A stretch of DNA of 33,983 bases from Alphaproteobacteria bacterium (GTDB lineage Bacteria; Pseudomonadota; Alphaproteobacteria; JAPYRI01). Both the position numbers and the translations under genes were made by a program. Below the pieces are notes generated by a model, which worked only from the letters and a program-made list of their open reading frames with translations, was not told the DNA's origin and did not search any database. Positions 1-33,983 of this stretch are shown here, in pieces (the stretch's first letter is position 1; each line of letters starts with the position of its first letter). The stretch is taken from contig JAPYRI010000025.1 in the NCBI GenBank assembly GCA_029941135.1, positions 1-33,983 of the forward strand, in the 5' to 3' direction.

Positions 1-141
1 GAGCAAATCTAGCTCAGTGGGATTCAAGCCTTTGGGCACTTCGAGAAACAAATCGGTGACACCGCGCAGCAACTCACGCCGGCCTTCACTTGTGTTCTCG
101 TGAGCCAGATCAACTAAGTTATTCAGGATTTTGCTTTTTTT
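1..141 (-). CDS. DUF2336-type protein, N-terminal fragment (runs off the window)
   Basis: Read on the minus strand, the frame is open from just after a TGA at 144..142 to the window edge. It gives a helical sequence containing LVDLAHENTSEGRRELL followed by VTDLFLEVPKGLNPTELDLL. The arginine-rich 'S-x-x-x-R-x-x-L' turn and the 'TDLF' segment resemble the N-terminus of DUF2336 proteins, a helical alphaproteobacterial family of unknown function. No ATG, GTG or TTG lies in frame between the TGA and the conserved part. The nearest candidates are a CTG at 127..125, or a GTG at 145..143 that is one base out of frame across a run of eight A. The family call rests on about 45 residues only. Confidence 0.5.
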
Positions 142-143
142 TC

Positions 144-368
144 ACGTTAAAGGCCGTTGTCTTGGTACATTAAAGCATACATTGTAAACAAATATCGTAA
201 ACGACGAGTTACAGAAACAAAATATATTTATGTATAAAAAACAATATATTAAGAGTTCTTGTTAAACTAATCTGAGGGCGTTCAATGGTACTTGAAGTTT
301 TGCTATCAAAGATCAATTTGTGGACGATTCTGCATCTAACAACGTCCAGTTTTATGAGGGTCTGAAAG
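144..368. promoter_or_regulatory. AT-rich divergent intergenic region
   Basis: This stretch separates the DUF2336 fragment (minus) from the exonuclease gene (plus) and is markedly AT-rich, especially around 205-260. It must hold promoters for both. A direct repeat GTAAAC-N7-GTAAAC occupies 184-202, with a 13-bp period that would place both copies near the same helix face. No gene is convincing here: an antisense frame crossing 209-517 mostly overlaps the exonuclease and shows no family features. Confidence 0.35.
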
Positions 369-881
369 GTGAGCGAGTTTGTCGCCATAGATTTTGAGAC
401 AGCGAATGTCGGAAGAGATAGCGCTTGTGCGATTGGTCTTATTAGAGTTTCAGATGGCAAGATTGTGCACGAAGAATGCCACCTTATAAGGCCCCCATCA
501 TCGTACTTCCAGTTCACTTACATCCACGGCCTAACGTGGGGCGACGTGGCTGGTTCGCCTGATTTCGGCGCGGTTTGGGATGTAATAGGACGGCAGTTCG
601 ACAATATCGATTTTATAGCCGCTCATAATGCCTCATTTGATCGTGGGGTTTTGAATGCTTGTTGTGATACATACGGTCTGGCCAGCCCGGGTTTGTCATA
701 TTTATGTACCGTTCAATTGGCCCGTAAAATGTGGAGTTTGCGGCCAACAAAATTGCCTGATGTCTGTAACTATCTTGGTATTAAACTCGACCATCACCAT
801 GCGGATTCGGATGCACGTGCCTGCGCCCAGATTGTGATCGTCGCTGAAGAATACGGCTGGCGCCACGACCCGGCGAAATGA
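369..881 (+). CDS. DnaQ-like 3'-5' exonuclease (DEDDh family)
   Basis: A 170-residue single-domain exonuclease related to the proofreading epsilon subunit of DNA polymerase III, presumably acting on DNA or RNA 3' ends. The DEDDh motifs are complete: Exo I has D8 and E10 in the IDFET box, Exo II has D91 within HNASFD, and Exo III has H143 with D148. It lacks the polymerase-binding tail of true epsilon, so a repair or turnover role is more likely than replicative proofreading. The start is a GTG with GAGGG about 8 bases upstream. A short weak hairpin (CGGC/GCCG followed by TTTT, near 908-925) sits before the next gene. The exact substrate cannot be told. Confidence 0.85.
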   Translation: MSEFVAIDFETANVGRDSACAIGLIRVSDGKIVHEECHLIRPPSSYFQFTYIHGLTWGDVAGSPDFGAVWDVIGRQFDNIDFIAAHNASFDRGVLNACCDTYGLASPGLSYLCTVQLARKMWSLRPTKLPDVCNYLGIKLDHHHADSDARACAQIVIVAEEYGWRHDPAK

Positions 882-943
882 AAATGTAAATTTTATTATT
901 TTGAATTCGGCTAAAATGCCGTTTTCGTCTCAAGGGTTATTTT

Positions 944-2098
944 ATGGTCAAGCGGCTCGAAAATGTGCCGGGTTTTTCAATCGATAAGGTCGCTGCGGCA
1001 GCCGGAGACGACCCTGAAGTTTTGCGCCTTGAAAATTTAGATTCGGATATCCGTCCACCGCTCATTGCTATAGAAGCTACGCGTCGCGCTATCGATCTTG
1101 ATGAAGCCAACAGTTACCTGCCATTTCACGGTCAGCAAGACATGCGGGTCGCTGCAACCGAACATGTTTCACGCCAAAGCGGCGTTGAATATGATCCCGA
1201 TCAAAATTGCGTCATTACGGCCGGGGGGACTGTCGGGTACATGAATGCGCTCCTCGCGACTATCGAGGAAGGTGATGAAGTCATTCTGACCGACCCGACT
1301 TATGCCGGCATGATCAATCGAGTGCGGCTGGCGGGCGGCGCTCCAAAACTGGTGCCATTCCACATGATCGATGGTGCGTGGCGGCTGGACTTGAAGGCTC
1401 TGGCCGAGGTGATCACAGACCGAACCCGGATGTTTTTCATCATGAATCCATCCATGCCGTCAGGGGCGGTCTTAAATCGCGAAGAATGGACGGCGATTAC
1501 TGACGCTTGCCGCAAGGCAGATGCCTGGCTGCTATATAACGCCGCCATGGAGCGGATATTGTTTGATGGCTTGCCGGTGATCCATCCAGCCGAGTTTCCT
1601 GGCATGGCCGAGCGCACCATAACGGTTGGCTCGGTTGCCAAAGAATACAGTATGATCGGCTGGCGCGTTGGTTGGATCGTCGGACCAAACACTGTGATGG
1701 ACGATATCGCGCGCGTCAGCATATACAATGTGGTGTCGCCCGTGGGCTTGACCCAATCCGGGGCAGCCGCCGCTTTGCGGACACCGGTAGATTACTTGAA
1801 TGCCGCTGTTACCGAATGGCAAAACCGCAGAAATTTGGTTTTGGATGAACTTGCCGGATTGCCGATTATGGCGCCGCAAGGCGGGTACTCAATGTTACTG
1901 GATACTGGACAAATGGGGTTCGGTTCATTTGAAGCTTCTGAGCGTTTGCTCGATGCCGGAAAAATTGCCGCCACGCCGATGCGGGATTGGGGCGAAATGA
2001 ATGGTGATCAATTTGTCCGGTTGGTGTTTAGCAATGAGCCGGTTGAACGGCTTAAAGGTATTCGAGATCGAATTGAAGCGGCGCTTGTGAAAGGATGA
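944..2098 (+). CDS. Fold-type I PLP-dependent aminotransferase with atypical cofactor-site residues
   Basis: A 384-residue aminotransferase class I/II protein with the usual order: N-terminal arm, large PLP domain with an AGGT turn near residue 93, Schiff-base lysine K233 in SVAKEYSMIGWRVGW, and a C-terminal domain with a carboxylate-binding arginine in FVRLVF. Two standard cofactor contacts differ. The NPTG motif reads N168-P-S-M171-P-S-G174, so the PLP-O3' asparagine position holds Met. The Asp-x-x-Tyr of the DEIY region reads N199-A-A-M202, so the aspartate that pairs with the pyridine nitrogen is Asn and the Tyr is Met. The substrate is unknown. The stop overlaps the next gene's ATG by 4 bases (ATGA), implying translational coupling. 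Confidence 0.85.
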   Translation: MVKRLENVPGFSIDKVAAAAGDDPEVLRLENLDSDIRPPLIAIEATRRAIDLDEANSYLPFHGQQDMRVAATEHVSRQSGVEYDPDQNCVITAGGTVGYMNALLATIEEGDEVILTDPTYAGMINRVRLAGGAPKLVPFHMIDGAWRLDLKALAEVITDRTRMFFIMNPSMPSGAVLNREEWTAITDACRKADAWLLYNAAMERILFDGLPVIHPAEFPGMAERTITVGSVAKEYSMIGWRVGWIVGPNTVMDDIARVSIYNVVSPVGLTQSGAAAALRTPVDYLNAAVTEWQNRRNLVLDELAGLPIMAPQGGYSMLLDTGQMGFGSFEASERLLDAGKIAATPMRDWGEMNGDQFVRLVFSNEPVERLKGIRDRIEAALVKG

Positions 2099-2931
2099 GA
2101 GACGTGAGTATGAAAATTGGTGTTCGATCAGTACTGGCGATCGGTTTTTTTCTGGCATTCGCCCCTTCACTGCATAGCGGTGAGACAGGCAACAATAATC
2201 TAAAGGCAGCCATTGCCGGAGATCAGCGCTCGGTAGATCATAAAGCGCGTGATCAGTACCGGCATCCACTCGAAACACTGGGCTGGTTCGACGTTCAATC
2301 TAATATGGCCGTTGTAGAAGTCAGCCCAGGCGGGAAGGGTTGGTACACGGAAATTTTGGCGCCGTATCTGCGCGATCAAGGCAAGTTATATGCGGCCAGC
2401 TATAACCCCAAGTCTGAGCGCGAATATTATCGGCGAAATGAAAAAGTATTCAGCGACAAGTTGGCGGCAACGCCGAATGTTTACGACAAGGTTATTGTAA
2501 CCGTGATGTCCAAAGAAATCATGGAAATCGCGCCTGATGGATCGGCGGACCGAGTACTGACTTTTCGCAACATTCACAACTGGATGAAGGGGGAATATGC
2601 GGACGCGGTTTTTGCCGCCATGTTTACCGCTCTTAAACCGGGAGGAATACTTGGCGTGGTCGAACACCGTGCGGCAGATGGGTTAATCGACGTGAAAGCC
2701 GTGTCTGGGTACGTTTCCGAAGCTCAGGCCATCGCGCTGGCCGAAGGAGCTGGGTTCAAGTTACTTGGCAGGTCAGAGATAAATGCCAACCCAGAAGACA
2801 CGAAAGACCATCCTAAGGGCGTTTGGACTCTACCGCCTTCGTACCGGATGGGTGACCTTAATCGCGGTATTTATGCGGCCATCGGTGAAAGTGATCGTAT
2901 GACACTAAAATTTGTAAAGCTGGTACCGTAA
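2095..2931 (+). CDS. Predicted exported class I SAM-dependent methyltransferase
   Basis: A 278-residue protein starting in the ATGA overlap with the aminotransferase; a second ATG at 2110 is equally possible. The first 30 residues look like a signal peptide: basic start, hydrophobic core VLAIGFFLAFAP, small residues before SGE. The mature part has a Rossmann methyltransferase outline: motif I VVEVSPGGKGWYTEIL near residues 73-88, an acidic-hydrophobic middle strand, and LKPGGILGVVEH near 181-192, a typical post-motif strand. Related proteins are annotated as predicted methyltransferases of the COG4798 type. An exported SAM enzyme is biochemically puzzling because SAM is cytoplasmic, so either the leader is a membrane anchor or the activity differs. 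Substrate unknown. Confidence 0.75.
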   Translation: MRDVSMKIGVRSVLAIGFFLAFAPSLHSGETGNNNLKAAIAGDQRSVDHKARDQYRHPLETLGWFDVQSNMAVVEVSPGGKGWYTEILAPYLRDQGKLYAASYNPKSEREYYRRNEKVFSDKLAATPNVYDKVIVTVMSKEIMEIAPDGSADRVLTFRNIHNWMKGEYADAVFAAMFTALKPGGILGVVEHRAADGLIDVKAVSGYVSEAQAIALAEGAGFKLLGRSEINANPEDTKDHPKGVWTLPPSYRMGDLNRGIYAAIGESDRMTLKFVKLVP

Positions 2932-3023
2932 TTCTTTAAATAAATTCAGACCATACAGCGGCCCTGAGGTAATCTTGTCAGCGTGTTGTGGGGATCGACT
3001 TTAATTTCGGGAAGGATCAGCCA

Positions 3024-3935
3024 ATGACAGTAAATGTGGGAATGGGATTGGCGGATATGCCGTTTGGGCATCCGGACGAATTTTGGCGTTGGGTCGATAT
3101 GTGCGAGCACGGGGGTGTGGATTCTATCTGGCAGACGGATCGCCTCATATCGGATGATCCCATGCTGGAGTGTATGAGTGTGATGGCTGCTTTGGCCGGG
3201 GGCACAAAACGCCTCAAGTTCGGCATGAATGTTGTGTCGGTCGCACTTCGCGATCCTTTGCTATTGGCCAAACAATGCGCGACCGTTGATTTCCTCAGCA
3301 ACGGCAGAATTTTGCCAGCATTTGGTGTCGGCAGTAATTTCTCGCCGGAGTGGAAAGCAACCAATCTACCCACAAAAGGGCGCGGGTTGCGCACAGATGA
3401 AGGTCTCGAGATCATTTCACGTTTATGGGCGGAAGAGAGCGTCAACTTTCAAGGTAAATATTTCCAGTATGAAAACGTGAGAATTAATCCGAAACCGGTA
3501 CAGAAACTGTTGCCACTTTGGCTCGGTGGTGCAAGTGAAGCCGCAATCAGGCGCACAGCTAAATATGGGACCGGATGGATAGCTGGATTGAATAGTCCGA
3601 AAGAAACGGCGCCGGTTATTGCGGCGATTAAAAAGGCGGTAAAAGAAGAAGGGAGGCATATCGACGATGACCATTACGGAGCAGGTTTTTTCTACCGCTT
3701 TGGAAGCTGGGACGACGATGTGTGCAAAGCTAAAATCGATGGATATGCCCGCTTAACTGGAAAAGACCCGCGCAATTACCTAGCCGTAGGTGATGCTGGG
3801 GATATATTGAAACGTATCCGGCAGTTTGTAAAAGCAGGTGCGGAAAAGTTTGTTCTCCTGCCTATCGCGGCGGGTGTAGAAGACACTTTGGATCAGACCC
3901 GATTTTTGATAAACGAAGTTTTGTCTGAATTTTAA
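3024..3935 (+). CDS. LLM-class flavin-dependent oxidoreductase (luciferase-like monooxygenase)
   Basis: A TIM-barrel bacterial luciferase-family protein of 303 residues. I chose the ATG at 3024 because GAAGGA lies 8 bases upstream; an upstream GTG at 2988 adds 12 residues without a ribosome site. Family signatures are visible: GGVDSIWQTDRL after the first strand, LKFGMNVVSVALRDPLLLAKQ, the GRILPAFGVGSNFSPEW segment, and RTDEGLEIISRLWAEESVNFQGKYFQ, then PLWLGGASEAAIRRTAKYGTGW near the phosphate-binding region. Members use FMN or F420 to oxidise diverse substrates, and neither cofactor nor substrate can be fixed here. It appears monocistronic and converges with radC across 57 bases. Confidence 0.82.
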   Translation: MTVNVGMGLADMPFGHPDEFWRWVDMCEHGGVDSIWQTDRLISDDPMLECMSVMAALAGGTKRLKFGMNVVSVALRDPLLLAKQCATVDFLSNGRILPAFGVGSNFSPEWKATNLPTKGRGLRTDEGLEIISRLWAEESVNFQGKYFQYENVRINPKPVQKLLPLWLGGASEAAIRRTAKYGTGWIAGLNSPKETAPVIAAIKKAVKEEGRHIDDDHYGAGFFYRFGSWDDDVCKAKIDGYARLTGKDPRNYLAVGDAGDILKRIRQFVKAGAEKFVLLPIAAGVEDTLDQTRFLINEVLSEF

Positions 3936-3992
3936 GGCTTTGGTATCGCCGATGGGTAATGTCGGGGGCCGCTTTGCTTGGATTCCGGTGAA

Positions 3993-4673
3993 TTAAAGTA
4001 AGCCCATCGATTTGAAACTAACGTGCCTGCCCTTGCCGATGATCAAGTGATCATGCGCGATAATGCCGAGAGATTTCCCCGCCGCGACAACCTTTTCAGT
4101 AATTGCAATATCGGAGCCTGACGGGGACGGATCACCGCTCGGGTGATTATGAACCAAAATGACAGCCGACGCGCCGAGTTCGAGCGCCCGCTTAATTACT
4201 TCCCAGGGGTATACCGGTGCGTGATCGACGGTCCCGCTTTGTTGAACTTCGTCAGCGATCAGTTGGTTTTTGCGATCCAAAAAAAGAACACGGAATTGCT
4301 CGTTATTTTTATGGCCCATTGCCTCCTGACAATAATCAATCAGGGCCTGCCAAGACGATAACACCGGTCGCAGCAGGACTTGACCCTGGGATAACCTGAG
4401 CGCTGCAGCTTCAGCTACTTTTATGGCTGTGACCGTTGCTTCACCCACGCCTTTGACTTCCGCCAAACGCCGTGGCGACGCCGTTAATATGGCGGCAAAG
4501 GAGCCAAAATGTTTCATCAATCGTTTTGCTAGCGGTTTTAGATCACCAAGAGGTCTCGATTGGAAGAGTAAGAGTTCCAACATTTCATAGTCGGGCAATG
4601 CCTCTGGGCCCGCTTTCAAAAAACGCCCCCGTAAGCGTTTGCGGTGGCCCAAGGGGTCCGGTTTATCAGTCAT
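3993..4673 (-). CDS. radC: RadC family JAB/MPN-domain protein
   Basis: A 226-residue RadC protein. An N-terminal helix-hairpin-helix (VKGVGEATVTAIKVA, about residues 73-87) precedes the JAB/MPN metalloprotease-like domain. The metal site is complete: E125, H175-x-H177 in HNHPSGDPSPSGSD, and D188. RadC was historically tied to DNA repair, but its enzymatic role remains unsettled. The chosen ATG (4673..4671) begins MTDKPDPLGHRKRL and lies 16 bases after the map stop, suggesting co-transcription. An upstream in-frame ATG at 4766 would lengthen the protein by 31 non-conserved residues inside map and is less likely. Confidence 0.9.
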   Translation of the reverse strand: MTDKPDPLGHRKRLRGRFLKAGPEALPDYEMLELLLFQSRPLGDLKPLAKRLMKHFGSFAAILTASPRRLAEVKGVGEATVTAIKVAEAAALRLSQGQVLLRPVLSSWQALIDYCQEAMGHKNNEQFRVLFLDRKNQLIADEVQQSGTVDHAPVYPWEVIKRALELGASAVILVHNHPSGDPSPSGSDIAITEKVVAAGKSLGIIAHDHLIIGKGRHVSFKSMGLL

Positions 4674-4689
4674 CTTGTTGAGCGCAAGA

Positions 4690-5514
4690 TCAGTCGTAGG
4701 GGGGGTGTGTTTTACCAGACAGAGACTGCGTGAAAATCTCGCAGCCATTAGCGGTAACGCCGACACAATGTTCGAACTGAGCAGTCAGTGAACGATCTTT
4801 GGTGACGGCGGTCCAGCCATCGTCCAACAGTTTGACCATATGTTTTCCCAGATTAATCATGGGTTCAATGGTAAATATCATGCCTTCTTTGATCTCCAGC
4901 CCGGTTCCGGGTGAGCCGTAATGGAGTACATTGGGGGCATCGTGAAATACTTGCCCAATGCCATGGCCGCAAAAATCCCGCACCACAGAACATCTTTCGC
5001 TTTCGGCATAACTTTGAATGGCATATCCAACGTCACCAAAAGTGGCGCCCGGTCGCACGGCTTCCATCCCTCGCCTTAAGCTCTCATAGGTGACGTCCAC
5101 CAATCTTCGTGCCTTGCGCGATACGTCGCCCACCAAAAACATCCGACTCGAGTCGCCATGCCAGCCGTTCACGACAACGGTGATGTCTATGTTGACGATG
5201 TCACCCTTACGCAAAGGTTTGTCATTTGGAATGCCGTGACAAACCACATGATTGATGGATGTACAGATGGACTTGCTGAACCCACGGTAGTTGAGTGGCG
5301 CCGACAAACCACCCCGTTCAAGGGTGAAATTGTGGCACAAACGGTTAAGTTCGTTAGTGGTTACAACTGGTTCCACTTTTGAGGTGATAAAATCCAGGGT
5401 TTTTGCTGCCAACCGGCCAGCCTTGCGCATGCCCTCAAAAGCATCAGGACCATGAATTTTGATGGCGCCGGTGTTTATTGAGGCGTCGCTTTCAGCGTCA
5501 AGAAGATCGTTCAT
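4690..5514 (-). CDS. map: Type I methionine aminopeptidase
   Basis: Removes the initiator methionine from nascent proteins in the cytoplasm. The 274-residue length suits a type I enzyme with a short N-terminal extension. All dinuclear metal ligands are present: D110 and D121 (NIDITVVVNGWHGD), H184 (GHGIG), E217 (TIEPM) and E248 (FEHCV), plus the substrate-contact histidines H93 and H191. It follows sfsA on the same strand and precedes radC by 16 bases, a gene order common in alphaproteobacteria. The first ~17 residues (MNDLLDAESDASINTG) are not part of the core fold. Confidence 0.96.
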   Translation of the reverse strand: MNDLLDAESDASINTGAIKIHGPDAFEGMRKAGRLAAKTLDFITSKVEPVVTTNELNRLCHNFTLERGGLSAPLNYRGFSKSICTSINHVVCHGIPNDKPLRKGDIVNIDITVVVNGWHGDSSRMFLVGDVSRKARRLVDVTYESLRRGMEAVRPGATFGDVGYAIQSYAESERCSVVRDFCGHGIGQVFHDAPNVLHYGSPGTGLEIKEGMIFTIEPMINLGKHMVKLLDDGWTAVTKDRSLTAQFEHCVGVTANGCEIFTQSLSGKTHPPYD

Positions 5515-5580
5515 ACATTCAATCCAATTGGCAGGATACTAAGCACTCAAAGTGTTCATAGAGTTAAGGATTAAAGTGCG

Positions 5581-5636
5581 AGAGTTAGAGGGCCAGAGTT
5601 AGAGGGCCAGAGTTAGAGGGCCAGAGTTAAAGGCTT
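5581..5636. repeat. 14-bp tandem repeat overlapping the sfsA stop codon
   Basis: Three perfect copies of AGAGTTAGAGGGCC lie at 5581-5594, 5595-5608 and 5609-5622. A diverged fourth unit at 5623-5636 belongs to the last codons of sfsA. Read on the minus strand, the sfsA stop TAA (5615..5613) is inside the third copy, so the array looks like an expansion of the 3' end of that gene into the spacer before map. Because 14 is not a multiple of three, extra copies change the frame, but they lie after the stop. Confidence 0.9.
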
Positions 5637-6320
5637 ATCGATCGTAACAGAATCCGTTGTCACATTGCAGGCATAGCACAGAATTTCAACCCCCCGTCCA
5701 AGCGCGCGCGTCAAGGCCTGTTCATAATTGGGGTCTAAATCACCGGCGATTTTGAATTGCTGGCAGTCGCCGCGCTGTACCAGATAGAACATCACTGAAC
5801 GGTGGCCTTCTTCGACCATATCTCCAAGTTCTTCTAGGTGTTTGGCACCCCGCGCGGTCACCGCATCGGGAAATTCGGCGGTTTGGTTGTCTCGTTTGAG
5901 GTGGACATTTTTAACTTCCACATAGCATTTTGGCTGCTCGCCGGAGGGGTCTTCCAACAGCAAATCTATGCGCGAGTTTTTGCCATACTTTACTTCTCGA
6001 CGCAGGCTTTCGTAACCGGTCAGTTCTGGGATTTTATCCGCTGCTACCGCGTCTTCGACGATGCCATTCGGGTGGCCGGTGTGGATGCCGACCAAATGGC
6101 CATCTACTCGGGTAAGCTCCCAGGAAAACTTCAACTTGCGCTCGGGATTTCGAGATGGTGACAACCAGACTTCTAATCCCGGGTCCTTAAGACCGACCAT
6201 GCCACCGGTGTTGGCGCAATGGGCTACAACAATTTCACCGTCTTCAAGTTCAACATCTGCCATAAAGCGCTTGTAGCGCTTTAACAGCTTGCCTTTAATG
6301 AGGGGGTCCGGAAATTTCAT
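5613..6320 (-). CDS. sfsA: SfsA family DNA-binding/nuclease-fold protein
   Basis: A 235-residue SfsA homologue ('sugar fermentation stimulation protein'). The N-terminal OB-like half carries the family motif AHCANTGGMVGL (33-44). The C-terminal half has a PD-(D/E)xK-like nuclease pattern: D119 in SRIDLLL, then E135-x-K137 in YVEVKNVHL. In Escherichia coli the protein was linked to maltose metabolism and binds DNA, but its biochemical function in other bacteria is unclear. It is the first gene of a probable sfsA-map-radC unit. The C-terminus LTLAL ends within the 14-bp repeat array. Confidence 0.93.
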   Translation of the reverse strand: MKFPDPLIKGKLLKRYKRFMADVELEDGEIVVAHCANTGGMVGLKDPGLEVWLSPSRNPERKLKFSWELTRVDGHLVGIHTGHPNGIVEDAVAADKIPELTGYESLRREVKYGKNSRIDLLLEDPSGEQPKCYVEVKNVHLKRDNQTAEFPDAVTARGAKHLEELGDMVEEGHRSVMFYLVQRGDCQQFKIAGDLDPNYEQALTRALGRGVEILCYACNVTTDSVTIDKPLTLAL

Positions 6321-6513
6321 GTCAGGAACTTAATAGTTGTTCGCATCTTATTCAATCGCCCGCTTTGAACAATTCTGTTTCTATCGATAGGCTTGTTGCC
6401 ATTCCACGTGACAAGGTGGTGTCGGAGCGGTGAGAGGTTCCTGCGCTTTCGGTCGGTGAATGGAAAGTGTATAAGGTGCAGTTCTCCCAATCATTCAGTC
6501 AAAAAACTTACTC
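6321..6513. promoter_or_regulatory. Divergent intergenic region between sfsA and the CinA-like gene
   Basis: About 190 bases between two divergent genes must carry both promoters. A perfect 10-bp palindrome, CTATCGATAG, lies at 6381-6390 near the middle and is a candidate protein-binding site. I see no clear -35/-10 pair and no small gene. Confidence 0.3.
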
Positions 6514-7293
6514 ATGCCGGAAATGCCAGACTCGATTGACGATACAAGCCCGGTCACCGCGGCGATGGTGATTATTGGTAACGAGATTTTGTCGGGCCGT
6601 ACCCAGGACGCCAATTTGGCGTATGCAGCTACGCGTTTGAATGATTTTGGCATCCAAATGCGTGAGGTTCGGGTCATTCCCGATGTGGAAGCCACGATCA
6701 TTGCTACCGTGAACGAGCTTCGGCAGAAGTTTCATTATGTATTCACGACGGGAGGCATTGGACCTACCCACGATGACATTACCGCTGAGTCAATTGCCAA
6801 AGCGTTCAAGGTGCCGATTGCCATAGATCCGATGGCGCGGGCGTTGTTGAAAGAACATTATGGGGCCGACAATCTGACCGAAGCCAGATTGCGCATGGCG
6901 CGTGTGCCCGAAGGTGCGGTGCTTATCGACAATCCTCTTAGCCGCGCACCCGGGTTTCAGATCGGTAATGTATTGGTGATGGCAGGCGTGCCGGTCGTGA
7001 TGAAATCAATGATCGACAGCGTTGCTCCGAGATTAATCGGCGGTAACCCTGTCCTCTCTCGAACGGTGACGGCGCTGGTTCGGGAAAGTGACATTGCTAT
7101 TGGGCTAGAAAATATACAATCCAAATACGACACGGTTGAAATTGGCAGTTACCCTTTCTTCAAAAAGAACATGGTTGGCGCTAACCTGGTGCTGAGGGGA
7201 ACAGATGCTGCTTTATTGGAGCAAGTGGTTGGTGACTTGAAGTCACTGATCCGTGACCTCGGCGCCGAACCTCTTGACGAGACACCCGCTTGA
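6514..7293 (+). CDS. CinA/MoaB-like molybdopterin-binding domain protein
   Basis: A 259-residue protein corresponding to the N-terminal (COG1058) domain of CinA, related to the molybdopterin-binding fold of MoaB/MogA. Diagnostic segments are AAMVIIGNEILSGRTQDAN near residues 16-34, FTTGGIGPTHDDIT near 79-92 (the MPT-site signature) and MAGVPVVMKSM near 158-168. The deamidase domain of full-length CinA is absent, which is common in alphaproteobacteria. In CinA this domain has been linked to pyrophosphatase activity on nucleotide-type substrates such as ADP-ribose; here function is inferred from family only. The C-terminus ends 49 bases before the gamma-carbonic anhydrase gene. The start could also be the ATG at 6523. 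Confidence 0.85.
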   Translation: MPEMPDSIDDTSPVTAAMVIIGNEILSGRTQDANLAYAATRLNDFGIQMREVRVIPDVEATIIATVNELRQKFHYVFTTGGIGPTHDDITAESIAKAFKVPIAIDPMARALLKEHYGADNLTEARLRMARVPEGAVLIDNPLSRAPGFQIGNVLVMAGVPVVMKSMIDSVAPRLIGGNPVLSRTVTALVRESDIAIGLENIQSKYDTVEIGSYPFFKKNMVGANLVLRGTDAALLEQVVGDLKSLIRDLGAEPLDETPA

Positions 7294-7342
7294 TTTAGCA
7301 CTTTCCAACGCTCATTTTTTGACGAGGAGATTATTCACATTG

Positions 7343-7870
7343 ATGTACACACTTGGCGATAGTGCTGTTGAAACCGCCGACGATTCTTATTGGATCGCGC
7401 CGAGCGCTAGCGTGATCGGTAATGTTTACTTAGGGCGGAACACGAGCGTTTGGTTCAGCGCGGTGGTGCGGGGCGATGTAGAACCCATCCGCATCGGGGA
7501 TGGATCGAATGTTCAAGAATGCTCTGTCCTGCATACCGATCCGGGGGCTCCTTTGACGATTGGACAAAATGTGACCATCGGGCATTCGGCAAATGTTCAT
7601 GGTTGTGAAATTGGCGACGGTACTCTGGTCGGCATTGGCGCTACCATTTTGAACCACGCTAAGGTCGGAAAAAATTGTATGATTGGGGCCAACACCTTGA
7701 TATCCGAAGGAAAAGAGATACCCGACAATTCCCTCGTTGTCGGATCACCAGGCAAAGTCGTGCGCGACGTTACACCGGAAATTCTCGCGGGAATGATTGC
7801 AAATAATGAGTTTTATCAAGGCAATGGGAAACGATTTAGAAGCGAATTGAAATCCGACCCCCGAAATTAG
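7343..7870 (+). CDS. Gamma-carbonic anhydrase family protein (left-handed beta-helix)
   Basis: A 175-residue hexapeptide-repeat protein of the YrdA/PaaY/Cam type. Repeats such as VIGNVYLG, IRIGDGSNVQ and VTIGHSANVHG form the beta-helix. The three zinc-binding histidines are present: H64 (VLHTD), H81 (IGHSA) and H86 (VHGC). A C-terminal helical tail follows GSPGKVVRDV. The start chosen is the ATG at 7343, where the family similarity begins. GAGGAG at 7323-7328 is a rather distant ribosome site, and a TTG at 7340 directly before the ATG is an alternative. Members range from true carbonic anhydrases to enzymes of uncertain activity. Confidence 0.9.
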   Translation: MYTLGDSAVETADDSYWIAPSASVIGNVYLGRNTSVWFSAVVRGDVEPIRIGDGSNVQECSVLHTDPGAPLTIGQNVTIGHSANVHGCEIGDGTLVGIGATILNHAKVGKNCMIGANTLISEGKEIPDNSLVVGSPGKVVRDVTPEILAGMIANNEFYQGNGKRFRSELKSDPRN

Positions 7871-7936
7871 GTACGGTTAGTCATTCGCTGTAAAACAATA
7901 AAGTGTATCCACACAAAAATTGGACGGGAGGGAATT

Positions 7937-8344
7937 ATGTCAGATCAAGGAACGAAGGCGGTCGCGCAAATGTTTTTTGACGGTTTGAATTCAGGTGACG
8001 CCGAAGCTGCTTTCAGCGTGATCGACACCGACGTTGAATATATTGTGACCGGCACCACTGATTTATCGGGAACTTATCGTGGCCTTAAGGAAGTTCAGGA
8101 AAAACTGCTGGTGCCATTTGCGGCGATGCTCGAAAGCGAATTGAAGCTAACCGCACACGAATACATTGTGGACGGAGACCGAGTGGCCGTGCGCGCAACG
8201 GGCGAGGCACAGGGAAAGTATGGCGCGTATAATAATTCGTACTGTTTTTTACTCAGGGTGACCAACGGCAAGATCACGCAATTGCATGAATTTCTGGATA
8301 CCGTGTTGGTCGAGACATCGTTGTCTGGCAAAAAAGTTGCCTAA
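7937..8344 (+). CDS. NTF2-like (SnoaL-type) protein
   Basis: A 135-residue protein with the cone-shaped NTF2-like fold pattern: helical start KAVAQMFFDGLNSGDAEAAFSVID, then VEYIVTGTTDLSGTYRGLKEV, a long helix, and beta strands ending in the dimer-edge segment LLRVTNGKITQLHEFLDTVLV. SnoaL-like proteins include small-molecule isomerases and hydrolases as well as proteins with no known activity, and no catalytic residue set is decisive here. A good purine-rich ribosome site (GGGAGGGAA) precedes the ATG. It is followed closely by an unknown protein and a quinone oxidoreductase. Confidence 0.75.
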   Translation: MSDQGTKAVAQMFFDGLNSGDAEAAFSVIDTDVEYIVTGTTDLSGTYRGLKEVQEKLLVPFAAMLESELKLTAHEYIVDGDRVAVRATGEAQGKYGAYNNSYCFLLRVTNGKITQLHEFLDTVLVETSLSGKKVA

Positions 8345-8362
8345 GTTAACGGACGAGCCCGA

Positions 8363-8836
8363 ATGAGTTTTGACTGGCAGAAAAAACTCGATCAGCAGAC
8401 CGAGAAACTTCTCGAAGAACATCCAAAATCAGAACTTTTAGAATTGGTTTTGTGGCCGACTGCTGGCGCAGATGTACCAATGATAACGGCTTTTAAGTCG
8501 ACGGATCTGACGAACGATCAACTAGAACAAATCGAAGCACGATTTTCGTCAGGAGCCTGGGACAATGTTTCTAATGCCGAACCGCCTGGATTTGCCGATC
8601 TGCGCGGCGACTGGAAGGTGGGTGAAGCCATCCTGACGGCCGCAAGACTTCTGACGTCACGAGGGTCGGGGGAGGCGGGGTCGGATGAACTTCTGGCTGA
8701 AATGCTATTGTATGCCGTTCACTACAACCCGGAATTAAAGCGTATCACTGTCAATCCCCCAAACTTGCCGGAAGGGTCAACCGTGGCGGATGCTACGCGC
8801 GGTGTCGAATTGGAATTCTGGGAAGACTTCAAGTGA
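8363..8836 (+). CDS. Conserved-looking protein of unknown function
   Basis: I do not recognise this 157-residue protein. It has no signal peptide, membrane segment or cysteine. It begins with an amphipathic, charged helix (MSFDWQKKLDQQTEKLLEEH), has a mixed middle with PPGFADLRGDWKVGEAILTAARLL, and ends with acidic ELEFWEDFK. It lies 18 bases after the NTF2-like gene, and its TGA stop overlaps the GTG start of the quinone oxidoreductase (GTGA, 8833-8836). It is therefore probably co-translated with, and perhaps functionally tied to, that enzyme. Coding status is supported by the tight spacing and the absence of a competing frame. Confidence 0.65.
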   Translation: MSFDWQKKLDQQTEKLLEEHPKSELLELVLWPTAGADVPMITAFKSTDLTNDQLEQIEARFSSGAWDNVSNAEPPGFADLRGDWKVGEAILTAARLLTSRGSGEAGSDELLAEMLLYAVHYNPELKRITVNPPNLPEGSTVADATRGVELEFWEDFK

Positions 8837-9810
8837 GAGCAATGGTTTGCCGTTCCCTGGACGGCTCTGCCGGCCTAACAATGGAAGAATGCCTATCGCC
8901 GACGCCGGGACCCAGTGAAGTTAGAGTTTCGCTGCGGGCAAGCGCCGTGAATTTTCCCGATATACTGATGACCCAGGGAAAGTACCAGTTTAAACCGCCG
9001 CTTCCATTTTCACCGGGTTTCGAAAGCGCTGGCGTGATCAATAAAATCGGCGTCGATGTTAACGGGATGGAGCCCGGTGACCGCGTCATGACGCACCAGA
9101 GAGTGGGCGGATACGCCGAGGAAATTGTCGTGCCGATGGAAGAGGTGACGCCGTTGCCTGTGGGCATGAGTTTCGAAGAGGGCGCAGGCTTTATGGTTGG
9201 CGCTCTTACGGCGCATGTCGCACTTCAATGGCGCGCCCATCTTGAGGCTGGGGAAACCTTACTGGTTCATGGCGCAGCCGGAGGCATGGGACTCGCCGCT
9301 GTCGAGCTGGGAAAACATATGGGCGCAAAAGTCATCGGGTCTGCGCGTGGCGAAGGTCGACGCAAAGTGGTTGCGTTCAAAGGCGCGGACCACACCATTG
9401 ATCCAGAAAAGTCTGTCCGCGACCAAGTGCTTGAGCTGACCGGCGGAGCGGGCGCAGATGTCATATTTGATCCGGTAGGTGGTGATGCTTTCGATCAATC
9501 GGTTAGGTGTGTTGCGTGGGAAGGACGGATACTGGTGATCGGTTTCGCCAGTGGCCGCATTGCCCAAATATCGACGAATTTGCCGTTGATTAAGGGATTT
9601 TCGGTTGTCGGCGTTCGAGCCGGCGAATTTGGCCGCCGTAATCCTAATAAAGGCCGGCTTGCCCGGCAATATGTCATAAAACTCGCGTCTGATGGAAAGC
9701 TGCGTCCTCACATTTCCCATCGTTTTCCCTTGGCAGATGCCGTTTTGGCGATGCAAGTACTGGCCGACCGCCAAGCCGTGGGCAAAGTTGTGTTGACCAT
9801 GGATGGCTAA
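8833..9810 (+). CDS. NADPH:quinone oxidoreductase family protein (zinc-free MDR)
   Basis: A 325-residue medium-chain reductase of the Qor/crotonyl-reductase type. The N-terminal GroES-like domain contains VSLRASAVNFPDILMTQGKYQ and PFSPGFESAGVI. The Rossmann domain begins at LVHGAAGGMGLAAVELGKHMGAKVIG (about residues 143-168), and GADVIFDPVGGDAFDQSVRC follows. The cysteine ligands of the structural zinc are absent, as expected for this zinc-independent branch. The GTG start (MRAMVCRSLDG) fits the family N-terminus and overlaps the previous stop by four bases. Likely reduces quinones or enoyl-type substrates with NADPH; the exact substrate is unknown. Confidence 0.88.
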   Translation: MRAMVCRSLDGSAGLTMEECLSPTPGPSEVRVSLRASAVNFPDILMTQGKYQFKPPLPFSPGFESAGVINKIGVDVNGMEPGDRVMTHQRVGGYAEEIVVPMEEVTPLPVGMSFEEGAGFMVGALTAHVALQWRAHLEAGETLLVHGAAGGMGLAAVELGKHMGAKVIGSARGEGRRKVVAFKGADHTIDPEKSVRDQVLELTGGAGADVIFDPVGGDAFDQSVRCVAWEGRILVIGFASGRIAQISTNLPLIKGFSVVGVRAGEFGRRNPNKGRLARQYVIKLASDGKLRPHISHRFPLADAVLAMQVLADRQAVGKVVLTMDG

Positions 9811-9904
9811 AGAGCATTGTCACGCGTACAAATAGGTCTGGTGACATTCCTGCTGTATCTGATTTCCGATACCTGATATCTGAAGGCCTGAAACAGGTCC
9901 AAAA

Positions 9905-9991
9905 GCCCGCTTGGTGGAATTGGTAGACACAAGGGACTTAAAATCCCTCGGCTGAAAGGCTGTGCCGGTTCGAGTCCGGCAGCGGGCACCA
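9905..9991 (+). tRNA. tRNA-Leu (anticodon UAA)
   Basis: A complete class II tRNA. The acceptor stem GCCCGCT pairs with AGCGGGC (9981-9987). The anticodon stem AGGGA/TCCCT holds the loop CTTAAAA with anticodon TAA at 9939-9941. A variable arm (GGCTGAAAGGCT) is long, as in tRNA-Leu. The T arm is GCCGG-TTCGAGT-CCGGC, the discriminator A is 9988, and CCA is encoded at 9989-9991. It decodes UUA/UUG. No integrase or direct repeat of its 3' end is seen nearby, so it is not an obvious integration site here. Confidence 0.97.
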
Positions 9992-10058
9992 CTTTCGATG
10001 CTTTCATGGATTAAATACACCGCTTGACGGCGGGCGGGCGAGCCCTGACAATCCGCGC

Positions 10059-10475
10059 ATGACTTGGTATCAAATGCGTTATGTCGGCAATACGGTAATC
10101 GCCATTGTGGTGCTAACAGCGCTTTACCTCATTATGGCGCACCGCTACTCGCTCCGGCCGTTCGACTATTTATGGCAAGGGTATGTGTGCCCCACGGCGG
10201 ACTACATGCACTGCACTGAAGGATATAAAGTTTTCTTGATGTCGGTTCACTACGTGGATCGCACAATTTGCGCAGACGAAACTGAACGCACCATTTCAAT
10301 TGAAGATATTGCTCAAAGTTATCCTGATCTCAAAGTTGACGTGGGATTTATGTACAACTGCCGGCGTTCAAATTTTCATCGCTCCCAATTGACGCCTGCC
10401 CAAAGACAGAAAGGCTCGGTGATAGACGAAGCCAGACCCGAAGACGCGGATATGATGCCGCAGGCTGTAAACTAA
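10059..10475 (+). CDS. Small membrane-anchored protein of unknown function
   Basis: I do not recognise this 138-residue protein. One transmembrane segment (about residues 10-27, VGNTVIAIVVLTALYLIM) follows a short N-terminus, so the rest could face the periplasm. Four cysteines after the segment (in GYVCPTADYMHCTE, TICADE and MYNCRR) would be able to form two disulfides there. The C-terminus is polar and acidic. It starts about 67 bases after tRNA-Leu and could be read from that transcript. An alternative start is the ATG at 10074. It ends 11 bases before the stop of the convergent NTF2-like gene. Confidence 0.55.
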   Translation: MTWYQMRYVGNTVIAIVVLTALYLIMAHRYSLRPFDYLWQGYVCPTADYMHCTEGYKVFLMSVHYVDRTICADETERTISIEDIAQSYPDLKVDVGFMYNCRRSNFHRSQLTPAQRQKGSVIDEARPEDADMMPQAVN

Positions 10476-10486
10476 ATCGCCGCAGT

Positions 10487-10888
10487 TTACTGAACGTTGT
10501 TGTTCTGAGTATCTTCTTCCAGAGGCGGGTTTTGGCAAGGCGTGGCTTGGTGGTGAACAAGGCACACTTTGCCCGCTTCTTCAATAAAATAATTGGTCGC
10601 TGCCAACACGCCGCCGGGCACTTTCTCGTAACACACGACGAAAGCACTATCGCCAAATATATAGGCCTGGGAATTGTAGGGTTCGATATTAGGTGATTCT
10701 GGATTTTCCATAATTGACTGCCAGCTGGACATCACTTCGTCGCGATCCACAAGGGCCGCCCAGCCTGGGTGAATGCAGCAGACCGCGGCCTCTCGCGCCC
10801 AAACCTCGTCCATCGCGTCAAAGTCCCGGTTGGTGAACGCGTAGTAGAATGAGTCGTTGGCGAACATCAGCATGTTCCGGTCGATCAT
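10487..10888 (-). CDS. NTF2-like (SnoaL/DUF4440-type) protein
   Basis: A 133-residue NTF2-fold protein. The order is typical: FANDSFYYAFTNRDFDAMDEVWARE (first helices), VCCIHPGWAALVDRDEVMSSWQSIM (the 'HPGW' turn and third helix), then strands PNIEPYNSQAYIFGDSAFVVCYEKV and an aliphatic edge strand with CLVHHQATP. The HPGW-x-x-L segment is frequent in small alphaproteobacterial NTF2-like proteins of unknown function. The C-terminus is proline- and asparagine-rich and probably disordered. AAAGGAA lies about 12 bases before the ATG; a start at one of the methionines at positions 6 or 8 is possible. Confidence 0.75.
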   Translation of the reverse strand: MIDRNMLMFANDSFYYAFTNRDFDAMDEVWAREAAVCCIHPGWAALVDRDEVMSSWQSIMENPESPNIEPYNSQAYIFGDSAFVVCYEKVPGGVLAATNYFIEEAGKVCLVHHQATPCQNPPLEEDTQNNNVQ

Positions 10889-10992
10889 CGCAAAAGCCGT
10901 TCCTTTGGGTGCTTCGAATTATCGGACTATAAATCATTTAAAATCAAAAGAGTACGAGATTGTTCTTACGCAAACATTAGTTGCATTTGGCC

Positions 10993-11022
10993 CTTGAAAC
11001 AGCGTTTAACTCACTTACATAT
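10993..11022 (+). promoter_or_regulatory. Candidate heat-shock (sigma-32) promoter of hsp20
   Basis: CTTGAA at 10993-10998 matches the sigma-32 -35 element, followed after 16 bases by TTACATAT at 11015-11022, which partly resembles its -10 region. Its position about 105 bases before an Hsp20 start fits heat-shock control. The -10 match is imperfect and no transcript start is known. Confidence 0.4.
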
Positions 11023-11103
11023 TCGATGACGGCAGGTGCCAAACAAGGGCTTGCCGCGCTCAAGAATGGGCCTGGCCATGGTGGCGGGTCCGGCAATTCC
11101 ATG

Positions 11104-11128
11104 TTGCTTCTTTGAAAGGATATGGCAA
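11104..11128 (+). promoter_or_regulatory. ROSE-like hairpin masking the hsp20 ribosome site
   Basis: In the leader, UUGC (11104-11107) can pair with GCAA (11125-11128) and UUCU (11108-11111) with AGGA (11117-11120), leaving loop UUGAA and a bulged UAUG. The AGGA is the ribosome binding site of hsp20. ROSE RNA thermometers of alphaproteobacterial small heat-shock genes use a conserved U(U/C)GCU opposite the Shine-Dalgarno sequence, as seen here (UUGCU). Stability and temperature response are inferred, not shown. Confidence 0.4.
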
Positions 11129-11589
11129 TGAATACGTTCGATTTAACACCTCTTTTTCGTTCCAGTATTGGCTTTGACCGCATGCAGCGGATGCTCGACA
11201 ATGCCGCGCGCGGTGTTGATGCTGGCAACTCTTACCCCCCTTACAACATAGAATCTCTAGGCGAAAACGCCTACCGGATTACCATGGCAGTGGCCGGGTT
11301 TCACGAAGATGATATTGAAGTCACAGTGACGGATAATGTGCTCACCGTAAGCGGTGCATTACAGGAAGAAGAAGCTGAGGGTGCTTTTCTCCATCGCGGC
11401 ATCGCGCGACGCTCGTTTGAACGCCGGTTCAATTTAGCTGACCATATTAAGGTGAGTGAAGCCGGTCTAGTAAACGGACTTTTGCACGTGGATTTGGTGC
11501 GGGAAGTGCCGGAGGCAATGAAACCCCGTAAGATCTCGATTAATGCGTGCGCCGGAAATGTAAAAGCGGTGGAAGGAAAAGCCGCCTAA
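11128..11589 (+). CDS. Small heat-shock protein (Hsp20/IbpA family)
   Basis: An ATP-independent holdase chaperone. The N-terminal part MNTFDLTPLFRSSIGFDRM is the class A IbpA-type start. The alpha-crystallin domain runs from about residue 37 (PPYNIESLGENAYRITMAVAGF) through DDIEVTVTDNVLTVSG to the GLLHVDLVREVPEA strand, with the dimer loop FLHRGIARRSFERRF in between. I chose the ATG at 11128 because GAAAGGA ends 7 bases before it; the ATG at 11122 is only one base after that site. A heat-shock promoter and a thermosensor-like hairpin lie upstream, and a strong terminator lies downstream, so the gene is probably a single transcription unit. Confidence 0.94.
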   Translation: MNTFDLTPLFRSSIGFDRMQRMLDNAARGVDAGNSYPPYNIESLGENAYRITMAVAGFHEDDIEVTVTDNVLTVSGALQEEEAEGAFLHRGIARRSFERRFNLADHIKVSEAGLVNGLLHVDLVREVPEAMKPRKISINACAGNVKAVEGKAA

Positions 11590-11618
11590 ATCGCCATTGC
11601 ACCGGACGAGAGTAAGAG

Positions 11619-11650
11619 AAGGCGTACCGGAAAAATCCGGTGCGCCTTTT
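11619..11650 (+). terminator. Rho-independent terminator after hsp20
   Basis: A 12-bp stem (AAGGCGTACCGG with CCGGTGCGCCTT, one G-T pair) closes a six-base AAAAAT loop and runs into TTTT at 11647-11650. It lies 30 bases after the hsp20 stop. It is the clearest terminator in the window and may also insulate the convergent exporter gene. Confidence 0.85.
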
Positions 11651-11666
11651 CAACCGAGTGACCTGC

Positions 11667-12851
11667 TTACGGCGTGGCGGTATGAGCCGCGACAAGTTTT
11701 GCCAGTCGGCTTCTTGATCTAAGAGCCATTCCACCGCCCAGCAAGCACAGGAAGCCGCCAGCTGCCAAGGGGGGGCCGAAGCCCACCCACTCAGACAAGC
11801 TTCCCATGATAATGGCGCCGATCGCCGGACCTCCGCGCAGGATTAACCCCCAGAAACTCAATACCCGGCCGCGCATACCGTCGTCGACCACGGCTTGAAT
11901 AAGGGTTTGTGTACCGATCCCCACGGAAACCATGCCGAACGAAGCAACTGTCAGGGCAACAACCCCAACCATGAAATCGTCGGTCAACCCGAAAACGGCG
12001 ACACTCACGCCTGATAGGGCAAATGTAGTAACCGTGATTTCAGCCAAACCCTGTAGTCGGCCCCGTTGTGCGAGCCACAGACCGCCTATCACGGCGCCGA
12101 GACCGGCCGCTGACGTTAAAATGGCGAGGCCGCCAGGGCCGCGTTCAAACACCGCGCCGGCGAATCCCGGTAACAGTTCAAGAATAGGGCGTGCTAGAAA
12201 TGCGATGCCGACGAGAATGAGTAATAATGGACCAATGGCCGGGTGATCGGTTGCATAACGAATGCTGTCGGCAATCTCGTTCAATACACCTTTGTCATCC
12301 GCTTTACTGAATTCCTGCCTGGGTAATCGCAAACACAGAAGTGCCCCAATCATCACGACGTAACTTAAGGCATTGAGCGCAAAGGCGTGCGGTACACCAT
12401 ATTGCGTGATCACAATGCCGGCTATGGCCGGACCGACAAATCGCGCGAGGTTAAATGTGACGGAGTTGATCGCGAATGCCGCTGCAACATCTTCTTTCCT
12501 CACCAAAACTGGAACAAGCGCCAAGCGCGCGGGCTGGTGAATGCCAACCACCGAACCACGAAATAGGGTAAGCATGAATAGCCATTCGATGGTGATCATT
12601 CCCAGCGCTGTCAACGCACATAATATGACGGCTTCGATCAACACCAATAGATGACAGCCAAAGACAATAAAACGACGGTCAATTCGATCTGCCAGCACGC
12701 CGCCAAAAGGACCCAACACGACAACCGGGAACAAATCAGCGAACGCCACCGCGCCTACCCAAAATCCGGAATGAGTCAAATCCCAAGCAAGCCAGCCGAC
12801 CGCCAATCTTTGCAGCCACAGACCGAGCAGTGAAACCACATTGCCGGACAT
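11667..12851 (-). CDS. MFS transporter (EntS/MFS_3 type exporter)
   Basis: A 12-helix major facilitator of the enterobactin-exporter-like group. Recognisable parts are SLLGLWLQRLAVGWLAWDLTHSGFWVG (first helix and loop), LGPFGGVLADRIDRR (loop 2-3 motif), and VGIHQPARLALVPVLVRKEDVAAAFAINSVTFNLARFVGPAIAG, a hallmark of MFS_3. Coordinates start at the first ATG, but the same frame continues upstream with the family-typical NNFAAIRSAFRNRNYAIY, so the real start is probably earlier. No ATG, GTG or TTG lies there. GAAGGA at 12935..12930 stands 6 bases before ATC codons at 12923..12918. It lies just after a rhodanese gene. Substrate unknown. Confidence 0.85.
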   Translation of the reverse strand: MSGNVVSLLGLWLQRLAVGWLAWDLTHSGFWVGAVAFADLFPVVVLGPFGGVLADRIDRRFIVFGCHLLVLIEAVILCALTALGMITIEWLFMLTLFRGSVVGIHQPARLALVPVLVRKEDVAAAFAINSVTFNLARFVGPAIAGIVITQYGVPHAFALNALSYVVMIGALLCLRLPRQEFSKADDKGVLNEIADSIRYATDHPAIGPLLLILVGIAFLARPILELLPGFAGAVFERGPGGLAILTSAAGLGAVIGGLWLAQRGRLQGLAEITVTTFALSGVSVAVFGLTDDFMVGVVALTVASFGMVSVGIGTQTLIQAVVDDGMRGRVLSFWGLILRGGPAIGAIIMGSLSEWVGFGPPLAAGGFLCLLGGGMALRSRSRLAKLVAAHTATP

Positions 12852-12958
12852 ATAGATGGCGTAGTTACGGTTCCTGAAGGCGCTACGGATTGCCGCAAAA
12901 TTGTTTGTCTGGGTAGCGATGATCGAATGTCCTTCGGAAATATTTTCACACGGGCGAT

Positions 12959-13309
12959 TTAATAAGTGGGCATGGTTGGATCGATCTCAAGGGCCCATCG
13001 ATCGATCCCGCCCTGTAGATCGATTGCATTGTCAAACCCATTGTGGCGTAACCACGCGACGACCTGCGCACTGCGCATGCCATGGTTGCAAAAAACCACG
13101 AGAGGGCGATCACTCGGCAATTGGTCCACCGATGCCGGCACATCTGGCATGGGTATATGGAGACAAGGGTCGAGCCGGCAAACGGCAATTTCTTGCAGTT
13201 CGCGAACATCGAGCAAAGTGTGAACGCTATTTTCGTTTTTAAGAGCCAGTAGGTCGCTTACCGTTATTTCAAGCGGTGTCTCGGGAGCCATGACCGGGTA
13301 AGTCTCCAT
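12959..13309 (-). CDS. Single-domain rhodanese-like sulfurtransferase
   Basis: A 116-residue GlpE-like rhodanese. It has the LLDVRELQE strand-helix signature (residues 32-40) and the active-site loop starting at catalytic C74 (VFCNHGMRSA), followed by VAWLRHNGFDNAIDLQGGIDRW, the conserved final helix-strand. Such proteins carry sulfane sulfur on the cysteine and transfer it to thiols or cyanide. No signal peptide, so cytoplasmic. The stop lies 24 bases before the ribosome site of the MFS gene, suggesting one operon; a functional link is not evident. Confidence 0.88.
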   Translation of the reverse strand: METYPVMAPETPLEITVSDLLALKNENSVHTLLDVRELQEIAVCRLDPCLHIPMPDVPASVDQLPSDRPLVVFCNHGMRSAQVVAWLRHNGFDNAIDLQGGIDRWALEIDPTMPTY

Positions 13310-13386
13310 GGTTGCGGCATTTGCGTCGGCAAACTAAATTGTCGCACCAGTTATATGGAAATGTGAACTTCGGCGGGGTGTTTTGT

Positions 13387-13728
13387 ATGACACGAATTAA
13401 CAGAGACGAAATTCTAAGCCTCCTCGAGCGGCTTGGCGAGACCGATGACGCTGAAGTTTTGGGCGCGGCCCGTCATATCCACGAACTTGTGACCGCAAGC
13501 GGATCTGCGTGGGAAGATATGTTGGTGCCTGACGAGCAGGTCACCGACCCGTCCGTGAACAATATAGCAGACGAGGAATTAATTTCGTTGCTCGAGCAGC
13601 TTCTGGCGCGAGCAGATTTGTCGGAATCGACCCGCGAAGAATTGGATGGCTACAAAGAGGATATAGCCGAAGGTGAGCTCACCGATGATGACCGGCGCTA
13701 CCTTCAAGCATTTGCGGCACGTTTGTAG
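13387..13728 (+). CDS. Small acidic helical protein of unknown function
   Basis: I do not recognise this 113-residue protein. It is rich in Glu, Asp and Leu, has no membrane segment or cysteine, and appears all-helical: two EELISLLEQLL-like segments (EILSLLERLGETDDAEVL near the start and DEELISLLEQLLARADL in the middle) suggest an internal repeat. It ends with DDDRRYLQAFAARL. The start chosen is the ATG at 13387 (MTRINRDEIL); an open frame extends upstream to an ATG at 13312 but looks non-coding. It is convergent with the formamidase gene with only 12 bases between the stops. Confidence 0.65.
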   Translation: MTRINRDEILSLLERLGETDDAEVLGAARHIHELVTASGSAWEDMLVPDEQVTDPSVNNIADEELISLLEQLLARADLSESTREELDGYKEDIAEGELTDDDRRYLQAFAARL

Positions 13729-13740
13729 CTCTGCACTCGG

Positions 13741-14673
13741 TTAGTCGAAAACGACTTTTGGGAAATACATTCCAACAATGAAGTTTGGTTGATCGACTAT
13801 CTCGCCGATGCGCATATCAGCGCATACACTGCACAACATGTAGGCATCTATTGCCGAAAGCCCCTGTTCCCGGCCCAGAAAATCGACCATGCCGCTCACC
13901 GCGTCGCGGGCATTTTGCATCAGGTCCGGGCCGACACCGGTGGTCACAAAATAACCTTTCTCGTCTAAGTGCCGGGTGACCGGTCCTGCAGTTTCGTAGT
14001 GGGGAAACTTTGCCGCTGCGCCTTTCACCAATTCGAATTTTAAGGCGACCGACATGGCGCTTTCGATGGCGGTACCGCAAACTTCGCCGTCGCCTTGAGC
14101 GGCATGGGTGTCTCCAACCGAAAACAACGCTCCCTCGACTTCGATTGGAAGCGTCAGTTTGGTGCCGGTAAACAAATCCCGGACGTCCATATTGCCGCCT
14201 ACATTGCGGGGTGGCACGATGCTGTGTTGTCCAGGCTCGGCCGGAGCGACCCCTACGGTGCCAGGGAATGCCCGCAAGGGAATTTTTGCATTGGCACCGA
14301 AAGCCGCCGGGGTCATGCCCTTCGCATCGTAATTCCATAGATGGAGCGCCGGGTCCGGAAACTGATCTGCGAGTATGCCAAATCCTGGAATATTGCCGGT
14401 CCACCCCCAGCCGGAGGGCACAAGATCAAGTATGGTGACGATAAGCGCATCACCAGGCTCAGCACCATCGATGAACACGGGTCCGGTGACCGGGTTGACG
14501 GTTGCGAAGTCAAGGGTCAACAAATCTTGAGCAGTAGAATTTGCGCCAAGGTGACCATCAGATGCGTCCTTCACTTCAAATTCAATACTTTCACCGGGCG
14601 CGACGGTGATTGCAGGCGTCAGTGAATTGTCCCACCCATAATGACCCTGGTGGCTATGTAGCGTGTGTCCCAC
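13741..14673 (-). CDS. Acetamidase/formamidase family protein
   Basis: A 310-residue amidohydrolase of the FmdA/AmdA family, which releases ammonia from formamide, acetamide or related short amides. Family features include HSHQGHYGWDNSLTPAITVAPGE at the N-terminus, VPSGWGWTGNIPGFGIL, the HSIVPPRNVGGNMDVRDL segment that carries metal or active-site residues in relatives, and FSVGDTHAAQGDGEVCGTAIE. I chose a GTG start at 14673..14671 because GGGAAGGA ends 7 bases before it and similarity begins there; the frame stays open to 14955 but that part is unlike the family. It lies divergent from an NTF2-like gene. Confidence 0.9.
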   Translation of the reverse strand: MGHTLHSHQGHYGWDNSLTPAITVAPGESIEFEVKDASDGHLGANSTAQDLLTLDFATVNPVTGPVFIDGAEPGDALIVTILDLVPSGWGWTGNIPGFGILADQFPDPALHLWNYDAKGMTPAAFGANAKIPLRAFPGTVGVAPAEPGQHSIVPPRNVGGNMDVRDLFTGTKLTLPIEVEGALFSVGDTHAAQGDGEVCGTAIESAMSVALKFELVKGAAAKFPHYETAGPVTRHLDEKGYFVTTGVGPDLMQNARDAVSGMVDFLGREQGLSAIDAYMLCSVCADMRIGEIVDQPNFIVGMYFPKVVFD

Positions 14674-14780
14674 AATCTTATCCTTCCCTATTGCGCAATT
14701 CCGCTTTTCTGATGGTAGCGTCAGAGACTGGTAGTTTGATATAGTAATTCTACAATTAAGCGATATCGGGGGAGAGAGGG

Positions 14781-15185
14781 ATGGCGACAAAAACTGAATC
14801 ACGCAATGAACAAATAGTGCGCGATTACATTGCCGCGTTTGAGCGAAAGGATCCGGCGGGGATCGTTGCCGATTGCGCGGATCAAGTTTACATGAAGAAC
14901 GGGCCTTTCGACCCGACCCAAACGCGCGCTGATTTGCAAGCTGTGTTCGAGGCATTTTTGCCGCACGTGGGTTCGGTGCAATTCCGCGACTTGCGCTTGG
15001 GTGCCGTCGGCGACATGGTCTACACCGAGCGCGTCGAGTGCTTCGGCGTCCCCGATGGCGAAGTCGCTTTACCAGTGAATGCCATCTATCAATTTAATGA
15101 CGACGGTAAAGTCATCGACTGGCGGGAATATTGGGACCTCATTGATTGGCTCAAACAGGGCGGGCCATCTTTCGACGACCTTTAA
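14781..15185 (+). CDS. NTF2-like protein related to limonene-1,2-epoxide hydrolase
   Basis: A 134-residue NTF2-fold protein: IVRDYIAAFERKDPAGIVADCADQVYMKNGPF, then DMVYTERVECFGV and a final INWREYWD-like strand (VIDWREYWDLIDW). Limonene-1,2-epoxide hydrolase uses an Asp-Arg-Asp set in the motifs ER-x-D and WRDYFD. Here the equivalents read TERVE and WREYWD, so the arginine and last aspartate are kept while the first acid is Glu. Epoxide hydrolase activity is therefore possible but unproved. GGGGGAGAGAGG before the ATG is a strong ribosome site. It converges with the lactonase gene with about 21 bases between stops. Confidence 0.72.
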   Translation: MATKTESRNEQIVRDYIAAFERKDPAGIVADCADQVYMKNGPFDPTQTRADLQAVFEAFLPHVGSVQFRDLRLGAVGDMVYTERVECFGVPDGEVALPVNAIYQFNDDGKVIDWREYWDLIDWLKQGGPSFDDL

Positions 15186-15206
15186 GAACCTGTGACGTAT
15201 TTGTGT

Positions 15207-16058
15207 TTAGGGAGAACCGGCCGCCGCACTGTCCACGCTGACGGTCTCAACGGCCGCAAACATGTTGCCCTGGGCAATCTCTTCCATTGATCCGGCAAAG
15301 GTGAGGCAGAACAATGTTTTGCCATCGGCTCCACCTAATTGGCAGGCGACCGCGCGCTTGCCGCCTGCGTCGACTTCGTGTGTCACTGTGCCGCCATCTT
15401 CCATTCTAAAAAATTTGCCGGCGAGAAAACCGCTGACCCAAATCCCACCATCCACATCCAGACAAATGCCGTCCGGCCCGGCGTCAGGTAATTCCCCAAA
15501 CGTTCGGCGTCCGCTTAATGAACCGTCTTCGTCGATGTCGAAAGTGGTCAGTTTGTTGGCAAACGTTTCTGCGACCACCAGATTTTTTCCATCGGGTGTA
15601 ATCACAGCGCCATTAGGGAATACCAAGTCATCGGCGACAATGCGCGCCGCCCCATCGGGAGTAACCAGAACCATGTTGGCATTCTTGGGCTCTGCACCGC
15701 CCAGCAGGTCGTAGCCGAAATTTCCGATGTATGCCCGACCTTGACCATCAACCACCATGTCGTTGGGGTGGCCAGTTACAAATGGCGATAAATCGGCGTA
15801 ATCTGATAATTGACCGTTGGAATATTTGAGTAATTTTTCGTCTTCCATGGAGACGATCAACATGGACCCGTCAGGGAGAAAACCCAGTCCGGATGGCTGG
15901 GCTTCGACGGATACGATTTCGTCCCTGTCTCCACTTTCGGTCAATGTGTAAACAATCCGTCCTTGCATGTCGGACATCCACAACTTGCCGTCATGCCAAC
16001 GGGGGCCTTCCAAGAAATTAAAGTTGTCGGCAAGCATGGTTGTTGTCTTGGTAATCAT
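15207..16058 (-). CDS. SMP-30/gluconolactonase family protein
   Basis: A 283-residue six-bladed beta-propeller lactonase. Metal-site residues of the family can be seen in order: Glu in NFLEGPRWHDGKLWMSD, Asn in HPNDMVVDGQGRAYIGN, Asn in FPNGAVITPDGKNLVV and Asp in GPDGICLDVDGGIWVSG. Members hydrolyse sugar lactones or other cyclic esters with a divalent cation. The ATG at 16058..16056 is chosen because GGGGGAG ends about 5 bases before it; an upstream ATG at 16085 is less well placed. It is divergent from hyuA, which may point to a shared regulator and pathway. Confidence 0.9.
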   Translation of the reverse strand: MITKTTTMLADNFNFLEGPRWHDGKLWMSDMQGRIVYTLTESGDRDEIVSVEAQPSGLGFLPDGSMLIVSMEDEKLLKYSNGQLSDYADLSPFVTGHPNDMVVDGQGRAYIGNFGYDLLGGAEPKNANMVLVTPDGAARIVADDLVFPNGAVITPDGKNLVVAETFANKLTTFDIDEDGSLSGRRTFGELPDAGPDGICLDVDGGIWVSGFLAGKFFRMEDGGTVTHEVDAGGKRAVACQLGGADGKTLFCLTFAGSMEEIAQGNMFAAVETVSVDSAAAGSP

Positions 16059-16402
16059 CTTACTCCCCCTGCATTGACCGATCATTGCGCCGGTTCAATG
16101 ATCGAATATATCGTCGATGTTGATATCCGTTTTTATTGGCCGCTAGACTACCTGTGCACCGAAGGAAATAACACTCAAAATGTTATAAATATTTACGGTT
16201 GTGAATTTTGACTTGGAAATTCTTGAAAGACCTTTTTGCGCAGAATTTGCTTTAGATTTTCAAAACAAGTGCACTTTTGTGTGGTCCGCGATTGATAGCT
16301 GTCGGCCCTTCGAATTTCATAAACATCTGGCAAAATTACAGTTTCTCTGATTGGTTAGAAAATACTGTTTATCGGAAAACTAATTTATTGCGGGGAGACG
16401 AT
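16059..16402. promoter_or_regulatory. Divergent control region between the lactonase and hyuA
   Basis: This 344-base AT-rich gap holds no convincing gene and must contain promoters for both divergent units. Visible symmetry includes ATCGA-N8-TCGAT at 16101-16118 near the lactonase start, and a palindromic element at 16261-16279 nearer hyuA (listed separately). An open frame continues upstream of the hyuA ATG to 16277, but it has no family similarity and no ribosome site. Confidence 0.45.
16261..16279. promoter_or_regulatory. Candidate operator palindrome upstream of hyuA
   Basis: AAGTGCACTT (16267-16276) is a perfect 10-bp palindrome, and the arms CAAAA (16261-16265) and TTTTG (16275-16279) form a second overlapping inverted repeat. 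It is about 125 bases before the hyuA ATG, a place where a local regulator could bind. No regulator gene is in the window. Confidence 0.3.
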
Positions 16403-18466
16403 ATGGGGTACCGGATCTCGGTGGACAGCGGCGGTACTTTTACTGATGTAATCGTCGCGGATATTGAAGGTGGCCATACCGTCGGTAAATCTCTAACGAC
16501 GCCAGATCGCATTTGGAATGGAATGCGCGGGGCCATGGAAAATGCCGCTGATTTGCTCAGCATTAGTTTTATTGACCTCCTTCAGCAAACCGATATTTTG
16601 ATCTATGGGACCACCCGCTCGACCAATGCCATCGTTCAGAACAAAGTGGCGAAAACAGCACTGCTCACGACGGAAGGTTTTCCCGATACTTTAGTGCTGA
16701 AGGAAGGGGGAAAATTTCGGCCCCACGATCTCAATATGGTTTATCCGGAACCCTACATCCCGCGCAGTCATACATTCGAGATCACCGAACGGGTGAGCAG
16801 CGAAGGCGAAGTTACTGTCAAACTCGATGCGACCCAAACTCGAGAAATTTTGGCCATACTCCTCAAACGGAATTTCGAAGCTGTGGCTGTGTGTTTTTTA
16901 TGGTCGATTGCCAACCCTGAAAATGAACTGGAAATGGCGCAATTGCTGGATGAATGCCTCCCTGGTATGCCTTACACATTGTCCCACCAACTGGTGCCGA
17001 TTATCCGCGAATACCGGCGTGCTTCGGCCACCGCAATTGATGCGTCCTTGAAACCGCTCATGCAAGAACACTTGCGCGAGATGAATAATGATCTGCGCGC
17101 GGCAGGCTATGAAAATGAAATTTTGGTCAGCACGTCTGTCGGTGGGTGCCTCCACGTGGAGGAGCTGATTGAACGCCCAATTCACACGGTGAAATGCGGG
17201 CCTGCCATGGCACCGGTAGCAGGACTTACTTATTCCCAAATGGAAAACATGGGGCAGGACGTGATCATCTGCGACACCGGCGGCACCACATTTGATGTAA
17301 GTCTTGTTCGCGACGGGCAGTTGAAGTTTACACGCGAGACGTGGCTTGGCGGCCAGTATACGGGGCATTTGTTGGGAATTTCATCGGTCGATGTGCGCAG
17401 CATTGGTGCCGGCGGCGGATCGATCGCTTGGATTGACGACGGCGGCCTCATGCGGGTGGGGCCCCACAGTGCAGGCGCCGACCCGGGGCCCGCGTGTTAC
17501 GGCAATGGCGGCGATGAACCGACGGTCACGGATGCGGCCACCGTGCTCGGCTATTTGGACCCAAATTTTTTCCTGGGCGGCCGCATGCGCTTAGATGTAG
17601 AGGCTTCGCGACGGGTGACCGGGCGGATCGCCGCTCAAATTGAACAATCAATCGAGGACACGGCGTTTGCCATCTGCAATCTTGCCAATGAATTGATGAT
17701 TAAAGCGATCCACGAAATTACCGTCAGTGAAGGCTTTGACCCGCGCGAGTGTACATTGGTTGCGGGTGGGGGAGCCGCCGGTTTAAATATCATGCCGATT
17801 GCACGCGAAGTCGGATGCGAGCGCATAATTCTGCCCAAAGTAGCGAGTGCGCTAAGCGCCAGTGGAATGCAGTTTTCTGACATTGTAACTGAGCGTACGA
17901 TCAGCAGTGTGACAGTGTCGGATCGATTTAATTTCGATGCGGTCAATGGGGCATTGCTTAAAATCGATGAAGATTTACGATTGTTCGCCAAAGGGCTTGA
18001 AGGCGAAGGTCGGGAGAAATTCAAAATCGAATTTTTTGTCGAAGCCCGATATCAATCTCAAGTGTGGGAACTGGATGTGCCTTTGCCAGTTGAACGGTTC
18101 AATAATCAATCGGATGTTGACGCGTTAATCGAGGCATTTCACCAAGTTCACGGTCGGGTGTTCGCGATTCGCGATGAAGGAAGCCACGTCGAGTGTATTA
18201 ATTGGAAAGGCATTCTGACAGTACAATTGCTGCATCCGAACATTCACACCACTAAAATTACTGAAACTTCTATGGGGAAACCTGTGAGTACCCGTACGGC
18301 ATTTTTCGGCGATGGCGGTGTCGAAACACCGATTTATCGAGAGCTTCAGAAGGGCGCGCAAATCAAGGGTCCGGCAATTATTGAAGAGCCCACCACAACC
18401 ATCGTCATCTACCCTGGTATGTCGGCGCGGGTGAGCGGCGGGAACAATTTTATTCTCGAACTTTGA
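16403..18466 (+). CDS. hyuA: Hydantoinase/oxoprolinase family protein, subunit A (HyuA-like)
   Basis: A 687-residue ATPase subunit of the N-methylhydantoinase/5-oxoprolinase/acetophenone carboxylase family, which phosphorylates an amide or enol oxygen so that the partner subunit can open or carboxylate it. The N-terminal phosphate-1 loop is DSGGTFTD (residues 8-15). The second nucleotide motif is DTGGTTFDVSLV (from D291). Further family blocks are CGPAMAPVAGL, RSIGAGGGSIAWIDDGG and GADPGPACYG. The start at 16403 has GGGGAG 5 bases upstream and begins MGYRISVDSGG, the usual N-terminus. hyuB follows after 30 bases. The substrate cannot be assigned from sequence: hydantoin, oxoproline and aryl ketone enzymes share these motifs. 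Confidence 0.92.
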   Translation: MGYRISVDSGGTFTDVIVADIEGGHTVGKSLTTPDRIWNGMRGAMENAADLLSISFIDLLQQTDILIYGTTRSTNAIVQNKVAKTALLTTEGFPDTLVLKEGGKFRPHDLNMVYPEPYIPRSHTFEITERVSSEGEVTVKLDATQTREILAILLKRNFEAVAVCFLWSIANPENELEMAQLLDECLPGMPYTLSHQLVPIIREYRRASATAIDASLKPLMQEHLREMNNDLRAAGYENEILVSTSVGGCLHVEELIERPIHTVKCGPAMAPVAGLTYSQMENMGQDVIICDTGGTTFDVSLVRDGQLKFTRETWLGGQYTGHLLGISSVDVRSIGAGGGSIAWIDDGGLMRVGPHSAGADPGPACYGNGGDEPTVTDAATVLGYLDPNFFLGGRMRLDVEASRRVTGRIAAQIEQSIEDTAFAICNLANELMIKAIHEITVSEGFDPRECTLVAGGGAAGLNIMPIAREVGCERIILPKVASALSASGMQFSDIVTERTISSVTVSDRFNFDAVNGALLKIDEDLRLFAKGLEGEGREKFKIEFFVEARYQSQVWELDVPLPVERFNNQSDVDALIEAFHQVHGRVFAIRDEGSHVECINWKGILTVQLLHPNIHTTKITETSMGKPVSTRTAFFGDGGVETPIYRELQKGAQIKGPAIIEEPTTTIVIYPGMSARVSGGNNFILEL

Positions 18467-18496
18467 CAACTGCAGCAACTTCCAAGGGGTTGAACA

Positions 18497-20296
18497 ATGA
18501 CGGTTGAAGAAAGCAATTCCAAACAGGATCTGGATCCTGTCTTAACTGCGGTATTGGCCAACCGGTTGGACGGCATCGTTCGCGAGATGTCCAATACCAT
18601 GCTGCGCTCAGCACGTTCGGCTGTCATCAACAGCGCACGCGATTTTTCATGCTCTATCGTGACCGCTGAGAACGATCTGCTCGCGAGTGCCGAAGGTTTG
18701 CCGGTTCACATCTTTGGATCGAACCTCCAAGCCGCCTCAATGTGTGATTTGCATACTGATCTGGCAGAGGGAGATGCCTATCTTCACAATGACCCATATT
18801 TGGGCAATACCCACCCGGCCGACCACACTATTTTGGTACCCGTGTTTCATGATGGCGAACACATGTTCACAGTTTGCGCCAAGGCCCATCAAGCCGATAT
18901 CGGTAACAGCGCGCCAACCACCTACCACCCTGCCGCGAAAGACGTTTACGAGGAGGGATCCTTGATATTCCCGTGTGTACGGGTCGAACGAGATTACCAG
19001 CAAAACAACGACATCGTCCGCATGTGCCGCAGCCGCATTCGCGTGCCCAATCAATGGCAAGGGGATTTCCTGGCAGGCATCGGGTCGGCGCGTATCGGCG
19101 AGCGGCGACTAAAGGAGTTTTGCGAGAAATATGGGCGTGACACGATCCGCATATTTATTGACCAATGGTTTGATTATTCCGAACGCCGAATGGTGCAGGC
19201 AATCAAGAATATGCCCAAGGCACAGATGATCAATCATGGCGCCCATGATCCCTTCGAGCCCTTGTTGCCCGACGGCATTCCCATAAAAGTGATTATCAAT
19301 GTGGACCCGGATGAAGCGGTCATCGACATTGATCTTCGCGACAACATCGATTGCGTTGATTGCGGGTTCAACGAATCTGAAGCTTGCGCCACTTCCAACG
19401 TTGTCGCCGGCGTGTTTAATTGCCTCGGCGCGGATGTTCCTAACAATGCAGGTAGCATGCGGCGCATCCGCGTTCACCTGCGCGAAAATTGCGTCGTCGG
19501 CATTCCACGTTTCCCGCATAGTTGCTCGGTCGCAACCACCAACGTTGCCGATCGGCTGGTCAACATAACGCAATCCGCGTTTGCCCAATTGGGCGAAGGC
19601 TACGGAATCGCCCAAGGCGGTGCATCCATGGGCGGCGGCAATGCTGTGGTTTCGGGCGCAGATTTCCGCCGGGATGGGGAGCTTTATATCAATCAAATGT
19701 TCTTGGGCAGTGGGGGCGGGCCCGCAACACCGCAAAATGATGGCTGGGTCACATACGGCATTCCTGTTGTGTCCGGCCTTATGTACCGGGACAGCGTTGA
19801 GGTTGATGAACTGAAGCACCCGATTGAAGTTAAGTCATTACGTTTGGTATCCGGGGGCGGAGGTGCCGGAAAGTTTCGCGGCGCGCCGGGCGCCGAAGTC
19901 ATCTACGGTTCAAAAAAAGATGTCATGACGGTCGCCTGTCCATGCGACGGGCAACATAATCCGCCTGAGGGCGTGCGCGGGGGTGAACACGGTCAGAAGG
20001 CATCGACTTATAAAATTTCACGCAATGGCGACCGGGAGAAACTGCCGAATGTCATTCAAATGGATTTTATGCCGGGCGAGTTATTGATGGCGATTGATAA
20101 TGGCGGTGGAGGCTACGGCAATCCTTTGGAGCGCGACACCGACAGGGTGCTCCATGATGTGCGCGAAAACTGGGAAAGTTTGGAAAGGGCGCGCGACGTT
20201 TACGGCGTTGTGATTACTGGCACCATTGATGGCGAAAATCTCGCTGTAAATCAGGGCGCCACAGATAAACTTCGTGCACAGATGGCGACGCAATAA
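18497..20296 (+). CDS. hyuB: Hydantoinase/oxoprolinase family protein, subunit B (HyuB-like)
   Basis: A 599-residue partner of HyuA, about the usual length for subunit B. Conserved blocks are LANRLDGIVREMSNTMLRSARS, NDPYLGNTHPADH (from N98) and AHQADIG (residues 130-136), the latter two containing the His/Asp metal-site cluster known from carboxylase structures; the more usual 'HHxDIGG' form is AHQADIG here. GGGNAVVSG and SGGGGAGKFRGAPG glycine loops appear in the C-terminal half. AAGGGGT precedes the ATG by 6 bases. The pair is followed on the same strand by a class III aminotransferase 17 bases downstream, so an operon is likely. Confidence 0.93.
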   Translation: MTVEESNSKQDLDPVLTAVLANRLDGIVREMSNTMLRSARSAVINSARDFSCSIVTAENDLLASAEGLPVHIFGSNLQAASMCDLHTDLAEGDAYLHNDPYLGNTHPADHTILVPVFHDGEHMFTVCAKAHQADIGNSAPTTYHPAAKDVYEEGSLIFPCVRVERDYQQNNDIVRMCRSRIRVPNQWQGDFLAGIGSARIGERRLKEFCEKYGRDTIRIFIDQWFDYSERRMVQAIKNMPKAQMINHGAHDPFEPLLPDGIPIKVIINVDPDEAVIDIDLRDNIDCVDCGFNESEACATSNVVAGVFNCLGADVPNNAGSMRRIRVHLRENCVVGIPRFPHSCSVATTNVADRLVNITQSAFAQLGEGYGIAQGGASMGGGNAVVSGADFRRDGELYINQMFLGSGGGPATPQNDGWVTYGIPVVSGLMYRDSVEVDELKHPIEVKSLRLVSGGGGAGKFRGAPGAEVIYGSKKDVMTVACPCDGQHNPPEGVRGGEHGQKASTYKISRNGDREKLPNVIQMDFMPGELLMAIDNGGGGYGNPLERDTDRVLHDVRENWESLERARDVYGVVITGTIDGENLAVNQGATDKLRAQMATQ

Positions 20297-20313
20297 TTAT
20301 CTGACACGGTAAA

Positions 20314-21669
20314 ATGGTGAAAATAAGCATGACTGTATTCCCAGACTCCCAGTCAAAATCCGCGCAGCACTTTGAGCAGGCCAAAGAAATCCTGCCCATG
20401 GGGGGCAGCCGGTCGTTACTGCATATGGATCCCTATCCCCTATTTGCCAAATCAGCCGAAGGTTGCCGCATAACCGATATGGACGGCGTCGAGCGGGTTG
20501 ATTTTGTCAATAACTACACGACTTTGCTGTTGGGGCACTGTCATCCGGCGGTCGTCGCGGCGGTCCAGAAACAAGCCGCGATTGGTATGTGCTGGGCATT
20601 GCCCGATGAAGCTGAATACCGATTGGCCGCGCTGTTGTGTGCACGCGTGCCGTCAGTAGAACAAGTCCGCTTTTGTAACAGCGGAACTGAGGCGGTTATG
20701 ACGGCCATCAAAGCCGCGCGCGCCTATACCGAAAAGCCGAAGATCGCCAAGATCGAGGGGGCTTATCACGGCTCTTACGACTATGCCGAAGTGAGCCTTG
20801 CGTCCGACCCCCAGAACTGGGGTCAGGGAGACCCGGTGTCGGTGGCCTATTCGCGGGGTGTGCCGCAGGGAGTTTTGAACGACGTCGTGGTTCTGCCGCA
20901 CAATAAAGTGGAAGAATCGCGCCGAATTTTGGAGACCCATAGGGACCAGCTTGCGGGTGTGCTGTTTGATGCCATCCCGGCCAAAATCGGCTGCATCCCG
21001 GCGGACCCAGAGTACACAGCGATGCTGCGCGACTTCACTCGCGATACCGACACGGTATTTATTTTGGACGAAGTGCTGACATTCCGGGCAGGATTTGCCG
21101 GTGTTCAAGGCGCGTATGACATCGATCCCGATATCACCACTCTGGGCAAAGTCATCGGTGGTGGCTTGCCCATAGGCGCGATTGCTGGGCGCAAAAAGTT
21201 TATGGAGGTGTTCGATCAGCGCCGGGGTACACCGGGTCTCGCCCACACCGGCACTTTTAATGCCAACCCGATGAGCATGGTCGCAGGCCTCGCGGCAATG
21301 ATAACTTTGCAACGAGAAGATTTCGACCGACTGAATGATCTTGGCCAGTATGCCCGCGACACCTTGGCCGAAACTTTCCGCATTGCCGGTGTTGAAGGGC
21401 AAGTAACAGGGGATAATTCACTGTTTTATATACAGCTCGGTGAAGATGAGATTATCGACTACCGTAGCGCCTATCCGGCCCATAGCGGCGAACGGGCCGA
21501 GATCATCGAGCAGCTTTACAAGCACCTGCTCAATCAGGGTTCAATAATTGCGCCTTTTGGAGTCGGCTGTCTGTCGACGCCCATGGAACGACCTGATATA
21601 GACAGGCTCGCCGAGGGGTTGCTGAGCGGCTTGCGTGCTTTGACGGCGGGCACGCTTAAGGTCGCCTAA
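20314..21669 (+). CDS. Class III aminotransferase (glutamate-1-semialdehyde aminomutase-like)
   Basis: A 451-residue PLP enzyme of the HemL-like branch. Signatures are VDFVNNYTTLLLGHCHPAVV near the N-terminus, FCNSGTEAVMTAIKAAR (PLP phosphate cup), EGAYHGSYDY, the pyridine-binding D252 in ILDEVLTFR and Schiff-base lysine K279 in TLGKVIGGGLPIGAIAG. HTGTFNANPMSMVAG follows. It is unlikely to be the haem-pathway HemL itself because it stands in a hydantoinase operon; a catabolic transaminase or aminomutase acting on an amino or beta-amino acid is the better inference. The ATG at 20329, with GGTGA 8 bases upstream, is an alternative start. Confidence 0.88.
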   Translation: MVKISMTVFPDSQSKSAQHFEQAKEILPMGGSRSLLHMDPYPLFAKSAEGCRITDMDGVERVDFVNNYTTLLLGHCHPAVVAAVQKQAAIGMCWALPDEAEYRLAALLCARVPSVEQVRFCNSGTEAVMTAIKAARAYTEKPKIAKIEGAYHGSYDYAEVSLASDPQNWGQGDPVSVAYSRGVPQGVLNDVVVLPHNKVEESRRILETHRDQLAGVLFDAIPAKIGCIPADPEYTAMLRDFTRDTDTVFILDEVLTFRAGFAGVQGAYDIDPDITTLGKVIGGGLPIGAIAGRKKFMEVFDQRRGTPGLAHTGTFNANPMSMVAGLAAMITLQREDFDRLNDLGQYARDTLAETFRIAGVEGQVTGDNSLFYIQLGEDEIIDYRSAYPAHSGERAEIIEQLYKHLLNQGSIIAPFGVGCLSTPMERPDIDRLAEGLLSGLRALTAGTLKVA

Positions 21670-21722
21670 CCCGGTTTTCACCGATACCATGTGCCCGTTT
21701 TTCGAATTTGGAATGATTTGCA

Positions 21723-22322
21723 ATGTCCATGGTTATTAACCGCCGGGACCTCGACTTTTTGCTGAACGAGGTTCTTGATACTGAACGCCTACTTAATCGA
21801 GAGAAGTATGCCGAGCACGACCTCTCGACTTTGAACGCGGTCCTCAATACCGCCCACGATATAGCCGAGGACAAATTTGCCCCCCATGCTGATAAATCGG
21901 ATGCTGAAGAACCGTATTTTGACGGCGAGCGGGTCCACATCATTCCAGAGGTTGCCGATGCCCTGGAAACTTTGACGATTGACGCAAAATCTTTGGCGGC
22001 GGCGATTGCGCGCGCACGGGTCACGACCACGTGTTTGGCCGAAGTTGGGCAACGCGGCGAAAACAATCTGTTTTTGGCCAATGCCACCGTCTATTTGGAA
22101 ATGATGGGCCGGATCGTGATGTCGTGGATATGGCTACGGCAAGCCATCGTGGCGGTGCAAGCGATTGGCGACGTTGAAGGCGAAGATAAAGCGTTTTACG
22201 ACGGCAAAATTCAAGCCTGTCATTATTTTATTCGCTGGGAATTGTCCAAGGCACAAACCGAGGCCGATTTGTTGGAAAGCCTCGACTCGACCTGTCTCCT
22301 TATGCCTGAGGCCGCGTTCTGA
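21723..22322 (+). CDS. Internally deleted acyl-CoA dehydrogenase (N- and C-terminal ends only)
   Basis: A 199-residue open frame whose two halves resemble opposite ends of the roughly 600-residue acyl-CoA dehydrogenases that carry an extra C-terminal domain. Residues 1 to about 84 (INRRDLDFLLNEVLD, AEDKFAPHADKSD, FDGERVHIIPEV) match the N-terminal helix region. Residues from about 90 (LAAAIARARVTTTCLAE, LFLANATVYLEMMGRIVMSW, AFYDGKIQACHYFIRWEL, LLESLDSTCLLMPE) match the C-terminal domain. The FAD-binding middle and catalytic glutamate are missing, with the junction near 21975. The frame is intact, so it may be a recent in-frame deletion, a decaying gene, or a small protein with a new role. 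Enzymatic activity is not expected. It ends 3 bases before the convergent dehydrogenase stop. Confidence 0.7.
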   Translation: MSMVINRRDLDFLLNEVLDTERLLNREKYAEHDLSTLNAVLNTAHDIAEDKFAPHADKSDAEEPYFDGERVHIIPEVADALETLTIDAKSLAAAIARARVTTTCLAEVGQRGENNLFLANATVYLEMMGRIVMSWIWLRQAIVAVQAIGDVEGEDKAFYDGKIQACHYFIRWELSKAQTEADLLESLDSTCLLMPEAAF

Positions 22323-22325
22323 GCC

Positions 22326-23354
22326 TTATAATTCGAGCATCACTTTGCATTGATGACTGGGCGTGCGCAGATTTTCGAACGCATCGGCAAAAGTATCGAA
22401 TGCAACCACGTCGGTAATCAAGGCTTCGCCGTCAATGCGGTCACCGGCAATGAGGTCGATGACGAACTCGAAATCGGCGCGTACGTACCCGATGACGAAC
22501 TGCATGTTGAGCTCTTTAGCCACCGCTTTCATGGGGACAAACGTATCCAACTGGTCGCAAACGCCAACGACCACGACCTTGCCGGAAGTGGGAGCAAAAT
22601 CGACGCAGTTTTGGATCATGCCGGGAATGCCGACGCACTCGAATATGACCGAAGGGCGGCGTCCGCCGCATGCCTGTTTTACTTGCGTGCGCATGTCACC
22701 ATCGGGATTGACGACAGCCGTTGCACCGAATTTTTCGGCCATTTTAATGCGATCCGGCGCACGTTCGCTCACCACCACGTTACGGGCGCCCATGAAGCGC
22801 GCCCAGAGGGTGACCGCGAGGCCAATGGGTCCCGCGCCCAAAATCAGCACGTCGGATCCGGCTTCAAAGTTTGCCTTTTTTACCGCATGCAGCCCCACTG
22901 CCAAGGGTTCGACCAGAGCGCCTTCGCGAAAACTGACAGATTGCGGCAGTTTGATGGACTCGAATGCGCTCACCCGCACAAATTCGGCGTAAGCGCCACT
23001 TTCCTGGCCCATCCCCAGAATTCTGCCCCCTTGCTCGCAATACCAGCCCTGACCCTTGAGACACATCAAGCATTTGCCGCATCCCATAACAGGCAATGAA
23101 CATACCCGGTCGCCGGATTTCCACAGGCCGGCCACATCTTTTCCGATCTCAACCACTTCGCCGGAAAACTCGTGCCCCATGATCGAGCCGCCGGGTGGCG
23201 CCAGCGCCGATCCGGCTTTAGACGCATGCAGGTCAGAGCCGCAAATACCGCAATCACGCACTTTCAGAATAAGATCGCCGGCGCCAGGTATGGGATCGGC
23301 CACGTCCTCGATGGAAAGCGGGGTGCCAGCTTGGTGAAATACGGCTGCTTTCAT
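22326..23354 (-). CDS. Zinc-dependent alcohol dehydrogenase (MDR family)
   Basis: A 342-residue medium-chain dehydrogenase of the threonine/sorbitol dehydrogenase type. Catalytic zinc ligands are C38 (GICGSD) and H61-E62 (MGHEFSG), with a Glu in EGALVEPLAVG. The structural zinc site has all four cysteines: C92, C95, C98 and C106. The Rossmann loop is LILGAGPIGLAV near residues 170-181, and VVSERAPDR afterwards could set NAD versus NADP preference. It likely oxidises a secondary alcohol or polyol. It is convergent with the hyu operon and divergent from cobQ. Substrate unknown. Confidence 0.9.
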   Translation of the reverse strand: MKAAVFHQAGTPLSIEDVADPIPGAGDLILKVRDCGICGSDLHASKAGSALAPPGGSIMGHEFSGEVVEIGKDVAGLWKSGDRVCSLPVMGCGKCLMCLKGQGWYCEQGGRILGMGQESGAYAEFVRVSAFESIKLPQSVSFREGALVEPLAVGLHAVKKANFEAGSDVLILGAGPIGLAVTLWARFMGARNVVVSERAPDRIKMAEKFGATAVVNPDGDMRTQVKQACGGRRPSVIFECVGIPGMIQNCVDFAPTSGKVVVVGVCDQLDTFVPMKAVAKELNMQFVIGYVRADFEFVIDLIAGDRIDGEALITDVVAFDTFADAFENLRTPSHQCKVMLEL

Positions 23355-23436
23355 GGACTAGTCCTTCTGATAAAGTGCGCTACAAGTTTAGGCCTTCCGG
23401 CGAGCCCTTGCAATTACGCGCGCTTTGTTATTACCA

Positions 23437-24933
23437 ATGCAAAAAACCGTCTCCGCAACTCCTAGTACGCCCGCCGTCATGATCCAAGGAACTGGTTCAG
23501 ACGTGGGAAAATCGATCATCGTTGCTGGGCTCGCCCGCGCGTTCACCCGGCGCGGTCTCAATGTTCGGCCGTTTAAACCGCAGAATATGTCTAACAATGC
23601 GGCGGTCACCGCCGATGGCGGCGAAATCGGCCGGGCACAGGCATTTCAAGCTTTCGCTGCGGGGGTGGAGCCGAACGTCCATATGAACCCGGTTCTTTTA
23701 AAACCCCAATCCGACGTGACTGCGCAAGTCGTCGTTCACGGCAAGGTTGTCGGCTCGGCGGGGGCGATTGGTTACCAGGACAAGAAAGCAACATTCCTGC
23801 CCGCCGTGTTGGAGAGTTTCAAACGTTTAAGCAATGATGCCGACTTGGTTCTGATCGAAGGAGCGGGCAGCCCCGCCGAGGTCAATTTGCGCGCGGGGGA
23901 TATTGCAAATATGGGCTTTGCCGAAGCCGCGCGTGTGCCGGTCATTTTAACTGGTGACATTGATCGCGGCGGTGTTATCGCGTCAATAGTAGGAACCCAT
24001 TCATTGCTGCCTGGATCCGAAAAAAAACTCATAAAAGCGTTTTTAATCAATAAGTTTCGTGGCGACGCTCGACTTTTTGATGAAGGATTGAATATCATCA
24101 CTGAGCGCACAGGGTGGGCCTCCATGGGCATTCTGCCGTTTGTCCCAGAGGTTGCTAAATTGCCATCTGAAGACTCCATCGACCGCGCCCACTATCATGT
24201 GTCGGGTGAAGTTAAACTGCGGATCGCAGTGCCGATTTTATCGCGTATTTCCAATTTCGATGACCTCGATCCTCTGGTCGCAGAACCGGGAGTTGCCGTC
24301 CACATGATCCCGCCTGGATCGCCGCTTCCTGGGGATGCCGATCTGATCATTTTGCCCGGCTCTAAATCTACGCTCGGCGACCTCGCATTTTTGCGGCAAC
24401 AAGGCTGGGATGTAGACTTGAAAGCGCATGTACGTCGTGGCGGGGCCGTGTTCGGGGTCTGTGCAGGTTTTCAAATACTTGGACGGACAATTACCGATGA
24501 CGAGGGCGTTGATGGTCCATCGGGTCGGGCGGAAGGTTTGGGTTACCTGGATATTGATACTACGCTCACCGGTGACAAAACCTTGCGCCAGGTAACCGGT
24601 ATTTACCAAACATTAGACGAAAAATTCGAAGGTTTTGAGATGCATGTGGGAGAGACGTCAGGACCTGATTGCGATCGTCCTCTGGTCAAGCTAGAAGGTC
24701 GAATGGACGGCGCAATATCACCCGATGGCCAGGTTTCCGGATGCTATGTTCACGGCATATTTGCGTCCGATACGTTCCGTCATGCCTTTCTGAAAAGATT
24801 TAATAATGAATTCACTCAATCTACAGCGTATTGGACAACGGTCGACCGGGCATTGGACGCGTTGGCGGACCGCATGGAAGTGTGTCTCGATTTGGACCGT
24901 ATATTGCGCATCGCAATAGCAGGCGCGGATTAA
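23437..24933 (+). CDS. cobQ: Cobyric acid synthase CobQ
   Basis: Catalyses four glutamine-dependent amidations of adenosylcobyrinic acid a,c-diamide in cobalamin synthesis. The 498-residue protein has the N-terminal dethiobiotin-synthetase-like ATP domain (QGTGSDVGKS, PFKPQNMSNNAAVT, EGAGSPAEVNLR, DIDRGGVIAS) and a C-terminal class I glutaminase domain with nucleophile C342 in GVCAGFQILG and H439 in YVHGIF. I chose the ATG at 23437; a TTG at 23425 is also open. Only about 80 bases separate it from the divergent dehydrogenase, and no cobalamin riboswitch fits there. No other cobalamin gene is in the window. Its stop TAA overlaps the glcD ATG by one base. Confidence 0.95.
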   Translation: MQKTVSATPSTPAVMIQGTGSDVGKSIIVAGLARAFTRRGLNVRPFKPQNMSNNAAVTADGGEIGRAQAFQAFAAGVEPNVHMNPVLLKPQSDVTAQVVVHGKVVGSAGAIGYQDKKATFLPAVLESFKRLSNDADLVLIEGAGSPAEVNLRAGDIANMGFAEAARVPVILTGDIDRGGVIASIVGTHSLLPGSEKKLIKAFLINKFRGDARLFDEGLNIITERTGWASMGILPFVPEVAKLPSEDSIDRAHYHVSGEVKLRIAVPILSRISNFDDLDPLVAEPGVAVHMIPPGSPLPGDADLIILPGSKSTLGDLAFLRQQGWDVDLKAHVRRGGAVFGVCAGFQILGRTITDDEGVDGPSGRAEGLGYLDIDTTLTGDKTLRQVTGIYQTLDEKFEGFEMHVGETSGPDCDRPLVKLEGRMDGAISPDGQVSGCYVHGIFASDTFRHAFLKRFNNEFTQSTAYWTTVDRALDALADRMEVCLDLDRILRIAIAGAD

Positions 24934-26468
24934 TGTTGTCGCGGGTATTTAGACTTGCAGAAAACAGATACAGTATCCGAATGCAGATGCCTAAACCCGA
25001 ACCCGAAATTCTCGCTCAGCGGGAAAGCTTCATTCGGATCCTGCGGAAAATAGTCCCGGGGGAGGGCGTTATCTCGAGCCAGGAAGAACTTCGGGCCTAC
25101 GAATGTGATGGCCTGACCGCTTATCGGCAAAGGCCACTTGCAGTTGTGCTTCCTGCAGATACCAACCAAGTATCTGAAGTATTGCGGGCATGTTCCGAGT
25201 GCGGCGTGAAGATTGTCCCACGTGGCGCAGGCACGTCCCTGTCTGGCGGGGCGCTTCCTCTTGAGGATGGGATTGTTCTTGCGTTGGGGAAGTTTAATCG
25301 GATCTTGGAAATAGATTATGACAACCGAATTGCTGTGGTGCAGTCAGGCGTGACTAACTTACGGATATCCGACACCATCGCCCCCCAAGGTTTTTACTAC
25401 GCTCCCGATCCATCGAGCCAAATTGCCTGCACCATCGGCGGCAATGTGGCTGAAAACTCGGGCGGAGTGCATTGCCTTAAGTATGGGCTTACGACCAACA
25501 ACATCCTCGGCTTAGAAATGGTGCTGATGAATGGCAACATCGTCCGTCTAGGGGGCCGCCATTTGGATGCCGAGGGCTACGATATCATGGGGTTGGTGAC
25601 CGGCTCCGAAGGTTTGTTGGGTGTGATTACCGAAGTGACGGTTCGTATTCTGCCACGACCTGAAACCGCGCGGGCTCTGCTTTTGGGATTTCCGTCGAAT
25701 GAGTCAGCCGGGAATTGCGTTGCACGCATCATCGGGGCCGGCATTACCCCTGCAGGACTTGAGATGATGGACAAACCGGCAGCGGACGCAGCCGAAGCTT
25801 TTTGCCACCCCGGTTACCCGGACAACGCGCAAGCGGTCCTGATTGTTGAGCTCGATGGGGTAAAAGCGGAAGTGGATCACTTGATCGGGGAAGTCGAAGA
25901 CATTGCCGTGGAGGCCGGCGCAACTTCCGTGCGTACCAGCGGGAATGAAGAGGAGAGATTGCGTTTCTGGGCCGGGCGTAAGGCAGCTTTCCCGGCAGTG
26001 GGGCGCATTTCGCCCGACTACTTTTGCATGGATGGGACCATTCCAAGGGGACGGTTGGCCGAAGTATTGGCCCGCATTGCCACGATGTCGAACCAGTTTG
26101 GTCTTCGTGTTGCAAATGTATTCCACGCGGGAGATGGGAATCTGCATCCGCTCATTTTGTACGACGCCAATGTTCCCGGAGAGCTTGAAAACGCGGAGAA
26201 GTTTGGCGCTGAAGTGCTTAAATTGTGCGTCGAAGTCGGCGGCGTTCTCACTGGCGAGCATGGGGTCGGGGTCGAAAAACGTGATCTCATGGGGGTCATG
26301 TTTGATGAGGACGATTTAAAGCACCAACAGCGAGTCAAATGTGCATTTGATCCCGCCGGACGTCTTAATCCAGGCAAGGTATTTCCGGTTCTTCATCGCT
26401 GTGCCGAGCTTGGGCGTATGCATGTGCACCGGGGACAGGTGCCGTTTCCGCATTTGCCGCATTTTTAA
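24933..26468 (+). CDS. glcD: Glycolate oxidase FAD-binding subunit GlcD
   Basis: The FAD subunit of glycolate oxidase, oxidising glycolate to glyoxylate with the GlcE and GlcF partners at the membrane. At 511 residues it is close to the E. coli protein. The PCMH-type FAD domain shows PRGAGTSLSGGALP (about 96-109), CTIGGNVAENSGG and GLVTGSEGLLGVITEVT. The C-terminal half has FHAGDGNLHP (H398) and LTGEHGVGVEKRDLM, which hold substrate and FAD contacts in this family. The ATG at 24933 overlaps the cobQ stop; a second ATG at 24981 (MQMPKPEPEIL) is nearer the conserved start. glcE follows after 2 bases. Confidence 0.95.
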   Translation: MLSRVFRLAENRYSIRMQMPKPEPEILAQRESFIRILRKIVPGEGVISSQEELRAYECDGLTAYRQRPLAVVLPADTNQVSEVLRACSECGVKIVPRGAGTSLSGGALPLEDGIVLALGKFNRILEIDYDNRIAVVQSGVTNLRISDTIAPQGFYYAPDPSSQIACTIGGNVAENSGGVHCLKYGLTTNNILGLEMVLMNGNIVRLGGRHLDAEGYDIMGLVTGSEGLLGVITEVTVRILPRPETARALLLGFPSNESAGNCVARIIGAGITPAGLEMMDKPAADAAEAFCHPGYPDNAQAVLIVELDGVKAEVDHLIGEVEDIAVEAGATSVRTSGNEEERLRFWAGRKAAFPAVGRISPDYFCMDGTIPRGRLAEVLARIATMSNQFGLRVANVFHAGDGNLHPLILYDANVPGELENAEKFGAEVLKLCVEVGGVLTGEHGVGVEKRDLMGVMFDEDDLKHQQRVKCAFDPAGRLNPGKVFPVLHRCAELGRMHVHRGQVPFPHLPHF

Positions 26469-26470
26469 AA

Positions 26471-27682
26471 GTGGATACGATCAACGTTAATTCAGCGGAA
26501 GACGTTGCTGAAGTCATCCGCTGGGCAGCAGCGGACGAAGAAGCGCTAGAACTGGTGGGCGGAGGAACCAAACGCGGGCTGGGCCATATTGCGACTGGCG
26601 ACGGCGCGCCGCATCAACTCAACTTGTCAGCTTTGTCTGGCATTGCGCTTTACGAACCCGAAGAACTCGTGGTTTCGGCAAGGCCGGGAACGACTGTTAT
26701 TGCGCTGGAGCAAGCCTTGGCCACTGAAGGACAGAGGTTGGCGTTTGAGCCCCCCGATTGGGGTCCCCTATATGGACAGCCTATCGGGGCCTCGACCATT
26801 GGCGGCATCGTTGGCTGTAATCTCAGCGGCCCCCGTCGTCTTATCGCAGGCGCGGTGCGCGATCACGTTCTGGGTCTGTCGTGCGTCAGTGGCCGTGGCG
26901 AAGAGTTTAAGTGCGGCGGCCGAGTGGTCAAAAATGTCACCGGCTACGATTTATGCAAAGTACTGACCGGTTCTTATGGAACCTTGGCGGCGATCACCGA
27001 AGTGACGCTACGCGTGGTGCCAGCACCTGCACGAACCTCGACGGTTATGGTGTCCGATTTGGATGACGCGCAAGGCATTGCCGTGTTAGCAACAGCACTC
27101 AGTGGAAAATCCGAAATTTCGGCAGCCGCTCATATTCCAGCGGACGTTGAAAATGGGTGCGAGCAATCGCTGACGGCAATGCGTCTGGAGGGCCCTGGCC
27201 CATCGGTTGAAGAGCGCCTTAATATGCTCGGCACGTCTCACCCGTTAGAGGGCCTGAAGATGACCATTTTGGATGATGAGGAATCAGGCCAATTTTGGCG
27301 GGAAACGAGGAATGTTGTGGCGTTCGCCAACAATCAAAATTGTACTTTGTGGCGACTGTCTGTACCGCCATCACAAGGCCCGGCAGTAACCGCTCGTATT
27401 TCCCAAAAAGTGAACGCCCGATGGTTCTATGACTGGGGGGGAGGCTTGATCTGGCTGGAAGTCCCCGAGGATTTATCGGATGGAGGCGCCGTGTTGATCC
27501 GGGATGCGGTGGCCGAATTTGGTGGCCATGCCACTCTTGTTCGGGGAGCCGAACAGATTAAGGCGAATTTTCCAATATTTCAGCCTCAGCCTTCGGCACT
27601 ATCGAACCTTTCAAATCACATTAAGAAAGCTTTCGATCCGAACGGCATACTAAACCCAAACCGTATGGCGCGGGACGGATAG
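26471..27682 (+). CDS. glcE: Glycolate oxidase subunit GlcE
   Basis: A 403-residue shorter relative of GlcD that carries an FAD-binding PCMH domain. Motifs are LELVGGGTKRGLGH, DWGPLYGQPIGASTIGGIVGC and GRVVKNVTGYDLCKVLTGSYGTLAAITEVTLRV. It lacks the full C-terminal catalytic half of GlcD and ends with FDPNGILNPNRM, the usual family terminus. The start is a GTG two bases after the glcD stop, so translation is probably coupled. It works as a structural or electron-transfer partner of GlcD and GlcF. It is longer than the approximately 350-residue E. coli protein. Confidence 0.93.
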   Translation: MDTINVNSAEDVAEVIRWAAADEEALELVGGGTKRGLGHIATGDGAPHQLNLSALSGIALYEPEELVVSARPGTTVIALEQALATEGQRLAFEPPDWGPLYGQPIGASTIGGIVGCNLSGPRRLIAGAVRDHVLGLSCVSGRGEEFKCGGRVVKNVTGYDLCKVLTGSYGTLAAITEVTLRVVPAPARTSTVMVSDLDDAQGIAVLATALSGKSEISAAAHIPADVENGCEQSLTAMRLEGPGPSVEERLNMLGTSHPLEGLKMTILDDEESGQFWRETRNVVAFANNQNCTLWRLSVPPSQGPAVTARISQKVNARWFYDWGGGLIWLEVPEDLSDGGAVLIRDAVAEFGGHATLVRGAEQIKANFPIFQPQPSALSNLSNHIKKAFDPNGILNPNRMARDG

Positions 27683-27688
27683 GGCGGC

Positions 27689-28981
27689 ATGCAGACTAAT
27701 TTTACCGAAAAACAGCGCGCGCAAACGCAGATTGGCGAAGCCGAGGGCATACTTAGGAACTGCGTGCACTGTGGCTTTTGCACAGCAACCTGTCCGACTT
27801 ATTTGCTGTTAGGCGACGAACTTGATGGCCCCCGCGGGCGCATCTACCTGATTAAAGATATGCTCGAAAATGATCGTGCACCATCAGCCGACGTGGTTCG
27901 ACATATCGACCGATGCCTCTCGTGCCTCGGTTGTATGACCACTTGTCCGTCTGGCGTAAACTACATGCATTTGGTCGACCATGCGCGAGCGCACATCGAG
28001 AAGCGGCACGTACGGCCCCTAATGGACCGGGCAATGCGGGCATTGCTTGCCAATATATTGCCGTATCCGGCCCGGTTCAGGATCGCGGTAAGGCTGGCCG
28101 GTTTGGCGCGTCCTTTTAGATTTTTATTGCCCCAAAAAATGCGGGCACTAATCGACGTGTCGCCCCGCCAAACAAGCCCGGTGTCAAATCGAAAAAATTC
28201 CACAGTGTTAGCGCCAAAAGGTCCGCGCCGCTTGCGGGTTGGTATTGAGGCAGGATGCGTGCAGCAGGTCACCGGTGCGCACATCGATCGGGCAGCTGAG
28301 CGACTATTGCGGCGTCTCGGATGTGAAGTGGTGCGCCTTGAAGGAGGGAGGTGTTGCGGCGCTTTGACTCATCATCTGGGAAAGCATGATGAGACATTAC
28401 GCATGGTGCGCGCAAATGTTGCCGCATGGTCGCGGGAGCGCGCCGAAAACGGGTTGGATGCCATTGTCATGACAGCGTCCGGGTGCGGGACTATCGTCAA
28501 AGACTATGGCTACCTGCTGCAGGATGATCATCAATGGGCCGAGGCGGCATCAGATCTTGCCGGCATCGTGAAAGACGTTACTGAGGTTGTTGAAAGCCTT
28601 AAACTGCCGGCGAAGAATTCAGGGTCTGAAATCCGCGTTGCCTACCAGGACGCTTGTTCATTGGCGCATGGACAACGGATACGAGAAGCACCGCGTGCAT
28701 TGTTGCGCGATGCCGGCTTTGAGGTCGTCGAAGTGCCGGATGGACACCTGTGTTGTGGTTCGGCAGGAACTTACAGCGCGTTGCAGCCTGTCCTGGCCAA
28801 TTTGTTAGGTGATCAAAAGGTCGAACACATTCAAAGTATTGCGCCCGATGTAGTTGCGGTCGGCAATATTGGATGCATCAATCAAATTTCGGCGCGCACG
28901 CGAATACCGGTGGTTCACACGGTCGAACTTCTCGATTGGGCGACCGGCGGTCCACGGCCATCCGGTCTCGGCACACTTTAA
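27689..28981 (+). CDS. glcF: Glycolate oxidase iron-sulfur subunit GlcF
   Basis: The 430-residue electron-transfer subunit. Two ferredoxin-type 4Fe-4S motifs are intact: C25-x2-C28-x2-C31-x3-C35-P and C76-x2-C79-x2-C82-x3-C86-P. Two CCG domains follow, with GGRCCGALTHH and GHLCCGSAGTYS, as in heterodisulfide-reductase-like subunits. It passes electrons from GlcD's FAD to the quinone pool. It starts 6 bases after glcE. Its TAA stop (28979-28981) overlaps the stop of the convergent lipoprotein gene. No glcC regulator or malate synthase gene is nearby. Confidence 0.95.
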   Translation: MQTNFTEKQRAQTQIGEAEGILRNCVHCGFCTATCPTYLLLGDELDGPRGRIYLIKDMLENDRAPSADVVRHIDRCLSCLGCMTTCPSGVNYMHLVDHARAHIEKRHVRPLMDRAMRALLANILPYPARFRIAVRLAGLARPFRFLLPQKMRALIDVSPRQTSPVSNRKNSTVLAPKGPRRLRVGIEAGCVQQVTGAHIDRAAERLLRRLGCEVVRLEGGRCCGALTHHLGKHDETLRMVRANVAAWSRERAENGLDAIVMTASGCGTIVKDYGYLLQDDHQWAEAASDLAGIVKDVTEVVESLKLPAKNSGSEIRVAYQDACSLAHGQRIREAPRALLRDAGFEVVEVPDGHLCCGSAGTYSALQPVLANLLGDQKVEHIQSIAPDVVAVGNIGCINQISARTRIPVVHTVELLDWATGGPRPSGLGTL

Positions 28982-29856
28982 AGATCACTCAGGATATCTG
29001 CTTTTTTCGCTTCATATTCCGGCTTACTGATCAATTGATCTTGATACATTTTCTTGAGCATGCCCAGACGTTCGCGAAGGCTCAATGTGGTTTTCGGCAA
29101 GGGCGCCGTAACAATGGGTGCGGGTACAGGTGTCGGTGCATAGTACTGGCTCGGTGCCTGCGGTTGAACGGGCATAGGCGCCGGCGCCGTCAAAGGGGCG
29201 CGGGTGGGCGCCATACTGCTGGTATACTCACGGACAGTCGGGGCTTGGGGTTGCACCTGCTGGCGGCGGGCGGGCGGTGTCGTCTGGCCCTGTTGCACGC
29301 GCATTTCATATTGCATCTGGGCGCGGACTTCTTCCCTAATTTGCGCGCGTATATCAGTACGTACATCGGTCTCTGCCGCGTTTCTCATCTCCGGCGGCAT
29401 GTCTTCCAATCTTAGGGACGAGGAGCGTGGTACAAGCGCCAAGGCATCCATTCGGTCCATATTTTCAAGTTCGTATTGGATTTCTTTGAAAAGAATATTT
29501 GACCAATTTTTTGCTTTTGGCGATCTGTAGACCGAGCTGGTAATGGTCAGGCCCCTTTTCTTGCCCCCGGCAACTTCTATCTCAATCTCGTTTGGGTTGG
29601 TCCGCGAACGGCGAACGAAGACACCTATTTCTTCAACGCCCGGCGCGTGTCCGCGGATGACGCCACTCGCTTCGTTGCTGTGTTCAATCGAGAAATTACG
29701 ACCGGCCGAAGCTATGGTTGCGCGCCATATCCGTTGATAACTCTCGTTCTGAGTAACAAACTTTTTACCGGTTCCCGGTTGCGCCACATTGTCTCCGGCG
29801 CAAGCTGAAACCAAAATCAAGAAGGCGAAAGCAATTACTGTATTGACCCTGACCAC
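28978..29856 (-). CDS. Lipoprotein with C-terminal SHOCT domain
   Basis: A 292-residue predicted lipoprotein. The leader has a hydrophobic core (VIAFAFLILVSAC) and a lipobox V16-S-A-C19, so C19 would be lipidated. The globular part (to about residue 140) is a mixed alpha/beta region with FSIEHSNEASGVIRGHAP. Residues about 160-190 are a charged helix (ETDVRTDIRAQIREEVRAQMQ), residues about 195-250 a proline-glutamine-alanine linker, and the final 35 residues (LRERLGMLKKMYQDQLISKPEYEAKKADIL) match the SHOCT oligomerisation motif. The function is not known. The gene stands divergent from the Sel1-repeat gene. Confidence 0.8.
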   Translation of the reverse strand: MVRVNTVIAFAFLILVSACAGDNVAQPGTGKKFVTQNESYQRIWRATIASAGRNFSIEHSNEASGVIRGHAPGVEEIGVFVRRSRTNPNEIEIEVAGGKKRGLTITSSVYRSPKAKNWSNILFKEIQYELENMDRMDALALVPRSSSLRLEDMPPEMRNAAETDVRTDIRAQIREEVRAQMQYEMRVQQGQTTPPARRQQVQPQAPTVREYTSSMAPTRAPLTAPAPMPVQPQAPSQYYAPTPVPAPIVTAPLPKTTLSLRERLGMLKKMYQDQLISKPEYEAKKADILSDL

Positions 29857-30141
29857 CTGTCATCCCCTTTTTGGCGCCCGCACAAAACCTCGGGGTCGTG
29901 AAGACTGTTAGTTCACTGCGGAGTCGCCGAGCTCCCCCGGTGGACGCCAAGATCGTTAAGTGAACGGGCTAATAATCATCAAATTTTGTACGGATGCAAG
30001 GTGTCCGGCGGGCGGTAAATGATTTGGCGTCTGTAGTTGTCGCCATTTGTGCGCCGACTGGTTATCATCATAGGTTGTGGCAGTGGGAATTTTTGGCTTC
30101 CAGTCTTCCTAATATGCCCGATAGTAACCAGGACGAGTAGT

Positions 30142-32703
30142 GTGAAGCGCCATATACATTGGGCCTTGTTATTGCTGTTGTTGGCAGTCCCTGCGGTGGC
30201 AGATTTGTCACGCGGGGTTGAAGCCTACAATGCGCACGATTACCAGGCCGCGTATCGCGAATTTTTGCCGGCGGCGGAATCCGGCGACGCGTTTGCTCAG
30301 TACAATATGGGAATTTTGTTTGCCAAAGGTCAGGGGGTCACTCAAGACCTCAATCAAGCAGTCTCGTGGTATTTGCAGGCTGCAGCGCAAGGTAACACGT
30401 TGGCTGAATATAATTTGGGGGTCCTTTATTCCAGCGATGAAGGGCCATTGCGGGATTATTTCGAAGCCGCCAAATGGTATCTGCTTGCTGCCGAAAAAGG
30501 ATATGCGCTGGCGCAGTTCAACTTGGGTCTTCAGTACACTAGTGGCCAAGGCGTTAAACCGAGCGATACTCAGGCGGCAGAGTGGTTTCGACTGGCGGCG
30601 GAACAAGGATTGGCGCCGGCTCAGTTCAATCTCGGTTTTATTTACGCTAACGGGCGCGGTGTTTCTCAAAACGACGGTCTTGCGGCAGATTGGTCGCGAC
30701 GTGCCGCCGAACAGGGCCTGGCTGCGGCACAGTATAATTTGGGCGTTATGTACGAAACCGGTACAGGTGTCCCCCGCGATGACAAGCAAGCGTTCAATTG
30801 GTATCAGCGCGCGGCCGAGGTTGGGTATGCCTTTGCGCAGCGGAAACTCGGAAATTATTACGCTGCAGGCCGCAGTGTCGGGCGTGATTTAGGCAAAGCA
30901 GTGACATGGTATGAACGGGCGAGCGACGGTGATGACGACCGTGCGATGTTCAATCTCGCGCACCATTATCTCAAAGGCGCGGGGGTCGAAAAAAATCGAG
31001 CTCGGGCTGGACTATGGTTCCGCCGGGCGGCCGAGCTTGGCAATGCGGATGCGCGGTTCAATTTAGGGGTTTTGTACGCCACCGGCCGAGGGCCGGAGAC
31101 TGACCTCAATGAAGCAGTGTATTGGTACAATCGGGCGGCGGAGGCAGGCTCGGTTTCCGCCCAATACAATTTAGGTGTTTTGCACCATCGCGGGACTGGG
31201 GTGCGGCAAAACTACGGCAAAGCTTTTGAGTGGTACAAAATCGCCGCAGACCAAGATTATGGCCCGGCAGCAAACGCGCTCGGCGTTATGTATGCCCATG
31301 GTGCAGGCGCCGCCCGGGACGACACGACCGCGTTCACATGGTTTCAGAAGGCCGCCAATCAGGGCGATATGTATGCGCAAAATAATCTTGGGCAACAGTA
31401 CACGGCCGGCCGGGGGGTGGCGCCGGACGCTGAAGTGGCGGCGGCTTGGTACCATCAAGCGGCGGAACAAGGGGTCGCTTCAGCACAGTATAATTTGGCC
31501 TTGGCCTTTGCCTCCGGGCATGGGGTGGGGCGGAACATAAACGCCGCCGTGGATTGGTATCGGCGGGCGGCGCGGCAAGGACATGCTCAGGCCCAATTTA
31601 ATTTGGCGGTTCTTTACATGAACGGACAGGGGATGCGCCGCAAACCGGCGCTGGCAGCCAAATGGTACCGGTCGGCCGCCCGTCAGGGGCATCTGCGCGG
31701 GCAATACAATTTGGCTGTGCTCTATCAAACCGGATCGGGGGTCAGTGCCAACCTGGAAGAGGCGGCGGGATGGTACGCGCGCGCTGCCGAACACGGCATG
31801 GCCGACGCGCAGTTCGCTCTCGCCCAGCTTTACCAGACCGGCCTTGGGGACGGGGCCGGGGACGGGGGCGCCAAAAGCAGTGAGTCGCTCGAGTTGTATA
31901 CTGAGGCCGCCCGCCAGGGTCATGCCCGCGCGCAACTGGCCTTGGGTCGCTGGTACGATGGTCTCAGACCTGGCCAGAGAGATGCTGAGAACAACAATAA
32001 AAACTATGCGCTAGAATGGTATCGCCGGGCTGCGGAAAGCGGATTGGCCGCCGCCCAAAGCCGTTTGGGCGCGCTCTATGCCGAGGGCAAAACAGTGCCC
32101 TTGAGCGACCGTGAAGCCGCCCTTTGGTTCGGGCGCGCCGCGGCGCAGGGAGATGTCACAGCGCAATACCATTTGGGGCTGTTCTATGAGGAAGGCCGGG
32201 GGATGGCGCCTGACCTGGGCCTCGCCGCCGAGTGGTACCAAGTGGCCGCCGCCGCGGGCCATGCCGAAGCGCAAAATAATCTCGGATTATTGTATGATAA
32301 AGGGCACGGTGTTACCAAAGATCCGGTGGCCGCCCGCACCTGGTTTTTACGTGCAGCCGAGCAGGAAAACGTCAATTCCCAGTATAACTTAGCCGTCTTT
32401 CTTGATACCGGGCGCGGGGGCGAGAAGGACCTTGCCGGTGCCGCCGATTGGTATCAAAAAGCCGCCCGAAACGGCCATGGCGGCGCCCAATACAATTGGG
32501 GTGTTATGCTGACCGAGGGCGATGGTGCAGCGCGGGATTTGGTCGCCGCACGGGTGTGGGCGGCGCTCGCATCGGCACCCGAAAACCCGGACGACGTGCG
32601 TGCCCATGCGGTCGGATTGACCGACGCGCTTACGCCGCTCATGTCGGCGGACCAGATCGCCGAGGCGGCAGCGCGGGTTCAATCCTGGCAATCGCGCGAT
32701 TGA
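30142..32703 (+). CDS. Exported protein of about 21 tandem Sel1-like repeats
   Basis: An 853-residue Sel1-like repeat protein. I chose the GTG at 30142 because it gives a signal peptide (basic start, ALLLLLLAVPAVA, then DLS) and has GGACGAG just upstream; the open frame reaches back to 30037. About 21 repeats of 36 residues run almost without a gap, each of the form A-x-A-Q-Y-N-L-G-x-L-Y...G-x-G-V...A-x-x-W-Y-x-x-A-A-x-x-G. Two repeats (near 31840 and 31950) carry short insertions. Sel1 repeats form alpha-solenoids that bind protein partners; periplasmic members scaffold envelope or signalling complexes. No catalytic domain is attached. Base composition rises strongly from 5' to 3' within the gene. 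Confidence 0.9.
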   Translation: MKRHIHWALLLLLLAVPAVADLSRGVEAYNAHDYQAAYREFLPAAESGDAFAQYNMGILFAKGQGVTQDLNQAVSWYLQAAAQGNTLAEYNLGVLYSSDEGPLRDYFEAAKWYLLAAEKGYALAQFNLGLQYTSGQGVKPSDTQAAEWFRLAAEQGLAPAQFNLGFIYANGRGVSQNDGLAADWSRRAAEQGLAAAQYNLGVMYETGTGVPRDDKQAFNWYQRAAEVGYAFAQRKLGNYYAAGRSVGRDLGKAVTWYERASDGDDDRAMFNLAHHYLKGAGVEKNRARAGLWFRRAAELGNADARFNLGVLYATGRGPETDLNEAVYWYNRAAEAGSVSAQYNLGVLHHRGTGVRQNYGKAFEWYKIAADQDYGPAANALGVMYAHGAGAARDDTTAFTWFQKAANQGDMYAQNNLGQQYTAGRGVAPDAEVAAAWYHQAAEQGVASAQYNLALAFASGHGVGRNINAAVDWYRRAARQGHAQAQFNLAVLYMNGQGMRRKPALAAKWYRSAARQGHLRGQYNLAVLYQTGSGVSANLEEAAGWYARAAEHGMADAQFALAQLYQTGLGDGAGDGGAKSSESLELYTEAARQGHARAQLALGRWYDGLRPGQRDAENNNKNYALEWYRRAAESGLAAAQSRLGALYAEGKTVPLSDREAALWFGRAAAQGDVTAQYHLGLFYEEGRGMAPDLGLAAEWYQVAAAAGHAEAQNNLGLLYDKGHGVTKDPVAARTWFLRAAEQENVNSQYNLAVFLDTGRGGEKDLAGAADWYQKAARNGHGGAQYNWGVMLTEGDGAARDLVAARVWAALASAPENPDDVRAHAVGLTDALTPLMSADQIAEAAARVQSWQSRD

Positions 32704-32809
32704 GAACGGGTTATAATGGGGTTCAACAGCGGTTGACCTTGGGTGCTTAATTGGCCATCTAAGGGTGTAGGATAAGCGCACACATATTATTGGGTTTCAG
32801 GAGGCGGTA

Positions 32810-33223
32810 ATGACCGAAAAAGTTGCCGAGAAAAAACTAACGCTGACGGACGAAGAATGGCGCGCGCGGCTGACCGATGAAGAATATAACGTGTGCCGCC
32901 AGAAGGGCACCGAGCCCGCGTTCTCCGGCCGCTATTGGGACACCAAAACCGCGGGCACTTATGTGTGCGCGGGCTGCGGCCAAGACCTGTTTTCGTCCAC
33001 GACCAAGTTCGACTCAAAGAGCGGCTGGCCAAGCTTCACCCAAGCTATCGACGAAGGCCGGGTCCAAAACGAGAGCGACGTGAGCTACGGCATGACGCGC
33101 ACGGAAGTTTTGTGCAGTCGCTGCGACAGCCATCTCGGTCACGTGTTCCCGGACGGCCCGGCGCCCACGGGGCAACGGTACTGTATGAACTCAGCATCCT
33201 TGAAACTAAAACCGGGCGAATGA
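32810..33223 (+). CDS. msrB: Peptide-methionine (R)-S-oxide reductase MsrB
   Basis: Reduces the R-epimer of methionine sulfoxide in proteins. The 137-residue domain is full length. The zinc site is complete (C53-x2-C56 and C102-x2-C105), GWPSF is at 72-76, and the catalytic C125 lies in RYCMNSASL. No cysteine is found in the usual resolving region near residues 60-70, so recycling may use thioredoxin directly. AGGAGG lies about 5 bases before the ATG. It is GC-richer than most of the window and is followed 10 bases later by a desaturase gene. Confidence 0.96.
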
Positions 33224-33233
33224 ACGCGTCTTT

Positions 33234-33983
33234 ATGACCGACACGACGACCGAGTCGACAGCGCAAGACACGACGGCCCAAGTTACGACCGAAGCCGCGA
33301 CGGGCACAGCTGCGGGCGAAGAGTTCCGTGTGCAAGCGCGGCAAGGCCTGCCGCCGGCGGAAATAAAGCGTCTGACCAAACTCTCGGCGACCGAAGGCGC
33401 ATGGTGCGTCGTGCATATTCTGTTGCTGATCGGCGGCACGGTCACCACTGCCGTTCTGTGGTGGCACCCGCTGGTGATCATCCCCGCGATCATCGTCGTG
33501 AGTGCGGGCCAGCACGCGCTTGCGGTTCTGTCCCACGAGGCCGGGCACTATCGGCTGTTCAACAACCGCCCGCTGAATGATTTCGTGGGCGTCGTGGCGG
33601 GCATGGTCATTGGCGTGTCGAACGGCTGCTACCGCATCGTCCATCGGCTGCATCACAATCACCTGTATGAAGCAAACGACCCGGACCTGCCGCTGATGGC
33701 CGGCTACCCGCGCGGCAAAAGCTACCTCGCCAAACGGCTCCTGAAAGACCTGCTCGGTCTGACGGCGCACAAAAACTACGCCTACTTTTTCGGCGCGCCG
33801 GGCACTTCTAATCAAGGGGATGGAAAACCAAAATTGCTCGACGACACATCGCCCCGCCTCAAGCGCGCAGCCCTGCGCGAGCGCTGGCTGGTCATCGGTT
33901 TTCACATCGCAGCAATGGGGGTCGCCTTTGCGAGTGGCTGGGGCGTGGAATATCTGCTGCTGTGGATCTTGCCTCTCCTGACC
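33234..33983 (+). CDS. Fatty acid desaturase, N-terminal part (runs off the window)
   Basis: The open frame continues through the window end, giving 250 residues of a membrane di-iron desaturase. The N-terminus is Thr/Ala-rich and probably disordered to about residue 30. Hydrophobic segments follow at about 58-77 and 80-98. The first histidine box is H101-x3-H105 (SHEAGH) and the second is H137-x2-H140-H141 (HRLHHNH). The third box lies beyond the window. It starts 10 bases after msrB, so both may be co-transcribed. Substrate specificity (acyl lipid, sphingolipid or other) cannot be judged without the C-terminus. Confidence 0.85.
   Translation, partial: MTDTTTESTAQDTTAQVTTEAATGTAAGEEFRVQARQGLPPAEIKRLTKLSATEGAWCVVHILLLIGGTVTTAVLWWHPLVIIPAIIVVSAGQHALAVLSHEAGHYRLFNNRPLNDFVGVVAGMVIGVSNGCYRIVHRLHHNHLYEANDPDLPLMAGYPRGKSYLAKRLLKDLLGLTAHKNYAYFFGAPGTSNQGDGKPKLLDDTSPRLKRAALRERWLVIGFHIAAMGVAFASGWGVEYLLLWILPLLT

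Follow-up and report, generated by a model that had tools for sequence, protein, structure and literature searches.

The locus at 21723..22322 on the forward strand raises the question of what a protein can be that resembles a large acyl-CoA dehydrogenase at both of its ends and has nothing of the enzyme in between. In the window, i.e., the whole stretch of 33,983 nucleotides that was analysed, the locus is an open frame of 199 amino acids with an ATG start and a TGA stop. A Pfam search assigned residues 79-195 of the protein to the acyl-CoA dehydrogenase C-terminal domain Acyl-CoA_dh_C (PF12806, model positions 7-124 of 124, E = 3.4e-27), whereas the core domains PF02771, PF02770 and PF00441, all of which were matched in a full-length relative, had no match in the 199-residue protein. 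The N-terminal part aligned to the same end of over 50 full-length relatives, with up to 58-59% identity to their residues ~8-87 (E ~ 1e-23 per genome), and the C-terminal part (residues 84-199) was 46-47% identical to residues 484-596 of a 597-residue relative from genome G168. When solved structures were searched with phmmer, the FadE5-type chain 6lq6 was matched twice, at residues 8-73 and 533-612, once by each end; the N-terminal stretch alone is weak against solved structures (E about 1) and strong against the closer relatives. An earlier note on this DNA had taken the two halves for opposite ends of one family, and this holds, since both match the same ~600-residue proteins in many genomes. 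Its sizes for the two parts (84 and 110 residues) and for the missing segment (~400) prove accurate to within a few residues on alignment with full-length homologues. Judged from these alignments, the 199-residue frame is the start of a large acyl-CoA dehydrogenase fused in frame to its C-terminal domain.

When 55 full-length relatives were aligned with the protein, the join fell between residues 82 and 83, at about 21968/21969; the earlier note was right that the join is in frame, and had put its site near 21975. The gap is exactly 393 residues in each of the relatives L009, L010 and L011, which cluster with the window protein in a tree built with FastTree, and 393-423 residues across the 55. 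The lost segment covers the whole flavin-binding and catalytic core, so that the FAD site is missing, as had been claimed. In the G168 protein, PF12806 begins at residue 466; all but the first few positions of the domain are kept in the window protein.

Features of the remnant and of the genes that precede it (positions in the window).
Feature	Position	Strand	Basis or remark
N-terminal part (~82 residues) of a FadE-type large acyl-CoA dehydrogenase	21723..21968	+	Start at 21723 or 21729; similarity to full-length relatives
Deletion junction, lacking 393 codons that the closest intact relatives have	21966..21974	+	Alignment with 55 full-length relatives
PF12806 (C-terminal extension domain), stop codon	21969..22322	+	Pfam E = 3.4e-27; 46-47% identity to the G168 relative
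hyuA	16277-18466		Precedes remnant
hyuB	18497-20296		Precedes remnant
Class III aminotransferase	20314-21669		Precedes remnant

We consider the best explanation to be a recent in-frame deletion in the gene of a large FadE-type acyl-CoA dehydrogenase, which is now a gene remnant, and give this a probability of roughly two in three. According to this reading, a single-copy gene of this type would have lost about 1,179 bp (393 codons, in frame) in one internal deletion, and with them the core that binds FAD and carries out catalysis. This would have happened recently enough for neither a stop codon nor a frameshift to have followed; the frame is free of both from 21723 to 22322, in agreement with the earlier note. 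The product, if made, would most likely be unfolded or inert and the gene decaying; a protein with neither FAD site nor catalytic base cannot work as a dehydrogenase. We infer that the organism itself carries the deletion, that the deletion is recent and that no function is left, and that the remnant is most likely a case of ordinary genome decay. Like other pseudogenes and remnants that arise from one internal in-frame deletion, it shows a single occurrence, a clean join, an otherwise normal sequence and full-length relatives; it differs from them in having no later stop or frameshift, its decay being presumed. Relative to the FadE-type large acyl-CoA dehydrogenases with PF12806 (mycobacterial FadE5-type, PDB 6lq6 and 6kse), the N-terminal ~82 residues and the C-terminal domain are shared, in the same order and in one chain, but the middle 393 residues, i.e., the FAD site, the substrate pocket and the catalytic glutamate, are not. 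Two points count against the deletion reading: the join lies almost at the start of the C-terminal domain, which is kept nearly whole, as would also be expected of a retained protein, and an intact frame has a one in three chance after a random deletion. For annotation, the locus is a caution against counting a clean 199-residue frame as an acyl-CoA dehydrogenase because of a strong Pfam match.

The sequence of the two ends was compared with that of the relatives. Columns in which at least 80% of the relatives agree were taken as conserved, and the expected fraction of changes came from a regression on median identity; the window protein differed at 5 of 45 such columns, against 0.114 expected (z = -0.06). 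Its root-to-tip (tip) length was ordinary, and the nearest protein was 50% identical over the retained columns. The few changed columns together with the ordinary tip length suggest that normal constraint acted on the remaining ends through almost their entire history, as would be expected equally with a very recent deletion, an artefact or a retained function. Codon-position GC was like that of the neighbours, except that the second-position value was low in the N-terminal part. Under neutral substitution alone (simulated with kappa 4), no stop had arisen in 43% of runs by 5% divergence, in 24% by 10% and in 6% by 20%; in a variant with an assumed 0.08 indels per substitution, the frame survived in 4% of runs at 5% divergence. 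Such survival makes the open frame explicable without selection; only if the deletion is old would the open frame by itself point to function.

The same absence of any sign of decay in the retained ends would be seen if the gene were intact in the organism and the contig either wrongly joined two places or followed a minority strain that carries the deletion. The fragmentation of the assembly into 178 contigs also favours such an effect, as does the finding that the short form occurs in no relative searched, and yet we hold it to be unlikely. Assembly collapse normally requires a long direct repeat at both breakpoints. In the nearest relatives, 'AYCAAGF' follows the N-side breakpoint and 'EEMLKTIEAAP' precedes the C-side one; the two sites are unlike each other and unlike the window sequence across the join, and none of the junction 14-mers is repeated elsewhere in the window. 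These dissimilar breakpoint regions and the lack of a recurring 14-mer make a repeat-driven collapse unlikely. A search of the window's own genome with a full-length relative returned 36 matches with acyl-CoA dehydrogenase similarity, and the best of them, a 619-codon frame on contig C19, reached 37% identity over nearly the whole length. This frame carries a C-terminal extension region itself and is only 29% identical over 64 residues to the 199-residue protein; by these identities, it is a separate, distant paralogue. The core is absent at orthologue-level identity not only here but from the whole 178-contig, 95%-complete assembly, which excludes its misplacement on another contig at the level of an assembly of that completeness, and a location of the missing middle elsewhere in the assembly was rejected. 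Two other own-genome acyl-CoA dehydrogenase matches outside the window, G000:C19:27581-28561 and G000:C55:13090-14103, have 1 or 2 stop codons within the alignment, and may be further remnants or alignments that overrun gene ends.

Still less probable, in our estimate, is a retained small protein in which the two ends form one helical domain, acting, e.g., as the partner or the regulator of a full-length enzyme of this family. The open frame, the conserved residues that are kept and the nearly complete C-terminal domain are in its favour. The C-terminal extension of VLCAD mimics a dimer-dimer interface, besides complementing the dimeric one (PMC5798300), and docking on another core by such interface mimicry is conceivable. 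In its own chain, an extension domain without a core would have nothing to pack on; a core-less protein, small and helical, might have been kept that docks on other acyl-CoA dehydrogenases through this domain, which we regard as a long shot. Against retention, the short form was absent from all other genomes examined. The searches covered 385 genomes of the class, of which 29 others matched, and 398 genomes of the phylum, of which 50 others matched (a few were shared between the two); all the genomes compared come from other orders than the source genome, none being closer. In most matching genomes, the two ends of the query matched the two ends of one ~600-codon frame, with identities for the N-terminal and C-terminal parts of 58% (residues 4-83) and 46% (residues 84-199) in the G168 relative (597 aa), 55% and 45% in the G265 relative, and 55% and 44% in the G041 relative. 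The exceptions among the matches listed were a 120-codon frame in G195, cut by the contig end, and a frameshifted copy in G347, and no second short form was found among these matches from either draw, all from other orders. The order of the nearest relative (7 genomes) held frames of 597-686 codons only, and no single place in the plasmid records covered 80% of the query.

A scan of the genome contigs yielded three distant relatives, with which the protein aligned poorly, and AlphaFold was therefore run on the single sequence. The resulting model was all helix, with a mean pLDDT of 50 and no confident fold, which without an alignment is weak evidence. No promoter-like or terminator-like site was found near the remnant. 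The suggestion that the protein serves as an oligomerisation partner of a full-length paralogue gained no positive support, as the nearest large paralogue, that on C19, is as distant from both the remnant and the closest intact relative as given above and has an extension region of its own. Between the two alternatives of the earlier note, the very recent deletion is thus favoured by the in-frame join, the lack of another short form and the normally conserved ends, while the retained small protein found no positive support. Should sister species turn out to have kept the short form, the case would illustrate how an enzyme can be cut down to its assembly domains. As a separate observation, the G347 copy, in a single-contig genome (L064:9057-10813, G347:C1), is split over two frames (-2 then -1) around residue 320, and is seemingly a frameshift-disrupted member of the family or else a sequencing error.

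The position of the remnant at the end of the hyuA-hyuB-aminotransferase unit had also been thought suggestive. The three genes occur together in G080 and G366 (hyuA 61-62%, hyuB 66% and aminotransferase 49-50% identity), and neither unit has an acyl-CoA dehydrogenase nearby, although the G366 contig ends beside the aminotransferase. This speaks against any such significance, and consistent with it, an acyl-CoA dehydrogenase was found in 0/17 aminotransferase neighbourhoods, and a hyuAB or aminotransferase match in 0/20 neighbourhoods of intact relatives. An acyl-CoA dehydrogenase as part of the unit was therefore rejected, as the unit recurs without one elsewhere; among the genomes examined, only the source genome has the association with the remnant. 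For the stretch of the window at 16277-21669, the closest named models were caprolactamase subunits and glutamate-1-semialdehyde aminomutase, all at scores below the cut-offs.
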